64,000 nt of DNA from positions 868,001 through 932,000 of the forward strand of contig NZ_CP035130.1 of assembly GCF_004101785.1 (NCBI RefSeq), read 5' to 3'. The notes under the pieces were generated by a model. That model was given only the letters and a program-made list of their open reading frames with translations, was not told the origin of the DNA and did not search any database. The position numbers and the translations under genes are program-made. The stretch is from Gudongella oleilytica (GTDB taxonomy: Bacteria; Bacillota; Clostridia; Tissierellales; Tissierellaceae). Positions 1-64,000 of the stretch are shown piece after piece (the stretch's first letter is position 1; each line of letters starts with the position of its first letter).

Positions 1-1
1 C

Positions 2-1591
2 AGACAAGAGGGAGACGACCTTCCAGTAAGCACATTTGTTGGAAGAGAAGACGGTACCTTCCCGCATGGCACCTCTGAATTCGAGAAGAGAGCCATAGCT
101 GTTGACGTACCACATTGGATCAAGGAAAATTGTATCCAATGTAACCAATGTTCATATGTTTGTCCACATGCAGTAATAAGACCTATACTTGTCGATGCAG
201 ATGAAAAGGCAAAAGCACCTGAAACCTTCGAGACTCTCGCTCCTACAGGCAAGGGCTTTGAAGGGCTTGAGTACAGGATCTAGGTTTCTCCATTGGATTG
301 TACAGGCTGCGGAAACTGCGCTGATGTATGTCCTGCAAAGGAGAAGGCTCTTGTAATGACTCCATTCGAGGAAGAGTACGAAGTACACTCCAAGAATTGG
401 GAATTTGCAATGACTGTAAAGAACAAAGGCGACAGATTTGAAACCAATATATTGAAAAACACTCAATTCCAGCAACCACTTCTTCAGTTCTCAGGAGCTT
501 GCGCAGGCTGTGGAGAAACTCCCTATGCCAAACTTGTAACTCAGTTGTTTGGAGACAGAATGATGATCGCCAATGCAACTGGATGCTCATCGATTTGGGG
601 AGCGAGTGCTCCCGCTACTCCTTACTGTGCAGGTCAGGACGGAAGAGGACCATCATGGGCTAACTCACTGTTCGAAGACAATGCTGAATTTGGATACGGT
701 ATGGCAGTAGCAGTCAAGAAGATCAGGGAAAAAATAAAGCTTGCCATGGAAGATTTCCTGGCAGCTGGAGTAGATTCAGAGCTTAACGAGCATTTCAATG
801 CATGGCTTGCAGGAATGAACGATGCAAATGCCTCAAAAGCAGCTGCTGGAATGATACTGCCAAGACTTGACGTTAAGTTCGGAAATGAAAAAGCAGATGC
901 AGCAATCGAGCTTATAACTGAGCTTAAGGATTACCTTATCAAGAGATCAATGTGGATCTTTGGAGGAGACGGTTGGGCATATGACATCGGATTCGGCGGA
1001 CTTGATCACGTATTGGCATCTGGTGAGGACATCAACGTTCTTGTATTCGACACTGAGGTTTACTCAAATACAGGAGGACAGTCATCCAAGTCGACTCCAA
1101 CTGCAGCTGTAGCTAAGTTTGCAGCTTCAGGTAAGAAAATAAGAAAGAAAGACCTTGGTATGATAGCTGCCACCTATGGGTACGTATACGTAGCTCAGGT
1201 TGCAATGGGAGCTAACATGAACCAAACTCTCAAGGCTCTTAAGGAAGCAGAGAGCTATGACGGTCCATCACTTGTTATTGCATATGCACCATGTATTAAC
1301 CACGGAATCAAATCAGGTATGGGAACCACTATTAAGCAAGAAAAGCTTGCAGTTGACACAGGATACTGGCACCTATACAGATTCGATCCAAGACTATCTG
1401 ATGAAGGCAAGAATCCGTTTGTGCTTGACTCCAAGGAGCCGACAAAACCGGTTACTGACTTCCTTGATTCAGAGGTCAGATATACTTCACTTAAGCTTTC
1501 ATTCCCAGAGGAAGCTGAGATGCTCTACAAAGCAGCTGAGGTTGCTTCTAAGGCAAGATACGAAGTATACAAGAGAATGGCAAGAGACTAA
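2..1591 (+). pseudogene. nifJ: Pyruvate:ferredoxin oxidoreductase, C-terminal part, interrupted by an in-frame TAG
   Basis: PFOR oxidatively decarboxylates pyruvate to acetyl-CoA and reduces ferredoxin. The frame is open from the left edge. It shows a two-[4Fe-4S] domain (CIQCNQCSYVCP from 131; CTGCGNCADVCP from 299), then the thiamine diphosphate part with CAGCGE (near 503), GDGWAYDIG (near 968) and NTGGQSSKSTPT (near 1070). A TAG at 281-283 lies in this same frame between the two cluster motifs, in YRI-stop-VSPLDC. One transition from CAG (Gln) would give it. Coding similarity is continuous across the stop, so the reading frame itself is not shifted. Translation could restart at TTG 293, but that would cut the ferredoxin domain in half. 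Either the gene is a recent nonsense allele or the base call is wrong. The 5' part lies outside the window. Family assignment is secure; the status of the stop is not. Confidence 0.85.
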
Positions 1592-1599
1592 TTACACTG

Positions 1600-1628
1600 A
1601 GCTGTCACCTTCGGGCGGCAGCTTTTTT
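1600..1628 (+). terminator. Intrinsic terminator after nifJ
   Basis: AGCTGTC (1600-1606) pairs with GGCAGCT (1617-1623) across a TTCG-containing loop, followed by six T. It lies 9 bases after the nifJ stop. Confidence 0.8.
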
Positions 1629-1656
1629 AGTTAAAGACCCTTCTATGTGGTATAAT
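1628..1656 (+). promoter_or_regulatory. Probable promoter of the murB operon
   Basis: TATAAT at 1651-1656 is preceded by TGG, giving an extended -10 (TGnTATAAT). No good -35 hexamer is seen at the usual distance, as is common for extended -10 promoters. It is about 40 bases upstream of the murB start. Confidence 0.6.
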
Positions 1657-1698
1657 ATAGAGCAGAATGCAATATTTAACAAAGGGTGATAATACAAA

Positions 1699-2604
1699 AT
1701 GAATAAATATATGAAATTATTCGATGAACAAGACTTTGTGGACATTAGATTTGATGAGCCAATGTCAGCCCATACATCCTTTAAGATAGGTGGACCAGCA
1801 GATGTCCTCATAAGGATAACATCTGAGGAGGAGATGGAAAAAGCTCTAAGGGTATCAAGAGAGAGAGATGTACCTTTATTCATTATGGGTAATGGTTCAA
1901 ACCTGCTGGTTAAAGATGGTGGGATCAGAGGAGTAGTACTTAAGATCAATGACGGATTTGATCATGTCCGGATCGATGACGATACTATTTATGCTCAGGC
2001 AGGTGCTCTGTTGACTGCAGTAAGTAAAGCAGCTCTAAGAGAATCACTGGAGGGCCTGGAGTTCGCAAGCGGTATACCTGGGACTATAGGTGGGGCAATC
2101 TCTATGAACGCAGGTGCTTACGGAGGAGAGATGAAGGATGTGGTGACTCTGGTAAGAGCAATTGATAAATATGGGAGGAAGCTCCAGCTTAGTGGGCATG
2201 AGATGGAATTTGACTATAGAAACAGCAGAGTCAAAAGGGATGATCTTATAGTTCTGGATGTTGCCATAAAGCTTAAAAAAGGCGATTATACAAAAATAGA
2301 TGGGAAAATGAAAGAGCTTACCGTTCAAAGGACATCAAAGCAGCCACTTGAAATGCCAAGTGCTGGCAGCACATTTAAGAGGCCGGAGGGATACTTCGCA
2401 GGTAAGCTGATTGAAGATTCCGGGCTGAGAGGCTTGAGGCACGGAGATGCTCAGGTTTCAGAAAAACATTGCGGCTTCGTTGTAAACAGAGGTAAATCAA
2501 CCTGCAAAGAGGTTTTGGAGCTTATAGAAGTGGTACGAAAAACCGTACGGGACAAATTTGAGGTTGAACTGGAAATGGAGATCAAGCTGGCAGGTGAAGA
2601 CTGA
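1699..2604 (+). CDS. murB: UDP-N-acetylenolpyruvoylglucosamine reductase MurB
   Basis: Cytosolic flavoenzyme that reduces UDP-GlcNAc-enolpyruvate with NADPH to UDP-MurNAc, the second committed step of peptidoglycan synthesis. The 301 residues match the short Gram-positive type. The N-terminal half is the FAD-binding PCMH-type fold with NGSNLLVKDGG and the ASGIPGTIGGA loop. The C-terminal half carries the catalytic serine motif SAGSTFKRPEG and the final acidic segment. The start ATG is preceded by AAAGGGTGAT. The stop overlaps the next start by one base (TGATG), so the PHP gene is translationally coupled. It heads a cell-wall and carbon-control block with rapZ and yvcK, as in other Clostridia. 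Confidence 0.96.
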   Translation: MNKYMKLFDEQDFVDIRFDEPMSAHTSFKIGGPADVLIRITSEEEMEKALRVSRERDVPLFIMGNGSNLLVKDGGIRGVVLKINDGFDHVRIDDDTIYAQAGALLTAVSKAALRESLEGLEFASGIPGTIGGAISMNAGAYGGEMKDVVTLVRAIDKYGRKLQLSGHEMEFDYRNSRVKRDDLIVLDVAIKLKKGDYTKIDGKMKELTVQRTSKQPLEMPSAGSTFKRPEGYFAGKLIEDSGLRGLRHGDAQVSEKHCGFVVNRGKSTCKEVLELIEVVRKTVRDKFEVELEMEIKLAGED

Positions 2605-3368
2605 TGATCCGTCTTAAGGGTGACTATCATACTCACACCATATACAGCAGTGGATTCAAAAGGAAAGGAACACATGCAAAGGGTACAATAGAGGAGAATG
2701 TTGCAGAAGCATATGCGAAGGGCTTGGAGACAATAGTTATCAGCGAGCATGGGCCGGGTCATTACCTATACGGACTTAGGCTTGAAAATCTTCCTATAAT
2801 GAAAGAAGAGATCATAAGGTTGCGAGAAATTTATGAACCTAAAGGACTTAGTATACTACTTGGGCTTGAATCGAATCTGGTGGGATTGGATGGTGAACTT
2901 GACGTAGATGAAGGTATAATAAAGCAACTGGACATCCTTCTTATGGGGTACCACTACGGAGCAACTCCGGGAAGCATATCGGATGCTCTTGGTTTATATG
3001 TTACACCTCAGCTTGCCAAGCTGTTTGCAGGCACTATGGAGGGATCCGTTGAAAGAATGACTGAAGCATATATCAAGGCTATGGACAGGTATCCCATTAA
3101 TATAATAACCCATCCCGGCTCAAAGGCTAAAATTGATATTGTCGAGGTCGCAAAAAAAGCTGCTCGAATTGGGACAGCTTTGGAAATAAGCTCCAAGCAC
3201 GACGAATTGTCAGTAAAAAGTCTTGAGCTGATCAAGGATATTCCCGTAATGCTGTATCTTAATAGCGATGCACATGATCCAGCAAATGTTGGTGAGGTTG
3301 GTAGGGGTATAAAAAAGACTGAGGAATCTGGTATAGACTTAAATAGGATAGTGAATATCGCCCATTAA
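2604..3368 (+). CDS. PHP-domain phosphoesterase
   Basis: The 254-residue protein is a single PHP (polymerase and histidinol phosphatase) domain, a metal-dependent phosphoesterase fold. The N-terminal metal motif DYHTHTIYSSG is clear. Further likely ligands are SEHGPGHY, the GLESNL acid, the histidine of IITHPGS and the terminal NSDAHDP motif. It resembles YcdX-like stand-alone PHP proteins. Genes of this type often sit between murB and rapZ in Clostridia, but the substrate is not established, and no function beyond phosphoester hydrolysis is claimed. Its start overlaps the murB stop. Confidence 0.85.
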   Translation: MIRLKGDYHTHTIYSSGFKRKGTHAKGTIEENVAEAYAKGLETIVISEHGPGHYLYGLRLENLPIMKEEIIRLREIYEPKGLSILLGLESNLVGLDGELDVDEGIIKQLDILLMGYHYGATPGSISDALGLYVTPQLAKLFAGTMEGSVERMTEAYIKAMDRYPINIITHPGSKAKIDIVEVAKKAARIGTALEISSKHDELSVKSLELIKDIPVMLYLNSDAHDPANVGEVGRGIKKTEESGIDLNRIVNIAH

Positions 3369-3400
3369 GCTTGGGCAGATGGATAGGAGAGGTGATAGGG

Positions 3401-4249
3401 ATGGAATTTGTAGTAATTACCGGTATGTCAGGAGCGGGGAAGTCACAGGCGATGAAGGTTATGGAGGACATGGGCTATTACTGCATGGACAATTTGCCGC
3501 CAGCACTCCTTTCCAAATTTGCGGAGCTAACCCACAAATCGACAAAGGAGATAAAAAAGGTTGCCGTCGTTGTCGATATAAGAGGCGGGGAATTCTTTGA
3601 GACTCTTTTCCAGGGTTTGGACCAGCTCACTGCTATGGGGATCGGTTTCAAGATATTATTTCTGGATTCAGGCAATGACACTTTAATTAAAAGGTATAAG
3701 GAGCTTAGAAGGCCTCATCCATTGAATCCTGAAGGGAATCTCCTGGATGGTATAGCTGCTGAGCGTGATGCACTTAAGCAAGTCAAGAGTAGAGCAGACT
3801 ATATAATTGACACAACCAAGTTGAACCTTGGAATGCTCAAGGAAGAGATGACACGTATATTTATGGAGGGCGAGGAAGCGAGCAAGCTTAGCATATCAGT
3901 AACATCCTTCGGGTTTAAGAACGGGATCCTCCTGGACGGGGACCTTGTTTTTGACGTCAGGTTCCTGCCTAATCCATTCTACATTCCCGAGCTGAAGGAA
4001 TTCTCAGGATTAAAGAATAACGTAAGAGACTACGTTTTCAGTTGGCCTCAAACACAATTATTTATTGAAAAGACAATGGATCTGCTTGAATTTCTCATTC
4101 CATATTATATCAAAGAAGGCAAGACACAGTTGGTGGTAGGTATTGGCTGCACTGGCGGCAAGCATAGATCAGTCGCCATAGCGGAAAGGATAGCAGGGCT
4201 CCTTAAGGCTGATGGGCACAGGGCTGTTGTTGACCATAGAGATTTGTAA
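3401..4249 (+). CDS. rapZ: RapZ / YvcJ family nucleotide-binding protein
   Basis: P-loop protein of the RapZ (YvcJ) family. In E. coli RapZ is the RNase E adaptor that controls glmS through the sRNA GlmZ. In Firmicutes YvcJ binds and hydrolyses nucleotides and its targets are less clear. The Walker A motif GMSGAGKS is at residues 8-15, and the C-terminal domain carries the family motif CTGGKHRSV near the end. ATG 3401 is preferred because GAGAGGTGAT lies just upstream; a TTG at 3371 would add ten residues and has no ribosome site. Length 282 residues, normal for the family. It is followed at 23 bases by yvcK, its usual partner. Confidence 0.94.
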   Translation: MEFVVITGMSGAGKSQAMKVMEDMGYYCMDNLPPALLSKFAELTHKSTKEIKKVAVVVDIRGGEFFETLFQGLDQLTAMGIGFKILFLDSGNDTLIKRYKELRRPHPLNPEGNLLDGIAAERDALKQVKSRADYIIDTTKLNLGMLKEEMTRIFMEGEEASKLSISVTSFGFKNGILLDGDLVFDVRFLPNPFYIPELKEFSGLKNNVRDYVFSWPQTQLFIEKTMDLLEFLIPYYIKEGKTQLVVGIGCTGGKHRSVAIAERIAGLLKADGHRAVVDHRDL

Positions 4250-4272
4250 AGCATAATGAAGGGAAATAGATT

Positions 4273-5259
4273 ATGGATAAGATATTGAACAAATCAAAGA
4301 CACAGCCTAAGGTAGTGGTGTTGGGCGGAGGTACCGGATTATCGGTGCTGTTGAGAGGCTTGAAGGAAAAAACAGAAAATATTACAGCAATTGTAACAGT
4401 AGCTGATGATGGAGGAGGAAGCGGGAGGCTTAGAGAAGATCTTGGCATGTTGCCCCCCGGCGATATAAGATCTTGTCTTCTGGCACTTGCAAACACTGAA
4501 CCCAATATGGCAAAACTTTTAGGGCACAGATTTTCTGAGGGCGTGCTTAAGGGACAAAGCTTTGGGAATTTGTTTATTGCAGCAATGAACGAGATACATG
4601 GCAGCTTCGAAAAGGCCATAAAAGAGACGAGCAACGTACTTTCCATAACAGGTAAGGTACTGCCAGTAACTCTCGCCAATGCAAGACTCATTGCACAGCT
4701 TGAGGATGGCACGATAGTTGAGGGAGAGTCTATGATACCTGAAATAGCTAAGGCGAGGGGTACGAGTATAGCCCGGATGACAATGACACCGGAGAGATCT
4801 TATCCGCTTGTGGAGGCGGTCAAATCTATCAAGGAAGCAGACCTTATAGTACTGGGACCAGGGAGCTTATACACTTCCGTGATCCCCAATCTGTTGGTAA
4901 AAAATATGGTCCTTCATATAAATAAGGCAAAAGCACCAGTAGTTTATGTGTGTAATGTAATGACTCAGCCAGGCGAAACCGACGGGTACGGAGTCATCCA
5001 GCATGTGGATGCGATAATCAGGCACTCTATGGATGGATTTCTGGATTATGTAATAGCCAATACCGAAAGTATACCTAATGATGTTTTAACAAGGTACGGA
5101 AGCGATGGAGCAGTTCCTGTGTGCATCCAAAAGGGTGAGGAAAAAGAGCTCAATAAGAGAGGAATCAAGCTAATCGAGGGCAAGCTCATAGATGTGAAAA
5201 ATGAATATATACGCCACGACACAGACCTTTTAAGCGATATGCTCATAAAGCTGGTATAA
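4273..5259 (+). CDS. yvcK: Gluconeogenesis factor YvcK/CofD-like protein
   Basis: YvcK (GlmR) is a UDP-sugar-binding protein needed for normal cell shape and peptidoglycan synthesis on gluconeogenic carbon sources. It belongs to the CofD-like fold. The 328 residues begin with the signature VVVLGGGTGLS, followed by the DDGGGSGRLR and PPGDIR motifs that line the nucleotide-sugar site; GPGSLYTSV is also conserved. It completes the murB-PHP-rapZ-yvcK block. Downstream is a 235-base non-coding gap with hairpin repeats, which separates it from whiA, its usual neighbour. Confidence 0.94.
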   Translation: MDKILNKSKTQPKVVVLGGGTGLSVLLRGLKEKTENITAIVTVADDGGGSGRLREDLGMLPPGDIRSCLLALANTEPNMAKLLGHRFSEGVLKGQSFGNLFIAAMNEIHGSFEKAIKETSNVLSITGKVLPVTLANARLIAQLEDGTIVEGESMIPEIAKARGTSIARMTMTPERSYPLVEAVKSIKEADLIVLGPGSLYTSVIPNLLVKNMVLHINKAKAPVVYVCNVMTQPGETDGYGVIQHVDAIIRHSMDGFLDYVIANTESIPNDVLTRYGSDGAVPVCIQKGEEKELNKRGIKLIEGKLIDVKNEYIRHDTDLLSDMLIKLV

Positions 5260-5302
5260 TCAATTCACAATTCATAATTCACATTTCACAATTGATAGTA
5301 AA

Positions 5303-5437
5303 AAAGGATCCTTTGTAACACTTGAAATGACTTATTTCTGTCATCCCGACTGAAGTAGAGGGATCTCAAAAAAAAGGTCCTTCGTTATACTCAGAATGAT
5401 AATGAACTGTCAATCTGAGAGGAACGAAGGATCTTTT
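5303..5437. repeat. Two tandem REP-like hairpin repeats
   Basis: The second unit (5372-5437) is a long imperfect palindrome. One arm starts AAAAGGTCCTTCGTT and ends CTCAGAATGA; the other starts TCAATCTGAG and ends AACGAAGGATCTTTT. The arms are about 28 bases with five mismatches around an 11-base loop. The first unit (5303-5370) has looser arms, GATCC...ATGAC and GTCATCCC...GGGATCTC. The motif GTCAT-C-GA...GA-GGATCT recalls a dispersed intergenic repeat found in many bacteria. Upstream, 5262-5297 is a low-complexity run of AATTCACA-type units. No transposase is nearby. It may also act as a terminator for yvcK. Confidence 0.65.
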
Positions 5438-5494
5438 ATATCGTGAATCTCTATAATTGTTATTAGTGAAAGTGAATCGGGAATTTTCACCTAA

Positions 5495-6535
5495 CTACTT
5501 TTCGGTCAAATATGCAACTCCAAGCTTTATGGTCTCTTCTATGGCATCCCTGTGTGTTCTCTCAAAGGAGTGGGACGCATCCACACCTGGTCCTATCAAT
5601 CCGACCTTTAAGTCGTAGCCGGATCTTAGGGCTGCGGATCCGTCGGAGCCGTAATATGGGTAAATATCCATCTTGTAGCGAATATTATTTGCTTTGCAAA
5701 GCTCAACCAGCCTCTTTCTAAGCTCCAGATCATAGGGGCCTGTGCTATCCTTTGCACATATGGTAACCGAGAACTCATCTGAGGTCTGCCCCTCCCCGGG
5801 AGCTGCCATGTCAACAGCTATAAATTCGAAGGTATCATCAGGTATTGCAGCAGATGCACCATGACCGACCTCTTCGTAGTTGCTTATAAAGAAATGGGTT
5901 GTAAACTTTGGAGATAGTCCTTCATTTATGATCTGTTTTGCAATGCCATATATCGCTATTACTCCTGCCTTGTCATCAAGATGTCTCGATTTGATGAAGC
6001 CTGATGGAGTGACCACTACCCTTGGATCAAAGCTTACGAAATCGCCGACCTGGATTCCCAATGACTCAACATCCTCACGATTTGAAACAACCTCATCCAG
6101 TCGGACCTCCATATTTGAGGTCGTTCTGTCAAGAGTTCTGGTTTCGTCACCATGAACATGTGAGGAAGCTTTGGTTATGATCAAGGTTCCTGTATACTTT
6201 TTACCGTCAAGAGTCGAAATTTGAACGTGCTCTCCCTCAACCGTACTCATAATATAGCCTCCGAGCTGCGACAGCTTTAATCTTCCATTATCCTTTATTT
6301 CCTTGACCATAGCGCCAAGAGTATCGACATGGCCTGACAAGGTTACGGACTTAGAAGTATCATTTCCTGGAATAGTAGCGATCAGCGCACCTTTACCGGT
6401 TAGGACGGTCTTAATCCCCAGCTCCCTAAAAAGATTTCCGACAAAATCTATTGCTGCAGAGGTATCGCCGGTTGGACTTGGAATCTTAAGAAGACCTGCA
6501 AGTTTTTCAACTATTTCATTCATTTCTATATACAT
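5495..6535 (-). CDS. M42 family metallopeptidase (glutamyl aminopeptidase / endoglucanase-like)
   Basis: Cobalt- or zinc-dependent M42 aminopeptidase of 346 residues, the usual size. Metal-site motifs appear in order: GHVDTLG, RHLDDKAG, NYEEVGHG (catalytic glutamate pair), AVDMAAPG and a C-terminal ASHSFERTH. These enzymes form dodecameric tetrahedral shells that trim peptides in the cytosol, fitting an amino-acid-fermenting host. The ATG is preceded by AAGGAGGA on the minus strand. It is the only gene in the window clearly on the minus strand, and it splits the otherwise co-directional yvcK-whiA block. Confidence 0.93.
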   Translation of the reverse strand: MYIEMNEIVEKLAGLLKIPSPTGDTSAAIDFVGNLFRELGIKTVLTGKGALIATIPGNDTSKSVTLSGHVDTLGAMVKEIKDNGRLKLSQLGGYIMSTVEGEHVQISTLDGKKYTGTLIITKASSHVHGDETRTLDRTTSNMEVRLDEVVSNREDVESLGIQVGDFVSFDPRVVVTPSGFIKSRHLDDKAGVIAIYGIAKQIINEGLSPKFTTHFFISNYEEVGHGASAAIPDDTFEFIAVDMAAPGEGQTSDEFSVTICAKDSTGPYDLELRKRLVELCKANNIRYKMDIYPYYGSDGSAALRSGYDLKVGLIGPGVDASHSFERTHRDAIEETIKLGVAYLTEK

Positions 6536-6608
6536 AAATATCCTCCTTCACTATAATAAATACATTATACCCAAAATGTACTCAAGGGGCTATTATCTGT
6601 GAAAATGT

Positions 6609-6638
6609 TTACAAAACGCTGATGAAATGTTGTATAAT
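6609..6638 (+). promoter_or_regulatory. Probable promoter of the NUDIX-whiA-HPr operon
   Basis: TATAAT at 6633-6638 with a TTACAA-like -35 at 6609-6614 (18-base spacing). Transcription would start near 6645, which makes the upstream ATG at 6648 an unlikely start and favours ATG 6681. Confidence 0.6.
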
Positions 6639-6680
6639 TAATATGATATGGATCAAAATGGGCTATTGGGAGTGGTATCA

Positions 6681-7091
6681 ATGGTAGAGGTAAGCTCTGG
6701 AGGAGTGGTGGTATTCGGCAATACTATACTTCTATTGAAGAAGTACAACGGAGACTGGGTCCTTCCTAAGGGAAGACTTGAAAAAGGAGAAACCTTTAAG
6801 ACTGCAGCTCTTAGAGAAGTCCTGGAGGAGTCCGGGGTCAAGGGTGAGGTCATAGAATATATAGGTGAGGTCAATTACAAGTACAAGAATCTCAGAGAGG
6901 ATGAGGTCGTTTATAAGACGGTCCATTGGTATCTTATGAGAACAGGCTCCATGGACTGTGTACCTCAACGCAAGGAAGGCTTTGTGGACGCCAGGTTCGT
7001 TCATATGGACAAGGCAAAGGATCTTGTAAGGTATTCGGATGAAAGAAAGGTTATTCTGAAGGGAATAGAAATACTGAAGCAAACGAGGTGA
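6681..7091 (+). CDS. NUDIX hydrolase
   Basis: Small hydrolase of nucleoside-diphosphate-X compounds, 136 residues. The NUDIX box is complete: a glycine-led GRLEKGET segment, then REVLEESG, which supplies the metal-binding glutamates. The N-terminal SSGGVVVF strand is typical of the MutT/Ap4A hydrolase branch. ATG 6681 follows GGGAGTGG at a good distance; ATG 6648 would sit almost on the predicted transcription start. Substrate cannot be told from sequence. It is four bases from whiA and likely in one operon with it. Confidence 0.88.
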   Translation: MVEVSSGGVVVFGNTILLLKKYNGDWVLPKGRLEKGETFKTAALREVLEESGVKGEVIEYIGEVNYKYKNLREDEVVYKTVHWYLMRTGSMDCVPQRKEGFVDARFVHMDKAKDLVRYSDERKVILKGIEILKQTR

Positions 7092-7095
7092 TTTC

Positions 7096-8049
7096 ATGTC
7101 ATTCTCTTCAACAACGAAGAATGAACTGTCGAGAATAAACATAGAGAGCAGCTGCTGTGCCTTAGCGGAGCTGTCAGCATTGGTAAGGATGAATGGATCT
7201 ATCCAGATTACCGGGATGCAGAATATAAACCTAAAGTTTACTACTGAAAATGCAGCCATAGCAAGAAGGATCTTTTCTATACTTAAGCTTTTATACCATA
7301 CAGAGATCGAAGTTATGGTACGAAGAAACAAACAGCTGAAGAAGAACAACAATTATCTGATCGTTATTCATGATCAAGAAATTTCCCAAAGAGTCCTTGA
7401 TGATGTAGGATTTATAACAAAGGACAGGAAGAATCTTTTTGACCCAAGCTACGAGATGCCAGCAGAGCTTATATCCAGCCGGTGTTGCAGAAGGAGCTAT
7501 ATAAGGGGGTCATTTCTTGGTGGTGGATCACTAAGCAATCCGGAAAAAACCTATCATCTGGAGTTTGTCACAAATCACGAGAGCCACGCAGAAAACCTCA
7601 GGGACATAATAAATTCATTTGACTTGACGTCAAAAATAATTCAGAGGAAGGAAAACTATGTGGTATACATCAAGGAGGGTGAGCAAATAGTCGACATCCT
7701 GAACATAATTGGGGCTCATCAGGCACTCTTGAAGCTTGAGGACATTAGAGTTCTTAAGGAAGTGAGAAACAACATCAACCGTCTCGTTAACTGTGAGACG
7801 GCAAATCTCGAAAAAACCATAGAGGCATCTATGAGACAAATAGAAAGCATTGAGCTTATCAAAAAAAAGCTGGGACTATCCAGATTGCCTGATAACCTGC
7901 GGGAGATCGCAGAGCTAAGGCTTGAATATCCGGATGCGTCACTAAAGGAAATAGGGGAATTGGCGAGTCCGCCTGTAGGGAAATCGGGAGTTAACCACAG
8001 ATTTAGAAAAATCGAAGAAATCGCTGAAGAGCTTAAAGGAGGAGAATAG
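7096..8049 (+). CDS. whiA: DNA-binding protein WhiA
   Basis: WhiA has an N-terminal LAGLIDADG homing-endonuclease-like fold without nuclease activity and a C-terminal helix-turn-helix. In Streptomyces it is a sporulation regulator; in Bacillus it is nucleoid-associated and affects division. The 317 residues show the family segments CCRRSYIRGSFLGGGS and, near the C-terminus, LEYPDASLKEIGELASP and KSGVNHRFRKI. GAGGTGATTTC lies before the ATG. It is followed two bases later by the HPr gene, an arrangement seen across Firmicutes (whiA-crh/ptsH). Confidence 0.95.
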   Translation: MSFSSTTKNELSRINIESSCCALAELSALVRMNGSIQITGMQNINLKFTTENAAIARRIFSILKLLYHTEIEVMVRRNKQLKKNNNYLIVIHDQEISQRVLDDVGFITKDRKNLFDPSYEMPAELISSRCCRRSYIRGSFLGGGSLSNPEKTYHLEFVTNHESHAENLRDIINSFDLTSKIIQRKENYVVYIKEGEQIVDILNIIGAHQALLKLEDIRVLKEVRNNINRLVNCETANLEKTIEASMRQIESIELIKKKLGLSRLPDNLREIAELRLEYPDASLKEIGELASPPVGKSGVNHRFRKIEEIAEELKGGE

Positions 8050-8051
8050 AG

Positions 8052-8318
8052 ATGGAGAAGAGGAAGGTAGAGCTTAAAAACCCGGAGGGTCTGCATGCAA
8101 GACCGGCCGCACTTTTTGTAAAGGTTGCAAATAGGTATGAAAGCGAACTGGATATCCAGTCGGAGGCAAGGACGGTCAATGGAAAGAGCATAATCGGGAT
8201 AATGTCACTTGGAGCATTTCAGGGTGAGGAAATAACACTCATCACCAGAGGACCTGATGAGAAGGAAATGGCTGATGCACTTGCAAAGCTTATAGAGGAA
8301 GGCTTCCAGGAGGTATAA
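8052..8318 (+). CDS. ptsH: HPr phosphocarrier protein
   Basis: HPr relays phosphate from PEP through enzyme I to sugar PTS permeases and, when phosphorylated on Ser46, is a co-effector of CcpA. The 88-residue protein keeps both sites: the active histidine in GLHARPA and the regulatory serine in NGKSIIGIMSLG. That argues against Crh, in which the histidine is replaced. No other PTS gene is in the window, so its main role here may be catabolite signalling. GGAGGAGAATAGAG supplies the ribosome site and overlaps the whiA end. Confidence 0.93.
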   Translation: MEKRKVELKNPEGLHARPAALFVKVANRYESELDIQSEARTVNGKSIIGIMSLGAFQGEEITLITRGPDEKEMADALAKLIEEGFQEV

Positions 8319-8326
8319 CCGCCGGG

Positions 8327-8713
8327 ATGAAGAATATAATTGTTACAAACAACTATTTAGTTCGTGATAAATTCAACAGTTTGTTTGAGATAGAATTTGT
8401 GGAAGGTCTTGATTATTTAGAGGTCCTTTCAATAGTAAGGGACAAACTGCATATTGGGCATCAGCTGCTGACCCATCCTTTGTCAGGCAGTATCAAACCG
8501 AATGAGACACCCTACAAGAGCGTCGTGATATCCGGCAAGAGGGCTGAGCTTGACCAGTCAGGGCTTATTATTGTAGAGGAGAGCATAGTCACTGCATCAA
8601 AGTTCATAGCGAACAAGCCTACACCCAACTGGCCTGAAGGGATACTGGACGACTTCAGAGTTATAGATCTGTCCCTTATGGAAAATGTCATTGAAAGACT
8701 CGGGCATAGGTAG
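8327..8713 (+). CDS. GrdX family protein
   Basis: 128-residue protein resembling GrdX, a small protein of unknown biochemical role usually encoded with glycine/sarcosine/betaine reductase genes of Stickland fermenters. The recognised features are the MKNIIVTNN start and the central LLTHPLSGSIKPNETPYKS segment. No selenoprotein reductase gene (grdA/B/E) occurs nearby, so this is an orphan copy or a paralogue with another role. It starts 8 bases after the HPr stop and is probably co-transcribed with it. Assignment is from recollection of the motif, not a search. Confidence 0.7.
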   Translation: MKNIIVTNNYLVRDKFNSLFEIEFVEGLDYLEVLSIVRDKLHIGHQLLTHPLSGSIKPNETPYKSVVISGKRAELDQSGLIIVEESIVTASKFIANKPTPNWPEGILDDFRVIDLSLMENVIERLGHR

Positions 8714-8752
8714 AAGTATAAGGCAATCGAAAACATATTAGTCAGATGGATA

Positions 8753-8789
8753 AGATGGCTTCCACATTGAGGAAGTCTTTCTTTTTTTT
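8753..8789 (+). terminator. Terminator after the GrdX-like gene
   Basis: GGCTTCC (8758-8764) pairs with GGAAGTC (8771-8777) with one G-U pair, followed shortly by a run of eight T. Confidence 0.65.
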
Positions 8790-8835
8790 GCTTTTGTATG
8801 ATAAAATATCAATATGACTGACAGGGAGTGAGATC

Positions 8836-11800
8836 ATGAAGAAAAACTTTGCACACCTACACGTTCATACTGAATACAGCCTTCTGGACGGTTCTATAAG
8901 GATAAAGGATCTTATCTCTCAGACCAAGGCACTTGGCATGGACTCTATTGCAATTACCGACCATGGTGCTATGTTTGGTGTGGTCCAGTTTTTTCAGGAG
9001 GCAAAGAAGCAAGGCATTAAGCCAATACTCGGTTCTGAGGTATACGTTGCTATTAATAGCAGATTTGACCGGGATCCAAAGGATAAGAGTCAATATCACC
9101 TCGTATTACTGGCAAAGAGCAACAAAGGCTATGAGAATCTTATGAAGGTGGTTTCGGAGGGGTATGTTAACGGATTCTACTATAGACCGAGAGTAGATCA
9201 TGAGATACTTGAAAAATACAGCGAGGATATAATCTGTTTGTCTGCATGCCTTGGTGGAGAGGTACAGCAACAGCTTCTTGACAATAACTACCAAAAAGCC
9301 AGGGAGACTGCCTTGCTATATGACAGGATATACGGCAGAGGGAATTTTTTTCTTGAGCTTCAGGATCATGGTATACGTGAGCAGGTCGTCGTAAATGAGG
9401 AGCTTAGAAAACTAAGCAGAGAGACAGGCATTCCTTTGGTCGCAACCAATGATGTCCATTATCTAAGGAAAGAGGACGCAAGGGTGCACGACGTTCTGTT
9501 ATGTGTTCAGACAGGAAAGACAGTTGTCGATGAGGATCGGATGAAATTCCCATCGGAAGAATTTTACCTTAAGGCACCGGATGAAATGGAGGATCTTTTC
9601 CCTGAAGATATCGCTGCTTTGATGAACACTGTTGATATTGCCGAACGCTGCAATGTAGAGCTGGAGTTTGGTAAACTCCATCTCCCAAGCTATAAGGTTC
9701 CTGAAGGATCAGATAAGGAAGTATATTTCAGAAACCTTTGCATTGAAGGCCTTCGAAACAGATACCACGATATTACTCCTGAAATAATGGAGCGCTTTGA
9801 ATATGAGCTTTCAGTCATAACTCAGATGGGGTATATAGATTATTTCCTTATTGTATGGGACTTTATAAAATATGCCAGAGACAACGGGATAATGGTAGGA
9901 CCAGGAAGAGGATCGGCAGCTGGAAGCATAGTATCCTATGCCTTGAATATAATCGACATTGACCCTTTGGAGTACGGGCTTCTCTTTGAAAGATTCCTTA
10001 ACCCGGAGAGAATAACTATGCCTGATATAGACATAGATTTCTGTTACGAGAGACGTGAGGAAGTGATCCAGTACGTCATTGAGAAGTACGGAGCAGACAG
10101 GGTTGCCCAGATCGCGACATTTGGTACGATGGCAGCCCGTGGAGCTATAAGGGATGTTGGCAGGGCTGTAAATATGCCTTACGGAGAAGTGGATTACATT
10201 GCCAAACAGATACCTGCAGAGCTTGGGATAACCATAGACAGAGCTCTTGAAATAAGCAAGACGTTAAAGACTGAGTATGACGAAAACCCGGAGACACGGC
10301 AGCTAATTGATCTGGCAAGAGCAGTTGAAGGACTACCAAGACACACCTCCACTCATGCCGCAGGTGTCGTGATTTCAAAGGAGCCAATCACCAAATATGC
10401 TCCACTATTGAGGAACAACGACGCCATTACCACCCAGTACACAATGCTTGAGCTGGAGGAATTAGGTCTGTTAAAAATGGATTTTTTGGGTCTTAGAACT
10501 CTTACAGTAATTAGGGATTCCGTTGACCTGATCAAGCGTGAGCATGGAAGGGAGATAGATTTTTCCAGGCTGTCGATGGATGACCCCAAGGTACTACAGT
10601 TGTTTGCCAGGGCAGAGACTCTTGGGATTTTTCAGTTTGAAAGTGCCGGCATGAGAGCATTCCTGAAGGAGCTAAAGGCGGATGCTTTTGAGGACCTTAT
10701 CGCTGCGAATTCGCTGTTCCGGCCGGGGCCTATGAACCAGATACCAACCTTTGTAGCCTGCAAGCACGATCCATCCCTTATTACCTATCTCCACCCAACT
10801 CTGGAGCCGATACTGGATGTTACCTACGGCTGCATAGTGTATCAGGAGCAGGTAATGGAAATAGTGAGAAAGCTCGGTGGATATTCCTTTGGAAGAGCAG
10901 ATCTTGTAAGAAGGGCAATGGGAAAGAAAAAGATGGATGTGATGGAGAAGGAAAGAAGGAACTTCATCTACGGACAGACAGATGAAAATGGAGAAATTTT
11001 GCTTACAGGAGCCATAAGGAATGGGGTGGACGAGACCACTGCCTCCAGAATATTCGACCTGATGATAGATTTTGCCAACTATGCATTCAATAAGTCACAC
11101 TCTGCGGCATATGCTGTTATCGCTTACAGAACTGCATGGTTAAAGGTATACTATCCTGTGGAATTCATGGCTGCACTGATATCCTCTATCATGGGAAATA
11201 CATCGCAGGTATCGCTGTATATTCAGGAATGTAAAAGACTGAATATAGAGGTTCTGCCTCCTGATATAAATCACTCAGAGGGCAAATTCACAGTAGACAA
11301 AGCAAGGATAAGATATGGCCTGTCAGCGGTGAAGAATGTGGGAGATAACCTAATCAATGCAATAATACAGGCGAGGAATGACGGAAGATTTAACAGCTTC
11401 ACTGAATTCATCGAGAGAATCGAGAAAACTGACAGCTCAGTAATGAATAAGAGAGCTGTTGAAAGCCTTATAAAAGCGGGTGCAATGGATTCTCTCGGAG
11501 CCAACAGAGCTCAGCTGTTGTCGATATTTGAAAAGACGATAGACGGGATCCACTCGGACAGAAAAAGGAATCTTGAAGGACAATTCTCCCTTTTCGACAA
11601 TGGTAAAACCAGCTACGATGATAAACTGCCTGACCTTAGGGAATTTCCCCAAAATACTCTATTGCAGATGGAAAAGGAAATTTTGGGTATATACATCTCC
11701 GGGCACCCATTGATGCCTTACGAAAGAGAAATCAAACTGCTTTCAACCTTCTCAACAGCGGATTTGATCTCAGAGGGCATGGATGGACAAATGGAGCCTG

Positions 11801-12300
11801 CGGGAGCAAGGGACGGACAGAGGGTTGCAATAGCTGGATTGGTGATTGAAAGGAAAAACAAGGTCACAAGAAACAATAATATGATGGCATTTGTGACACT
11901 TGAGGATCTGTATGGAGCGATAGAGTGTATAGTTTTCCCAGCCATTTATGAAAAAAGCTCAAATCTTATAGAGGAAGACAGCATTGTACTTGTTGAGGGA
12001 AGGCTATCAATATCAGAAGTTGAGGATCCTAAGATTATTGTTGAAAAGATTTCTCCGATCAAAAAGCTTAACTTTGAAAAAATATATCTTAAGCTTCAGA
12101 GATCCACAAGACCTGATATCCTCGGCGACGTCAAGGGTATTCTGTCTAAATATCCGGGAGAAACACCGGTCTATGTATTTTTCGAGAAGGAGAATAAAAT
12201 GGTTGCGGCCGACAGGAGCCTGTGGATCAAAAAAGGAAGCAGTGAGGCCATTGAGGAGCTGCAAGATCTTTTAGGCAAGGATTGCGTGAAATTGTCCTGA
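8836..12300 (+). CDS. dnaE: DNA polymerase III subunit alpha, DnaE type
   Basis: Replicative polymerase of the C family, 1154 residues, the normal length of the non-exonuclease DnaE type. Domains in order: PHP (HLHVHTEYSLLDGS at the start), palm/fingers with GPGRGSAAGSIVSYAL and the catalytic MPDIDIDFCYERR, the helix-hairpin-helix region, and an OB-fold (AIAGLVIERKNKVTRNNN). The ATG is preceded by GGGAGTGAGATC. Whether it is the main or the accessory polymerase depends on a PolC gene elsewhere. TAAAAT near 8812 may be its -10. It is followed by glycolytic genes, as in several Clostridia. Confidence 0.97.
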   Translation: MKKNFAHLHVHTEYSLLDGSIRIKDLISQTKALGMDSIAITDHGAMFGVVQFFQEAKKQGIKPILGSEVYVAINSRFDRDPKDKSQYHLVLLAKSNKGYENLMKVVSEGYVNGFYYRPRVDHEILEKYSEDIICLSACLGGEVQQQLLDNNYQKARETALLYDRIYGRGNFFLELQDHGIREQVVVNEELRKLSRETGIPLVATNDVHYLRKEDARVHDVLLCVQTGKTVVDEDRMKFPSEEFYLKAPDEMEDLFPEDIAALMNTVDIAERCNVELEFGKLHLPSYKVPEGSDKEVYFRNLCIEGLRNRYHDITPEIMERFEYELSVITQMGYIDYFLIVWDFIKYARDNGIMVGPGRGSAAGSIVSYALNIIDIDPLEYGLLFERFLNPERITMPDIDIDFCYERREEVIQYVIEKYGADRVAQIATFGTMAARGAIRDVGRAVNMPYGEVDYIAKQIPAELGITIDRALEISKTLKTEYDENPETRQLIDLARAVEGLPRHTSTHAAGVVISKEPITKYAPLLRNNDAITTQYTMLELEELGLLKMDFLGLRTLTVIRDSVDLIKREHGREIDFSRLSMDDPKVLQLFARAETLGIFQFESAGMRAFLKELKADAFEDLIAANSLFRPGPMNQIPTFVACKHDPSLITYLHPTLEPILDVTYGCIVYQEQVMEIVRKLGGYSFGRADLVRRAMGKKKMDVMEKERRNFIYGQTDENGEILLTGAIRNGVDETTASRIFDLMIDFANYAFNKSHSAAYAVIAYRTAWLKVYYPVEFMAALISSIMGNTSQVSLYIQECKRLNIEVLPPDINHSEGKFTVDKARIRYGLSAVKNVGDNLINAIIQARNDGRFNSFTEFIERIEKTDSSVMNKRAVESLIKAGAMDSLGANRAQLLSIFEKTIDGIHSDRKRNLEGQFSLFDNGKTSYDDKLPDLREFPQNTLLQMEKEILGIYISGHPLMPYEREIKLLSTFSTADLISEGMDGQMEPAGARDGQRVAIAGLVIERKNKVTRNNNMMAFVTLEDLYGAIECIVFPAIYEKSSNLIEEDSIVLVEGRLSISEVEDPKIIVEKISPIKKLNFEKIYLKLQRSTRPDILGDVKGILSKYPGETPVYVFFEKENKMVAADRSLWIKKGSSEAIEELQDLLGKDCVKLS

Positions 12301-12334
12301 ATGTTAGGGGTATAAAAAGTTAAAGGAGGTAGCT

Positions 12335-13294
12335 ATGAAGACAATCGGAGTTCTAACCAGCGGAGGCGATGCGCCTGGAATGAATGCTGCAATAAGAGCA
12401 GTAGTAAGAGCCGGGATTTATAATAACGTAAGAATGCTTGGAATACAACAGGGCTACCAGGGACTGATCAATGGTGATCTTGACGATATGGACGTTTCCT
12501 CAGTGGCTGACATTTTGCATAGAGGCGGCACGATCCTTAGAACTGCAAGGTCTGAGGAGTTCATGACACCTGAAGGGTTCAGGAAGGCCCTTAACGTTAT
12601 AGATGTATATAACATGGATGGGCTGGTGGTCCTGGGAGGAGATGGAAGCTTCAAGGGAGCAAGGGAGCTGGCAAAGGTTGGAGTAAACACCATTGGGATA
12701 CCCTGTACTATCGACAATGATCTGGCCTATACCGACTACACCATAGGTTTCATGACCGCAGTGGAGACCGCGGTAGATGCAATAGGAAAAATAAGGGACA
12801 CATCCTCTGCCCATGGGCGGGCAAATGTTATCGAGGTAATGGGGAGACATTGCGGTGATATTGCACTATATGCCGGAGTGGCTGGTGGTGCGGAGAGCAT
12901 TGTAGTTCCTGAAAAGGATTTTGATGTTGAAGAAATCTGCCAAAGGCTTCTCAAGGGCAGGAATAGAGGAAAGCTGCACCATATAATAGTATTTGCAGAG
13001 GGAGTAGGAAATGCCTATGAGCTCACAAAGGAGATTGAGGAAAAGACAGGCATAGAGACCAAGCTTACTGTATTGGGATACATTCAAAGGGGGGGGAGTG
13101 CTTCATCTTTTGACAGAATACTTGCCAGCAGGATGGGCATGAGAGCAGTTGAGCTCCTGCTGGATGGGAAATCAAACCGTGCATTGGGATTTAAGTGCAA
13201 TGAGATCGTCGATGTAGACATAAACGAGGCACTATCCATGAAAAAGAATTTTGAGGATGATCTTTACGAGACAGCCAAGGTGCTGTCTATTTAG
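12335..13294 (+). CDS. pfkA: ATP-dependent 6-phosphofructokinase
   Basis: Phosphorylates fructose 6-phosphate to the 1,6-bisphosphate, the committed step of glycolysis. The 319-residue protein has the bacterial PfkA layout: [18 protein letters not shown] at the N-terminus, GGDGSF in the nucleotide loop (glycine here favours ATP over pyrophosphate), catalytic PCTIDND, the MGRHCG segment, and LGYIQRGG near the C-terminus. AAAGGAGGTAGCT precedes the ATG. It is 11 bases upstream of pyk and both surely form an operon. Confidence 0.97.
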
Positions 13295-13305
13295 GAGGAA
13301 TTTAT

Positions 13306-15063
13306 ATGATGAAGAAAACCAAGATAGTGGCTACCATAGGGCCAGCCTCTGAATCAGAGGAGATGTTGAGAAAACTTATAGCACAGGGAGTAAATGTGTG
13401 CAGGCTAAATTTTTCACATGGAAGCCACGAGGAACATCAGGTAAGGATAGATGCTATAAAGAAGGTCAGACAAGAGATGAATGCTCCGGTTGCAATTATG
13501 CTGGATACAAAGGGGCCTGAGATCAGACTTGGCAAATTCAAGGACGGAGTGGTCGAGATCAAGCAAGGTCAGGAGTTCACACTGACCACCAGAGAGGTAG
13601 AGGGCGATTCAAGCATGATCACTGTCTCCTACAAGGATATGCCAAATGACGTTTCCATAGACGGGATCGTGCTTATAGATGATGGTCTTGTAGAATTCAA
13701 GGTCGTTGATAAAACTGAAACAGACATAAAATTGATTGCGCTTAATGAAGGAATCTTAAAGAACAATAAGGGTGTAAACGTGCCCAATGTCAGCATAAAT
13801 CTTCCCGCTCTCACTGAAAAGGATATTGGAGACATCTTATTCGGAATAAGGAATGAGGTTGATTTTATAGCAGCTTCCTTTGTAAGAAAAGCATCAGACG
13901 TAAATGACATAAGAAGGATCCTAGAGGAGAATGGCGGGCTCGATATCGACATAATATCCAAAATAGAAAATCAGCAGGGCCTGGATAATATTGATGAAAT
14001 AATAAATGTCTCCGACGGAATAATGGTGGCAAGAGGAGATCTTGGCGTCGAAGTCCCGACAGAGGAGATCCCGCTTATCCAAAAGACCTTGATCAGAAAG
14101 TGCAATCAGGTTGGCAAGCCTGTAATAACAGCAACTCAGATGCTTGATTCCATGATAAGAAACCCAAGGCCTACCAGAGCCGAGGTAACTGACGTAGCGA
14201 ATGCTATCATTGACGGAAGCAGTGCGGTCATGCTCTCAGGAGAGACCGCTGCGGGGAAATACCCCCTTGAAGCAGTGAGGACAATGTACAATATATGCAT
14301 AAACACTGAAAATTCTCTTGATTACAGAGAGATCCTGAAGATCAGGTCAGGTGCAAATGAGATCACTACTACCAACGCAATTTCCAAGGCAACGGTTAAT
14401 ACTGCTCAAGACCTTGGGGCTAAGGCAATAATAACAGCGACATCTTCAGGTTATACATCCAGAGCCATATCCAAGTTCAGACCCAAGGCTCCAATAATAG
14501 CAGTCACCACCAAACCTTACGTCGTAAGAAAGCTGGCCCTTGAATGGGGAGTGCACCCCATCCTTGCTCCTGCCTGTGAGTCTACTGACGAGGTACTTGA
14601 CAATTCAATCCATGCGTCAATGGAGGCGGGATTTGTAGAAGAGGGAGATTTGGTCGTTATAACTGCGGGCATACCCGTAGGACTTTCAGGAACAACGAAC
14701 CTTATAAAAGTACACACCATAGGAAAAGTACTTCTTACAGGCATGGGAATTGGAAACAGGGTAGGAACAGGCAGGGTAGTTGTTGGGAACTCGGAGGATG
14801 AGCTATTGTCCAAGTTTGAAGATGGAGATGTTCTTGTATGCAGAGCAACCTATAGAGACATGGTCAAATTTATGGAAAGAGCCTCAGCAGTCATAGCTGA
14901 GGAAGGAGGACTTACATCCCACTGTGCCATAGTAGGCCTGAATCTGAACAAGCCAACAGTAGTCGGTGCAACAAATGCCACACAGCTTCTTAATGAGGGA
15001 GACATAGTCACTGTCGACGGAATCACAGGACAGGTTTACAAAGGTGAAGCAAAAGTGTTATAA
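13306..15063 (+). CDS. pyk: Pyruvate kinase with C-terminal PEP-utilising domain
   Basis: Transfers phosphate from PEP to ADP, ending glycolysis. The catalytic part (about residues 1-470) has KIVATIGPAS, the CRLNFSHGSH motif, DTKGPEIR, the ISKIENQQG catalytic lysine region and MVARGDLGVE. A further domain of about 110 residues (roughly 475-585) carries GGLTSHCAI, the swivelling PEP-utiliser histidine domain found in Bacillus-type pyruvate kinases. Total 585 residues is typical of that type. GGAGGAATTTAT precedes two adjacent ATG codons; the first is used. Operon with pfkA. Confidence 0.97.
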   Translation: MMKKTKIVATIGPASESEEMLRKLIAQGVNVCRLNFSHGSHEEHQVRIDAIKKVRQEMNAPVAIMLDTKGPEIRLGKFKDGVVEIKQGQEFTLTTREVEGDSSMITVSYKDMPNDVSIDGIVLIDDGLVEFKVVDKTETDIKLIALNEGILKNNKGVNVPNVSINLPALTEKDIGDILFGIRNEVDFIAASFVRKASDVNDIRRILEENGGLDIDIISKIENQQGLDNIDEIINVSDGIMVARGDLGVEVPTEEIPLIQKTLIRKCNQVGKPVITATQMLDSMIRNPRPTRAEVTDVANAIIDGSSAVMLSGETAAGKYPLEAVRTMYNICINTENSLDYREILKIRSGANEITTTNAISKATVNTAQDLGAKAIITATSSGYTSRAISKFRPKAPIIAVTTKPYVVRKLALEWGVHPILAPACESTDEVLDNSIHASMEAGFVEEGDLVVITAGIPVGLSGTTNLIKVHTIGKVLLTGMGIGNRVGTGRVVVGNSEDELLSKFEDGDVLVCRATYRDMVKFMERASAVIAEEGGLTSHCAIVGLNLNKPTVVGATNATQLLNEGDIVTVDGITGQVYKGEAKVL

Positions 15064-15100
15064 TCCACATTATAAATGACAATGCGAGGAGTATGGTAAG

Positions 15101-15742
15101 ATGATAGAAGGCAGAATAGAGACTGAAGAGCTTTATGCCCTTATAAGAAAGAGAATAATCCAGCTTCAGTACCAACCTGGGGAGATACTGAACGAAGCAG
15201 ATCTTGCAGATGAATTCGGTGTCAGCAGAACGCCGGTCAGAAGGGTTTTCCAGCTGCTTAGTACAGATAAGCTGATCAATGTAGTACCCAGATACGGAGC
15301 GCAGGTTGCACCAGTTGATTTCAGGAGAATGAAGGCCGTATTCGAGGTTACCAGGGAGTTGGATCCCTTTGCAACAAGACTTGCAGTAGAGAGGATCAGC
15401 AAGGATAAAATCCACGAGCTACAGGAGATAGTGGACAGGATAAACAAATACCATATTGAAACTGACTACCAAAAGGCCATCGACGACGACGAAAAATTTC
15501 ATGAGATAATTCTGGAAAGCTGTGGCAACGAGTGGCTTCAGGACATACTAACCTCGCTTCACTACCACACAGAAAGGCTTTGGCACTATTGTGAAAGCTA
15601 TTTCAACAGCATCGATCTTTTTTCAGAAACTCTGACAAGTATCCTTGAAGCAATCAAGGATGGTGACTCTGAGAAAGCAGAGCAGCACTCAAGAGACCAT
15701 ATAGATCAATTCGTATCAAGAATTAAAAGTGAAATGCTATAG
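15101..15742 (+). CDS. GntR family transcriptional regulator (FadR/FCD-like subgroup)
   Basis: 213-residue regulator with an N-terminal winged helix (residues about 10-75; LADEFGVSRTPVRRVFQLL is the recognition region) and a C-terminal all-helical FCD-type ligand domain. The histidine in DEKFHEIILESCGN and that in AEQHSRDHIDQF fit the metal-binding set of FCD domains. It starts 37 bases after pyk, preceded by GCGAGGAGTATGG. Its target is unknown; proximity to glycolytic genes is suggestive only. Ligands of this subgroup are usually carboxylic acids. Confidence 0.88.
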   Translation: MIEGRIETEELYALIRKRIIQLQYQPGEILNEADLADEFGVSRTPVRRVFQLLSTDKLINVVPRYGAQVAPVDFRRMKAVFEVTRELDPFATRLAVERISKDKIHELQEIVDRINKYHIETDYQKAIDDDEKFHEIILESCGNEWLQDILTSLHYHTERLWHYCESYFNSIDLFSETLTSILEAIKDGDSEKAEQHSRDHIDQFVSRIKSEML

Positions 15743-16057
15743 AGTATAGGTAAATCTCATCCAAAAATGACTTGGAGCCGTTGGTGTATTCGTAGGTCTT
15801 TTGGTCCCATTCAACAGACTTGTAAATATTATATACGTAATAAAAGGATATGCCGGGATATTTCTGCTGGTATTTATGACAATAAAAAGAGTAAGAGTCT
15901 CTGTTTTGAAGGGGAATACTCTGAAACAGATTACATGATGCAATTAAGCCTGAGGGAAGCACCTCAGGCTATTTTTTTACCTCAAATCCTTCTCAACCCA
16001 TATAAACACTGGTATAATAATTTGGTGATACGAAATATCCTTGAGGGGGAGTAGAGC
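15743..16057. other. Gap between gntR and the MATE gene
   Basis: This 315-base stretch has no convincing gene. Short readings exist on both strands (for example minus 15962-15723) but lack a ribosome site and family resemblance; they may be decayed coding sequence. The only clear element is the terminator at 15947-15978. GAGGGGGAG near 16044 is the ribosome site of the next gene. Confidence 0.5.
15947..15978 (+). terminator. Strong intrinsic terminator
   Basis: AGCCTGAGG (15947-15955) pairs perfectly with CCTCAGGCT (15962-15970) around a six-base loop, followed by A and seven T. Confidence 0.9.
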
Positions 16058-17422
16058 TTGAAGAGCAGCAGAAAAGAACTAATTCTAAACGGAAACATCT
16101 ATAGGGTGCTCCTTACTCTTTCAATACCTCTAATGGTAAACAGTATGATCCAAACGATGTACAATTTGGTGGATGGTATATGGGTCAGCAGGATATCATC
16201 TGTACATTTTGCAGCAACTTCATTCGTCTTTCCAGTAAATTTTCTCTTTATTGCACTTGGTATCGGACTTTCCATAGCTGGAACGTCAATACTCTCCCAG
16301 CTTGTGGGATCTGGCAGGGAGGAGCTCGGCAGGAGATACACAACTCAGATAATAGCAGCCTCCGTGCTGCTTTCAGTTGTTTTTGCAATAATTGGCTTTA
16401 TGCTAAGTCCTTTTATCGTCAAGTCCATGGGAGGCACAGGTGATATCCTAAAGTATGGGAACATCTACCTTAGGATCACTTTTTTGGAGTTGCCCTTCAT
16501 ATTTCTTTTCTTCAATATCAACTCAATAAAAAATGCCCAGGGGGATACTCTCACTCCTACTATCTTAAGCGGCATATCGGCTCTTATGAACATGATCCTG
16601 GACCCAATCTTTATCTTCACCTTTGGGGGGGGTGTTGCGGGAGCTGCGTGGGCTACTGTTCTCTCCAGAGCTCTCCTCGCCGGTTATGGAGCAAAGCTGA
16701 TATTCGACAGAAACAATATCCTAAGACCTGATTTCAAGAATTTCAGGTTTGATAAGAGTATTCTTGATGAAATCATAAGAGTAGGACTTCCTGCTACAAT
16801 AGGTCAGTCAGGCGCAGCCTTTGGCTTCATAATACTGAACGGCTTCATCGTTTCCTATGGAACTGCAACTATGGCAGCATTTGGAATGGTTAACAGGATA
16901 ACATCTCTGATAATGCAGCCGGCGATGGGAATAGGAGCAGCTTTAACAGCAGTTATTGGTCAAAATATCGGTGCAGGGAAGATCGACAGGTCAAGAGAAT
17001 CCTTCAATAAGGCCAGCATTTTAACTCTTACAATGGGGGTAGTTGGGTGTATTTTTCTATTGATATTTAACGAAAAATTGGTAAATTTCTTCATCCAGTC
17101 TAAGGACGATCCTGAAGTAATCAGACAAGGCATAACTTACATGGCTTATGTTGCCTTTACCATGCCATTGATGGGAATGTTCAGCGTATTTCAGGGTGTT
17201 TTCCAGGGCTCGGGACACACAAGGTACTCAATGGCAATGGAGGTTGGCAGGCTATGGCTCGTCAGGATACCCATGATCCTTCTATTCAAAAACTACACTC
17301 AGCTGGGTTCATCAGGAATCTGGATAGCAATGAGCGCAAGCAACCTGATTGTGGATATTTATGGGTACTATATATACAAGAAGGACAACTGGAGCCAGGG
17401 AATACTAAATTCTGCATCATAG
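16058..17422 (+). CDS. MATE family efflux transporter
   Basis: Multidrug and toxic-compound extrusion protein of 454 residues with about twelve hydrophobic membrane segments in two halves, exporting substrates by Na+ or H+ antiport. The start is a TTG preceded by GAGGGGGAG; no ATG fits. Features of the family include the early LSIPLMVNSMIQTMYNLVD helix and an asymmetric repeat after about residue 230 (VGLPATIGQSGAAFG). It is 13 bases upstream of the ABC-F gene. The substrate cannot be predicted. Confidence 0.92.
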   Translation: MKSSRKELILNGNIYRVLLTLSIPLMVNSMIQTMYNLVDGIWVSRISSVHFAATSFVFPVNFLFIALGIGLSIAGTSILSQLVGSGREELGRRYTTQIIAASVLLSVVFAIIGFMLSPFIVKSMGGTGDILKYGNIYLRITFLELPFIFLFFNINSIKNAQGDTLTPTILSGISALMNMILDPIFIFTFGGGVAGAAWATVLSRALLAGYGAKLIFDRNNILRPDFKNFRFDKSILDEIIRVGLPATIGQSGAAFGFIILNGFIVSYGTATMAAFGMVNRITSLIMQPAMGIGAALTAVIGQNIGAGKIDRSRESFNKASILTLTMGVVGCIFLLIFNEKLVNFFIQSKDDPEVIRQGITYMAYVAFTMPLMGMFSVFQGVFQGSGHTRYSMAMEVGRLWLVRIPMILLFKNYTQLGSSGIWIAMSASNLIVDIYGYYIYKKDNWSQGILNSAS

Positions 17423-17435
17423 GAAAGGGATAATC

Positions 17436-19298
17436 ATGCTTTTGATGACCATCGAATCAGTTTCAAAATCATATGTTGAGAGAAAGTTGGTTGAAGAAAT
17501 CAGCTTCGGAATTAATGAGGGCGACAGGGTTGGTCTGATTGGAATCAACGGGGCAGGAAAGTCGACCCTGCTTAAGCTGCTTGCAGGTCTGGAGGAGCCA
17601 GACTCAGGCAGGATAATAAGAGCCAGTGATGCTGTGGTATCTTATCTTCCCCAAAACCCAAATTTTCTGGACGAAAATACTGTATTGGATCAGGTGTTTG
17701 GTGGTCATTGGGAAAGGATGAGGGTTCTCAGGGATTACGAGAGAACAATCTCAGCCTTGGATACTAAGGATGATCATATAATGATGCTTACAGCTGAGAT
17801 GGACAGGCTAAACTGCTGGGAGCTTGAGGCAGATGCTAAAAACATTCTTACCAGACTCGGGATTACGGATTATAATTCACGGATAAGGGATCTTTCAGGA
17901 GGTCAAAGAAAGAGAGTTGCCCTTGCTACTGCTTTGATCCAGTCATCAGACCTGTTGATCCTGGACGAGCCAACAAACCACCTGGACAATGACACCATAG
18001 AATGGCTTGAAAAAAAGTTGATGGAAAGAAAGGGAGCATTATTCATGGTAACCCACGACAGATATTTCCTGGACAGGGTCACAAACAAGATCATGGAGCT
18101 GGAAGGTGGGAGCATCTACTCCTATGATGGGAACTTTTCATATTTCATGGAGAAAAAGCTTGAGAGGCATGAAAATCTCAAGGCTACAGAAGAAAAGAAA
18201 AAAGCTCTCTATAAAAAAGAACTTGCCTGGATGAGACAGGGTGCCAAAGCCAGGACGACCAAGCAAAAAGCCAGGATACAGAGATTTGAAACTCTTGAGG
18301 ATGAGGTCACAGGTGGAGATAGCTCCGAGTCACTGGATTTTTCAGTTGGGACCTCCAGACTCGGCAAGAAAATAATCGAAGCTAAGGAGGTAACAAAATC
18401 GATCGGGGGCAAGGTCTTGGTAAAGGATTTTACCTATGTTATGACCAGAGGTGAAAGATTAGGAATTCTTGGTGCAAATGGAACCGGCAAGACAACGCTT
18501 TTAAGACTTCTTTCAGGCGAACTGGAGCCGGATTCGGGAGACATCCAGAGAGGGGAAACCCTTAAGATCGGATTTTTCAAACAGGAAACTCCATTTCTTG
18601 ACCCGGAGCAAAGAGCCATAGACTATATCAGGGAGGGAGGAGAATTCATAACCACCTCGGATGGGCAGAAGGTTTCAGCAAGCTCAATGATGGAAAGGTT
18701 CCTGTTTCCAAGAAACGATCACTACACACCCGTAGGAAAGCTTTCAGGTGGAGAACAGAGACGTTTATACTTGTTGAAAATACTTATGGAATCCCCAAAT
18801 ATGCTGCTGCTGGATGAGCCAACAAACGATCTTGATATCAATACCCTACAGATTCTCGAAGAGTATCTGGATGACTTCCCTGGGCCGGTAATAATCGTCT
18901 CACATGACAGATACCTATTGGATAAGCTGGCTGAAAAGCTCCTGATTTTTACAAACGATGGGATCAAAGAATTCACAGGAAATTATGACCTGTTCAGAAA
19001 TGCAGAAAGACAACTTGAAAAAGAGGAAGCAGTCAAAACAAAGCCAGAACCAAAGCGTGATAAAACAAAAGTAAAGGCGAACGGGCTTTCTTTTACTGAG
19101 CTTAGAGAATGGGAAACAATCGAGGAAAGGATAGCTGAGCTGGAGCTAAAGGTTGATGAAAAGTTGAAAGAGATGGAAGCAAATTCTTCAGATTTTGAAA
19201 TTCTAGGACGGCTTATCAAGGAGAAGGAGATCCTTGATTCAGACCTTGAAAAGCTTATGGACAGATGGATGTATTTATCATCGAAGGCTGACAATTAA
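17436..19298 (+). CDS. ABC-F family ATP-binding protein (Uup/EttA-like)
   Basis: Soluble tandem ABC ATPase without membrane domains, 620 residues. First cassette: GINGAGKST and LSGGQRKRVALA, then DEPTNHLD. Second cassette: GANGTGKTT and LSGGEQRRLYLL, then DEPTNDLD. A charged linker between the cassettes (about 245-300) is the ribosome-contacting P-site motif. The C-terminus (about 530-620) is a predicted coiled coil, as in Uup. ABC-F proteins act on ribosomes in the E site to relieve stalling, or protect them from antibiotics. The layout here fits a housekeeping translation factor better than a resistance protein, but this is inference. Confidence 0.93.
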   Translation: MLLMTIESVSKSYVERKLVEEISFGINEGDRVGLIGINGAGKSTLLKLLAGLEEPDSGRIIRASDAVVSYLPQNPNFLDENTVLDQVFGGHWERMRVLRDYERTISALDTKDDHIMMLTAEMDRLNCWELEADAKNILTRLGITDYNSRIRDLSGGQRKRVALATALIQSSDLLILDEPTNHLDNDTIEWLEKKLMERKGALFMVTHDRYFLDRVTNKIMELEGGSIYSYDGNFSYFMEKKLERHENLKATEEKKKALYKKELAWMRQGAKARTTKQKARIQRFETLEDEVTGGDSSESLDFSVGTSRLGKKIIEAKEVTKSIGGKVLVKDFTYVMTRGERLGILGANGTGKTTLLRLLSGELEPDSGDIQRGETLKIGFFKQETPFLDPEQRAIDYIREGGEFITTSDGQKVSASSMMERFLFPRNDHYTPVGKLSGGEQRRLYLLKILMESPNMLLLDEPTNDLDINTLQILEEYLDDFPGPVIIVSHDRYLLDKLAEKLLIFTNDGIKEFTGNYDLFRNAERQLEKEEAVKTKPEPKRDKTKVKANGLSFTELREWETIEERIAELELKVDEKLKEMEANSSDFEILGRLIKEKEILDSDLEKLMDRWMYLSSKADN

Positions 19299-19336
19299 AT
19301 AGTATGTCATATTTCATTATTGTACAGCATAACAGC

Positions 19337-19364
19337 TTGAAGTAAACTTCCAATGTGCTATAAT
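19337..19364 (+). promoter_or_regulatory. Promoter of the PEP carboxykinase gene
   Basis: TTGAAG at 19337-19342 and TATAAT at 19359-19364, 16 bases apart, with TGC before the -10 (extended -10). It is 36 bases upstream of the start codon. Confidence 0.7.
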
Positions 19365-19400
19365 AGTCAGTGTTATGAGGAAAACTGATGGAGGGTAGAC

Positions 19401-21071
19401 ATGTCAACTATAACCAATATTAAACGCGAAGATATAAACAAGGATAATCCTATGATTAATTCACTGAGGACTACAATTGAATCGGCATTTTATGGGAATA
19501 ATGTGGTTAGGGTAAACTCAATAAGTGAAGCCTATAAACTCGCAAAGGATTCACCGGGGACTGTGGTAACAGATATGCCTGTGTACAGGCCAGAGGAGCT
19601 GGGGCTATCAACAGACTCAAAAATTCTTCTGTTCAATGACGGAGCAGTTACCGGAAGATTTGCAGGCGCCAGAGTAATAATTGGAGAGCCTGGGGTAAAC
19701 GAAGGTGAATTTGCAACCATCGCAAGGGAAGCGGTTTATCAGTCAAGGTACAAGAAGCTTTACCATGCTCAAGTGGTTATCGGATTGCACCCTGATTTTA
19801 TGGTAAGAGCACATCTTCTGATTCCACAAAACCACGAGAATATAATGTATTCCTGGCTTTTGAATTTCCAATACCTTACGCAGGAGTATATGAGGATGTA
19901 CAAAAACTCCAGGGAATATCCTGAGGGAGACCTGTATGTATTCTCAGACCCTGATTATCTGCCTCCCTCGCATCCTGATGGGCTGGCATTGTTCAATCCA
20001 GAACACAATACAGCATTACTTCTTGGAATGAGGTATTTCGGAGAGCATAAGAAGGGGACACTTACCCTGGCATGGGGATTGGCTAACCGAAACGGATTTG
20101 CATCCTGCCATGGAGGTATGAAGCGCTACAATTTTGAAGATGGCAGAAGATATACAATGGGAGTATTTGGACTTTCAGGCTCAGGTAAATCGACACTGAC
20201 TCATGAAAAGCACGATGATAAATATGATATTACAATACTCCACGACGACGCTTACATAATCAGTACAGAGGAAGGCTATTCGATTGCACTGGAACCGTCA
20301 TATTTCGATAAAACCCAGGATTATCCAACAGCTCATCCATCGAATAAATTCCTGCTTACAGTTCAAAACTGCGGTGTAACTCTGGACGATGAAGGCAATA
20401 AGGTAATAGTGACTGAGGACATAAGAAATGGCAACGGCAGGGCAGTAAAATCAAAGCTTTGGGCAGAAAACAGAGTCAATAAGATAGACGAGCCGGTTGA
20501 TTCCATCGCCTGGCTGATGAAGGATGCGACTCTTCCTCCTGTGATCAGGATAAAGAATCCTATACTCGCATCTGTTATGGGAGCTACCCTTGCAACCAAG
20601 AGATCCACGGCTGAAAGGCTTGCTAAAAATGCAGATATGAACGCTCTGGTAATAGAACCTTACGCAAATCCCTTCAGGACATATCCACTGAAGGATGATT
20701 ATGAAAAGTTCAAGCTTTTATTCGAAAAGAGAAATGTGGAATGCTACATTTTCAACACTGGTCACTTCATAGACAAGAAGATCCCCAAGGAGGTAACACT
20801 TGGGATTTTGGAGGCATTGTCAACAGGCAGCGCTGAATTCGTACCTCTTGGAGGATTCGAAGACCTGGAGACTATGAACATTGAAGGTTTTACGCCTGAA
20901 TTTGACAAGAGCTATCTGTCGATGTGGAAGAATTCGATCGCTTACAGGGAAGAGTTCATAAAGCATATGAGGACCTTTAAGGGAGGCAGAGACAGTCTTC
21001 CTGAAGAAGCACTAGGCGAACTTGAAAAGCTGGAGAAGCAAATAGAAAAAATGAGTGAAGCAGCGGAATGA
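19401..21071 (+). CDS. pckA: Phosphoenolpyruvate carboxykinase (ATP) family protein
   Basis: ATP-type PEPCK interconverts oxaloacetate plus ATP and PEP plus CO2. The 556-residue protein has the kinase-type P-loop GLSGSGKSTLTHEKH, the HDDAY metal/phosphate segment, and an N-terminal half with the LHPDFMVRAHLLIP region. It is somewhat longer and more divergent than E. coli PckA, so it may be a clade-specific type, but the fold signature is clear. GGAGGGTAGAC precedes the ATG. In fermenters the enzyme can run toward oxaloacetate to save ATP. The gene is alone in its transcript, between its own promoter and a terminator that overlaps its stop codon. Confidence 0.88.
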   Translation: MSTITNIKREDINKDNPMINSLRTTIESAFYGNNVVRVNSISEAYKLAKDSPGTVVTDMPVYRPEELGLSTDSKILLFNDGAVTGRFAGARVIIGEPGVNEGEFATIAREAVYQSRYKKLYHAQVVIGLHPDFMVRAHLLIPQNHENIMYSWLLNFQYLTQEYMRMYKNSREYPEGDLYVFSDPDYLPPSHPDGLALFNPEHNTALLLGMRYFGEHKKGTLTLAWGLANRNGFASCHGGMKRYNFEDGRRYTMGVFGLSGSGKSTLTHEKHDDKYDITILHDDAYIISTEEGYSIALEPSYFDKTQDYPTAHPSNKFLLTVQNCGVTLDDEGNKVIVTEDIRNGNGRAVKSKLWAENRVNKIDEPVDSIAWLMKDATLPPVIRIKNPILASVMGATLATKRSTAERLAKNADMNALVIEPYANPFRTYPLKDDYEKFKLLFEKRNVECYIFNTGHFIDKKIPKEVTLGILEALSTGSAEFVPLGGFEDLETMNIEGFTPEFDKSYLSMWKNSIAYREEFIKHMRTFKGGRDSLPEEALGELEKLEKQIEKMSEAAE

Positions 21072-21084
21072 TCCGCTGCTTTTT
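21058..21084 (+). terminator. Terminator overlapping the pckA stop codon
   Basis: AGCAGCGG (21059-21066) pairs with CCGCTGCT (21073-21080), followed by TTTT. The TGA stop lies in the loop. Confidence 0.85.
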
Positions 21085-21094
21085 CAACAAATAA

Positions 21095-21122
21095 TTGATA
21101 TTTCCATGTATTATGGTATATT
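21095..21122 (+). promoter_or_regulatory. Probable promoter of cvfB-like gene
   Basis: TTGATA at 21095-21100 and TATATT at 21117-21122 with 16-base spacing; TGG precedes the -10. The overlapping AT-rich run offers alternative -10 positions. Confidence 0.5.
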
Positions 21123-21153
21123 ATAATAATATCAAATGAAAAGTAGGTGCAGT

Positions 21154-21990
21154 ATGATAAGATTAGGAAAAATTCAGGAGCTTGAAATAAAGAGGTTTAC
21201 ATCAGTCGGAGCCTATCTGAATGACGCAGAAGGCAGTGGAGATGACGTTCTTTTACCAAAGTCACAAATACCTGAGGGTGCAAAAATCGGTGATATTATC
21301 AAGGTCTTTGTCTACAGAGACAGTAAGGATAGAATAATATCTTCGACCAGAATGCCTCTTGCCCAGGTTGGTGAGATAAAGAAGCTTACAGTTATAAGCT
21401 CATCAAAGATAGGGTATTTTTTAGATTGGGGAATGGAGAAGGACCTGTTCCTTCCTTTCAGCGAAACTGTAGGTTCAGTTGAGAAGTTCAAAAGCTACCT
21501 GGTCGCTCTCTACATTGACAAAAGCGACCGACTTGCAGCGACTATGAAGGTAAAGGATTATCTGAGCACAGATGCCCCGTATAAAGAAAACGACAAGGCC
21601 ATTGGTACCATCTACAGCATTAACAGAGATATTGGTGCCTTTGTAGCGGTGGACAACAAGTATGATGGACTTATCCAGAAGAAGAATATTTTCGGAGTCC
21701 TCGAAATGGGTGAAGAGATCGAGGTCAGGATAAACAAAGTACATGATGACGGCAAACTGGACCTAAGCCTTAGGGAAAGAGGATATGTCCAGATGGAAGA
21801 GGATGCGAAAATAATACTCACAAGATTAAAGGAAAAGGGAGGTTTCCTGCCTCTCAACGACAGTAGCCATCCAAATGAAATCAAGAAGGAACTACACATG
21901 AGCAAATCAGGCTTCAAGAGAGCTGTTGGAAAGCTATTTAAAGACGGTATAATCCAGATAACATCGGAAGGCATCAACCTGAAAAAATAG
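21154..21990 (+). CDS. CvfB-like S1 RNA-binding protein
   Basis: RNA-binding protein with tandem S1-type OB folds and a C-terminal winged helix, as in conserved virulence factor B. The 278 residues show S1-like repeats (LGKIQELEIKRF..., VGEIKKLTVISSSKIGYFLDWG, AIGTIYSINRDIGAFVAVD) and a final helix-turn-helix-like part (LHMSKSGFKRAVGKLFKDG). ATG 21154 follows AGTAGGTGCAG; an ATG at 21136 lacks a ribosome site. Homologues affect gene expression post-transcriptionally, mechanism largely unknown. It is 12 bases upstream of the next gene. Confidence 0.85.
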   Translation: MIRLGKIQELEIKRFTSVGAYLNDAEGSGDDVLLPKSQIPEGAKIGDIIKVFVYRDSKDRIISSTRMPLAQVGEIKKLTVISSSKIGYFLDWGMEKDLFLPFSETVGSVEKFKSYLVALYIDKSDRLAATMKVKDYLSTDAPYKENDKAIGTIYSINRDIGAFVAVDNKYDGLIQKKNIFGVLEMGEEIEVRINKVHDDGKLDLSLRERGYVQMEEDAKIILTRLKEKGGFLPLNDSSHPNEIKKELHMSKSGFKRAVGKLFKDGIIQITSEGINLKK

Positions 21991-22002
21991 GAGGATTCTG
22001 AA

Positions 22003-22509
22003 ATGGCTAATATAAAAGTTAGATTGGATGTAATTGAGTTTTTGATATATTTCTGGGAGTCAGTTTCGCAAAAAGAAAAGGTTGCGGACAGATTCTTCCA
22101 TGAACTGGCTGACAATCCGGATATGCAGCTTCTTTACGATCCAGAGTTTACTAAGGAGTCAGTTGTAAAGGTACTATCTGCCATAACCAACAGGGAACTA
22201 CTCAACTCTCCTACAAAGAAGGAGAGCCGCTTTTGGAGCCAAAACATGAGAATGATAGAGGATCTGGATGCTATGAGAACCATGGTATACCCGGTAAAGA
22301 CACTCAATATGGATCATATGAAGGATAAGCTTCAAAAGGACGTTGAGGTAGTATTCCTTCCGGACACCATGGAGGAGTACAGGATATCAGGTAATACGCT
22401 TGTAGTGAACTTCTTCAGGATCATGCCCAGCATGGAGGGAGACGGAACTGTAAAGATCGAAGGAATGGATCTTGTTAACTATTTAGATAAGAAAGTGCTG
22501 GAGATATAG
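22003..22509 (+). CDS. Conserved protein of unknown function
   Basis: 168-residue soluble protein; I do not recognise the family with confidence. It has an acidic helical N-terminal part with IEFLIYFWESVSQKEKVADR, a middle with repeated charged turns (KKESRFWSQNMRMIED), and a C-terminal beta-rich part. There are no cysteines, signal peptide or membrane segment. GGAGGATTCTGAA gives a good start. It lies 12 bases after the cvfB-like gene and 12 bases before a MATE gene, so the three are probably one transcript. Its coding style matches its neighbours. Confidence 0.8.
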   Translation: MANIKVRLDVIEFLIYFWESVSQKEKVADRFFHELADNPDMQLLYDPEFTKESVVKVLSAITNRELLNSPTKKESRFWSQNMRMIEDLDAMRTMVYPVKTLNMDHMKDKLQKDVEVVFLPDTMEEYRISGNTLVVNFFRIMPSMEGDGTVKIEGMDLVNYLDKKVLEI

Positions 22510-22521
22510 AGGTAGTATACC

Positions 22522-23871
22522 ATGAACATATTCAAAGACAAAACATTCATGAAGGGGATGCTGGCAATAGCAGTCCCCGTTGCAATTCAAAACCTAATTT
22601 CATCGTCGGTCAATATGATCGACACCCTGATGATAAGCAGCCTTGGTCAGGCAAGTATCGCAGCAGTGGGACTTGCCAACCAGGTTTTCTTTTTGTATAT
22701 CCTAATCACCTTTGGTATCAACAGTGGGAGTTCGATCTTCATAGCACAGTTCTGGGGCAAGGAGGATATCCCAAGCATAAAAAAGGTTATGGGACTTGCA
22801 ATAACCTTAAGCACGATTGCTGGGACAATATTTACTGCTGCAGCATTCTTTTTCCCGACTCAGATCATGTCAGTATTGATAAAGGAGCCGGAGGTTATCA
22901 AGCTTGGCGCTGAATACCTGAGGATAGTATCTTTATCATACACAATAACAGCAGTAAGCTTTGCTTTCAGCATATCCCTAAGAACTACGGGGAGACCAAA
23001 CGTCCCTCTAAAGGTATCGATAATATCCTTCCTGACGAACACAGTATTCAACTACATCCTTATATTCGGCCACTTAGGCTTTGAGCCTATGGGTGTCAAG
23101 GGTGCGGCAATAGGAACGCTTATAGCAAGAATAGTTGAGATCATACTCATTCTTTATGCGATATATGGAACAAAGAGCATCCTGGCTGCCAGCGTCAAGG
23201 AGCTTATGAGCTGGCACAAAGACTTCCTTAAGAAGTATATCGAGACAACTTATCCAGTAGTAATAACAGAAGGCTTCTGGGCACTGGGACAAGTTCTTTA
23301 CGCAATGGCATATGCAAGGATAGGAGAGGAAGCTACAGCAGCAGTACAGCTTACAAATACTATACAAAACCTGTTTTTTGTAGTCGTAAGAGGACTTGCC
23401 AACGCCTGCAACATAATGGTCGGTGCAAAGATAGGCGGCGGCGATGAAAAGGTTGCATATGACTATGCAATAAGGTTCATATTTCTTTCCACAATATCCG
23501 GTCTTGCCCTTGGAATAATAATGGCACTTACGCCAGACATCGTATTAAAACTGTTTAGAGGTTTGGATCCCAGCCTATACGAGACATCAAGGGCGCTTTT
23601 GATAGTACTGGGAATAACCTTTGTAATAAGGGTTTATAATACGATCGCTATAGTAGGAGTTCTAAGAGCAGGCGGAGACACGAAGATAGCAATGAGGATC
23701 GATCTTGGAACAGTATGGCTTATAGGGGTACCTTTAGCCTTTATAGGAGCTTTGGTTCTTAAGCTGCCCATTCATCAGCTTGTTCTTCTCGTGACACTGG
23801 AGGAGGTCGTGAAGGCTCTGGTGGGCATACCCATAATCAAGTCGGGGAAGTGGATAAAGAATCTTACCTAA
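22522..23871 (+). CDS. MATE family efflux transporter (second copy)
   Basis: 449-residue membrane protein with twelve predicted hydrophobic segments. The N-terminal AVPVAIQNLISSSVNMIDTLMIS helix region and the second-half TYPVVITEGFWALGQ match the MATE fold; it is divergent from the copy at 16058-17422 and is not a recent duplicate. It is the third gene of the cvfB-like cluster, with GAGGTAGTATACC before the ATG. Likely a cation-coupled drug or metabolite exporter; substrate unknown. Confidence 0.92.
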   Translation: MNIFKDKTFMKGMLAIAVPVAIQNLISSSVNMIDTLMISSLGQASIAAVGLANQVFFLYILITFGINSGSSIFIAQFWGKEDIPSIKKVMGLAITLSTIAGTIFTAAAFFFPTQIMSVLIKEPEVIKLGAEYLRIVSLSYTITAVSFAFSISLRTTGRPNVPLKVSIISFLTNTVFNYILIFGHLGFEPMGVKGAAIGTLIARIVEIILILYAIYGTKSILAASVKELMSWHKDFLKKYIETTYPVVITEGFWALGQVLYAMAYARIGEEATAAVQLTNTIQNLFFVVVRGLANACNIMVGAKIGGGDEKVAYDYAIRFIFLSTISGLALGIIMALTPDIVLKLFRGLDPSLYETSRALLIVLGITFVIRVYNTIAIVGVLRAGGDTKIAMRIDLGTVWLIGVPLAFIGALVLKLPIHQLVLLVTLEEVVKALVGIPIIKSGKWIKNLT

Positions 23872-23922
23872 GGTTATATCACCAATTCATTGGGTAGACA
23901 TAGCCATAAGGAGGGAAAGATT

Positions 23923-24765
23923 ATGGACAGAAAAGTGAAGAGATATTTTATGGGACGACCTGGCAGAGATGGAGCAGGCGTTAACCTTATAAGGACCTTT
24001 GGCAACTCGGAGATACCGGATTTTGATCCGTTTCTTATGATGGACTTCTTCGATTCAAAGGATCCTAAGGACTACATAAAGGGTTTCCCATGGCACCCGC
24101 ATAGAGGAATAGAGACAGTGACATATTTGATCCACGGGGAGATAGAGCATGGTGACAGCCTCGGGAACAAAGGTGTGATAAGGGATGGAGATTGCCAGTG
24201 GATGACGGCAGGCTCAGGTATTCTCCATCAGGAGATGCCCAAAGCTTCACCTCAGATGCTTGGCGTTCAGGTATGGCTCAATCTGGCAAAGAAAGATAAA
24301 ATGACTGATCCTAAATACAGGGATATAACCAGCGAAATGGTTCCTTTATATGAGGAGGAAAGCTTCAAGGTTCACATCGTAGCAGGAACCTATGGAGATG
24401 TTACTGGCCCGATGGAGGCAATCGAGACAAAACCAAGCTTCTTCGACATTGAACTGAAAGCCAATTCAGAGTTCGTATACTCTATCGATCCTGACTTCAA
24501 CTCTTATGCGTTCCTGGTAAGAGGAGAGGCTGTATTCGACAATGATAAAGGCGGATTGATCAGCTACCCCAATGGAGTCCTGTTTGATAGTGGTGACACC
24601 ATTAGAGTAACTACTAAGGATAAGCCTGCAAGATTCCTGTTGCTTTCAGGTAAAAAGCTAAATGAACCGGTAGCATGGGGTGGACCCATTGTTATGAACA
24701 CCAAGGAAGAGCTTCAGCTTGCTTTTCAGGAGCTTAATCAGGGAACCTTCATAAAGAAAAAATAG
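23923..24765 (+). CDS. Pirin family protein
   Basis: Bicupin iron-binding protein of 280 residues. The N-terminal cupin has the metal ligands in HPHRGIETVTY and in GSGILHQE, with the EHGDSLGN turn between them. The C-terminal cupin-like half lacks obvious metal residues, as usual. Some bacterial pirins have quercetinase activity, others interact with metabolic enzymes such as pyruvate dehydrogenase; the role here is open. ATG 23923 follows AAGGAGGGAAAG; an upstream ATG 23890 has no ribosome site. A hairpin terminator follows at once. Confidence 0.9.
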   Translation: MDRKVKRYFMGRPGRDGAGVNLIRTFGNSEIPDFDPFLMMDFFDSKDPKDYIKGFPWHPHRGIETVTYLIHGEIEHGDSLGNKGVIRDGDCQWMTAGSGILHQEMPKASPQMLGVQVWLNLAKKDKMTDPKYRDITSEMVPLYEEESFKVHIVAGTYGDVTGPMEAIETKPSFFDIELKANSEFVYSIDPDFNSYAFLVRGEAVFDNDKGGLISYPNGVLFDSGDTIRVTTKDKPARFLLLSGKKLNEPVAWGGPIVMNTKEELQLAFQELNQGTFIKKK

Positions 24766-24772
24766 AGATGTT

Positions 24773-24828
24773 ATACTCCAGATAGGTTTGATTCAATACC
24801 AGATCGAGCTTAAGCTGGAGTATTTTTA
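24773..24828 (+). terminator. Terminator after pirin gene
   Basis: ATACTCCAG (24773-24781) pairs with CTGGAGTAT (24815-24823) across a 33-base loop, followed by TTTTTA. Confidence 0.7.
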
Positions 24829-24860
24829 TGCAAAAAATTAAGTCAATTCTAAAAAATGTA

Positions 24861-24889
24861 TTGACAGACAAATTTCAAAGGATTATTCT
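24861..24889 (+). promoter_or_regulatory. Promoter of the PanB-like/IclR operon
   Basis: TTGACA (24861-24866) is a perfect -35; 17 bases later TATTCT (24884-24889) is a fair -10. Transcription should begin near 24896, inside the palindrome described next. Confidence 0.7.
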
Positions 24890-24894
24890 AAAAA

Positions 24895-24909
24895 TAGAAC
24901 GGTGTTCTA
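24895..24909. promoter_or_regulatory. Palindromic operator candidate for the IclR regulator
   Basis: TAGAAC-GGT-GTTCTA is a perfect 6-3-6 inverted repeat placed at the predicted transcription start. TTCTAAAA also recurs at 24847, 24886 and 24906. A 15-bp palindrome fits the site size often seen for IclR-type regulators, and such a regulator is the third gene of the operon. The link is inference. Confidence 0.5.
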
Positions 24910-24957
24910 AAATATTGATAGTCGTATTGTTATGGATATGGAAGGAGAGTTATCGTA

Positions 24958-25809
24958 ATGGCAAGAAAAAAATCGATACTTGATTTTTACAAGATGAAAG
25001 CAAACAAGGAAAAAGTGGCATGGATCACCGCATATGATTTTCCAATGGCATCCTTTGCTGAACAAGCTGGTATGGATATGATTTTAGTTGGGGATTCACT
25101 TGGTATGGTAGTGCTAGGATATCAGGGCACCATCCCGGTAACCATGGAAGACTGTATATCCCACTGTAAAGCTGTTAGAAGAGGCGCCCCAAACACCTTC
25201 GTGATCGGTGATATGCCATTTGGCTCATATCACACCACTGACGGAGAAGCAGTTGCAAATGCTGTCAGATTCCTGAAGGAAGCTGATTGTGACGCTATAA
25301 AGCTTGAGGGTGGAGTCAGAGTAGCAAGCAAGATCAGAGCAATAGCAGATGCAGGCATAGTGGTTTTCGGTCATATAGGCCTTACTCCACAAAGCGCTGG
25401 CCAGCTTGGTGGTTTCAAAGCCCAGGGACTTTATGTAGACAGTGCAAGAGTTCTCATAGAGGATGCCTTGGCTGTACAGGAGGCAGGAGCACTTGCGTTG
25501 CTGGTTGAGGCAGTTCCGCCTGAATTGACCGAGTTCATAGCAAGCAAGCTGACCATACCGGTGTACTCTATAGGAGCAGGTCTTCCCTGCGACGGTCAGT
25601 TGATTATCTGCGGAGATATGCTGGGACTGTTCCAGGCGTTCACTCCGAAATTCGTAAAGAAATATGCAAATGTCGCTGAGATAATAACAAACGCCTTCAA
25701 GGAGTATGTAGAGGATGTAAAGACCGAGAAATTCCCTGAGGATCAGCACGTATACCACATAAAGGATACACCTGAGAATTTCCAGAAATTGTTCGAGGAA
25801 TATAAATAA
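24958..25809 (+). CDS. PanB-like ketopantoate hydroxymethyltransferase family aldolase
   Basis: 283-residue TIM-barrel protein of the 3-methyl-2-oxobutanoate hydroxymethyltransferase family. Seen motifs include AYDFPMASFAEQAGMD, the metal-site segment VGDSLGMVVLGY, FVIGDMPFGSYH, IKLEGG and GHIGLTPQSAGQLGG, all as in PanB. Biosynthetic PanB makes ketopantoate from ketoisovalerate and methylene-tetrahydrofolate. Here panC and panD are absent, and the next genes are an IclR regulator, an M20 deacylase and an aminotransferase. A catabolic aldol or retro-aldol role is therefore plausible. GGAGAGTTATCGTA precedes the ATG. Confidence 0.88.
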   Translation: MARKKSILDFYKMKANKEKVAWITAYDFPMASFAEQAGMDMILVGDSLGMVVLGYQGTIPVTMEDCISHCKAVRRGAPNTFVIGDMPFGSYHTTDGEAVANAVRFLKEADCDAIKLEGGVRVASKIRAIADAGIVVFGHIGLTPQSAGQLGGFKAQGLYVDSARVLIEDALAVQEAGALALLVEAVPPELTEFIASKLTIPVYSIGAGLPCDGQLIICGDMLGLFQAFTPKFVKKYANVAEIITNAFKEYVEDVKTEKFPEDQHVYHIKDTPENFQKLFEEYK

Positions 25810-25833
25810 TAAACATTTAAGTGGAGGATGAAA

Positions 25834-26772
25834 ATGGCTTTTAAAGATATTGTGAATTATATTGAGACTAAAACAGATTACCCGGTGAAGGATAGGTATG
25901 ACATGCCTACATCCACCAAGACATTTGAGGGTGGAGCTCATTACAGAATGGAAATCACAGGCATTGAGAGGGCAGTAAACTATGAAATGCTTGTAAAAGA
26001 GATAGACAAGCAAAAAGTACCCATCCACAGAGTAATAGGCACAGTAGGAGGTTCTGCATTTTTAGACAAGGCTGAGCTTAAGTACTATGCACAGATCGCA
26101 GCTGATGCCAAGATAGAAACGCTTGTCAACTGCATGGCTTCGAGGGCATGGGACGGAGGCAAGCAGTACGCCACTCCGGAGGGCTATGTTTCAGGTATGA
26201 GACTCAGAGGTCAGGACAACATGTATCTATGGTTAAAGGAATTCGACAGATGCCTTAATGCAGGGATCAGAGGCTTCCTTATAACTGACGAGAGCCTTCT
26301 TTTACTAGTTACAAAGCTTAGAGCAGATGGTGTTATCCCTGCTGATGTAAAATTCAAGGTATCAGTATTTGCAGGTCATGGAAATGCAGTTGCAGCTAAA
26401 ATGCTTGAGGATATGGGAGCAGACAGCTTCAATCCGCTTGCTGATCTTTCACTGCCAATGCTTGCATCCATAAGAAGCACTACGAATATCCCGATGGATG
26501 TCTACATGAGTCTTGTAGATTCAATGGGTAATGTTCAAAGACATGTCGATTCAGCTGAAATTGCAAGGATCTGTTCACCAGTATACTTCAAATTTGAACC
26601 AGGAAAGAACGAAATGGACATCTACAATGCATGGCATGAAGATGAGCCATTGAATAAACTTGTGAAATTGAAGGTTCAGATGGCCAAGGTATGCAAGGAA
26701 TGGTGCGATGAGAGCGATTATGGTCTTGTATTCAACGACTACAAGGATGATCTGTCCATTCCTAGACCATAA
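25834..26772 (+). CDS. Unrecognised protein of a probable catabolic operon, likely TIM-barrel
   Basis: 312-residue cytosolic protein that I cannot place firmly. Alternating strand-helix segments (RGFLITDESLLLL, FKVSVFAGHGNAVAAKMLEDMGADSF read in parts, IPMDVYMSL) suggest a TIM barrel distantly like U32-type or dihydrodipicolinate-type proteins. The stretch AGHGNAVAAKMLEDMGAD resembles a barrel phosphate-binding turn. It sits 24 bases after the PanB-like gene and before the IclR regulator. ATG 25834 is preferred over ATG 25828 because AGTGGAGG lies seven bases upstream of it. Probably a second lyase or isomerase of the pathway. Confidence 0.75.
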   Translation: MAFKDIVNYIETKTDYPVKDRYDMPTSTKTFEGGAHYRMEITGIERAVNYEMLVKEIDKQKVPIHRVIGTVGGSAFLDKAELKYYAQIAADAKIETLVNCMASRAWDGGKQYATPEGYVSGMRLRGQDNMYLWLKEFDRCLNAGIRGFLITDESLLLLVTKLRADGVIPADVKFKVSVFAGHGNAVAAKMLEDMGADSFNPLADLSLPMLASIRSTTNIPMDVYMSLVDSMGNVQRHVDSAEIARICSPVYFKFEPGKNEMDIYNAWHEDEPLNKLVKLKVQMAKVCKEWCDESDYGLVFNDYKDDLSIPRP

Positions 26773-26783
26773 CTAAAGAGATT

Positions 26784-26813
26784 TCCCCCACCGCAAAATG
26801 CTGTGGGGGATTT
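26784..26813 (+). terminator. Hairpin between the TIM-barrel gene and iclR-like gene
   Basis: TCCCCCAC (26784-26791) pairs with GTGGGGGA (26803-26810), followed by TTTC. The T run is short, so it may only partly terminate and set a lower level for the regulator and downstream genes. Confidence 0.65.
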
Positions 26814-26843
26814 CGGATTAAGCTAGAGGAAAGGAAGTTGTGT

Positions 26844-27641
26844 ATGGATTATGGCAAGATCCCTAAATATCCTGTTCAAACTGTTGAAAAGGCATTGGAG
26901 ATAATTGAACTGCTGACAGGGAACCAGTATATAGATGGAGTATCGATCTCTGAGCTTAGTAAGGAGCTTGACTTGGGTAAGAGCACAGTTCACAGGATCA
27001 TTGAGACTATGGAAGCAAAGGGGTATATCCATCAGGATAATGATACAAAGAAGTATCACCTAAGCTGGAAGCTATTTGAGCTGGGTAATTCAATTCCAAG
27101 GAGAAGAAATCTCTTTACTATGGATACCACTCTACTGCAGGCTCTTTGCGACAAATTTCAGGAAACAGTGAATATGGGGGTAAGAGTAGATGATAGTGTA
27201 GTCACTATCCATAAGATAAATCCAACATCTTCACTGATAGCCAATCTTCAGATTGGAACAAGGGAAGCCCTTCATGCGACAGCAATGGGCAAAGCACTTA
27301 TGTCACAGATGACCAGGGAAGAGATTGTGAAGCTTTTAGGAACAGGCCCCTACGAGCAGTTTACTTCGAAGACCATCAAGGATGTTGATCAGTTGACAGA
27401 GAACATCAACATGATAAGAAAACAGGGATACAGTCTGGATGACGAGGAGTACAGCGCCGGTCTTACCTGCATATCCGTTCCCCTTAAGAACTATAGAAAT
27501 GAGATTGTTGCAGCGGTAAGCATAAGTGGGGCTACTATAAGAATGACAGAGGAAAAACTAAACGAAATACAAAAAGAACTAAAGCATGTTGCTGAAAGAC
27601 TGTCAGCCTATCTGGGATGGCAGGAGGAAGATGGACGTTAA
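26844..27641 (+). CDS. IclR family transcriptional regulator
   Basis: 265-residue regulator with an N-terminal winged helix (about 10-75; SISELSKELDLGKSTVHRIIETM) and the C-terminal IclR effector domain, a GAF-like fold with LHATAMGKALMSQM and the GLTCISVPLKNYR segment. GAGGAAAGGAAG lies upstream; ATG 26844 has better spacing than TTG 26838. It probably controls the operon in which it lies by binding the palindrome at 24895-24909. Effectors of the family are typically small organic acids. Confidence 0.92.
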   Translation: MDYGKIPKYPVQTVEKALEIIELLTGNQYIDGVSISELSKELDLGKSTVHRIIETMEAKGYIHQDNDTKKYHLSWKLFELGNSIPRRRNLFTMDTTLLQALCDKFQETVNMGVRVDDSVVTIHKINPTSSLIANLQIGTREALHATAMGKALMSQMTREEIVKLLGTGPYEQFTSKTIKDVDQLTENINMIRKQGYSLDDEEYSAGLTCISVPLKNYRNEIVAAVSISGATIRMTEEKLNEIQKELKHVAERLSAYLGWQEEDGR

Positions 27642-27669
27642 GGGTTTGTATTGAGAGAGGTGAAGTCAT

Positions 27670-28926
27670 TTGAATGCCAAAGCAAGAGTATTAGAGATCA
27701 TTGAAGGCAACAGAGACGAAGCAGCAGGTTATTTATCAGGGCTTCTTAAGCACCCAAGTGTAATGGGATCTGAGGAATCTGCACAGAGGTATTATGCGGA
27801 GCTGTTAAAACTTCTGGATATGGAAATTGACATATGGGAACCAAGGGCTGAGGATATGAAGATCAACCCTGATTTTATGCCGGCAAGAGATGATTATACC
27901 GGAAGCCCTGATGTTGTAGGTGTTCTAAGGGGCACTGGAGGGGGCAGGTCAATTCTTCTTAATGGGCACGTGGACGTCGTTCCCGCTGGCGGCAATGACT
28001 GGACAGATGATCCCTGGAGTGGAAAAATTGAAGATGGAAAGGTCTACGGCAGAGGTGCCAATGACATGAAGGGCGCACTCATTGCTTATCTGATGGCAAT
28101 GAAGGCAATAAAGGAAGCTGGTATTAGTCTTAAAGGGGATGTATTGATAGGGAGTGTAATAGGTGAGGAGACCGGAGGTGCAGGAACCCTTTCTCTGATC
28201 AACAGGGGTTACAAAGCCGACGGAGCAATCATTTCAGAGCCTTCAGATCTACGAGTGTGCCCGGTTTCCATGGGAGTTATCTGGTTTAGAGTCAGGGTCA
28301 GGGGACTCATGGCTCATGCGGCAACCTCGTATCTCGGGGTAAACGCAATATCCAAGGCAGCTATGCTGATACAGGAGATAGACGCCTATGAGGAAAGGAT
28401 GATACGAGATAAAAAGCACCCGCTCTACAGCCACCACCCATCACCCTTCAGTATCAACATAGGCATCATAAAGGGAGGAGTGTTCCCGACAAGCGTACCC
28501 GATGAAGTCATCCTTGAAGCCAGAATGAGCTTCTCTCCGGATGATGATATCGCTATGGTTAAGAAGGAGCTTGAGGAAACTATACATAAGGCAGCTATGA
28601 AGGATGAATGGCTGAAGGACCATTTGCCTGAAGTAGAGTGGTATGGGTTCTGCCTGAACTCAGGAAGCGTACCAATGGATAATCCTCTTTTAGGTGCTAT
28701 ATTGGATAACTTCAAGCTGGTCAAGGAAAAAGAAGCGGAAGTCATTGGGACACCCTGGGGAACTGATGCAGGTGCATTGATAAGGTACGGCAACATTCCA
28801 ACGATCGTATTTGGACCTGGTCCAGGAGGCATGGCCCATAAGGCAGATGAGTATATTGATATTGACATGCTCCAGGATACTACGAAGGTGATCGCTGCTA
28901 CTATCCTCGATTGGTGCGGACACTAG
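27670..28926 (+). CDS. M20 family deacylase (ArgE/DapE-like)
   Basis: 418-residue zinc peptidase-fold enzyme that hydrolyses N-acyl amino acids or similar amides. Metal motifs: NGHVDVVPAGG (histidine and aspartate), the bridging GRGANDMKG aspartate, GEETGGAG (catalytic plus ligand glutamate), SEPSD and a terminal FGPGPGGMAHKADE histidine. The dimerisation domain occupies about residues 195-310. The start is a TTG after GAGAGGTGAAG. It follows the IclR gene by 28 bases and precedes the aminotransferase by 10, indicating that an acylated amino compound is released and then transaminated. Confidence 0.9.
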   Translation: MNAKARVLEIIEGNRDEAAGYLSGLLKHPSVMGSEESAQRYYAELLKLLDMEIDIWEPRAEDMKINPDFMPARDDYTGSPDVVGVLRGTGGGRSILLNGHVDVVPAGGNDWTDDPWSGKIEDGKVYGRGANDMKGALIAYLMAMKAIKEAGISLKGDVLIGSVIGEETGGAGTLSLINRGYKADGAIISEPSDLRVCPVSMGVIWFRVRVRGLMAHAATSYLGVNAISKAAMLIQEIDAYEERMIRDKKHPLYSHHPSPFSINIGIIKGGVFPTSVPDEVILEARMSFSPDDDIAMVKKELEETIHKAAMKDEWLKDHLPEVEWYGFCLNSGSVPMDNPLLGAILDNFKLVKEKEAEVIGTPWGTDAGALIRYGNIPTIVFGPGPGGMAHKADEYIDIDMLQDTTKVIAATILDWCGH

Positions 28927-28936
28927 GAGGTGTGGA

Positions 28937-30139
28937 ATGTATATATCTGAAAGACTTCAAAGTATGCAATGGTCTCCAATAAGAAAACTGACTCCCATAG
29001 CCCAAGCGACAAAAAAAAGAGGAGTCAAGGTTTACCACCTAAATGTAGGTCAGCCCGATATCGATACACCTGAAGGATTTTTCAAAGCACTTCGGGAGTA
29101 TGAAGGGAAAATAGTTGATTATCCGTTATCTGAAGGTATACCTGAATTAAGGGAAGCTACAGCAGAGTATTATAGAAAGTGTGGATTGGATTTCAGCTCT
29201 GAGGAAGTCATAATCACTACCGGAGGTTCTGAGGCTCTTCTCTTCGCAATCATGACAGTTGCGGATTTTGGGGATGAACTAATAGCTCCAGAGCCATACT
29301 ATACAAACTACAATGGCATCTCAACTCCTATAGGTGTTAATATCAAGCCATTCTTAACAGTCGCTGAGAACGGTTTCAAACTACCTGCAAAGGAAGAAAT
29401 AGTCAAACTGATCGGCCCAAAAACGAGAGCTATACTGGTATCAAATCCAGGAAATCCAACAGGTGCGGTCTACTCAAGAGAAGAGATTGAAATGCTTGGT
29501 GAAATTGCTAAGAAATATGGACTTTTCGTCATAGCTGATGAAGTCTACAGAGAGTTTTGCTATGATGGACTCGAGTTCATAAGCTTCGCAAGTATACCTG
29601 GGATTGAGGAAAACGTAATAATTATAGACTCCATTTCTAAGCGATTTAGTGCTTGCGGTGCCAGGATCGGTTCTGTAGCGACAAAAAACAAGAGGGTACT
29701 TGAGAGTGTTTCAAAGCTTGCTCAGGCAAGGGCTTCCGGACCAAAAATGGATCAGATAGGTGCGGTGGCGCTTTACAAATCAACACCTGACAGCTACTTC
29801 CAAGAAGTAAACAGGGAATATCAAAATAGAAGGGATATTCTATACAAAGCCATTAAAGAGATTCCTGGTGTGGTATGTGAACTTCCAAGAGGAGCATTTT
29901 ATGTAATAGTAAAATTCCCGGTCGACGATGTTGAAAAATTCATCATCTGGATGTTGGGAGAGTTTGAGGACAATGGTGAGACTGTAATGATGGCCCCTGT
30001 TGCAAGCTTCTATGGATCAGAGGGTCACGGGAAGGATGAAGCCAGGATCGCATACGTTCTAAAGGGTGAGGATCTTAAAAGAGCAATGGAGATAGTTAAG
30101 AAAGCTCTGAAGGTATATCAGAAAAAATTTATGAAATAG
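28937..30139 (+). CDS. Class I/II pyridoxal phosphate aminotransferase
   Basis: 400-residue fold-type I aminotransferase. Seen: the N-terminal HLNVGQPDIDTPEGF, the TTGGSEALLFAI cofactor segment, VSNPGNPTGAVYS, ADEVYREFCYDG, the Schiff-base lysine in DSISKRFSACGARIGS and a C-terminal arginine (EARIAYVL). It resembles the aspartate/aromatic aminotransferases of the I-gamma group. GGAGGTGTGGA precedes the ATG. As last gene of the operon it likely converts the amino acid freed by the deacylase to a 2-oxo acid, which could feed the PanB-like aldolase. Confidence 0.92.
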   Translation: MYISERLQSMQWSPIRKLTPIAQATKKRGVKVYHLNVGQPDIDTPEGFFKALREYEGKIVDYPLSEGIPELREATAEYYRKCGLDFSSEEVIITTGGSEALLFAIMTVADFGDELIAPEPYYTNYNGISTPIGVNIKPFLTVAENGFKLPAKEEIVKLIGPKTRAILVSNPGNPTGAVYSREEIEMLGEIAKKYGLFVIADEVYREFCYDGLEFISFASIPGIEENVIIIDSISKRFSACGARIGSVATKNKRVLESVSKLAQARASGPKMDQIGAVALYKSTPDSYFQEVNREYQNRRDILYKAIKEIPGVVCELPRGAFYVIVKFPVDDVEKFIIWMLGEFEDNGETVMMAPVASFYGSEGHGKDEARIAYVLKGEDLKRAMEIVKKALKVYQKKFMK

Positions 30140-30144
30140 ATTGG

Positions 30145-30174
30145 AAAGAGCTTGGAGAACCAGGCTCTTTTTTT
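30145..30174 (+). terminator. Terminator of the catabolic operon
   Basis: AAAGAGCTTGG (30145-30155) pairs with CCAGGCTCTTT (30160-30170) with one G-U pair and a four-base loop, then TTTT. Confidence 0.88.
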
Positions 30175-30267
30175 GCATCAAATGTTAGAAATGACAATTA
30201 TTACTAATTAATGGGTATCAATGACCTGATTGATAAATGCATACCAATAATTAGAGGAGGTTGTGCA

Positions 30268-30654
30268 ATGGGATTTATGGACAAACTTAAGGGTATCTTA
30301 GGGGATGCAAAGGAAAAAGGTGAGCAATTGGTCGACAAAGCTGAAGATCTTGCTGAAGTTGCTAAGGACAAGGCAGAGGAAGCTATCGACAAGGCTCAGG
30401 ACAAATTTGAGGAAGTAAAGGATACTCTGGAAGACAAGATTGAAGACATCAAAGATGATGCAGAGGCAATGAAGGAAAAGGCAAAGGAAGAGATGGGAGA
30501 GCTTAAGGACAAGGTAGAGGCTAAGAAAGAAGAAGTAGAATCAAAGATTGAAGCAAAAGAGGAAGAGGCTGAGGAAAAAGCAGAAGAAATAAAAGAAGAG
30601 GCTTCTAAGGCAGTTGGAGAAGCAGAGGAAAAGATGAATGACATCATAGAATAA
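30268..30654 (+). CDS. Lys/Glu-rich amphipathic helical protein (LEA/apolipoprotein-like)
   Basis: 128-residue protein made almost wholly of Lys, Glu, Ala, Asp and hydrophobic residues in 11-residue-like periodicity (KDKAEEAIDKAQDKFEEVKD, then KEKAKEEMGELKDKVEAKK). It should form long amphipathic helices or a coiled coil, like group 3 LEA or YtxH/CsbD-type stress proteins. There is no signal peptide, although the start MGFMDKLKGILGD could be a membrane-surface helix. AGAGGAGGTTGTGCA precedes the ATG. The gene lies between two terminators, so it is monocistronic. A desiccation or envelope-stress role is a guess from composition. Confidence 0.8.
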   Translation: MGFMDKLKGILGDAKEKGEQLVDKAEDLAEVAKDKAEEAIDKAQDKFEEVKDTLEDKIEDIKDDAEAMKEKAKEEMGELKDKVEAKKEEVESKIEAKEEEAEEKAEEIKEEASKAVGEAEEKMNDIIE

Positions 30655-30665
30655 CCAGGTATCCA

Positions 30666-30693
30666 GGCAGCCAGATAAATTGGCTGTCTTTTT
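30666..30693 (+). terminator. Terminator after the helical protein gene
   Basis: GGCAGCCA (30666-30673) pairs with TGGCTGTC (30681-30688) with one G-U pair, followed by five T. Confidence 0.8.
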
Positions 30694-30753
30694 ATTGGAC
30701 CAAATCCCTTGAATAGGCTAAAATATAGCTAAGATAACATGGGAGGAAGTAAT

Positions 30754-32118
30754 ATGACTGAGATCGGATCGAAATTTATTGAAGAAGTTATAGATTTGAC
30801 ACACGATGGGGATGGGGTAGTCAGAGCTGGAGACCTAACAGTTTTTGTTGCGGGCTGCCTGATTGGTGACAAGATAGAATTTGAAATAGTTGAAATCAAA
30901 AAAAACTACGGGATCGGAAGACTGCTATCTATACTTGAGCCTTCCTCTAAAAGAGTAAGCTACGCCTTTGATACTAAAAGCTTGGGTGGCGGAGCTCCTC
31001 TCATAGATTTGGACTATAAAGCTCAGCTTAATTGGAAATGGGAGAAGGTTAAAAAGGATTTTGAAAGAATTGCAGGTCTGAAATTGGAGATAAGGCCAAT
31101 TATAGGGATGGGTTATCCTTTCAGGTACAGGAACCATACCCAGGTTCCAGTGGGTATTAATAATGGAGAGGTTGTAACCGGGTATTACAAAAAGGGCACA
31201 AATATTATAGTTCCCATGACAGAGGACTACCTCCAACCAGAGCTTGGAGACAGGATACTTTCAGTAGTAAGATCGTGGATGGGGGATCAATCATTAGAGC
31301 CGTATGACAGATTTTCAAAGACAGGAAAGATAAAGCATATTGGTATAAGGATCAACCAGAACAACGAAGCTATGGTAATAATTGTAACTACCTTTGATAA
31401 ATTACCGGAACTCCACAGCCTTGTGCACAAGCTTATTACCGAAACACCAGGAGTAGTGAGTATCTATCAAAACATCAATCCCGACGATGGAGGGACAACC
31501 TATGGAAGACAGTACAGGCATCTGTTCGGTCAGGAAAAGCTTATAGACTATATAGGTGATCTTAGATTTGAAATATCCCCAAACTCATTTTTTCAGGTAA
31601 ACACCAGCCAAGTGAGTATACTTTATGATACCGCAATCAAATTTCTGGAACCCGGCAGTTTGGACACAATATGTGATATATATAGCGGTATAGGAACAAT
31701 TTCACTTTATGCTGCAAGGTTTGCGAGAAAAGTTTACGGAATAGAAAGCATACGAGCAGCGGTTGAAAATGCAAAGAACAATGCAAAGATAAATGGTATC
31801 CAAAATACTGAATTCATAGCTGACAGGGCAGAACTTGCCTTTCCGGATTTATTAAGAGCAGGAGATGCGATAAATAAGGTGATACTGGATCCCCCAAGAA
31901 AGGGCTGCGATAAAAAGGTTATCGATGCTCTGCTGTTGCATAAGCCTGAGACAATAGTATATGTTTCATGCAATCCATCTACTCTTGCAAGAGATACTAA
32001 GCTTCTTATAGATGGCGGGTATGAGGTAAAGGCAGTTCAACCAGTCGACATGTTTCCACATTCCGCACACGTTGAGTGCATAGTTCTGATAAAACGTGCC
32101 GAAAGCCGCGTGAAATAA
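30754..32118 (+). CDS. rlmD: 23S rRNA (uracil-5-)-methyltransferase, RlmD/RumA type
   Basis: SAM-dependent methyltransferase that makes 5-methyluridine in 23S rRNA. The 454 residues comprise an N-terminal TRAM-like OB part, a central domain, and a C-terminal Rossmann methyltransferase with DIYSGIGTISLYAA, the catalytic DPPRKGCD and YVSCNPSTLARD. The N-terminal iron-sulphur cysteines of E. coli RlmD are not apparent. ATG 30754 follows GGGAGGAAG; ATG 30739 lies on that site. The last codons after HVECIVLIK switch to CGT, CGC and GTG, unlike the AGA-rich gene body, consistent with a replaced 3' end at an integration junction. Confidence 0.92.
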   Translation: MTEIGSKFIEEVIDLTHDGDGVVRAGDLTVFVAGCLIGDKIEFEIVEIKKNYGIGRLLSILEPSSKRVSYAFDTKSLGGGAPLIDLDYKAQLNWKWEKVKKDFERIAGLKLEIRPIIGMGYPFRYRNHTQVPVGINNGEVVTGYYKKGTNIIVPMTEDYLQPELGDRILSVVRSWMGDQSLEPYDRFSKTGKIKHIGIRINQNNEAMVIIVTTFDKLPELHSLVHKLITETPGVVSIYQNINPDDGGTTYGRQYRHLFGQEKLIDYIGDLRFEISPNSFFQVNTSQVSILYDTAIKFLEPGSLDTICDIYSGIGTISLYAARFARKVYGIESIRAAVENAKNNAKINGIQNTEFIADRAELAFPDLLRAGDAINKVILDPPRKGCDKKVIDALLLHKPETIVYVSCNPSTLARDTKLLIDGGYEVKAVQPVDMFPHSAHVECIVLIKRAESRVK

Positions 32119-32281
32119 GGCTTTGCGAGGATTTAGATGAGCGGTCTTTGAAAGGAAAATAGGATGATAAAACGCATGGTTTTATTTAGCCAAAATGTAA
32201 TATGAAGGCAACTTCTCAAAGATTAAATGATTGAAAAAGTGGCGTGTCGACAAGAAATATAGAGAAAAACAAATAAACCCG

Positions 32282-32309
32282 TTGAAAAAGAAAAAAAAAA
32301 TAGTATAAT
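32282..32309 (+). promoter_or_regulatory. Promoter of the riboswitch-controlled cassette
   Basis: TTGAAA (32282-32287) and TATAAT (32304-32309), 16 bases apart. The predicted start near 32316 lies just before the inverted repeat and the aptamer. Confidence 0.75.
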
Positions 32310-32319
32310 ATTACCATAT

Positions 32320-32348
32320 AACTATGTTGCGGTTACAACAACATAGTT
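32320..32348. repeat. Perfect 10-bp inverted repeat at the transcription start
   Basis: AACTATGTTG (32320-32329) and CAACATAGTT (32339-32348) flank a nine-base spacer. It could be a DNA operator or a 5' RNA hairpin preceding the aptamer. Its CTATG segment could also compete for pairing with P1 of the riboswitch. Confidence 0.7.
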
Positions 32349-32351
32349 TAC

Positions 32352-32453
32352 ATAGACATTACAATGGCAAACTTGCCGAAAGGCAGGGACGCAAAGCCAA
32401 GGGCCTAAGGAACAAGATAATTCTATGGCAGCCGGTTGCATGAAAGTCTCTAT
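32352..32453 (+). ncRNA. Cyclic di-GMP-I riboswitch (GEMM-I aptamer)
   Basis: The conserved core is plain: GGCAAAC, a six-pair stem closed by a GAAA tetraloop (CTTGCC-GAAA-GGCAGG), GGGACGCAAAGCC, then GGGCCTAAGG in the tetraloop-receptor helix, and CTATGGCAGCCGGTTGC in the second arm. The order and spacing match the GEMM-I class, which binds c-di-GMP. An outer P1 can form between CATAGA (32352-32357) and TCTATG (32449-32454). Downstream genes make and degrade c-di-GMP, supporting a feedback switch. Confidence 0.93.
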
Positions 32454-32477
32454 GCGATTAGTGCACGGGGGCTTTTT
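32443..32477 (+). terminator. Expression-platform terminator of the c-di-GMP riboswitch
   Basis: AAAGTCTC (32443-32450) can pair with GGGGC and following T (32467-32475), with an inner TGC/GCA pairing, ending in TTTTT. The 5' arm overlaps the bases that form the 3' side of aptamer P1, so ligand binding should prevent the terminator. That geometry predicts an ON switch; this is inference from pairing only. Confidence 0.5.
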
Positions 32478-32595
32478 GTGTATGAAGATGGCTTGGTTAG
32501 AAACTAAAGTGAAAGTTTGTACTCGGACGGTGGCAAATAAGGCATTGACAGTGGATTTGGCGGAGCATAAGACCCAAAGGAGGGACTCGTTTAAA

Positions 32596-32652
32596 ATGAA
32601 AAAGACTGAATGCATAAAAGATAGAACACATGTTCCCAACGGGGGGGGGTAA
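32596..32652 (+). CDS. Possible 18-residue leader ORF ending in a nine-G tract
   Basis: ATG 32596 follows AAAGGAGGGA at proper spacing and reads MKKTECIKDRTHVPNGGG to a TAA directly after nine G (32641-32649). If the tract had ten (or seven) G, the frame would continue for about 50 more codons to 32801 with a hydrophobic segment. No family is recognised. It may be a leader peptide, a phase-variable small protein, or a homopolymer error. Confidence 0.35.
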   Translation: MKKTECIKDRTHVPNGGG

Positions 32653-32873
32653 TACCTGTATTTATATCCAAAATATGGAGATATGCTGTTTTATTTGCAT
32701 TGACAAGCATTAATTATGAAGCTAATCAAGGTCTGTTTTCATTAGCTGGAAAAATATGTAATGTTCAGCTGTGTAAAATAGGCCTTTTGATTTTTGCTTA
32801 AATAAATTAAAAAAGTCTGCTGGTCGAAATGAGTACACAGAAAAACTAAAAAACATAGAGAGGGGGAAAAGAA

Positions 32874-33362
32874 ATGGCGGAGAAACAATATGTTGTTTTT
32901 GTACTGGGCAGCGAATACTATGGCCTTGACATTTTAAGCATCCAGGAAATTACAAGATATGAAGCGCCTACAAGAATACCCAATATGTCTTCATACATGC
33001 AAGGCATAATAAATCTGCGGGGGAACATCATCCCTGTAATCGACCTCAGAAGAAAATTTAACCTGGGAAACAGTGAGGTTACAGGTGAAAGCAGGATTAT
33101 TGTCCTAAATCTTTCTGAGCAAAAAGCCGGGCTTTTGGTTGATGCCGTATCCCAGGTAACAAAAATCGGTGATGACCAGATAGAACCGCCGCAAATGACA
33201 ACTGTTGAACACAAATACATAGCCGGTTTAGCCAAAAAGGGAGAAGAAATCATTATCCTTTTGGAACCTGCCGCCATTCTGGCGGAAGAACAAGAAGTAA
33301 AGGCGGGGAAATTGCAGTCTGAAAACCAGGGCATGAAATTATCCGGCATAAACAACTTTTAA
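32874..33362 (+). CDS. cheW: Chemotaxis coupling protein CheW
   Basis: 162-residue single-domain CheW, the SH3-like adaptor that links chemoreceptors to the kinase CheA. It begins YVVFVLGSEYYGLDI and has the family IRNM-like core IPNMSSYMQGIINLRGNIIPVIDLR, and SRIIVLN. The C-terminal 30 residues are extra and charged. GAGAGGGGGAAAAGA precedes the ATG. No cheA lies in the window, so it must join a kinase encoded elsewhere. Codons are richer in G+C than in the host genes to the left. It is the first gene behind the c-di-GMP riboswitch. Confidence 0.95.
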   Translation: MAEKQYVVFVLGSEYYGLDILSIQEITRYEAPTRIPNMSSYMQGIINLRGNIIPVIDLRRKFNLGNSEVTGESRIIVLNLSEQKAGLLVDAVSQVTKIGDDQIEPPQMTTVEHKYIAGLAKKGEEIIILLEPAAILAEEQEVKAGKLQSENQGMKLSGINNF

Positions 33363-33381
33363 GCGGGGAGGGAGAAACAGT

Positions 33382-35979
33382 ATGGAAGAAAATATTATGC
33401 GGGAAATTTTGCGCCAGGCGCCCTTTGGCTATGCTTACCACAAACTGGTTTTAAGCGCAGAAGGGATTCCGGAAGACTATATTTTTCTTGATGTCAACCC
33501 TGCTTTTGAAGAAATGACCGGGCTAAAAAAAGAAAAGATCTTGGGGGAAAAAGTGACGGAAGTCATACCTGGCATCAAAGAAGATTCTTTTGACTGGATA
33601 AAATTTTACGGCCAAATCGCCTTAAATGGCGGAAGGGAAGAATTTACCCAATACTCCGGGCCGCTTGGGAGATGGTACAAAGTAACCGCTTTTTCCTGGG
33701 AGCAAGGTTATTTTGCAACCTATATTCAAGAAATCACCGCAGAAATGGAAAAGATAAAAATCCTGGAAAAACAGCAGAAAACCATTGGCGAACTCACCCT
33801 GGAAATGGAAAAAGTTTTTAACGGAACCCATGATGCGATCTTTCTCATCAAGGCCGAAAACGGAGAATTCAGGTACCTGCGCAATAACTCTGCTCATCAG
33901 GAATTGACCGGCATTTCTCTGGACATACTCAGAGACAAAACGCCGGTTGAACTTTTAGGCGCGGAATTAGGAAAAGTCATTGAAGCCAACTACCGGAAAT
34001 GTCTGGAAAGCGGGGAGACAATAACTTATGAGGAAACCCTGAATCTTCCAGCAGGAGAAAGAGTTTGGCTCACCAGTCTTACGCCGGTTATCGAAAAGGA
34101 TAGAGTCAAATACATTGTCGGCTCCAGCAAGGACATAACGTTACAGAAGAAAGCAGAAAAGGAAAGAGAAGAGTTGTTACATCGCCTGCAGGCCATGTTC
34201 AACGGACATACCGCCGTCATGCTTCTGAACGAGCCAATATCCGGCAGAATCGTTGACGCCAACCCCGCCGCTTGCACATTTTACGGTTATACCAGGGAAG
34301 AACTCTTAAACATGCACATTCAGGACATCAATATGCTGCCCAAAGAGGAAGTTGCAAAACGGCGGCTCATGGCCTTACAAAAAAAGCAGAGGCATTTTGT
34401 TTTCCCTCATCGGTTGAAGAACGGGGAAGTAAGGATGATTGATGTTTATTCCTGCCCTATAACATATAACGAGGAAAATTTACTTTTTTCCATCATTTTC
34501 GATGTCACTGACAGAGAAAAGTACAAAAAAGAACTATACATAGAAAAAGAACTATTTAGAACTACCCTCCTTTCCATTGGTGACGGAGTGGTTACTACTG
34601 ACCTGGCAGGTAATATAACGGTCATGAATCAGGTTGCCCAAGAAATAACGGGCTATAGTGAAGAGGAAGTCAAAGGCCGTCCCTTTGCCCAGGTTTTCCG
34701 GCTGATCAGCGAAGAAACAGGGAAAAAAGCTGAAGATCCCGTGGAAAAAGTCCTGCAAACCGGGAAAATCGTTGGGCTAGCCAACCACACCGCTTTAATC
34801 ACCAAAGACGGCCGGCGGGTACCAATCGCCGACAGCGCTGCTCCCATCAAAGACGAACAGGGCCAAACTTTTGGGGTAGTCATGGTCTTTAGGGACGTCA
34901 CCCAGGAAAAAGACTGGCAGGAAAAAATCCTCTACCTTAGCTACCACGATACCTTGACTGGCTTATACAACCGGCGCTTTATGGAAGAAGAATTGAAAAG
35001 ACAGGAGCTAAACGGCAAATTGCCAGTGGCTGTCATCATGGCTGATGTCAATGGACTGAAGCTGGCCAACGATGTCTTCGGACACGCCGAAGGGGACAAG
35101 CTCCTTAAGAAAGCTGCTGAAGCCATCAAAAAATGCTGCCGCAAAGAAGACTTGGTCTCCCGTTGGGGCGGGGACGAATTTTTGATAGTCTTGCCTCAAA
35201 CCTCAGCCCAAACTGCGGAAGAAATAACAAAAAGAATAAAGACTGCCACCCAGGCCTATGAGACTGAACACCTCCGCCTAAGCCTAGCCTTGGGCTGTGC
35301 CACCAAAGAAACAGCAGGCGAAAAACTGGAGGAATTGGTCAAAGAGGCTGAGGAGAGGATGTACCGCCAAAAGCTGAACGAGGGCAAAAGTTTCCGCCAC
35401 AGCATTGTCAACACTCTTTTAGCTACTCTTTACGCCAAAAGTTCGGAAACAGAGGAGCACGCCGGGCGCTTAAAAGATTTTTGTTTAAGGAGCGGCTCCC
35501 TGCTTAAACTGACTTCCAAGGAAATGGACGAACTTTCCCTGCTGGCAGTTTTGCACGATATTGGCAAAGTAGGGATCCGGGAAGAAATCTTGAAAAAACC
35601 AGGGTCTTTGACGGAACTTGAGTGGGAGGAGATGAAAAAACACCCGGAGATAGGCTGCCGGATAGCGCAGAACACCCCTGAGCTGGGACCGATTGCGGAA
35701 TACATCCTGTGCCACCATGAGCGCTGGGACGGCCAAGGCTATCCCCAGGGGCTGAAAGGAGAAGAAATACCCTTACTATGCCGGATACTGGCGGTAGCCG
35801 ACGCCTATGACGCCATGACCAGCGACCGAACATACCGTAAAGCATTGAGCAGGGAGGAAGCGATTGAGGAGATAAAAAGGAATGCAGGGACCCAGTTTGA
35901 TCCCCAGATAGTGGAAATGTTTTTAGAAAGCATTAAAAGCATCAATAAAAAAGGAGATGAAAGAAATGGGGTTTATTAA
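33382..35979 (+). CDS. PAS-GGDEF-HD-GYP bifunctional c-di-GMP enzyme
   Basis: 865-residue soluble protein. About four PAS sensor domains fill residues 1-510 ([15 protein letters not shown]; later [16 protein letters not shown] and [16 protein letters not shown]). A diguanylate cyclase domain follows with RWGGDEF near 593-599 and an intact inhibitory RxxD (RKED) just before. An HD-GYP phosphodiesterase domain (about 680-855) has VLHDIGKVG and [11 protein letters not shown]. Both activities look intact, so it may set c-di-GMP up or down according to the PAS signals. The end overlaps the next gene by 14 bases. The product is the ligand of the riboswitch upstream. Confidence 0.93.
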
Positions 35980-37702
35980 CAACCTGAAAACGAAAACCAA
36001 ACTATTGCTGTCTTTTGCCGTTATCCTGGTCATCACGGCGGTTATCGGAGTCAACGGCCTTCTGACCGCCAATCAGATCCAAAGCAACCTGGATGAGCTT
36101 TATAAAAACCGTTTACTTCCCAACATGCTGCTTGGAAAAATGCAGGTGAACCAGGAAAAAGCATCCCAGGAGATGCTCAGGATTCTCTGGAAGACACAAG
36201 CCCTGCAAGACCCGGCTGTCATTAAAACTTCCGAAGAAGCTTTAAAGAAGGTGATTGAGGAAAATGACCGCCTGCTCAAAGAATACGAAGGAGGAGCCTT
36301 GTCGCCAGAAGAAAAAGCCCTCCTGGACAAGCTGAAAACTGTCAACTCCAGCTATCGCGCAGCCAGGCAGGAGATTATAGATGCGGTCAAGGCCGGCAAC
36401 TTCAGCCAGGCAGTCCAGCTTAACGACCAGAAAGCGAAGCCTTTGCGGGAAGAAACTTCCAACATTTTAGCCCAAATGAAAGAACTGAACAATAAAATAG
36501 CCTCCGACTTGATGGTTGCTGCTCATGCCGATTTTGCCAAGGCCAGGAACATTGCTTTGATCATGCTGGGGATTGCTCTCCTGGCAGGTTTAGGTTTTTC
36601 CCTGCTTATGGGCAGCATTATCGCCAATCCTGTCAAAGCCGCGGTGGAACATGCCCGCCTTATGGCCGGCGGCGACTTCACCATGGAAGTGCCGGAAAGC
36701 TTCCTGCGGCGTAAGGATGAAATGGGACAGCTGGCTCAGGCTTTTGCCGAGATGAACTCAAAAATACGAGCTCTGTTAAAAGAAGTGGCTGCCTCTGTGG
36801 CTGAGACCAGCGCAGCCAGCCAGGAACTCTCCGCCACAGTGGAAGAAGTGAGCGCCCAGGGGCAGAACGTCAATGCCTCGGTGGAACAGATTGCCGCCGG
36901 GATGGAAGAGACCAGCGCTTCCGTAGAGGAAGTTACCTCCTCCAGCACGGAAATAAAACATGGGGCTGAACAGCTTAAAGCAAGGGCAGGCGAAGCCAAA
37001 GCCAACGTCGCAGAAATCGAAAAAAGAGCCGAAGAAATGAAAGAAACGGCTAAAGCCTCCAAACAAACTGCTCAAAGCATTTACAATGCTAAGCAGCAGG
37101 AAATCAAGAAAGCCATAGACGAAGCAAAAATTGTTGAAGAAATTGCCAGAATGACTGATGTAATCTCGGAAATAGCCGGCCAGACCAATCTCTTGGCCCT
37201 TAATGCCGCCATTGAAGCTGCTAGGGCGGGCGAGCAGGGCCGGGGCTTCGCCGTGGTGGCGGAAGAAGTCAGGAAACTCGCCGAACATTCGGCCCAGACG
37301 GCAGGGAGCATCCAGCAGGTAATTCAACAAGTTAAAACTGCTGTGGACAAGCTAACCGCCAATGCCGGGGAAATCCTGAAATTCATCGACGACAAAGTGG
37401 CGCCGGACTATGATATGCTGGAAAAAACCGGTGAGCAGTATGCACAGGACGCGCGGTTTGTCAAAGCACTGACCGAAGAATTTGCTGCTGCGGCTTCCCA
37501 GATTGCTGCGTCCATCGGCGAAGTTAATACCGCCATCGAAGGAGTGGCGGCAGCCATAGAAGAAGCCACCGCTTCTTCCCAGGAAATCAGCAACAGTGCT
37601 ACAGAAATGGCAAAAGCCCTGGAAGGGGTGGCCAGAACTGCCCAGTCCCAGGCCGAGATGGCGGAGAAGCTGAGTGCACTGGTAGCGAGATTTAAAGTAT
37701 AA
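35966..37702 (+). CDS. Methyl-accepting chemotaxis protein
   Basis: 578-residue chemoreceptor. TM1 is at about residues 10-30, an extracellular four-helix-bundle sensor runs to about 190, TM2 follows ([21 protein letters not shown]), then HAMP and a long cytoplasmic coiled coil. The hairpin tip [21 protein letters not shown] is the canonical CheA/CheW contact. Repeated EE/QE-rich heptads flank it as methylation sites. ATG 35966 follows AAAAGGAG; ATG 35957 sits too close to that site. The gene overlaps the end of the cyclase gene, so the two are translationally coupled. Ligand unknown. Confidence 0.95.
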
Positions 37703-37746
37703 TGTTCTATGCAAATGAGTGCTGAAATAATTACAGGTGGTAAAAG

Positions 37747-39798
37747 ATGGAGATAAATATAGTTTCCAATAAGAAGAAAATACTGCTGGTGGAAGACAGC
37801 CGCTTGACTGCCCTAATTGCAGTGAAGTCATTGCAAAGTAGCGGCTATGATGTGGAAACCGCTGCTACGGGGGAGGAAGCAGTGCAAAAGGCAAGCGGCG
37901 CTTCCCCACCGGACCTGGTCCTTATGGACATCGAATTGGCGGGGAAAATGGACGGAATTGAGGCGGCCCGCAGGATCCTTAAAACCCGGGATATTCCAGT
38001 TGTATTTCTTACCGCCAACACCTCCGGGGAAATCTTAGAAAAAATAAAAGAGGTCAAGGCTTACGGGTTTGTGCTAAAAGGCATAGACAAAGCTGCCATG
38101 CTCTCCACAATAGAAATGGCCATTAAACTGCATGAAGCCAATAGTCATGCCGGGATGTTTGAGCGGCTTTTCGAAAAATCCTTGGATGAGCTCTATATTT
38201 TCCACCCGGAGTCCTTAAAATTTGTTGCTGTCAACCGGGCCGCCCGGAATAACCTGGGATATACAAGCGAAGAACTGAAGACCATGACCCCTCTAGACCT
38301 CAAACCGGAATTTAATCTGGAGAGTTTCCGGAAACTACTTCAACCACTCCTCAGCGGGGAACAGGAGCAGCTCTCTTTTACCACAATACACCGCCGCAAG
38401 GACGGCACACACTACCCTGTGGAAATAAGTTTGCAGCTTACCGATTACAGGGGAGAAAAATTTTGTCTGACGTTGGTAGTTGACCTGACTGAACGCAGAA
38501 AAATGGAAGATGAACTGAAGGAAAGGGAAGAGATCTTAAGCGCCATTACAGGTACAGCCCGGGATGCCATCGTCCTGCTTGACAGCCAGGGAAACGTCAT
38601 GTTTTGGAACCGGGCAGCGGAAAAGCTCTTTGGCTATTCCCGGGAAGAAATCATGGGCAAAGATTTGCACCGGCTGGTGGTGCCTGATGAGCGCCTTTAT
38701 AAGGTTCATCGTAAGGCTTTCCGGCGCTTTCAGTCGACAGGACAGGGAAATGCCATAGGGAAAACAATTGAGCTGAAAGCCAAACGCAAAGACGGGCGGG
38801 AAATTGATGTAGAGCTTTCCCTGTCTGCTTTGAAGTTCAGGAATGGCTGGCATGCGGTGGGAATTGTGCGCGACATACGCGAACGCAAGTGGCAGGAGGA
38901 AGAAAACAGGCGCCGAGAAGAACGGCTCCGCATGATGCTGGAAGGCATACCCAGCCCGGCCTGGCTGGTATCAAGGGAGCGCCGCATTCTGGCGCAGAAT
39001 AAAGCAGCGAAATCACTATTGGGGACAAAAATCGGAGATTATTGCTGGAAAGGCATCCATGGCGGGGAATACCTGACGGATAAATACAGGGAGTTATTTA
39101 AAAAGAAAGGCTTGCTATTACCCGGCGCCAAATGCTATTTCTGCCGCGGAGACGAAGCCTTGGACAAAAATGAACCCATAAACAGCGAAGTGGAGCTGGC
39201 AGGCAATATCTGGGATACCTGGTGGATCCCTTTGGGAGAAGACATATATCTTCATTATGCCACAGATGTCACTAAATATAAAAAGATGGAAGAGGAGCTC
39301 CGCCATTTATCTGTTGTAGATGTTTTGACAAACGCCTATAACCGCCGCTATTTTACGCAAAAACTGGAGGAAGAAATAGAGCGGGCGCGGCGCACTGACG
39401 GCAAGTTTTCTCTTGTAATGCTGGATATAGACCGTTTTAAGCGCATTAACGACAACTTTGGCCATAACGCCGGTGATTTAGTCCTAAAAAGCATGACAGA
39501 AATGATTAAGAACAGGATACGCAAAATAGATACCCTGGCCCGCTGGGGCGGGGAGGAATTTGTCATACTCCTGCCGGATACAACTGTAAATAATGCGGCC
39601 CGTTTGGCGGAGGAACTGCGGGAAAGTCTAAGCCAAATGGATATACCTGGTGTAGGCAGGGTCACTGCCAGCTTCGGGGTTGCCGGCTACTGTCCGGGGG
39701 ACAATGTTGACTCATTGGTGAATAAGGCAGACAACATGATGTATGAGGCCAAAGCTGCCGGCAGGAATTGTGTGCGGTATATGAATGAGTGTGAATAG
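37747..39798 (+). CDS. Response regulator with receiver, PAS and GGDEF domains
   Basis: 683-residue protein. The N-terminal receiver (about 8-130) has the acidic pair after VEDS, the phospho-acceptor Asp61 in LMDIEL, the FLTAN threonine and the FVLKG lysine. Three PAS-like domains follow (about 140-510; GYTSEELKTM, GYSREEIMGK). The C-terminal diguanylate cyclase (about 520-683) has RWGGEEF at 599-605 with an intact RxxD inhibitory site (RKID). No histidine kinase gene is adjacent; CheA of the array that uses the neighbouring CheW is a candidate partner. Start ATG follows ACAGGTGGTAAAAG. Confidence 0.93.
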   Translation: MEINIVSNKKKILLVEDSRLTALIAVKSLQSSGYDVETAATGEEAVQKASGASPPDLVLMDIELAGKMDGIEAARRILKTRDIPVVFLTANTSGEILEKIKEVKAYGFVLKGIDKAAMLSTIEMAIKLHEANSHAGMFERLFEKSLDELYIFHPESLKFVAVNRAARNNLGYTSEELKTMTPLDLKPEFNLESFRKLLQPLLSGEQEQLSFTTIHRRKDGTHYPVEISLQLTDYRGEKFCLTLVVDLTERRKMEDELKEREEILSAITGTARDAIVLLDSQGNVMFWNRAAEKLFGYSREEIMGKDLHRLVVPDERLYKVHRKAFRRFQSTGQGNAIGKTIELKAKRKDGREIDVELSLSALKFRNGWHAVGIVRDIRERKWQEEENRRREERLRMMLEGIPSPAWLVSRERRILAQNKAAKSLLGTKIGDYCWKGIHGGEYLTDKYRELFKKKGLLLPGAKCYFCRGDEALDKNEPINSEVELAGNIWDTWWIPLGEDIYLHYATDVTKYKKMEEELRHLSVVDVLTNAYNRRYFTQKLEEEIERARRTDGKFSLVMLDIDRFKRINDNFGHNAGDLVLKSMTEMIKNRIRKIDTLARWGGEEFVILLPDTTVNNAARLAEELRESLSQMDIPGVGRVTASFGVAGYCPGDNVDSLVNKADNMMYEAKAAGRNCVRYMNECE

Positions 39799-39880
39799 GG
39801 TGAAGTATGACGATTATAGGACAAACTACTAATGGTTCATTAATGCTATAAATATTTAATCAGAGAACTTTACCGTTATT

Positions 39881-39918
39881 GCGGTGGCATTTTAGAAATA
39901 AGATGCTGCCGTTTTTTT
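39881..39918 (+). terminator. Terminator between the c-di-GMP cassette and the element genes
   Basis: A hairpin with about 12 pairs (CGGTGGCATTTT with AAGATGCTGCCG, several G-U) and a six-base loop is followed by seven T. Confidence 0.75.
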
Positions 39919-39965
39919 ATGCCCTTTTTTAGGGTGAAAAACCACAAACGATTGGAGGAAATCAA

Positions 39966-40493
39966 ATGTCAAACATCAAGCAAACCCTCAAGTTTTTTAG
40001 TCCCCTATCGATTACAGCATACCCTTCTCATGAATACGGTGGGTGCGGCGCGGGCGATCTGCCTGAAGAATTATCTCCATCAGAGGCGGTACAGTATATG
40101 GATGAAATCCTTGCCGCCATAGAAAAAGAAAAGTTATCAGGCGAAGGTGATCGTGGTCTGATGGTTTACTTCTACGATGACCAGGAGCTGTCTGAAAAAA
40201 TCTACAGCCTCCATCCGACAGTTGAAGAATGGAACGGCAAGCTGTGGGGCGTGATGGTGGCAGAGGTTTATGGTGAGTTGACCGAAGCTGAAACAGCCAA
40301 GCTGCTTGACTTTGCCGTTGGTCAAATGTCTGACGGCTGGGGCGAGGGGTTTGAGCAGCGTCCCATTAAAACGAATGACGGTGAAATTTTCGTCAGCTTC
40401 TGGAACAGTGAGGACTTTTTTATCAAGCCGGAACAGGAGCTGAAGCAGGGAGCTGAACAAAACTTCAACGAACAGACGATGGGAGGAATGTAG
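39966..40493 (+). CDS. Conjugative-element accessory protein of unknown function
   Basis: 175-residue acidic soluble protein of a type often seen in clostridial conjugative elements; I do not know its role. It has an N-terminal FFSPLSITAYPSHEYGGCGAG segment, a middle with YGELTEAETAKLLDF, and a C-terminal GWGEGFEQRPIKT that could bind a ligand or nucleic acid. It ends EQTMGGM, which recalls the end of the protein at 47622-48080. GGAGGAAATCAA precedes the ATG. Antirestriction or plasmid-type functions are possible but not supported by any motif I can see. Confidence 0.75.
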   Translation: MSNIKQTLKFFSPLSITAYPSHEYGGCGAGDLPEELSPSEAVQYMDEILAAIEKEKLSGEGDRGLMVYFYDDQELSEKIYSLHPTVEEWNGKLWGVMVAEVYGELTEAETAKLLDFAVGQMSDGWGEGFEQRPIKTNDGEIFVSFWNSEDFFIKPEQELKQGAEQNFNEQTMGGM

Positions 40494-40579
40494 CATATCT
40501 CTACAATGAAAACACCGGTAAATACGAATATGTGGAAGATGAGCCGGATGAAATTCCTAAGATTGGCGGTGTGTAGAAA
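40493..40579 (+). other. Orphan open frame after the accessory gene
   Basis: The frame from 40493 reads AYLYNENTGKYEYVEDEPDE and on to IPKIGGV then TAG. It has protein-like composition but no ATG, GTG or TTG at its start. It may be a remnant of a gene or be reached by frameshift from the preceding gene (GGGAGGAATG at the junction). Evidence is thin. Confidence 0.25.
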
Positions 40580-40617
40580 TGCATGCCACTATTTTTTTAT
40601 GAAAGGCAAACGAGCAT

Positions 40618-40651
40618 GAGGCGCTACCTTACGAGGCAGCGTCTTTTTTTG
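40618..40651 (+). terminator. Terminator just upstream of the Cys-rich protein gene
   Basis: GAGGCGCTACC and GAGGCAGCGTC form an imperfect hairpin around TTAC, followed by seven T. The next start codon is only 22 bases further. Confidence 0.75.
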
Positions 40652-40672
40652 TTGCCGGAAAGGAGCTGAACT

Positions 40673-40873
40673 ATGAACACAGACACGAAAACACAGGAGA
40701 AAAAAACCGGCAGCGATCCTGCGCCACCAAGAAAAATTCACACCGTACCCTTGCCAAAAGACACCGAGCGCTGCAAAGGCTGTCCCTATCCTGGTGTCGG
40801 CTTTATCTGCTGGAGTACAGACGGGAGCTGTATGCGGACCGATATGGACAGGATCAGCAGGCCAAGGAGGTGA
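40673..40873 (+). CDS. Small Cys-rich protein
   Basis: 66-residue protein with a disordered, charged first half and a compact CKGCPYPGVGFIC...C segment with four cysteines, which could hold a zinc ion. It is preceded by GAAAGGAGCTGAACT and lies seven bases before the Dam-type methylase gene, so the two are co-translated. No membrane segment. The family is unknown to me, but short zinc-knuckle-like proteins next to methylases are common in these elements. Confidence 0.65.
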   Translation: MNTDTKTQEKKTGSDPAPPRKIHTVPLPKDTERCKGCPYPGVGFICWSTDGSCMRTDMDRISRPRR

Positions 40874-40880
40874 TGACTGA

Positions 40881-41816
40881 TTGAACAGCATTATCAGCTG
40901 GGTCGGCGGCAAAAAGGCCCTGCGCGAACTTATTTATCAGCGGATGCCCAAAGATTATGGAAGATACATTGAGGTCTTTGGCGGCGGCGGTTGGGTACTC
41001 TTCGGCAGGAAACCGGATGCAAGCATGGAGGTCTATAATGACTACAACGCCGACCTTGCCAACCTGTTCCGCTGCGTCAAGGAGCGTCCTCTTGCCCTGC
41101 TCAAGGAGTTGAATTTCCTGCCCCTAAACGGCAGGGACGAATTCAACGTCCTCAAAAAATATCTTGAAAAGGAGGAATTCACCAGCGAATACCTGCGGGA
41201 GGAATTGGAACTGGCGGAGAACTGTCTGTCCCCGCCACAGTTTGAGGAAATCAAAGCGATTCTCATTGAAAACGCGACCATGTCGGACGTAAAACGCGCC
41301 GCCGCCTTCTTCAAGCTGATCCGCTACAGCTACGGCAGCGGCTGCACCTCATATAGCTGCCAGCCCTTTGATATCCGGAAAACCTTCCACCTTATATGGT
41401 CGGGAAGCCGCAGGCTTAAGGATACGGTCATCGAGAATAAAGACTTTGAGGCGTTGATCCTTCAATACGACAGGGACAACGCCTTTTTTTATTGCGACCC
41501 GCCGTACTACCAGACCGAGGGGCATTACGAGGTGGAATTTAAAAAGGAGGATCATGTGCGACTGCGGGATACGCTGAAACAATGTAAGGGCAAATGGCTG
41601 GTGTCATATAACGACTGCGAATATATCCGAGAGCTGTATAAGGGCTACTACATCGAAGCCGTCACCCGCATTAATAACCTCGCACAGCGATATGAGGGAG
41701 GCTGCGAATACCCGGAGGTGCTCATTTCCAACTACGACACCGCGGAGCGGCTGCGGGATGCCCCAATGCAAATAGGGCTGTTTGATTTGGCAGACGGCTT
41801 TTACAACACGGAATAG
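40881..41816 (+). CDS. Dam-type DNA adenine N6-methyltransferase
   Basis: 311-residue class D12 methyltransferase. Motif I is ISWVGGKKALRELI with the SAM-binding FGGGGWVLF (a variant of FxGxG); the catalytic motif IV is YCDPPYY near residue 208. The order of motifs is the alpha class used by Dam. No restriction endonuclease is adjacent, so it is a solitary methylase that may protect the element from host restriction or mark it for regulation. The start is TTG 40881 after AAGGAGGTGATGA; no closer ATG exists. The target sequence cannot be read from the gene, though GATC-like specificity is common in the class. Confidence 0.93.
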   Translation: MNSIISWVGGKKALRELIYQRMPKDYGRYIEVFGGGGWVLFGRKPDASMEVYNDYNADLANLFRCVKERPLALLKELNFLPLNGRDEFNVLKKYLEKEEFTSEYLREELELAENCLSPPQFEEIKAILIENATMSDVKRAAAFFKLIRYSYGSGCTSYSCQPFDIRKTFHLIWSGSRRLKDTVIENKDFEALILQYDRDNAFFYCDPPYYQTEGHYEVEFKKEDHVRLRDTLKQCKGKWLVSYNDCEYIRELYKGYYIEAVTRINNLAQRYEGGCEYPEVLISNYDTAERLRDAPMQIGLFDLADGFYNTE

Positions 41817-41880
41817 CGACTTAAAAAGACCATGCGAAATATAAATGCTCCAATTATGGGCAATAAGGAGGAACCCAAAT

Positions 41881-42300
41881 ATGAAAATGATTGAAATCCA
41901 AAGTGCCGTGGACAGACACGGGCAGCTTACCATTCCCGCGCCTCTCCTGCGCGATATGGGGCTTGCGGCCGGAGACACGGTGAAGCTTGCCTACATTAGC
42001 AACGCCCCCGATTCTATCCGCAATACCTTTAAGGAATTTGTCATCACTCCTGATGGCATTACCGCCCTCGCAGAAGATGAGGAAAGCGAACTCACCCTGC
42101 CCCATGACCTGCTGGAGGCGGCTGGGATTCCCTTGGACAGCGACCTGGAGATCGTCTGCGCCAGGGGCACGGTCGTCATTTTGCAGGCCGATCTGCTGGA
42201 CAGCCTTCCCGATGAACTGCGCCAGCTGTTTGATGACCTGGGCATCAATCCCGAAACCGTTCGGGAAGTCATGAGAAACGGAGGTGTTTATGATGAGTAA
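41881..42300 (+). CDS. AbrB/SpoVT-like regulator, first of a pair
   Basis: 139-residue protein with an N-terminal swapped-hairpin AbrB-type DNA-binding domain (SAVDRHGQLTIPAPLLRDMGL...GDTVKLAY). A second beta-rich stretch (ELTLPHDLLEAAGIPLDSDLEIV) looks like a duplicated, degenerate hairpin. The C-terminal tail is acidic and helical. ATG 41881 follows AAGGAGGAACCC; a TTG at 41845 would add residues without a ribosome site. Its stop overlaps the start of the second AbrB-like gene. Such pairs are common regulators or antitoxin-like proteins in clostridial elements. Confidence 0.83.
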   Translation: MKMIEIQSAVDRHGQLTIPAPLLRDMGLAAGDTVKLAYISNAPDSIRNTFKEFVITPDGITALAEDEESELTLPHDLLEAAGIPLDSDLEIVCARGTVVILQADLLDSLPDELRQLFDDLGINPETVREVMRNGGVYDE

Positions 42301-42580
42301 CAGCAAGCCTGTCTACAAGGTAATGGACGAAAAAGGCCGCATTCTGATCCCTAAGCAGCTTCGCGCCGCCACCGGGATGAATCACGGCGACATTATAAAG
42401 CTTACCGTGCAAAAGGGTATTGTTGCTGCCAAAAAGGTTGACATCATTGAAGTGGGGGATCAGTCCCCGCAAGCGGTGGAGGCTTATGTGTTCTCTGCCG
42501 TAAAGACGATGGAAAAGCAAACCCTCCTCTCCCTAGCGGCGCAGCTTATTGCCCTCATCGAAGAAATTACCAGGGAGTAA
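42290..42580 (+). CDS. AbrB/SpoVT-like regulator, second of a pair
   Basis: 96-residue protein with a clear AbrB-type domain in the first half (YKVMDEKGRILIPKQLRAATG, then MNHGDIIKLTVQKGIVAAKK) and a helical C-terminal half that may mediate oligomerisation. GGAGGTG lies within the end of the preceding gene; ATG 42290 or ATG 42293 is the start. Overlap with the first AbrB gene points to coupled translation and possibly a heteromer. A hairpin follows it before the large surface-protein gene, whose expression it may control. Confidence 0.87.
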   Translation: MMSNSKPVYKVMDEKGRILIPKQLRAATGMNHGDIIKLTVQKGIVAAKKVDIIEVGDQSPQAVEAYVFSAVKTMEKQTLLSLAAQLIALIEEITRE

Positions 42581-42598
42581 AGATTATTCAAGTATGGA

Positions 42599-42637
42599 AC
42601 GGAGCCAAGGTCTAAAGCGATGACCCAGGCTCTTTGA
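42599..42637 (+). terminator. Hairpin before the SLH surface-protein gene
   Basis: GGAGCCAAGGTC (42601-42612) pairs with GACCCAGGCTC (42622-42632) with a bulge; only TTT follows, so termination may be weak. Confidence 0.55.
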
Positions 42638-42674
42638 ATATCCATAAAAAATAAACAGAAAGGATTGAGAACCT

Positions 42675-45600
42675 TTGAAACAGAAAAGCAAAAAAATTTG
42701 GCTCATGGTCCTTGTCCTGTCCTTCCTGCTTTGCGGCAGCGTCTATGCTGGAACGCTACTTTTTCCCGACATCGCAGGGCATTGGGCGGAACAGACCATC
42801 ATCAGACTCGTGGAAAAGGGTGTGATTAAGGGCTACCCTGACGGAACGATCAGGCCGGACGACACCATTACAAGAGGCGAGTTCGCCGCCCTGCTGGTCA
42901 GGAATCTGGAGCTTGATACAACAGAGGCAGAGAAAGAGCCGCCCACCTTTGACGATATTGACGGTCACTGGTCGGAGAAAAAAATCGAGGCCCTCGTAGA
43001 CAGGGGCATCCTTGATCCGGCAGATTATGACGGCAGCCTGAAGCCCGATGAACCGATTACCCGCATTGAAATCATCAAGATGTTAGTGCGTGCAATCGGC
43101 AAAGGCGAGGCTGCAAAGCAGTTCAGTGGAAATACCGGTTTTAAGGACGATGAGGCAATCAACAACTTCGACAAGGGATATGTCAGTATTGCCAAGGAGG
43201 ACGATTTAATCAGCGGCTATCCTGACGGAAACATTCGTCAGGACGGTGGAACCACCAGAGGCGAAGCCTTTGAACTGATTGATAATCTGAACGAAGCAAA
43301 GGACAAACCGGATAAGGAGAAACCACCCGCCGACATCACCGACAGTACGGGTAACAACACGGGCGGGAATTCAAGCGGCAGTTCAGGCGGCGGCTCTGCC
43401 AGCCACCCAAAGGCACAGGTGGTTTTTGATCTTCCCGCTGCTGCGCATACCGATACGAGTATCACCATAGCGCCTGACCTGAAATACGCCAAGACACTTA
43501 CATGGTCGCTTGCCAAAGAAACCGCAACCGGTGAGCTGCAACCCATTGACCTTGGAAAAGCGGTAGACGGCTCCCTGGGCAAAGAGGGCGGCACAATTGT
43601 ATTTAAAGAAAGCGGCAGCTACACCTTGACCGCCACCGCTGTAAACTACGGCGGCAGAGAAACCTCCTGTTCAAAAAGCATCACGGTCTATCCGGTGATA
43701 AACGCAGGCTTTGAGCTGCCGGAGTACACCCATACGGACAGGACAGTCACCATTAAAGCAACCGCTTCCGGGCTTGGAAGCCTTGACATTGTATGGTCGG
43801 TAGTCAAAGACGGCGAGGCTGCAGCATGGGATACCGTCATTGACGGCAGCCTCGGAAGCGATGGCGGTACGATTGCCTTCAAGGAAAAGGGCAGCTATGA
43901 CATCGCCGCCACTATCACCGATGCCACAGGCAGAATCTTCGCTCACTGCGAGGCTGTCGCCGTTTACCCAGTAGCGGGCGTGGCGTTTGAGCTTCCCGAA
44001 ACAGCGCATACCGATACGACCATCGATCTTGTCACTACCTTGACGGAAATGGACGGGCTGACTGCCGGTTGGAGCCTGACCCGTAATGGTGAAGCAGTTT
44101 CCATCCGTGAATATGTGGAGGGTGAACTGTCAAACAGCGGCGGCACAGTCCGTTTTAAGGAAAAAGGTGTGTACGCCTTGACCGCCAGGGTTACCGACAA
44201 AACAGGCAGAGTCTTTGAAACCACGGCAACAACCACGGTTTACCCTGTAGGATCAGTTGGTTTCTATCTGCCGGAAATCACCCATACGGATATCTTTGTT
44301 GCCGTTGAAGCCAACTTTCAAAATATTGACACGGCTATGGCAGTGTGGACCCTGACCAAGGACGGAAAGCCGGTTGCACTAAGTGAGGCGATCCAAGGCG
44401 AGCTGACCAATGATGGCGGTTCCATCCGCTTTATTTCCAAAGGTGAATATGTACTGAAAGCATCCTTTACGGATGGAGCAGGCAGAACCTACAGCTATAC
44501 CTCGGCGGTGACGGTCTATCCCGTCCCAAGTTTTTCATTCAGCCTGCCTGCCACGGCGCATACCGATACCGCCATCCCTGTCACAACAACCGCAGAGGAA
44601 ATGGATGCTTTAACCGTTGAGTGGATGGTAGACAATACCTATGGTTTTCAGGATTGGTCGACTTATGTAGATGGCAAGCTGAATAACAACGGCGGCACCA
44701 TTCGCTTTAAACACGCCGGAGTTTACGAGCTGGTGGCGAGGGTGGCCGATGCCACAGGCCGGGTGTTCCTCTTTGAGTATGGAAATAAGACTGAGGTGTA
44801 TCCTGTGCTTGACATCCGGTTCGAGCTGCCGGAGGCAACCTACACGGACAGAACCATCGACCTTAGAACAACAGGAAACATCGGCGTCCTGCCTATTGAA
44901 TGGAGCGTTACCAAAGAGGGCAAAGCGGTAAAGCTGGCGGAATATGTGGAAGGTTCGCTCAACGCCCAGGGAGGAAAAATTCGTTTTACTGAGGAAGGCG
45001 AATATGTGCTGACTGCCTCCATGACCGATGCCCTCGGCAGAACTTTTTCATACAGCAGCGCCGTCAGCGTGCACCCGATTCCGGAAATACAGCTTACACT
45101 GCCGCAGGTTTCCTATGCGGGTGAACCTGTCTCCGTCGCTATCAGCGGAAACCATCTTGACAACCTTAATACCGCTTGGAGTATTTCAGCAAATGGCGGT
45201 GATGCCGCACCCTATACCGACTATGCCAGCGGCAGTCTTTCCGGTGAGGGCGGTACCATCACCTTTGTGGAAAAAGGGAGCTATACGCTGACTGTTACCA
45301 TGACAGACGCTCTTGGCAGAACTTTTTCTGACAGCAGCGCCATTACCATATACCCGATACCGGAAATGCTGATTACCCTGCCGCCGCTTTCTTACGGTGG
45401 GGAAACCATTCCTGTCGCAGTCAGCGGAAGAGATCTTGATGATCTTAATATCACTTGGAGCATTTCGGTAAACGGCGGCGCTGCCGTGCCCTATACCGAT
45501 TATGCCAGCGGCACATTGTCAAACAGCGGCGGCGAGATAAGCATCAGTACGGACAAGACCATTGCCGTAAAGATTATTGCGGCCGCAACGGATAAGAACA

Positions 45601-46724
45601 ACCGCAGCTTTACTTTTACGTCTGATACAGTTGCCGTAAAGCCGATAGCACAGTGTTCCTTTACGCTCCCATCATCCGTTCATGCAGGTACGGCCTTTCA
45701 GGTGTCCATGCGAAATGTGTCTGGCTTGGAGGGTAAGAGCATTGTTTGGTCGCTTTCCAAGGATGGCAATGCCGCAAGCTTTACAGGAAGCCTCACAAAC
45801 AGTGGCGGCAGCATTGTCATAAATACTACAGGAACCTATACCTTGACTGCCAGCGTCACCGATGATGCAGGCAGGGTGTTCACCCATTCTGGGAGCATAG
45901 CAGTCGCCAATGCCGCACCCAACGCGCCGACCGCCAGTGCAACGGTGACAAGGACCGTTAAGGATCATAAATTCCTTGTGAACTTTACAGTTTCCGCCAG
46001 CGATCCCGATGGAGATGCAGTCACCTATGAATATACAGGTCACAGTGCGGACGGTTACTATGCTGTCGGCTCCCACACCGTAAAGGTCAGAGCAAAGGAT
46101 GCTTACGGTGCGTATTCCGATTGGACGGATATCAACTTTACCGTTGCCAATTCAGCGCCAAGTACCCCGATTATCACCAGAACGCCAAACGGCAACAGTG
46201 TTCCTCCAAACACGCCCGTCAACATCACGGCATCGTCCACCGACCCGGATGGAGACGCCATCACCTACGTGTGGGAGGGCAGACCGGCTCAAACATCCAC
46301 ATATCCGTTAGGCAAAAATACTGTCCGTGTGAAAGCGGTGGACGCCGCCGGGGCAGAATCCCCCTGGACGGCCATCGTATTCTTTGTGGCCGATTCCACC
46401 AATGGCGGCGGTATGACCCTGACTGGTCCCGAATCCGTTATTCTGGAAAATGGCATTGAAGGAGCAACCATCACTGAGTACACCTTCACGGTTCCTCCAG
46501 TCAGCGGCCACAGCGGAAGCGACTATGGCCGGGTGCGGGGATATAACGTACTGACTGGCGTGTGGGATCAGCTGGATTATCAGACCACAACCAATGGTAT
46601 CACCTTCAGCAGAACGCTGGCTCCTGGCATCTATAGCAAATTAGAATTTTACTATTACACCAACCACAACTGCATGTACAACAAGTCAAATATCACCTAT
46701 TCGGTCAAGTACTACTTCGAATAG
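42675..46724 (+). CDS. Giant SLH-anchored surface protein with Ig-like repeats
   Basis: 1349-residue secreted protein. A signal peptide (residues 1-25, KSKKIWLMVLVLSFLLCGSVYAG) precedes three SLH domains (about 28-80, 88-150, 155-208; each has a GHW or equivalent and TRGE/TRIE end) that bind cell-wall polymers. A Gly/Ser linker leads to nine tandem repeats of about 90 residues, each opening with a xLPxxxHTD-like strand (for example FELPETAHTD). Two PKD-like modules (DPDGDAVTYEY, DPDGDAITYVWEG) and a final beta-rich domain follow. TTG 42675 is the start. It probably acts as an adhesin or mating-contact stalk, analogous in position to aggregation proteins; function is inferred. Confidence 0.88.
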   Translation: MKQKSKKIWLMVLVLSFLLCGSVYAGTLLFPDIAGHWAEQTIIRLVEKGVIKGYPDGTIRPDDTITRGEFAALLVRNLELDTTEAEKEPPTFDDIDGHWSEKKIEALVDRGILDPADYDGSLKPDEPITRIEIIKMLVRAIGKGEAAKQFSGNTGFKDDEAINNFDKGYVSIAKEDDLISGYPDGNIRQDGGTTRGEAFELIDNLNEAKDKPDKEKPPADITDSTGNNTGGNSSGSSGGGSASHPKAQVVFDLPAAAHTDTSITIAPDLKYAKTLTWSLAKETATGELQPIDLGKAVDGSLGKEGGTIVFKESGSYTLTATAVNYGGRETSCSKSITVYPVINAGFELPEYTHTDRTVTIKATASGLGSLDIVWSVVKDGEAAAWDTVIDGSLGSDGGTIAFKEKGSYDIAATITDATGRIFAHCEAVAVYPVAGVAFELPETAHTDTTIDLVTTLTEMDGLTAGWSLTRNGEAVSIREYVEGELSNSGGTVRFKEKGVYALTARVTDKTGRVFETTATTTVYPVGSVGFYLPEITHTDIFVAVEANFQNIDTAMAVWTLTKDGKPVALSEAIQGELTNDGGSIRFISKGEYVLKASFTDGAGRTYSYTSAVTVYPVPSFSFSLPATAHTDTAIPVTTTAEEMDALTVEWMVDNTYGFQDWSTYVDGKLNNNGGTIRFKHAGVYELVARVADATGRVFLFEYGNKTEVYPVLDIRFELPEATYTDRTIDLRTTGNIGVLPIEWSVTKEGKAVKLAEYVEGSLNAQGGKIRFTEEGEYVLTASMTDALGRTFSYSSAVSVHPIPEIQLTLPQVSYAGEPVSVAISGNHLDNLNTAWSISANGGDAAPYTDYASGSLSGEGGTITFVEKGSYTLTVTMTDALGRTFSDSSAITIYPIPEMLITLPPLSYGGETIPVAVSGRDLDDLNITWSISVNGGAAVPYTDYASGTLSNSGGEISISTDKTIAVKIIAAATDKNNRSFTFTSDTVAVKPIAQCSFTLPSSVHAGTAFQVSMRNVSGLEGKSIVWSLSKDGNAASFTGSLTNSGGSIVINTTGTYTLTASVTDDAGRVFTHSGSIAVANAAPNAPTASATVTRTVKDHKFLVNFTVSASDPDGDAVTYEYTGHSADGYYAVGSHTVKVRAKDAYGAYSDWTDINFTVANSAPSTPIITRTPNGNSVPPNTPVNITASSTDPDGDAITYVWEGRPAQTSTYPLGKNTVRVKAVDAAGAESPWTAIVFFVADSTNGGGMTLTGPESVILENGIEGATITEYTFTVPPVSGHSGSDYGRVRGYNVLTGVWDQLDYQTTTNGITFSRTLAPGIYSKLEFYYYTNHNCMYNKSNITYSVKYYFE

Positions 46725-46758
46725 CCTGAATGGTATGCAAATCAAAGGAGGGATCAGA

Positions 46759-47319
46759 ATGAACGGCATCAGCATCAAAAAAGACCGCATCCTCTTTTAC
46801 GGCAATACCGCAGGGTATGTGGATGGCGGCAAGGCGGTGGTCGATCCTATATTTCATTGTGAGGAATTAAAGGATTATCTTACAGTGAAGAAAGGGCTTA
46901 CCGTGCAATGGACAGACGGCGTGTACGACCGGCTGGCAAACAGCAAGCCTGATATGGACGGCAACGCGCCGATTCTGAAAGCCTGCCGCATCCACCAGCT
47001 CAAGCCGGAAGTGGATGTCATGATGAAATTCATCGGCTATGATGAGCTGCTGGAGCGGTTTGGCGAGCCGAATCCGGAAAACTACCGCGTGGTGTATGAC
47101 GGACAGCTGGAAACCAACGATCTTGATGCCATCTATGAGAAATTCAACTTAAACCACCCGCCCGATTACCAAGGACACTCCCTGTCCATGTCGGACATTA
47201 TTGAGCTTTATGACGACAGCGGCAGCACCTTTTACTATGTAGACCGCTTTGGCTTCAAGGAGATTGATTTTCAAGCACCGGCACTGAAGCAGTCAAGTAC
47301 ACAAGACATGAGCCTATAA
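46759..47319 (+). CDS. YodL-domain protein
   Basis: 186-residue protein with a YodL domain in its C-terminal two thirds: CRIHQLKPEVDVMMKFIGYD, NYRVVYDGQLE, FNLNHPPDYQGHSLSMSDI and YYVDRFGFKEI. This domain recurs in conjugative elements of Firmicutes; its biochemical role is not established. ATG 46759 follows AAAGGAGGGATCAG; ATG 46735 upstream has no ribosome site. The protein is soluble. It is followed by a strong terminator, so it ends a transcription unit that begins with the surface protein or earlier. Confidence 0.85.
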   Translation: MNGISIKKDRILFYGNTAGYVDGGKAVVDPIFHCEELKDYLTVKKGLTVQWTDGVYDRLANSKPDMDGNAPILKACRIHQLKPEVDVMMKFIGYDELLERFGEPNPENYRVVYDGQLETNDLDAIYEKFNLNHPPDYQGHSLSMSDIIELYDDSGSTFYYVDRFGFKEIDFQAPALKQSSTQDMSL

Positions 47320-47326
47320 CTCCAAT

Positions 47327-47349
47327 AACAGCCGGGCGGCTGTTTTTTT
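47327..47349 (+). terminator. Intrinsic terminator after the YodL gene
   Basis: AACAGCCG (47327-47334) and CGGCTGTT (47336-47343 region) form a perfect stem followed by seven T. The next gene starts about 25 bases on. Confidence 0.88.
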
Positions 47350-47372
47350 GTCACCAAAATTAATATCAAGAG

Positions 47373-47564
47373 GTGATTATTATAGTCATAGAAAAAATCA
47401 TAAAATTTCAGGCCAACACAGGACTGCCGGAAAACTATTCTATACGTGATGGGTTTTTATTCAAAGGGGACACGCCTGTATCCCTTGCAACTTCGGGTAT
47501 TGTTGAGTCTGCAGTTAAGGGATTTCTTCATGTAGATGAAACAGAGGAATACAAAACAAAATAA
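47373..47564 (+). CDS. Small conserved element protein
   Basis: 63-residue protein (IEKIIKFQANTGLPENYSI..., GDTPVSLATSGIVES...) of unknown function. It is soluble and has no cysteine. The start is uncertain: GTG 47373 overlaps the ribosome site AGAGGTGAT, and no ATG lies at a normal distance; ATA or ATT further on would be unusual. The gene lies between two terminators (47327-47349 and 47584-47614). Confidence 0.5.
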   Translation: MIIIVIEKIIKFQANTGLPENYSIRDGFLFKGDTPVSLATSGIVESAVKGFLHVDETEEYKTK

Positions 47565-47583
47565 AAATTCACAGGGAGTATCC

Positions 47584-47614
47584 AAACACCGGAATAAACC
47601 GCCGGTGTTTTTTT
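47584..47614 (+). terminator. Intrinsic terminator between two small element genes
   Basis: AAACACCGG (47584-47592) pairs perfectly with CCGGTGTTT (47602-47610), then TTTT. Confidence 0.88.
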
Positions 47615-47621
47615 ATTTCCT

Positions 47622-48080
47622 GTGCCGGAGGTGGTAGCTACGGAGGAATTAAAGCTTGACCTGATTAGGGTTGTATGCGATCCCAATCCTCTTTTTAAGT
47701 ACCAATTGATTTACAGGGATGGAAATGCTACAGGCATGGTGGGGGTATACAGCTATGATGAAGAATGGTACTACCTGTACAAACAGGACACTGAAAGGTA
47801 TAAGGTAAAAAGGCGCAAGGATCTCGAAGGAATTGAGCCAGCTTTTACCTATAAGCAGCAGCGGAAAAGTCGCGTTGACCAACCAGATAATCAAAAAACC
47901 CTTAATAGTAGAAAAGCAAAAGTCGCAGAGATTGGAGATGAAAACATGGCAATTGAAGTAGTCACGGAAAACACTGCTGCACAGGCGCTGGATATGAACC
48001 GGAACCAGGCACTTACTCAGGATAATCCCTCTTCTGAGTTGCCAGAGCAGACCTCCGGCATGCAGATGGGTGGTATGTAA
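47622..48080 (+). CDS. Element protein of unknown function with MGGM tail
   Basis: Up to 152 residues. The first part (LDLIRVVCDPNPLFKYQLIYRDGNA, EEWYYLYKQDTERYKVKRRKD) looks like a small mixed alpha/beta domain. The rest is charged and probably disordered, ending EQTSGMQMGGM. Several starts are possible: GTG 47622, GTG 47631, or even ACG 47639 after GGAGGTGG; no ATG fits. The end matches the last residues of the protein at 39966-40493. Function unknown. Confidence 0.6.
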   Translation: MPEVVATEELKLDLIRVVCDPNPLFKYQLIYRDGNATGMVGVYSYDEEWYYLYKQDTERYKVKRRKDLEGIEPAFTYKQQRKSRVDQPDNQKTLNSRKAKVAEIGDENMAIEVVTENTAAQALDMNRNQALTQDNPSSELPEQTSGMQMGGM

Positions 48081-48192
48081 GCCCAATTTTGTGTCGAAAG
48101 TTAACACTGCACAAATTAACACGATTGAAAAGCCCTGAAATCACCGAAAAAGCAGGGAATCAATAAAAAATTAAATTTATGGAGGTTAGAAC

Positions 48193-48426
48193 ATGATGAG
48201 AAAATTTGCGACCAGAATAATGAATAAGATTACCGGAAAGATACTTATGACAAAGGCTATCCTGAGATCACAGTGCGGTGAAAATTTTGTGGATACGGCA
48301 ATCAAAATTTTAATGGCTGTGGTCATCGGCGGACTCGTGCTGGCCGGACTCTATACCCTGTTTGGCGAAACGGTATTGCCGACCTTAAAGGAGCGCATCC
48401 AGGAGATGTTCAATTATGCAGGCTAA
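48193..48426 (+). CDS. Flp-type pilin-like protein
   Basis: 77-residue protein with a basic leader, then G-ENFVDTAIKILMAVVIGG, a single hydrophobic helix and a short C-terminus. The layout matches type IVb (Flp) prepilins: cleavage after Gly with an acidic residue at position +5 of the mature chain. The prepilin peptidase gene follows at once and overlaps it by 11 bases, which supports this. GGAGGTTAGAAC precedes the ATG. It should be the main pilin of the Tad-type apparatus encoded downstream. Confidence 0.8.
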   Translation: MMRKFATRIMNKITGKILMTKAILRSQCGENFVDTAIKILMAVVIGGLVLAGLYTLFGETVLPTLKERIQEMFNYAG

Positions 48427-48859
48427 TCTGCCGCTCTTTATGCAGGGCGGCATTTTTATTGCCCTGCTTTTGGCGGCATCTGTCATCGATATCAAAAAGA
48501 GGATTATCCCCGACACTATCTGCCTGTTTATCGCTTTCACCGGACTGATCTGCTTCGAGCCGGTGAAGCTGTTCGGCGTACTGGCAGCCATGCCGCTCCT
48601 GCTTGCCGCTCTTGTTTGGGGCGGCCTTGGGGGCGGGGACATCAAGCTGATGGCGGCATCGGGTATTGTCCTCGGTTTCATAGGAAGCATTGCGGCCATG
48701 GTCATTGGACTTACCGCCATGCTTCTTTTTTATGTTTTCCATGCCATAGTCCAAAGACTGCGCGGGAGGGAATGCCTAAAAGCATACCCTCTTGCACCTT
48801 TTCTATCCATCGGCTGTATCGTTATATATTTCATGAATACAGGAGGAATCACCCTATGA
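48416..48859 (+). CDS. Prepilin peptidase, A24 family (TadV/CpaA-like)
   Basis: 147-residue membrane aspartic protease that cleaves and processes type IV prepilins. It has about five hydrophobic segments. The first catalytic aspartate is in SVIDIKKRIIPD and the second in the GxGD motif, GGLGGGDIKLM. Its size fits the short TadV form without the N-methylation domain. It overlaps the pilin gene by 11 bases and its own stop overlaps the cpaB-like start (ATGA). Substrates should be the Flp-like pilin and the pseudopilins at 54809-55749. Confidence 0.9.
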   Translation: MQANLPLFMQGGIFIALLLAASVIDIKKRIIPDTICLFIAFTGLICFEPVKLFGVLAAMPLLLAALVWGGLGGGDIKLMAASGIVLGFIGSIAAMVIGLTAMLLFYVFHAIVQRLRGRECLKAYPLAPFLSIGCIVIYFMNTGGITL

Positions 48860-49680
48860 GCTTTCTAAAAAACAGAACCGTACTCGGTGTCATCTGCATT
48901 GTGCTGTCGCTTTTGATTTGCTTTGTGGTAGCGCCGCTTTTTAACTCCAGTATCTCCCAAAAAACGGACATTGTCCGTGTCATCAAGGATATCAAAGCCG
49001 GAGATCAGATCACCAGGGAGATGCTGAAAACTGTGGAGGTCGGCAGCTACAACCTGCCGAAAAACGTAGTCAAAGATGTGGATACGGCTATCGGAAAATA
49101 CGCTGCGGCTGACATGGCTGCGGGCGACTACATCTTAAGCTCCAAGCTCACCGATGTGCCTGCGGCAGAAAACGCCTATCTTTACCACCTCGATGGGGAA
49201 AAGCAGGCCATCTCCGTGACGCTCAAAAATTTCGCCACCGGTCTGTCCGGCAAGCTGATCACTGGCGACATCGTATCAGTCATCGCTCCCGACTACAAAA
49301 AGCGAGGCACGACCGTCATCCCTGCAGAGCTTAAGTATGTGGAGGTTATCGCCGTTACAGCCAACACCGGCTATGATACTGACACCGGCGGACAGCGGGG
49401 GAATGAGGATGAAAAGCAGCTCCCAAGCACCGTCACTCTTCTGGCATCGCCGGAGCAATCGAAAATCCTTGCCGAGCTGGAGGCGGACGGCAAGCTGCAC
49501 CTGTCCCTCGTGTACCGGGGCAGCAAGGAGAATGCCGCCAAGTTTATTGAGGCACAGGACAAGGTAATCGAGGAATTGTATCCCTCCGCCAAGGTGCAAA
49601 CAGGAGAAGAAAAAACAGAGTCAACCGGGGCAGAGAATACCGGAAATATAAAACCTGACACGCCAAAGGAGGGAGAATAA
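48856..49680 (+). CDS. CpaB/RcpC-like SAF-domain protein
   Basis: 274-residue Tad assembly protein. An N-terminal anchor (FLKNRTVLGVICIVLSLLIC) is followed by an SAF/CpaB domain outside the membrane (RVIKDIKAGDQITREML, VGSYNLPKNVV, ADMAAGDYIL) and a beta-rich second half (ISVTLKNFATGLSGKLITGDIVSV). The C-terminal 40 residues are charged and probably disordered. CpaB/RcpC proteins help build the periplasmic or wall channel of Tad pili. GGAGGAATC precedes ATG 48856, inside the end of the peptidase gene. Confidence 0.87.
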   Translation: MSFLKNRTVLGVICIVLSLLICFVVAPLFNSSISQKTDIVRVIKDIKAGDQITREMLKTVEVGSYNLPKNVVKDVDTAIGKYAAADMAAGDYILSSKLTDVPAAENAYLYHLDGEKQAISVTLKNFATGLSGKLITGDIVSVIAPDYKKRGTTVIPAELKYVEVIAVTANTGYDTDTGGQRGNEDEKQLPSTVTLLASPEQSKILAELEADGKLHLSLVYRGSKENAAKFIEAQDKVIEELYPSAKVQTGEEKTESTGAENTGNIKPDTPKEGE

Positions 49681-50496
49681 ATGCTTAATTTTATCAAAGG
49701 CAGCATTTTCTCCCGAAACACCGGTGGTGAGGCACAGGCCGCGGAAGCGGAAAAGGATGTTAAGGTGCTGGCCGTGTGGGGCAGCCCCGGGTCGGGGAAA
49801 ACCACCGTCAGCGTCAAGCTGGCCAAGTATTTAGCCGATAAAAAGCGCAATGTAGTGCTGCTTTTATGTGACATGACCGCGCCCATGCTGCCCTGCATCT
49901 GTTCGCCCTCTGACCTTGAATGGGAACGGTCGCTGGGCAGTATTCTGGCTGCGACCCATGTGACGGATACCCTGATCAAACAGAACTGCATCACCCATAA
50001 GAAAATCAGCTATTTAACCCTAATCGGCATGCTCAAGGGAGAGAATGTGTTCACTTACCCGCCCTATAACGCGGAGCTTGCCACAGAATTGCTCGATCAT
50101 CTGCGGGATATTGCGCCATACGTTATCATCGACTGCAGCAGCTATATCGCCAACGACATCCTCTCCGCTGTTGCCCTCATGGAAGCGGACTCGGTACTGC
50201 GTCTGGTCAATTGCGATCTCAAATCAATCAGCTACCTTTCATCCCAGCTCCCGCTCTTAAAAGACAACAAATGGGATGCGGATAAGCAGTACAAGGTGGT
50301 AAGCAATGTAAAGACAAATCAAGCCAGCGAACATATTGAACAGGTGCTGGGCAATGTGGTGTTCAAGATACCTCATTCCGATGAGCTGGAGAACCAGTTT
50401 CTAGCCGGGGATTTGTTCCGGGACCTGGCGCTCAAGGACAGCCGGGGCTTCCGCAAGGAGATTGAAAAAATTTCAAAGGAGGTCTTTGGCATATGA
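49681..50496 (+). CDS. CpaE/TadZ-like P-loop ATPase
   Basis: 271-residue MinD/ParA-type ATPase. Walker A is GSPGSGKTT (about residues 35-43) and the switch-like acidic segment is LLLCDMTAP. CpaE/TadZ proteins place the Tad machine at the cell pole or membrane. There is no receiver domain, unlike Caulobacter CpaE. The start follows GGAGGGAGAATAA within the end of the cpaB-like gene. Its stop overlaps the next start by four bases (ATGA), coupling it to the TadA ATPase. Confidence 0.85.
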   Translation: MLNFIKGSIFSRNTGGEAQAAEAEKDVKVLAVWGSPGSGKTTVSVKLAKYLADKKRNVVLLLCDMTAPMLPCICSPSDLEWERSLGSILAATHVTDTLIKQNCITHKKISYLTLIGMLKGENVFTYPPYNAELATELLDHLRDIAPYVIIDCSSYIANDILSAVALMEADSVLRLVNCDLKSISYLSSQLPLLKDNKWDADKQYKVVSNVKTNQASEHIEQVLGNVVFKIPHSDELENQFLAGDLFRDLALKDSRGFRKEIEKISKEVFGI

Positions 50497-52052
50497 AAAG
50501 CAAAAAACGTAAGCAAAGAACCCTTGAAAAGTTCCAGGTAAGAAGTGCAGAAGTGCTTGCGGTAGAATCGCCGCAAACTATCCGGCCTATGAATGCAGCC
50601 CATAACCATAGCCTGTTTTTTGCGCCAAATAACAACCCCAAGGATTTTGGCGCTGTTTTGCGCGAAGTGCAGGAGTATATCTCCAGCAAGTATTCCACCC
50701 TCATTCTCAATGGGGGAAAAGATGAGGTTAAAACACAGGTCAAGCGGTACATCAGCAAGTACTTGATGGATTGCCGCATCGCCGTAAAGGGGATGACCGA
50801 CCAGCAGCTCGTTGATGCCCTCTATACCGAAATGGCCGAGTTCTCATTTCTCACTAAATACATCTTCGGCGCAGGGATTGAGGAAATTGACATCAACGCC
50901 TGGAATGACATTGAGGTCCAGTACAGCAATGGCACTACAGTCAAGCTTGACGAACACTTTGACTCTCCCGAACACGCCATCAACGTAATCCGCCGTATGC
51001 TCCATGTGTCAGGCATGGTGCTGGACAATGCCAGTCCCGCTATCTTGGGACATTTGAGCAAAAATATCCGCATCGCCGTGCTGAAAACACCCCTCGTGGA
51101 CGAGGATGTAGGTGTGGCGGCCTCCATCCGTATTGTGAATCCGCAGAACATGGAGAAAGCTGACTTTGTAAAGGGCGGCACAGCAACTGATGAGATGCTG
51201 GACTTCCTTGCGGAATGCCTTCGGTACGGCATTTCGGTGTGTGTGGCTGGCGCGACCAGCTCCGGCAAGACTACGGTGGCCGGCTGGCTGCTGACCACCA
51301 TTCCGGACAACAAGCGTATCTTTACGATTGAAAACGGCTCCCGTGAGCTGGCACTGGTGCGAAAAAAGGACGGCAAGGTGGTCAACAGTGTTATCCATAC
51401 CTTGACACGCTCCAGTGATAACGAGAAGCAGAACATTGATCAGGATATGCTCCTGGATATGGCGCTGCGCTTCAATCCGGAGGTCATCTGCGTGGGCGAG
51501 ATGCGCTCTGCAGAAGCATACACCGCCCAGGAATCCGCCCGTACCGGCCACACGGTGCTGACCACCATCCACTCCAATTCCTGTGAAGCCACATGGCGCA
51601 GGATGGCCACGTTGTGCAAACGGAAATACGATATTGCGGACGATACCCTCATGTCCCTTGTGACCGAGGCGTTTCCGATTGTTGTGTTCACCAAGCAGCT
51701 GGAGAACAAGCAGCGCAAGATCATGGAAATCATGGAGTGTGAAATCCTGCCTGATGGCACACGCAACTTCCGCACCTTATACCGGTTCCACATCACGGAG
51801 AGCCGCATGGAAGGCGACCGTTTCATCATAAGCGGCAGCCATCGGCAGGAGAATACCATCTCCAAGAGCCTGCAAAAGCGCTTCCTGGAAAACGGCATGC
51901 CGCAGGAGACACTGAAGAAAATTACGAAAGGGCAGGATGAGCTGGCACAGAACCTTTCTGCTGCACCCATTTTGCGTACCGAGATATTGCACAACAGCAG
52001 CTCATCCTCCAGCGAATTAAATGAGAAAAAAGAGGAAGTGATTGAAAAATGA
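50493..52052 (+). CDS. tadA: TadA/CpaF secretion ATPase
   Basis: 519-residue hexameric ATPase of the type II/IV secretion superfamily that powers pilus assembly. Walker A is GATSSGKTT near residue 253, the Asp-box and Walker B region follow (FTIENGSRELAL, FNPEVICVGEMRS), and the His box is RTGHTVLTTIHSNS. A charged N-terminal extension of about 110 residues precedes the N-domain. The C-terminal tail (from about 440) is longer than in most CpaF. It overlaps the genes on both sides by four bases. It could serve the pilus, conjugation, or both. Confidence 0.93.
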   Translation: MKSKKRKQRTLEKFQVRSAEVLAVESPQTIRPMNAAHNHSLFFAPNNNPKDFGAVLREVQEYISSKYSTLILNGGKDEVKTQVKRYISKYLMDCRIAVKGMTDQQLVDALYTEMAEFSFLTKYIFGAGIEEIDINAWNDIEVQYSNGTTVKLDEHFDSPEHAINVIRRMLHVSGMVLDNASPAILGHLSKNIRIAVLKTPLVDEDVGVAASIRIVNPQNMEKADFVKGGTATDEMLDFLAECLRYGISVCVAGATSSGKTTVAGWLLTTIPDNKRIFTIENGSRELALVRKKDGKVVNSVIHTLTRSSDNEKQNIDQDMLLDMALRFNPEVICVGEMRSAEAYTAQESARTGHTVLTTIHSNSCEATWRRMATLCKRKYDIADDTLMSLVTEAFPIVVFTKQLENKQRKIMEIMECEILPDGTRNFRTLYRFHITESRMEGDRFIISGSHRQENTISKSLQKRFLENGMPQETLKKITKGQDELAQNLSAAPILRTEILHNSSSSSSELNEKKEEVIEK

Positions 52053-52978
52053 CTTTTATTCAGCTCATCGCCTGCATCGGCATGATTGCCGGTGCTTTTA
52101 TCTTGCTTGGAATCTCGCCTATAGCGTTTACGGACGACCTGTTTGGCTTTTTGATCAAAAGGCCCAAAAGCATCAAGGATGAAATCAACGAGGCCACCAA
52201 GCGCAAGCGCCCTTCCTTCCTCCGCAGGGAGATTATAGAAGCGCAGGAAATTCTCGCGCTGACCGGACGAAGCAGCCGCTTCTCCCTGATCTGTGCTTGT
52301 TCGCTCTTGTTGTCCGCTATAGGCGTAAGTATTGCCATTCTGCTGCAGAATGTGTTCCTCGTCCCTGTCCTTGCGCTGGGCCTGATGTTCCTGCCGTTTT
52401 GGTATATCAAGCTGACTGTCACCCATTACAAAAAGAATATTGCTGCAGAGTTGGAAACCGCGCTGTCCATCATCACCACGGCCTACCTGCGAAACGAGGA
52501 CATTGTGACCGCCGTGGAGGAAAATATGCAATACTTAAACCCGCCGGTGCGCAATGTATTTGCCGGGTTTCTGACCCAGGTGAGGCTCATCAACCCCGAT
52601 GTGGATGCGGCGCTGAAAACTATGAAGACCAAGATTGACAACGAAGTGTTCCGCGAGTGGTGTGATGCCATTGCCGCCTGCCAGTATGACCGGAGCCTCA
52701 AGACAACGCTGACCCCCATTGTCAGCAAGCTCTCGGATATGCGAATCGTCAACGCGGAGTTGGAATATCTCGTGTTCGAGCCTCGCAAGGAATTCATTAT
52801 CATGGCGCTCCTTGTCATGGGCAACATCCCCCTGATGTATTTCCTCAATAAGTCGTGGTACGACACGTTAATGCACACATATGTGGGGCAGCTTGTCCTC
52901 GCCATTTGTGCGGCGGCAATTTTTATTTCCACCGCCTTTGTCATTAAGCTGACTAAGCCCATTGAGTACAGGAGGTAG
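52049..52978 (+). CDS. tadB: TadB-like inner-membrane platform protein
   Basis: 309-residue type II secretion F-domain protein with a hydrophobic N-terminal helix (LIACIGMIAGAFILLGI), a second membrane pair near residues 80-125, a cytoplasmic helical bundle (LETALSIITTAYLRNED, FREWCDAIAACQYDRSL) and terminal membrane helices. It fits TadB, which with TadC forms the membrane platform turned by the TadA ATPase. It overlaps tadA by four bases and precedes tadC by five. Confidence 0.88.
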   Translation: MTFIQLIACIGMIAGAFILLGISPIAFTDDLFGFLIKRPKSIKDEINEATKRKRPSFLRREIIEAQEILALTGRSSRFSLICACSLLLSAIGVSIAILLQNVFLVPVLALGLMFLPFWYIKLTVTHYKKNIAAELETALSIITTAYLRNEDIVTAVEENMQYLNPPVRNVFAGFLTQVRLINPDVDAALKTMKTKIDNEVFREWCDAIAACQYDRSLKTTLTPIVSKLSDMRIVNAELEYLVFEPRKEFIIMALLVMGNIPLMYFLNKSWYDTLMHTYVGQLVLAICAAAIFISTAFVIKLTKPIEYRR

Positions 52979-52983
52979 CATAC

Positions 52984-53856
52984 ATGTTGATACTATTATT
53001 TTTATTTGCAGTCCTGCTTGCAGCAGGGCTGTTTTTTATTCTCGCGGATATGCTCAAGCTACCGACCATGGGAGCAGCCAAGGCCATGCTCAGTGCCGGT
53101 AAGCAGGACAAAAAGGCTGCCAAAACCGTGGATGTGTATTTCATGTCCGGCGCTGTCAGGCTGGCAAGATTTATTCGCCTGGATGAGTACCGCAAAAGCC
53201 GCATGTCCAACGTCCTCAAAGCGGCTGGCATCAGTATGACACCGGAGGTTTACCTTGCGTATGCCTTCGTCAAAGCAGGAGCGATCCTCCTTGGCGTGAT
53301 ACCCTGCCTGTTCTTGTTCCCGCTGCTTTCCCCGGTGATGGTGCTGCTCGCCGTGCTGGTCTATTTCAAGGAAACCAGAAAAGCGGATGAGCAGCTGAAG
53401 GTCAAACGGGAGCAGATCGAAAGCGAGCTGCCAAGGTTCGTGGCGACCATCGAACAGTCGCTAAAAAGCAGCCGTGATGTGCTGTCCATTCTGGAGAACT
53501 TTAAGAAAAATGCAGGCACTGCTTTTTCAAGTGAACTGGACATCGTAACTGCGGACATGCGATCATCCAGCTACGAGGCGGCGCTCACCCGATTCGAGGC
53601 AAGGCTCAATTCACCACAACTCTCTGATGTAGTGCGCGGACTCATTGGTGTATTGCGCGGCGATGACGGCGCAATCTATTTTCAGATGCTCGCCCACGAT
53701 TTTAAGGTGCTGGAGCTGCAAAGACTCAAGGGTGAGGCGCAGAAGATACCGCCCAAAATCCGGATTTTCTCCTTCATTATGCTGATATGCTTCCTGTTTA
53801 CCTATCTCGCCATCATCGGCTATGAGATCATCAAGTCCCTCGGCGGGATGTTTTGA
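52984..53856 (+). CDS. tadC: TadC-like inner-membrane platform protein
   Basis: 290-residue type II secretion F-domain protein, partner of TadB. It has an N-terminal membrane helix, a second pair near 110-130 and a C-terminal helix (FSFIMLICFLFTYLAIIGYE). The cytoplasmic bundle contains FVATIEQSLKSSRDVLSIL and the family's FKVLELQRLKGEAQKIPPKI end. GGAGGTAGCATAC precedes the ATG. After it the Tad operon is interrupted by the Phd-Doc pair before the pseudopilin genes. Confidence 0.88.
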   Translation: MLILLFLFAVLLAAGLFFILADMLKLPTMGAAKAMLSAGKQDKKAAKTVDVYFMSGAVRLARFIRLDEYRKSRMSNVLKAAGISMTPEVYLAYAFVKAGAILLGVIPCLFLFPLLSPVMVLLAVLVYFKETRKADEQLKVKREQIESELPRFVATIEQSLKSSRDVLSILENFKKNAGTAFSSELDIVTADMRSSSYEAALTRFEARLNSPQLSDVVRGLIGVLRGDDGAIYFQMLAHDFKVLELQRLKGEAQKIPPKIRIFSFIMLICFLFTYLAIIGYEIIKSLGGMF

Positions 53857-53860
53857 AATG

Positions 53861-53895
53861 AAATAGGTTGAATTTATCCTATTTCTGTGTATAAT
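53861..53895 (+). promoter_or_regulatory. Promoter and palindromic operator of the phd-doc pair
   Basis: TTGAAT (53868-53873) and TATAAT (53890-53895) are 16 bases apart. AAATAGG (53861-53867) and CCTATTT (53878-53884) form a perfect inverted repeat with a 10-base spacer that brackets the -35. This is the expected layout for autorepression by the antitoxin. Confidence 0.75.
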
Positions 53896-53915
53896 AGAAG
53901 TAGGAGGTGTTATGA

Positions 53916-54158
53916 ATGAATATCAACACAAACAGCCTTGTATCCATTACCGAGGCCAATCAGAATTTTTCCAAGGTGGCGCGCTTGGTTGATGAGAATG
54001 GTGTTGCGGTCATTTTGAAAAACAATGTGCCGCGTTATATTATCACAGAGTTCAGTGAATTTCAGGCTGAGGAAATGGCGGTTGACGAGGATGTGAAAAG
54101 TATAGCTCGTCGCCTGATCACAAAACACCGGACGGCGTTTGAGGAACTGGCTAAATGA
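53916..54158 (+). CDS. Phd/YefM family antitoxin
   Basis: 80-residue antitoxin with an N-terminal DNA-binding Phd fold (SLVSITEANQNFSKVARLVDE, then VAVILKNNVPRYIITEFSEF) and a C-terminal helix that should wrap the toxin (KSIARRLITKHRTAFEELAK). It neutralises the Doc toxin encoded next and represses its own promoter through the palindrome upstream. TAGGAGGTGTT precedes the ATG. The stop overlaps the toxin start by four bases (ATGA). It probably stabilises the element in the host. Confidence 0.92.
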   Translation: MNINTNSLVSITEANQNFSKVARLVDENGVAVILKNNVPRYIITEFSEFQAEEMAVDEDVKSIARRLITKHRTAFEELAK

Positions 54159-54529
54159 AAAGATTAAGCATCCCGCAAATCGTGATGATGCACAGCGCGT
54201 TGATCAAGGAAACCGGAGGATTGGACGGGATTCGTGACGAGAACCTGCTGGACTCGGCGGTCAACGCTCCATTTCAGACCTTTGGCGGTGAATATGTATA
54301 TAAAACACTGGAGGCGAAGGCGGCGCGTTTGGGGTATTCTTTAGTAAAAAATCATCCCTTTGTTGATGGCAACAAGAGAATCGGAATGCTTGCCATGCTG
54401 GTTTTTCTGGAAATCAATGGCATCGAGCTAACATGTTCGGATCAGGATATTATCGAAACCGGCTTAAAGCTTGCCGCCGGCGAGATGGATGATAAGCAAC
54501 TCTTGGAATGGATTCTACGGCATAATTAA
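54155..54529 (+). CDS. doc: Doc family toxin (Fic fold)
   Basis: 124-residue toxin that, in the family, phosphorylates elongation factor Tu and stops translation. The Doc/Fic motif HPFVDGNKR is at about residues 67-75, and the second conserved part ETGLKLAAGEMD fits. It starts RLSIPQIVMMHSALIKETGG, as in chromosomal Doc. The catalytic motif is intact, so it should be active when free. It depends on the overlapping antitoxin. Its position between tadC and the pseudopilins marks it as a passenger inserted in a conserved operon. Confidence 0.93.
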   Translation: MKRLSIPQIVMMHSALIKETGGLDGIRDENLLDSAVNAPFQTFGGEYVYKTLEAKAARLGYSLVKNHPFVDGNKRIGMLAMLVFLEINGIELTCSDQDIIETGLKLAAGEMDDKQLLEWILRHN

Positions 54530-54546
54530 AGAATGGGCATGGTGAA

Positions 54547-54576
54547 AAAGAGCGGATAACCTCCGTTCTTTTTTTG
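54547..54576 (+). terminator. Terminator after doc
   Basis: AGAGCGG (54549-54555) pairs with CCGTTCT (54563-54569) with one G-U pair, then seven T. The next gene begins 24 bases further. Confidence 0.75.
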
Positions 54577-54599
54577 TTGCGCTGAAAGGAGGTCTTCTG

Positions 54600-54815
54600 A
54601 TGAACGAACAGGATTTGAAACAAAAGCTGCTGCGCTTTCAAAACCCGCTGGAGGTGGTGAGGGACCAGTGGCTGAACGAGCAGGGCACTGCTTTGGACGA
54701 GGAAAGGGGGCATGTTCTCTGTACACTTGCCGACACAAGGGATGCCGAACAAGATTACGAGCTGGGCGAAGCCTTCCGGAAACCCGGACAGGACGAGGGG
54801 GTGCGGATGTGTTAG
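54600..54815 (+). CDS. Small element protein of unknown function
   Basis: 71-residue acidic protein (NEQDLKQKLLRFQNPLEVVRDQW...) with no signal peptide or membrane part. GAAAGGAGGTCTTCTG precedes the ATG. It overlaps the next gene's GTG start, so the two are coupled. I do not recognise the family. Confidence 0.65.
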   Translation: MNEQDLKQKLLRFQNPLEVVRDQWLNEQGTALDEERGHVLCTLADTRDAEQDYELGEAFRKPGQDEGVRMC

Positions 54816-55207
54816 AAAAGCTGGGGAATAAACGCGGAGAAGGGTATATCGATGTAGCCGTGTTGGTACTTTGCGCCATGCTTGTCATTGCTCTTGCCGT
54901 CAAGGTATTTCCGGTCTACATCGCCAAGAGCCAACTTGACACCTTTGCCTCGGAACTTTGCAGAGAAGCGGAGATTGCTGGCAGGGTCGGCAGCGAAACG
55001 AACCAAAGGGCGCAGGTGTTGCGGGAAAAAACAGGACTTGATCCCGCCATTTCCTGGTCAAAGACCGGCAAAATCCAGCTCAATGAAGAGTTCACGGTGA
55101 CCGTTTCCATGCAGACCGACATCGGACTCTTTGGCGGTTTCGGCTCCTTTCCCATTACTCTGACCGCACAGGCGACAGGCAAAAGCGAGGTGTATTGGAA
55201 AAAATGA
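54809..55207 (+). CDS. TadE-like pseudopilin (DUF4320-type)
   Basis: About 132 residues from a GTG start that overlaps the previous gene. A short basic leader ends in RG, then EGYIDVAVLVLCAMLVIALAV, a single hydrophobic helix, and a soluble beta-rich domain. The leader fits a prepilin: Gly at -1 and aspartate at +5, the same pattern as the Flp-like pilin at 48193 (G-ENFVD against G-EGYID). It resembles DUF4320 proteins of conjugative elements. It is probably processed by the A24 peptidase and forms a minor pilus component. Confidence 0.75.
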   Translation: MLEKLGNKRGEGYIDVAVLVLCAMLVIALAVKVFPVYIAKSQLDTFASELCREAEIAGRVGSETNQRAQVLREKTGLDPAISWSKTGKIQLNEEFTVTVSMQTDIGLFGGFGSFPITLTAQATGKSEVYWKK

Positions 55208-55749
55208 CAAAATTATATGGTATACTAAAGGAAAAAAAAGGATCGTCATTCCCATTGGTTGTTGCCATCACCCTCGCGCTTGGCATCATCCTGTGCGGAA
55301 TATCCGAATACATGAGGCTCATGATCATCGCCTCCGGTGTTCGGGATGCGGTGCAGTCTGCCATCATTTCGACAGTTAACGACAACTATGATGATGTTTA
55401 CCACGGCGTTCGGGAGGGCTATGCAGGAGGGTATAAGCCAAGCGGTTCCTCATGGGAGGGCAGCATTGACTACGGCGATATTTATGAGTATCTTGACAAT
55501 ACCCTTGGCTTGCAAAAAAACGGCGGCTATCATGTGAAATACGCAGGCGAAGCGGTGGAATTCAAGCTCTCCGGTTTATCCGTCGATATTACTAATGTGC
55601 CCCTTGCACCCTCCGACTCCGACAGTGCGCAGGGCCTTCTCGCCGATGCGGTGTTCCGGCTGGAGGTTCCGGTGTCCTTTGGCGGCAAATCCCTGCCGCC
55701 GATGCGGATGAACCTTAAGGTGCAGGCGAAATATATGCCTTTATTTTAA
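55204..55749 (+). CDS. TadE/TadG-like pseudopilin
   Basis: 181-residue protein with a lysine-rich leader (ILKEKKGSSFPL) and one hydrophobic helix (VVAITLALGIILCGISEYMR), followed by a beta-rich extracytoplasmic domain. The shape is that of TadE/G pseudopilins, although the residue at +5 after the glycine is not acidic. ATG 55204 overlaps the preceding TGA (ATGA). It completes the Tad set. No strong sequence motif beyond the layout, so the class is moderately sure. Confidence 0.68.
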   Translation: MTKLYGILKEKKGSSFPLVVAITLALGIILCGISEYMRLMIIASGVRDAVQSAIISTVNDNYDDVYHGVREGYAGGYKPSGSSWEGSIDYGDIYEYLDNTLGLQKNGGYHVKYAGEAVEFKLSGLSVDITNVPLAPSDSDSAQGLLADAVFRLEVPVSFGGKSLPPMRMNLKVQAKYMPLF

Positions 55750-55838
55750 CTGTATCGGAATTGTAATAGACTTTTGAAAACTCTTGTGGTAGGGTGGCTT
55801 GTAAGGAACTGTAAAAATAGACAAGGAGGTAATCTCTT

Positions 55839-56402
55839 ATGAAGAATATAACTGACAAGACAAAGAAATGGCTGACCATCGCCGGGCTTGGCATTGTGTG
55901 CGTGGTGCTGGTTATTGCAATATCCTCTCAATTTAAGACGCAAACGCCGGTGGATGACGACATAGCTCCGCCGACTGCAGTTACAGATAATAAGGTCAAT
56001 CCAGGCATCGATACCGGTGATAAGGCAGAAGAAAAAGAAGTGGTCATCCAGGCCAACGAATCGGTTGCAGCGCCGACCGATGACACAGCGGCTAAGACCG
56101 ATCAGCCGGTACAGAATCTTCAGCCGGAAGTGACCAAACCGGCAGCGCCGACAGAAAGCCAAAAGATCGACAAAACCCAAAAGCCCAACGGAGAAAAGGT
56201 TGACAATGTGAAAGCGGTAGACCATGACAGTGTAAAAAAACCAAATACCACGCAGTCCGGTGAGCCGCAGGGCGGTGAGAAAAAAGACGGCAAGGTTTAT
56301 CTTCCCGGCTTCGGATGGGTAACTGAAACAGGAGGTTCGGGTACAACGGTAGGTGAACAAGGGGATGAGCTTACTGGCAACAAGGTTGGGACGATGGATT
56401 AA
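55839..56402 (+). CDS. Membrane-anchored disordered protein (DUF6550-like)
   Basis: 187 residues: a basic N-terminus, one membrane helix (WLTIAGLGIVCVVLVIAIS) and a long Pro/Thr/Lys/Asp-rich outer tail, ending in a short ordered YLPGFGWVTETGG piece. It should sit in the membrane with the tail crossing the wall, which suits a spacer or channel component of the transfer apparatus. ACAAGGAGGTAATCTCTT precedes the ATG. Recognised only as a class found in such elements; function unknown. Confidence 0.68.
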   Translation: MKNITDKTKKWLTIAGLGIVCVVLVIAISSQFKTQTPVDDDIAPPTAVTDNKVNPGIDTGDKAEEKEVVIQANESVAAPTDDTAAKTDQPVQNLQPEVTKPAAPTESQKIDKTQKPNGEKVDNVKAVDHDSVKKPNTTQSGEPQGGEKKDGKVYLPGFGWVTETGGSGTTVGEQGDELTGNKVGTMD

Positions 56403-56428
56403 CCCATTAAATTAGAATAAAGCAATCG

Positions 56429-56459
56429 AAGAGGCACAGTAGAAATGCTGTGCTTCTTG
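56429..56459 (+). terminator. Hairpin before the secreted protein gene
   Basis: AAGAGGCACAG and CTGTGCTTCTT form an 11-pair stem around TAGAAATG. Only a weak T run follows, so it may attenuate rather than end transcription. Confidence 0.5.
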
Positions 56460-56477
56460 CTGTTTAAGGAGGTCTTT

Positions 56478-58169
56478 ATGAAACGAAACCTTAGTATTTT
56501 TCTTATGCTGGCTTTGCTGCTGACCTTCCTGTCTCCTCTCGCCGCCTATGCCGAGGGCGAAGGGAACATTGACCATGGAGGCGGCGGGATGGGCAACGGT
56601 ACCAGCGGAAACTATTGGAACCCTGGCGACGAAGGTGTGCGGGTTACGGTTGTGAGAGTAAGAGATCGTGCGGTGGTCACCACACCCATTGATTTTACCA
56701 ACAAAAATCCCGATAACATCCAGGCACACTTTGGAAAGGTCAGCAAAATATCTTATACAAAAGGTTTTTCTCTGACACCTAATCCACAAGCATACACCTA
56801 TGTCAACCCTGCAAAAGCAATTCCGAGAATTATTAGCTCTGGCAGCGGCAATGCAAACATTGAAGCCATAAAAAGCTATTTTACAGATGAACTCGTTATC
56901 AGATACATTGCCGATGTTACCGGCTTCAATTACGACACCCTCATCAGCGGTGACTACAAAATACTGTTAGAGCCAGTTGCATATATGACCTTTCAAGGCG
57001 TAAGGATTGCTGTGACTGCAACAGAAGCTGCCCTTTATGACGAGCAGCTCGGCGGTGGTTTAAGAAGCAAAATGGCTTCTCTTTCACACCAAAATCTACC
57101 CCTTGCCATGTTTCTGGAAACGCCTGATCTTGGCTATCCCGCATGGTCTGGTTCTACGACAACTGCTGCCTCCAACACGGATATCATCTCGTCTCTTGGC
57201 CTTGGCATTGTACGGTTCAGCGAGGCAGAGCCTCCCCAAGTGAGCAGCTACGATTACACTTATCGTGTTAATACCGAGGTCATTACTTCGGTCACGGTCA
57301 GCGGAGGCCAGGCTGATCCCGACAATCCTGTATCGGTACGCTTTACCATCGGAGGCAAAACCTACACGGTAAACAACGTATATTATCCGGATGGTGACAG
57401 CCAGCTTGTGTGGGTGCGCTGGACGACACCTTCCACACCGCAGACCATGACAATAACTGTGTCTGTAACCGGCAGAGGCAGGGCAAGCCAAGGAACCATC
57501 ACCGCAAATATTGTGGATCTGTCGGGCAATGATCCGCCAAACCCCGTTGCAGATGATCGCAATGATTCCTACTCTAAACCGAGCGTCCCGAGCAAACCAC
57601 AGGTAACATCCACCTTATGGGGCGTGTGGCGTCCTTGGTGGCAGGAGTATTGGGTGTGGCACTCCACCGGCGAAGATTCAGGCTATTGGTGCGATCACGG
57701 CTGGTGGGAGTTTGATTATGACTCCTACAGGGCAGATCTCTCAGCTTCCATGAGCATCATTCCCGATGCTAAAGCACCAACCGCATCGGGGAAAACCATG
57801 AAAAGCGGATATGGCATCAACCAAACCGTGACTGCCAATGTCAGCACCAATCAGTCCTGGGCGGTGACCGGCGTACAGACTGCCATAACTTACTTTCCGG
57901 AGTTTCAGTACAAAACCTACTGGCGCTTACTGGAGCCAACAAGCAGCGGCTACAGTGCCAAATTCGAGTTTGCTAAAAACAAGTACTCGACCTATAACCG
58001 GCGCACCCATTTCACCCCAATTTGGATGCCGGATGGAAGCTACACCCCGTATACGTACCTAATTGACTGCTGGACACCGCAGGGGATGCTCTCTATGAAC
58101 CTAACAGACTCAGTGAACATAAGCGGAAGCTTATGGGATGACTGGCACATCGCGCCCGTAAAACCTTAA
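56478..58169 (+). CDS. Large secreted element protein with Trp-rich segment
   Basis: 563 residues. A signal peptide (KRNLSIFLMLALLLTFLSPLAAYAEG) is followed by a Gly-rich part and a beta-rich domain, an Ig-like module (about 270-350, VRFTIGGKTYTVNNVYYPDGD) and then an unusually tryptophan-rich stretch (about residues 380-420: STLWGVWRPWWQEYWVW and further W). The C-terminal domain is again beta-rich. It lacks SLH or sortase anchors. ATG 56478 follows AAGGAGGTCTTT. It is probably an exported component of the mating surface; no enzyme motif is seen. Confidence 0.75.
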   Translation: MKRNLSIFLMLALLLTFLSPLAAYAEGEGNIDHGGGGMGNGTSGNYWNPGDEGVRVTVVRVRDRAVVTTPIDFTNKNPDNIQAHFGKVSKISYTKGFSLTPNPQAYTYVNPAKAIPRIISSGSGNANIEAIKSYFTDELVIRYIADVTGFNYDTLISGDYKILLEPVAYMTFQGVRIAVTATEAALYDEQLGGGLRSKMASLSHQNLPLAMFLETPDLGYPAWSGSTTTAASNTDIISSLGLGIVRFSEAEPPQVSSYDYTYRVNTEVITSVTVSGGQADPDNPVSVRFTIGGKTYTVNNVYYPDGDSQLVWVRWTTPSTPQTMTITVSVTGRGRASQGTITANIVDLSGNDPPNPVADDRNDSYSKPSVPSKPQVTSTLWGVWRPWWQEYWVWHSTGEDSGYWCDHGWWEFDYDSYRADLSASMSIIPDAKAPTASGKTMKSGYGINQTVTANVSTNQSWAVTGVQTAITYFPEFQYKTYWRLLEPTSSGYSAKFEFAKNKYSTYNRRTHFTPIWMPDGSYTPYTYLIDCWTPQGMLSMNLTDSVNISGSLWDDWHIAPVKP

Positions 58170-58192
58170 AAAAATCATCAGAAAAAGAATAG

Positions 58193-58233
58193 GATCGCAA
58201 GGCGTGAAAAGCCCTGCGGTCTTTTCTTTTTCA
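58193..58233 (+). terminator. Terminator after the secreted protein gene
   Basis: GATCGCAAGGC (58193-58203) pairs with GCCCTGCGGTC (58211-58221) with one mismatch, then a T-rich run. Confidence 0.75.
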
Positions 58234-58262
58234 GCAATAAAGGATGAAAGGTGGAAAAATTG

Positions 58263-58604
58263 ATGAAAAAAAAGAAAAAGCTCTTGTACCTTTTTTGCGT
58301 CACCCTTGTCCTTATCAGCGTTTTCTGCATGACCGCCTATGCCGCTCCTACCGGCGATGTTGCGGGAGCCATAGAAAGCACATGGAAGGACGCATCCGCG
58401 CAGATTAAAACCGTGGTCAACAAGGTTGTTTTCCCTGCAATCGACCTGATTCTTGCTGTGTTTTTCTTCGCCAAACTGGGGATGGCGTACTTCGACTATA
58501 GAAAACACGGAATGTTTGAGTGGACGGCTCCTGCTATTCTCTTCGCCTGCTTGATATTTACCCTCACAGCGCCTCTTTATATTTGGCAGATTCTTGGCAT
58601 GTAA
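58263..58604 (+). CDS. VirB2/TrbC-like conjugative pilin (DUF3852-type)
   Basis: 113 residues: a signal peptide ending TAYAAP, a short loop, and two hydrophobic helices (VVFPAIDLILAVFFFAK and APAILFACLIFTLTAPLYI), the layout of VirB2-type pilins or of the DUF3852 proteins placed at this position in clostridial elements. ATG 58263 follows GAAAGGTGG; the upstream GTG lies on that site. It precedes the VirB6-like gene, in the order usual for type IV secretion operons. Confidence 0.72.
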   Translation: MKKKKKLLYLFCVTLVLISVFCMTAYAAPTGDVAGAIESTWKDASAQIKTVVNKVVFPAIDLILAVFFFAKLGMAYFDYRKHGMFEWTAPAILFACLIFTLTAPLYIWQILGM

Positions 58605-58677
58605 CAGCAGCAAAATTGTGCAGGGAGTCTGTGTAAGAGCAGGCTCTCAATCTTTTCCGAAAGGAGTGAACTTATAA

Positions 58678-59538
58678 ATGTTCATATGGGATTTTGCTGC
58701 TGACACTGTCCTCGGACAGATTATGGACTGGATCTATGCTCAGATAATTGGCTTTCTTGGTGAATTCTTCGCTATGATGGGCAACATGGGAGCCGAGCTG
58801 TTCGAGATGAGCTGGGTGCAGGCTATTGTGCTGTTCTTTTCCTATCTTGCATGGGCGCTTTATGGGACAGGGCTTGTGGTTTCCGCCTTTGAATGCGGTA
58901 TTGAATACCAAAGCGGCAGGGGCAGCATCAAGGACACAGCTTTAAATGCCATCAAAGGCTTTATGGCTGTTAGCCTGTTTACCATTGTGCCGGTGGAACT
59001 GTACAAGCTGGCGATTACCCTGCAGGGCGCCTTCACATCCGGCATCACAGGACTTGCGGCGGCAGACAGCAGCATCAGCACCATGGCTGCCGCTGCCCTT
59101 GCCAGCATAGGCGATGTTTTAGTTAGTCCCATTATGGGGATATTCTGTTTGATCTTCATGGGCTATGCGGTAATCAAAGTGTTTTTTGCCAACCTCAAGA
59201 GAGGGGGAATTCTGCTCATCCAGATTGCCGTGGGCAGCCTGTATATGTTCAGTGTCACCAGAGGATATATCGACGGATTCGTATCATGGTGCAAGCAGGT
59301 GGTGGGTTTATGCCTGACCGCATTTTTGCAGGCGACCATCCTCATTGCAGGGCTCATGGTGTTTAACAGCAACATGCTTCTAGGCCTTGGCCTTATGCTT
59401 GCAGCTTCAGAGATACCACGGATTGCCGGGCAATTCGGACTTGACACCAGCACCAGGGGCAACCTCATGAGTACCATGTATGCGGCGCAGACTGCGATGA
59501 ACATAACGCGCACAGTGGTAAGGGCGGTGGCAAAATGA
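58678..59538 (+). CDS. VirB6/TrbL-like membrane protein
   Basis: 286-residue polytopic membrane protein with about six helices and a central conserved NLKRGGILLIQIAVG loop between helices, typical of VirB6/TrbL-type conjugation proteins of Firmicutes (DUF6045-like). It forms part of the inner-membrane channel for DNA transfer. GAAAGGAGTGAAC precedes the ATG. The stop overlaps the next start (ATGA). Confidence 0.8.
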   Translation: MFIWDFAADTVLGQIMDWIYAQIIGFLGEFFAMMGNMGAELFEMSWVQAIVLFFSYLAWALYGTGLVVSAFECGIEYQSGRGSIKDTALNAIKGFMAVSLFTIVPVELYKLAITLQGAFTSGITGLAAADSSISTMAAAALASIGDVLVSPIMGIFCLIFMGYAVIKVFFANLKRGGILLIQIAVGSLYMFSVTRGYIDGFVSWCKQVVGLCLTAFLQATILIAGLMVFNSNMLLGLGLMLAASEIPRIAGQFGLDTSTRGNLMSTMYAAQTAMNITRTVVRAVAK

Positions 59539-60104
59539 CGGACATGATGCTGGTCTATATTTGTTCTCCCTATGCCGGAGATATTGAATATAACACCAAA
59601 AGGGCAATAGCATATTGCCGCTATGCCGCAGACTGTGGCGTAATTCCCCTGGCTCCACATTTGCTGCTGACGAGATTTCTCTGTGAATCAAATCCGGCAG
59701 AACGAGAGCTGGGAATCAAAATGGGGCTTAGGCTTCTTGCCTTATGCTCCGAGCTGTGGGTGTTCGGCGACCGGATATCCGAGGGTATGCGGCGTGAAAT
59801 TCAGGAAGCCGAAAGGCTCGGGATTAAAATCATTTATCAAGATTCAAATAAAATTCAGGGAGTGATGAACGTGAAGCGATGGGGAATTTGGGCAAAGCGC
59901 AGTGCTGCCTCTATCTTCGGCGTTGCTGAAGATTGGCTCAAATCGGAAGGAAAAGTGCAAATCTTTGATACTTATGAGGAAGCTGCCGAGAAAGCAAGCA
60001 CACTTATGAAAAACATTGGCACGGCAAATGTCTCCTACTATCCCAAGGAAATAGAAATTGAACTAAATGAAGATCAATCCCCTGGCATAAACATGAAGCT
60101 ATAA
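59535..60104 (+). CDS. DUF4406-type protein (deoxyribosyltransferase-like fold)
   Basis: 189 residues. The N-terminal 110 residues resemble nucleoside 2-deoxyribosyltransferase-like proteins of the DUF4406 type (LVYICSPYAGDIEYNTKRA, then ELWVFGDRISEGMRREIQEA). A C-terminal segment (about 120-189) is a separate charged domain without an assigned family. It is soluble and lies between VirB6-like and PrgI genes, overlapping the former by four bases. Genes of this kind occur here in many clostridial elements; whether it acts on nucleotides is unknown. Confidence 0.72.
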   Translation: MTDMMLVYICSPYAGDIEYNTKRAIAYCRYAADCGVIPLAPHLLLTRFLCESNPAERELGIKMGLRLLALCSELWVFGDRISEGMRREIQEAERLGIKIIYQDSNKIQGVMNVKRWGIWAKRSAASIFGVAEDWLKSEGKVQIFDTYEEAAEKASTLMKNIGTANVSYYPKEIEIELNEDQSPGINMKL

Positions 60105-60117
60105 GGAGGCGCAGAGT

Positions 60118-60420
60118 ATGTATATTTACCCGGATAATTTAAAATCCAAGGCGGTATTGTGGCTGTGGCAGCTTCGGGATATCGGCATCATCGGCATAGG
60201 ATGTGTTGTTTCTGTTTTTGCGCTTGTACAGCTCGGCATCCTTCTTCCGATAGTGGCAACTGCCCTCTATGCCTTTTTAACCATCCGTTTTGAGGACACC
60301 TCTATCCTCGATTTTATCAAGTATGCCTGTGCCTTTTTTATAACCAAACAGCAGTTATTTGAATGGAAGCTTCAACCCGCTGTCCATTCAGAACCAAATA
60401 GAAAGCAGGTGGACAAATGA
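60118..60420 (+). CDS. prgI: PrgI family conjugation protein (VirB3-like)
   Basis: 100-residue protein with two membrane helices (GIIGIGCVVSVFALVQLGI, LPIVATALYAFLTIRF) and the family features YPDNLKSKAVLWLWQLRD and FITKQQLFEWK. PrgI-type proteins occupy the VirB3 place and recruit the VirB4 ATPase. AGGAGGCGCAGAGT precedes the ATG. It overlaps the next gene by four bases (ATGA). Confidence 0.88.
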   Translation: MYIYPDNLKSKAVLWLWQLRDIGIIGIGCVVSVFALVQLGILLPIVATALYAFLTIRFEDTSILDFIKYACAFFITKQQLFEWKLQPAVHSEPNRKQVDK

Positions 60421-61007
60421 GCAGAAAAGAAAAAAAGAAAGCCAAACAAAAGCTCTCCACACGGCAGCTCATAAACACAAAGGCCATCACTGACTACAGC
60501 CTTTTGACTTACGGTCACGACGAACTGGTATATTTTATCATCAAGCCGTCCAACATCTCGGTTCTGTCGGAAGCCAGTATCGCCGCCCGAATCTATGCTC
60601 TTATGACTGTTCTGAAAGGCATGGCTGAGATTGAAATGCTGTGTCTTAACAGCCGTGAAAACTTTGAGGACAACAAGCGTTTTTTGCGAAACCGCATTGA
60701 ACAGGAGGATAACTCTACTGTCCGAAAGCTTTTGGAGGCAGACTTGACCTTCCTTGACCGTATACAGGTGCAGATGGCGACCGCCCGTGAATTCCTCATT
60801 GTTATTCGGTTGCGGGATGAAAAAACGAACGAAGTGTTCCCGTATTTAAACCGTATTGAAAAAACTCTGCGAGAGCAGGGCTTTTCCGTTAAAAGGGCCG
60901 AAAAAGAGGACATCAAAAGAATCCTCGCCGTGTACTTTGAGCAGAACGTGACTACCGAAAAATTTGAGGACTTCGATGGTGAGAGATGGGTGATTTTTGG
61001 TGACTAA
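60417..61007 (+). CDS. VirB4-associated protein (resembles a detached VirB4 N-domain)
   Basis: 196-residue soluble protein with a lysine-rich N-terminus and a mixed alpha/beta part (YSLLTYGHDELVYFIIKPSN, ISVLSEASIAARIYALMTV, ATAREFLIVIRLRDE). Its position before VirB4 and general appearance suggest the N-terminal domain of VirB4-type ATPases encoded separately, but I cannot prove this by motif. It overlaps prgI by four bases and is separated from virB4 only by the inserted Fic gene. Confidence 0.65.
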   Translation: MSRKEKKKAKQKLSTRQLINTKAITDYSLLTYGHDELVYFIIKPSNISVLSEASIAARIYALMTVLKGMAEIEMLCLNSRENFEDNKRFLRNRIEQEDNSTVRKLLEADLTFLDRIQVQMATAREFLIVIRLRDEKTNEVFPYLNRIEKTLREQGFSVKRAEKEDIKRILAVYFEQNVTTEKFEDFDGERWVIFGD

Positions 61008-61029
61008 ATGGAAGTTTTTGTGGTATAAT
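61003..61029 (+). promoter_or_regulatory. Promoter of the fic gene
   Basis: TATAAT at 61024-61029 preceded by TGG (extended -10). It is 35 bases upstream of the fic start and just after the preceding gene ends. No clear -35. Confidence 0.6.
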
Positions 61030-61064
61030 TAAATGATAAATACAATGAAAACAGGTGAATAAAG

Positions 61065-61835
61065 ATGGATATATACAGATTACTTGACTTATATAAGGCT
61101 GCCATAGATGAGCGCAGACCCTTCGAGGGTGAGATGCTGGCACAACTTAAAGAATACTATCGTATCGGACTCACTTGGTCATCCAATGCGCTTGAGGGAA
61201 ATACCCTTACGGAAAGTGAAACCAAAGTGCTGCTTGAGGATGGATTGACTGTTGGCGGTAAACCCTTGCGCTATACCTTTGAGGCAATCGGTCACGCTAA
61301 AGCCTATGATTTCATGTTCACCCTGCTTAAAAATAGAACCATCACGGAAAGAGATGTTCTGACAATGCATCAAATGTTTTATGAGAATATAGAGAAAGAA
61401 TATGCCGGAAGATACCGTGACATGGATGTTTTCATCAGCGGCTCCAGATATCCTGTGGCAGAAACAAATCGCATACAGGAAGAAATGGATGGACTTTTTC
61501 AGTGGATTGCAACCGAAAGAGAGAAGTTTCATCCGGTAGTGTTTGCAGCACAGCTCCATAAAAGATTTGTCTTCATTCATCCGTTTAAAGACGGAAATGG
61601 CAGAATTGCGAGGCTCATTATGAACACCGCACTGATACAGGATGGATATCTTTTGGCTGTAATTCCTCCAGTGCTTAGACATGAATACATTGAACTTCTT
61701 GAAAAAGCCCATAGAGATGACAAACCTTTTGTACAGTTTATTGCAGAGCGGGTTATTGAATCCCAAAAGGAAATCATGCGGCTTTTGCACATACCAATTC
61801 CAAAGCTGGACAGCGGCATGGATATGCAGCTGTAG
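61065..61835 (+). CDS. Fic family protein with N-terminal inhibitory motif
   Basis: 256-residue Fic protein, a class of enzymes that usually attach AMP to protein hydroxyls. The active-site motif HPFKDGNGR is near residue 172. The N-terminal SSNALEGNTLT segment (about 38-48) matches the class II inhibitory helix motif (S/TxxxEG/N), so the enzyme should be self-inhibited until triggered. The C-terminus is a helical tail that may be a partial winged helix. It has its own promoter and breaks the conserved PrgI-VirB4 order, so it is a passenger. Targets unknown. Confidence 0.93.
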   Translation: MDIYRLLDLYKAAIDERRPFEGEMLAQLKEYYRIGLTWSSNALEGNTLTESETKVLLEDGLTVGGKPLRYTFEAIGHAKAYDFMFTLLKNRTITERDVLTMHQMFYENIEKEYAGRYRDMDVFISGSRYPVAETNRIQEEMDGLFQWIATEREKFHPVVFAAQLHKRFVFIHPFKDGNGRIARLIMNTALIQDGYLLAVIPPVLRHEYIELLEKAHRDDKPFVQFIAERVIESQKEIMRLLHIPIPKLDSGMDMQL

Positions 61836-62040
61836 CATAGATATATCAAATTATGAGGAAATTCCACCGGATGACGATGAAATACCAGGCGAAAATCGTT
61901 TGGTGTTTTATTTTTGCCTTTTTTAAGGCTGCAGCCATGTTCTCTATCCCTATTAATGAAGGGTGAGGCTGCTCTTTATCTATTTTCTCCTATGGACTTC
62001 CACTGCTTCTTCGTTTATTGTGTGTGCTGAGGTGATTAGG

Positions 62041-62127
62041 ATGGCAGTTGTACAGGATATTTGTGGGAGGCTTGCCCTAAAAATTCAGGCAGGTCTTTTT
62101 TATTTGTTTTTCGAGGAGAGGAGATGA
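62041..62127 (+). CDS. Possible 28-residue leader ORF upstream of virB4
   Basis: ATG 62041 follows GAGGTGATTAGG and reads MAVVQDICGRLALKIQAGLF and eight more residues to a TGA at 62125-62127, inside the virB4 ribosome site. Its codons run through the hairpin at 62068-62102, so translation would melt that terminator. Similar leader ORFs mediate attenuation. No homologue is recognised; existence as a peptide is uncertain. Confidence 0.4.
   Translation: MAVVQDICGRLALKIQAGLFYLFFEERR
62068..62102 (+). terminator. Terminator or attenuator before virB4
   Basis: AGGCTTGCC (62068-62076) pairs with GGCAGGTCT (62088-62096) with two G-U pairs, followed by six T. VirB4 starts 30 bases further. It lies inside the leader ORF above. 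Confidence 0.65.
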
Positions 62128-62131
62128 TGCA

Positions 62132-63964
62132 ATGTCAAAAGCAAATCGAATGAATACTGCCGTGGCGCAGGAGGACGTCCGCATACAGGAATTCCTGGAC
62201 ATGATCGCACCGTCGGTCATCAAATTCAACACCGACCACTTCATCTGCGGCAATACCTACCGCTGTGTGTGGGCGCTTCGCGAGTACCCCACAGCCACGG
62301 AGGAACAGGCAATCCTGCGCCACCTTGGGGAAAAGGACGGCGTCACTTTAAAGATTTACGCCCGTCACGTCACCCCTGTTGAGGAAAAGAAGATCATTAG
62401 CAATGCCGCCAACAAGAACCGCATGAAGCGGAGCAACACCAATGACCTCCAGCAGACCGTCACCGCTGAGAGCAACCTGCAGGATGTGGCTTCCATCGTA
62501 GCCAGCATGCACCGGAACAAAGAACCGCTGCTCCATGCTGCCGTCTACATTGAGCTTTTAGCATACGACCTTGAGCAGTTAAAGCTGCTGCAGACCGAGG
62601 TGCTGACCGAACTGATCCGTTCTAAGCTCAACGTTGATCGACTCATGCTCCGCCAGCAGCAGGGCTTTATATGCGTGATGCCTTCCGGCTGGAATGTGTT
62701 CGGAGATCAGTTTGAACGGGTGCTGCCGGCATCCTCCGTTGCCAACCTTTATCCTTTTAACTACTCCGGCAAGACCGATGCCAACGGCTTCTACCTGGGC
62801 AGGGACAAGTTCGGCAGCAACATTCTCGTGGATTTTAACAAACGTGCCGAGGACAAGACCAATGCCAACATTCTCATTCTTGGCAACTCAGGACAAGGAA
62901 AGTCCTACCTCCTGAAGCTCATTCTATGCAACATGCGGCAGTCCGGCATGCATGTACTGGCGCTTGATCCGGAGATGGAATATGAGGAACTAACCAACAG
63001 CCTTGGCGGCTGCTTTATTGACTTAATGTCCGGCGAATATATCATCAATGTGCTGGAACCGAAAACATGGGATGAAAACGGCGATCCCAGGGATGCTGAA
63101 GCTCCCCAGGCGTTCCGGCAGACCTCCAAACTCAGCCAGCACATCAGCTTTCTCAAGGACTTTTTCAGAACCTACAAGGATTTTGACGACCGGCAGATCG
63201 ACACCATTGAAATCATGCTGGGGAAGCTGTATGAGCAATGGGGCATCACGGACCACAGCAGCTTTGACCGGCTTAAATCCACCGATTATCCCATCCTGTC
63301 CAACCTGTATGAGCTGATTGAAAACGAATACAAAACCTTTGATGAAAGCAAACGCCAGCTTTATACCGCAGAAATCCTGCAGCAAATCTGCCTTGGACTC
63401 CACTCCCTATGCAAGGGTGCGGAGTCTAAATTTTTTAACGGGCATACCAACATCACCAGCAGCCATTTCATCACCTTCGGTGTGAAAGGACTGCTGCAGG
63501 CAAGCAAAAATATCCGCAACGCCCTGCTGTTTAACGTGCTGTCCTTCATGTCCAACGAGCTTTTAACCAAGGGCAATACGGTAGCAAGCATCGATGAGTT
63601 TTACCTGTTTCTTACCAACCTCACAGCGGTTGAGTATATCCGCAACTTTATGAAGCGTGTCCGCAAAAAGGACAGCGCCGTGATCCTTGCCAGCCAGAAC
63701 CTGGAGGATTTCAATATTGACGGCATCCGGGAGTATACCAAGCCTTTGTTTTCCATACCGACTCATGCCTTCCTCTTTAATGCCGGAAACATTGATGCCA
63801 AATTCTACATCGATACCCTGCAGCTGGAGCAGAGCGAATATAACCTGATCCGCTACCCGCAGCGCGGTGTGTGTCTCTACAAATGCGGCAATGAGCGGTA
63901 TAACCTCATGGTGACCGCGCCGGAACACAAGGCAAGGCTCTTTGGAAAGGCGGGCGGCAGATGA
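62132..63964 (+). CDS. virB4: VirB4 family conjugation ATPase
   Basis: 610-residue ATPase of the type IV secretion/conjugation apparatus. The N-terminal half (to about 230) is the VirB4/TraE-like domain with NKNRMKRSNTNDLQ and NKEPLLHAAVYIELL segments. Walker A is GNSGQGKSYL at about 250-259, the Walker B acid is in ASIDEFYLFL near 487, and the sensor ASQNLEDFNIDGI follows. It drives DNA or pilus-protein transport with PrgI and the VirB6-like protein. GAGGAGAGGAGATGATGCA precedes the ATG. The TGA overlaps the start of the next gene. Confidence 0.93.
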   Translation: MSKANRMNTAVAQEDVRIQEFLDMIAPSVIKFNTDHFICGNTYRCVWALREYPTATEEQAILRHLGEKDGVTLKIYARHVTPVEEKKIISNAANKNRMKRSNTNDLQQTVTAESNLQDVASIVASMHRNKEPLLHAAVYIELLAYDLEQLKLLQTEVLTELIRSKLNVDRLMLRQQQGFICVMPSGWNVFGDQFERVLPASSVANLYPFNYSGKTDANGFYLGRDKFGSNILVDFNKRAEDKTNANILILGNSGQGKSYLLKLILCNMRQSGMHVLALDPEMEYEELTNSLGGCFIDLMSGEYIINVLEPKTWDENGDPRDAEAPQAFRQTSKLSQHISFLKDFFRTYKDFDDRQIDTIEIMLGKLYEQWGITDHSSFDRLKSTDYPILSNLYELIENEYKTFDESKRQLYTAEILQQICLGLHSLCKGAESKFFNGHTNITSSHFITFGVKGLLQASKNIRNALLFNVLSFMSNELLTKGNTVASIDEFYLFLTNLTAVEYIRNFMKRVRKKDSAVILASQNLEDFNIDGIREYTKPLFSIPTHAFLFNAGNIDAKFYIDTLQLEQSEYNLIRYPQRGVCLYKCGNERYNLMVTAPEHKARLFGKAGGR

Positions 63965-64000
63965 TCAAAAACCGGAGAAATCCAGTATGGGCGAAACGCC
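63961..64000 (+). CDS. Start of the next element gene, cut by the window edge
   Basis: ATG 63961 overlaps the virB4 stop (ATGA) and reads MIKNRRNPVWAKR to the edge. In such elements the gene after virB4 often encodes a wall hydrolase or further transfer protein, but nothing here allows a choice. Confidence 0.5.
   Translation, partial: MIKNRRNPVWAKR

Follow-up and report, generated by a model that had tools for sequence, protein, structure and literature searches.

The window analysed here, a stretch of 64,000 nucleotides from Gudongella oleilytica, contains a predicted c-di-GMP riboswitch upstream of genes for enzymes that handle the same second messenger, and the question that this locus raises is in which direction the RNA would act on these genes when c-di-GMP accumulates. 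A preliminary description of the sequence proposed that the ligand relieves transcription termination, so that a cassette making c-di-GMP would be switched on by its own product. We compared this proposal with the aptamer, the helices that compete in the leader, the genes downstream, models of folding and 148 related sites.

The aptamer and the genes downstream

The identity of the RNA was assessed with the covariance-model scan that the preliminary description had called for, and its assignment to GEMM-I was borne out; the c-di-GMP-I family (RF01051) scored 75.5 bits against a gathering threshold of 35, with an E-value of 5.1e-13 for the 64 kb, and the match spanned the full model (1-87). No other Rfam family reached gathering level within the window. 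The position that determines ligand specificity, a ligand-contact base that we take to be G20 and to be A in cGAMP variants, is a G in the window, and a cGAMP switch was ruled out on this ground. The cGAMP variants, as described in a survey of tandem GEMM-I riboswitches, differ in one pocket nucleotide (PMC9481103). The possibility that the leader holds another RNA family besides the aptamer was also considered and rejected; a scan of 32100-33400 by E-value returned two other models, both microRNAs and far under their cut-offs. From the Rfam alignment, C92 of the aptamer was placed at 32439. The aptamer and the four genes that follow it are:

32356..32443, + strand, c-di-GMP-I (GEMM-I) riboswitch aptamer (RF01051, 75.5 bits)
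32874..33362, + strand, CheW (PF01584, E 5.3e-40)
33382..35979, + strand, PAS-repeat GGDEF-HD-GYP protein with intact motifs (domain matches, motif check)
35957..37702, + strand, methyl-accepting chemotaxis protein with 4HB, HAMP and MCPsignal domains (domain matches)
37747..39798, + strand, REC-PAS-PAS-GGDEF protein with RKID-TLARW-GGEEF intact (domain matches, motif check)

The spacings between these genes (19, -23 and 44 nt) suggest that they constitute one operon, and the four presumably form a single transcript. The GGDEF-HD-GYP and REC-PAS-GGDEF enzymes named in the preliminary description are both present, but its list was incomplete, as the first gene (cheW) and the third (that of the methyl-accepting chemotaxis protein, MCP) had been missed. 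Both GGDEF motifs carry an RxxD five residues upstream, which we take to be the I-site of product inhibition, and the HD-GYP motifs, HDIGK among them, are intact, suggesting that the HD-GYP domain is likely a phosphodiesterase. The intact HD-GYP motifs, together with an I-site in both GGDEF domains, indicate that this is not purely a c-di-GMP-making cassette; the operon also encodes a likely phosphodiesterase domain and two chemotaxis proteins. Judged from its sequence, the element is a genuine GEMM-I riboswitch, predicted to bind c-di-GMP, upstream of an operon for chemotaxis and c-di-GMP turnover.

The genome consists of one contig of 2,356,157 bases, with three GEMM-I riboswitches, 17 GGDEF matches and 3 EAL matches. 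No orthologue of the GGDEF-HD-GYP protein was found at E 1e-155 in 27 other genomes of the family, and its best relatives among 59 other genomes were 37% (full length) to 47% (partial) identical; CheW had five matches in the genome collection, 40-44% identical, in a search reaching close relatives only. No orthologue of the operon as a whole was found in the genomes searched. Directly downstream of the operon lies a gene for a D12-class adenine DNA methyltransferase (PF02086) at 40881-41816, the DNA of which has a higher G+C content than the DNA upstream of the riboswitch.

Leader elements and competing helices

The other elements of the leader are:

32282..32309, + strand, sigma-70-type promoter-like site, TTGAAA-16 nt-TATAAT (11/12 consensus positions)
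32320..32348, + strand, 10-bp hairpin close to where the leader is expected to begin, upstream of the aptamer (-9.1 kcal/mol)
32351..32359, + strand, P1 5' strand, comprising distal CAUAGA (32351-32356) and proximal CAU (32357-32359)
32428-32430/32432/32434-32442 with 32462-32464/32461/32451-32459, + strand, proposed antiterminator (most stable fold of the free RNA when it ends at 32466)
32443..32475, + strand, terminator-like hairpin, then U at 32476-32477 (fold energy)

The promoter-like site is suggestive only, because 32100-33000 contains four such sites, close to the 3.1 expected from shuffled sequences. The fold of the leader is more stable than its shuffles (z -2.43). The hairpin at 32320-32348 is perfectly paired, and its 3' arm contains ACAUAG, a sequence found again downstream in the P1 5' strand; the hairpin may serve as a 5' stabiliser or as a decoy.

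The preliminary description had also described a platform of the termination type, and this holds, in the form of a weak terminator-like hairpin at 32443-32475 with the arms AAAGUCUCU...GGGGGCUUU. Its energy is -12.7 kcal/mol in full and -9.3 kcal/mol for the G/C part; it contains one mismatch and several G-U pairs and is followed by a U run of only five, and a simple terminator scan, which found no terminator at all (0), missed it. Such a weak terminator may be leaky. About 400 nt separate it from cheW, and this interval contains a run of nine G at 32641-32649, the only run of G or C of at least nine in the 2.36-Mb genome. The run ends a short ORF (ATG at 32596, stop at 32650) preceded by the Shine-Dalgarno-like AAAGGAGGG, and one extra G would open approximately 50 further codons; no relative of this continuation was found in 59 other genomes. 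The tract is possibly a slippage site or a sequencing error.

Whether the terminator can be controlled by the ligand depends on the bases that it shares with the aptamer. Its 5' arm begins at 32443, which is C92+4, and its 13 pairs have no base in common with the ligand-binding core; the hallmark of a core-overlapping ON switch, a terminator arm that shares bases of P3 or C92, is thus not found in the window. The overlap previously claimed between the terminator arm (32443-32450) and the P1 3' strand proved to be correct in part. It exists for the distal part of P1, a weak helix of CAUAGA 32351-32356 with UCUAUG 32449-32454 that overlaps the terminator 5' arm, but the proximal P1 of 3 bp (CAU 32357-32359 with AUG 32440-32442) stops right before the terminator, so that the two could coexist. 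In another 3-bp register of P1, which the automatic procedure selected, UUA 32359-32361 pairs with UGA 32441-32443, and a single base (32443) is common to it and the outermost terminator pair.

When compared with shuffled sequences, the pairing of the distal P1 gave p 0.06-0.16, and when the entire 5' flank of 31 nt was considered, the P1 complementarity of the window did not reach significance (p 0.375). In the free RNA, CAUAGA has an alternative partner, UCUAUG 32422-32427 in P3, with p 0.011 against shuffles. The proposed antiterminator uses the 3' strand of the aptamer to occupy the upper stem and loop of the terminator, and its complementarity was marginal (p 0.09-0.13). Neither the antiterminator nor the distal P1 is convincing on complementarity alone.

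Folding models and related sites

In order to follow the competition between these helices, fold energies were compared for RNAs of increasing length. As long as the free RNA ended no later than 32460, it preferred an aptamer-like fold that includes the extended P1 (ensemble -29.5 versus -28.6 kcal/mol for the antiterminator), and when the RNA ended at 32466 the antiterminator was the best fold, accounting for -32.3 of an ensemble of -32.7 kcal/mol. At 32472 the terminator (-33.4) and the antiterminator (-32.4) of the free RNA were 1.0 kcal/mol apart; when the core was held at the same length, the terminator (-31.1) was ahead of the distal P1 (-26.8) by 4.3. The linkage, ddG, was defined as the gap with the core held minus the gap in the free RNA. 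It was negative in 36/36 settings, which combined three sets of parameters with two dangle models, three starts and two ends, and ranged from -1.4 to -7.0 kcal/mol whether or not the proximal P1 was fixed; the model thus says that ligand promotes termination. In the comparison across GEMM-I sites the ddG of the window was -3.2, a value obtained from secondary-structure energies, which take no account of tertiary contacts or of a P1 stabilised by the ligand; in these terms, approximately 3 kcal/mol extra on the distal P1 would cancel it. The equilibrium coupling was close to zero for the window and for most OFF-type sites and had no discriminating power.

A home-made co-transcriptional model gave, at 0.03 s, a terminator fraction of 0.62 for the free RNA and of 0.996 when the core was stabilised; with the proximal P1 also locked, the fraction was 0.51-0.58, versus 0.62 free. 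At 0.3 s all terminator fractions were at least 0.979. The model was run on four controls, the labels of which rest on a reading of their layout rather than on experiments and from which L097 and L101 were left out; the fraction fell in the ON controls (0.996 to 0.55 and 0.96 to 0.36) and rose in the OFF controls (0.64 to 0.999 and 0.62 to 0.98). Kinetically, then, the window is modelled as OFF or about neutral, and at most slightly ON. This model superseded an earlier one in which states were poorly connected and the terminator fraction was often constant in time; that faulty version gave the window, at 0.03 s, a fraction of 0.098 for the free RNA, of 0.78-0.84 when the core was held and of 0.089 when P1 was locked, and it placed 6/6 controls as expected at 0.03 s, L101 by only 0.006 and with L097 reversed by 10 s.

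The search covered 60 genomes, one of them the window's own, and found GEMM-I in 44; all 148 matches, that in the window among them, made up the survey sample. The automatic classes comprised 34 sites with a core-overlapping terminator, 33 with a distal one, 32 with a Shine-Dalgarno sequence in P1, four with a near terminator (at C92+1 to +8) and 45 with none found. GGDEF, HD-GYP, EAL, MCP, CheW or REC genes were sought by phmmer, with seeds from the window and its own genome, among the first four genes starting no more than 3 kb from each site; such chemotaxis or c-di-GMP-enzyme genes accompany 28 of the 148 sites, again including the window, and the link of GEMM-I with chemotaxis operons recurs in the order. 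Four sites (L101/L102 and L145/L146, two each) have an HD-GYP gene in first position, and two sites of one genus, L118 and L148, stand directly before a GGDEF gene, with ddG values of -5.0 and -1.3, the latter for a hand-set terminator.

With 14 terminators set by hand, 81 sites were terminator-bearing. Core-overlapping terminators were found at 38/58 of those before other genes versus 1/23 of those before chemotaxis or c-di-GMP-enzyme genes (Fisher p 2.4e-7, a value that overstates independence, as sister genomes contribute many of the sites). The single core-overlap case in the latter group, L121, had been called wrongly; its terminator in fact lies at C92+18 (hand-set), and the count is then 0/23, window included. 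Among the relatives with a clear ON layout, the terminator arm starts inside the core, at C92-3 to C92-10. The energies followed the same division; ddG was above +0.5 in 36/38 core-overlap sites, with one below -0.5, and below -0.5 in 27/39 distal-terminator sites, with two above +0.5. Of the 22 other terminator-bearing sites with chemotaxis or c-di-GMP-enzyme genes, 16 had a ddG below -0.5, six were no more than 0.5 away from zero and none exceeded +0.5. All nine sites at which the first gene begins with GFTLVEL or GFTLIEL, presumably a pilin-like motif, have core-overlapping terminators, seven by automatic call and two hand-set. In these 148 sites the layout splits by gene function, with core overlap (predicted ON) before genes for pilin-like or secreted-protein-like products, whereas genes for chemotaxis and c-di-GMP enzymes are preceded by terminators that are distal or near (predicted OFF).

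Two further arrangements were seen in the survey. At L044 (7274-7934, - strand, genome G001, contig 20), four GEMM-I aptamers stand in tandem at intervals of approximately 190 nt. Each aptamer has a core-overlapping terminator (ON layout) of its own, and one secreted-protein-like gene lies downstream; the tandem GEMM-I survey reports doublets and triplets (PMC9481103), and no paper was found under the phrase quadruple tandem riboswitch. At L099 and similar sites (32/148 by the automatic class), a Shine-Dalgarno sequence such as AGGAG lies within the P1 3' strand (CCGAAAGGAGAGUUU), which suggests translational OFF control. P1 helices broken by internal loops are recurrent in this translational class.

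Direction of switching and known systems

The reading that we favour, and consider probable on the model energetics and the related sites, is that the riboswitch is a transcriptional OFF switch placing the four-gene operon under negative feedback. Without ligand, the aptamer 3' strand (32428-32442) would pair with 32451-32464 and block the upper part of the terminator, so that polymerase reads through; when c-di-GMP is bound, 32428-32442 would be kept inside the aptamer, the terminator at 32443-32475 would form and the operon would be turned down. High c-di-GMP would then lower the enzymes for its own synthesis and hydrolysis, plus a chemoreceptor with its CheW, as a homeostatic control tied to the change from motile to sessile life.

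The opposite sign, as put forward in the preliminary description, would have the ligand stabilise an extended P1 (CAUAGA 32351-32356 with UCUAUG 32449-32454) and thereby remove the terminator 5' arm. The model does form the distal P1 while the terminator is still incomplete, the CAUAGA of this helix has in the P3 pairing of the free RNA (32422-32427) a plausible second state, interrupted P1 helices are familiar from the translational class, and the kinetic model with P1 locked moved slightly ON-ward at 0.03 s. At 32472 with the core held, however, this helix contributes less stability than the terminator, ddG points the other way in every setting, and the arm of the terminator lies outside the core, unlike in the clear ON-layout relatives; given the one hand correction, the ON layout is absent from all 23 terminator-bearing chemotaxis and c-di-GMP-enzyme sites. 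On these grounds relief of termination by the ligand is unsupported, its deduction from the overlap of terminator and P1 alone was rejected, and we consider positive feedback unlikely. Were it nevertheless the case, a circuit in which c-di-GMP raises two cyclases, a chemoreceptor and CheW might, in what we hold to be an unlikely outcome, be bistable or show a threshold; the window would be the only ON case among those 23 sites, with a layout that opposes distal P1 to terminator in place of the usual core overlap. The step from such a switch to a circuit that is autocatalytic rather than homeostatic does not follow either. The modelled sign is OFF, and even under ON control autocatalysis would not be automatic, because the HD-GYP domain is intact and both GGDEF domains carry I-sites, which would limit a runaway.

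A leader that switches weakly or not at all, in which the aptamer binds c-di-GMP to little regulatory effect or further control resides in the 400 nt before cheW, would fit the G-U-rich stem with its five U, the terminator scan that passed over it and the near-neutral kinetic outcome with P1 locked. It has a precedent in Bc1 of B. thuringiensis, which is reported to bind c-di-GMP while the downstream genes are unresponsive (PMC11218506). The full-length aptamer match, the promoter-like and terminator-like sites in their usual places and the recurrent link with chemotaxis operons in the order speak against it, and we regard it as quite improbable. Under the OFF reading, a c-di-GMP riboswitch would govern an operon for both the synthesis and the breakdown of c-di-GMP that also feeds into a chemotaxis array, probably with a homeostatic sign; moreover, the split between terminator layout and gene function across the 148 sites is a rule that simple reporter assays could test.

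According to a 2025 review, GEMM RNA precedes some of the genes for diguanylate cyclases and phosphodiesterases (PMC12564702). Feedback by GEMM-I on a cyclase operon was found in none of the titles and abstract openings searched, a coverage too limited to claim its absence. The window shares with the RF01051 family the full-length match, the G at the specificity position and the termination-type platform; compared with other members in this order, its terminator at C92+4 lies between the two common layouts, and its gene set joins CheW, MCP, GGDEF-HD-GYP and REC-GGDEF.

For C. difficile, PMC6200980 describes the confirmed class I switches, that before flgB (Cdi-1-3) included, as OFF and class II as ON; its abstract has class I uniformly OFF, whereas transcript levels downstream of one class I switch increased with c-di-GMP. 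The window would resemble these class I switches in class, in its motility-side genes and in its predicted OFF sign, but the regulated class I switches named there precede flagellar, adhesin, protease and hypothetical genes, rather than genes for c-di-GMP enzymes and chemotaxis (PMC6200980). The triple-tandem c-di-GMP-I riboswitch Bc3-5 of B. thuringiensis, reported as ON in reporter tests (PMC4759541), has the aptamer class and an intrinsic terminator in common with the window; the terminator of Bc4 is described as drawing on P1 and some of P3 as well as on the binding-site C (PMC4759541), a core-overlap layout that the window lacks. At L118 and L148 a riboswitch also precedes a cyclase gene and ddG is likewise of OFF sign, but these sites have a single PAS-GGDEF-like gene, no chemotaxis partners and a distal terminator with a separate antiterminator.
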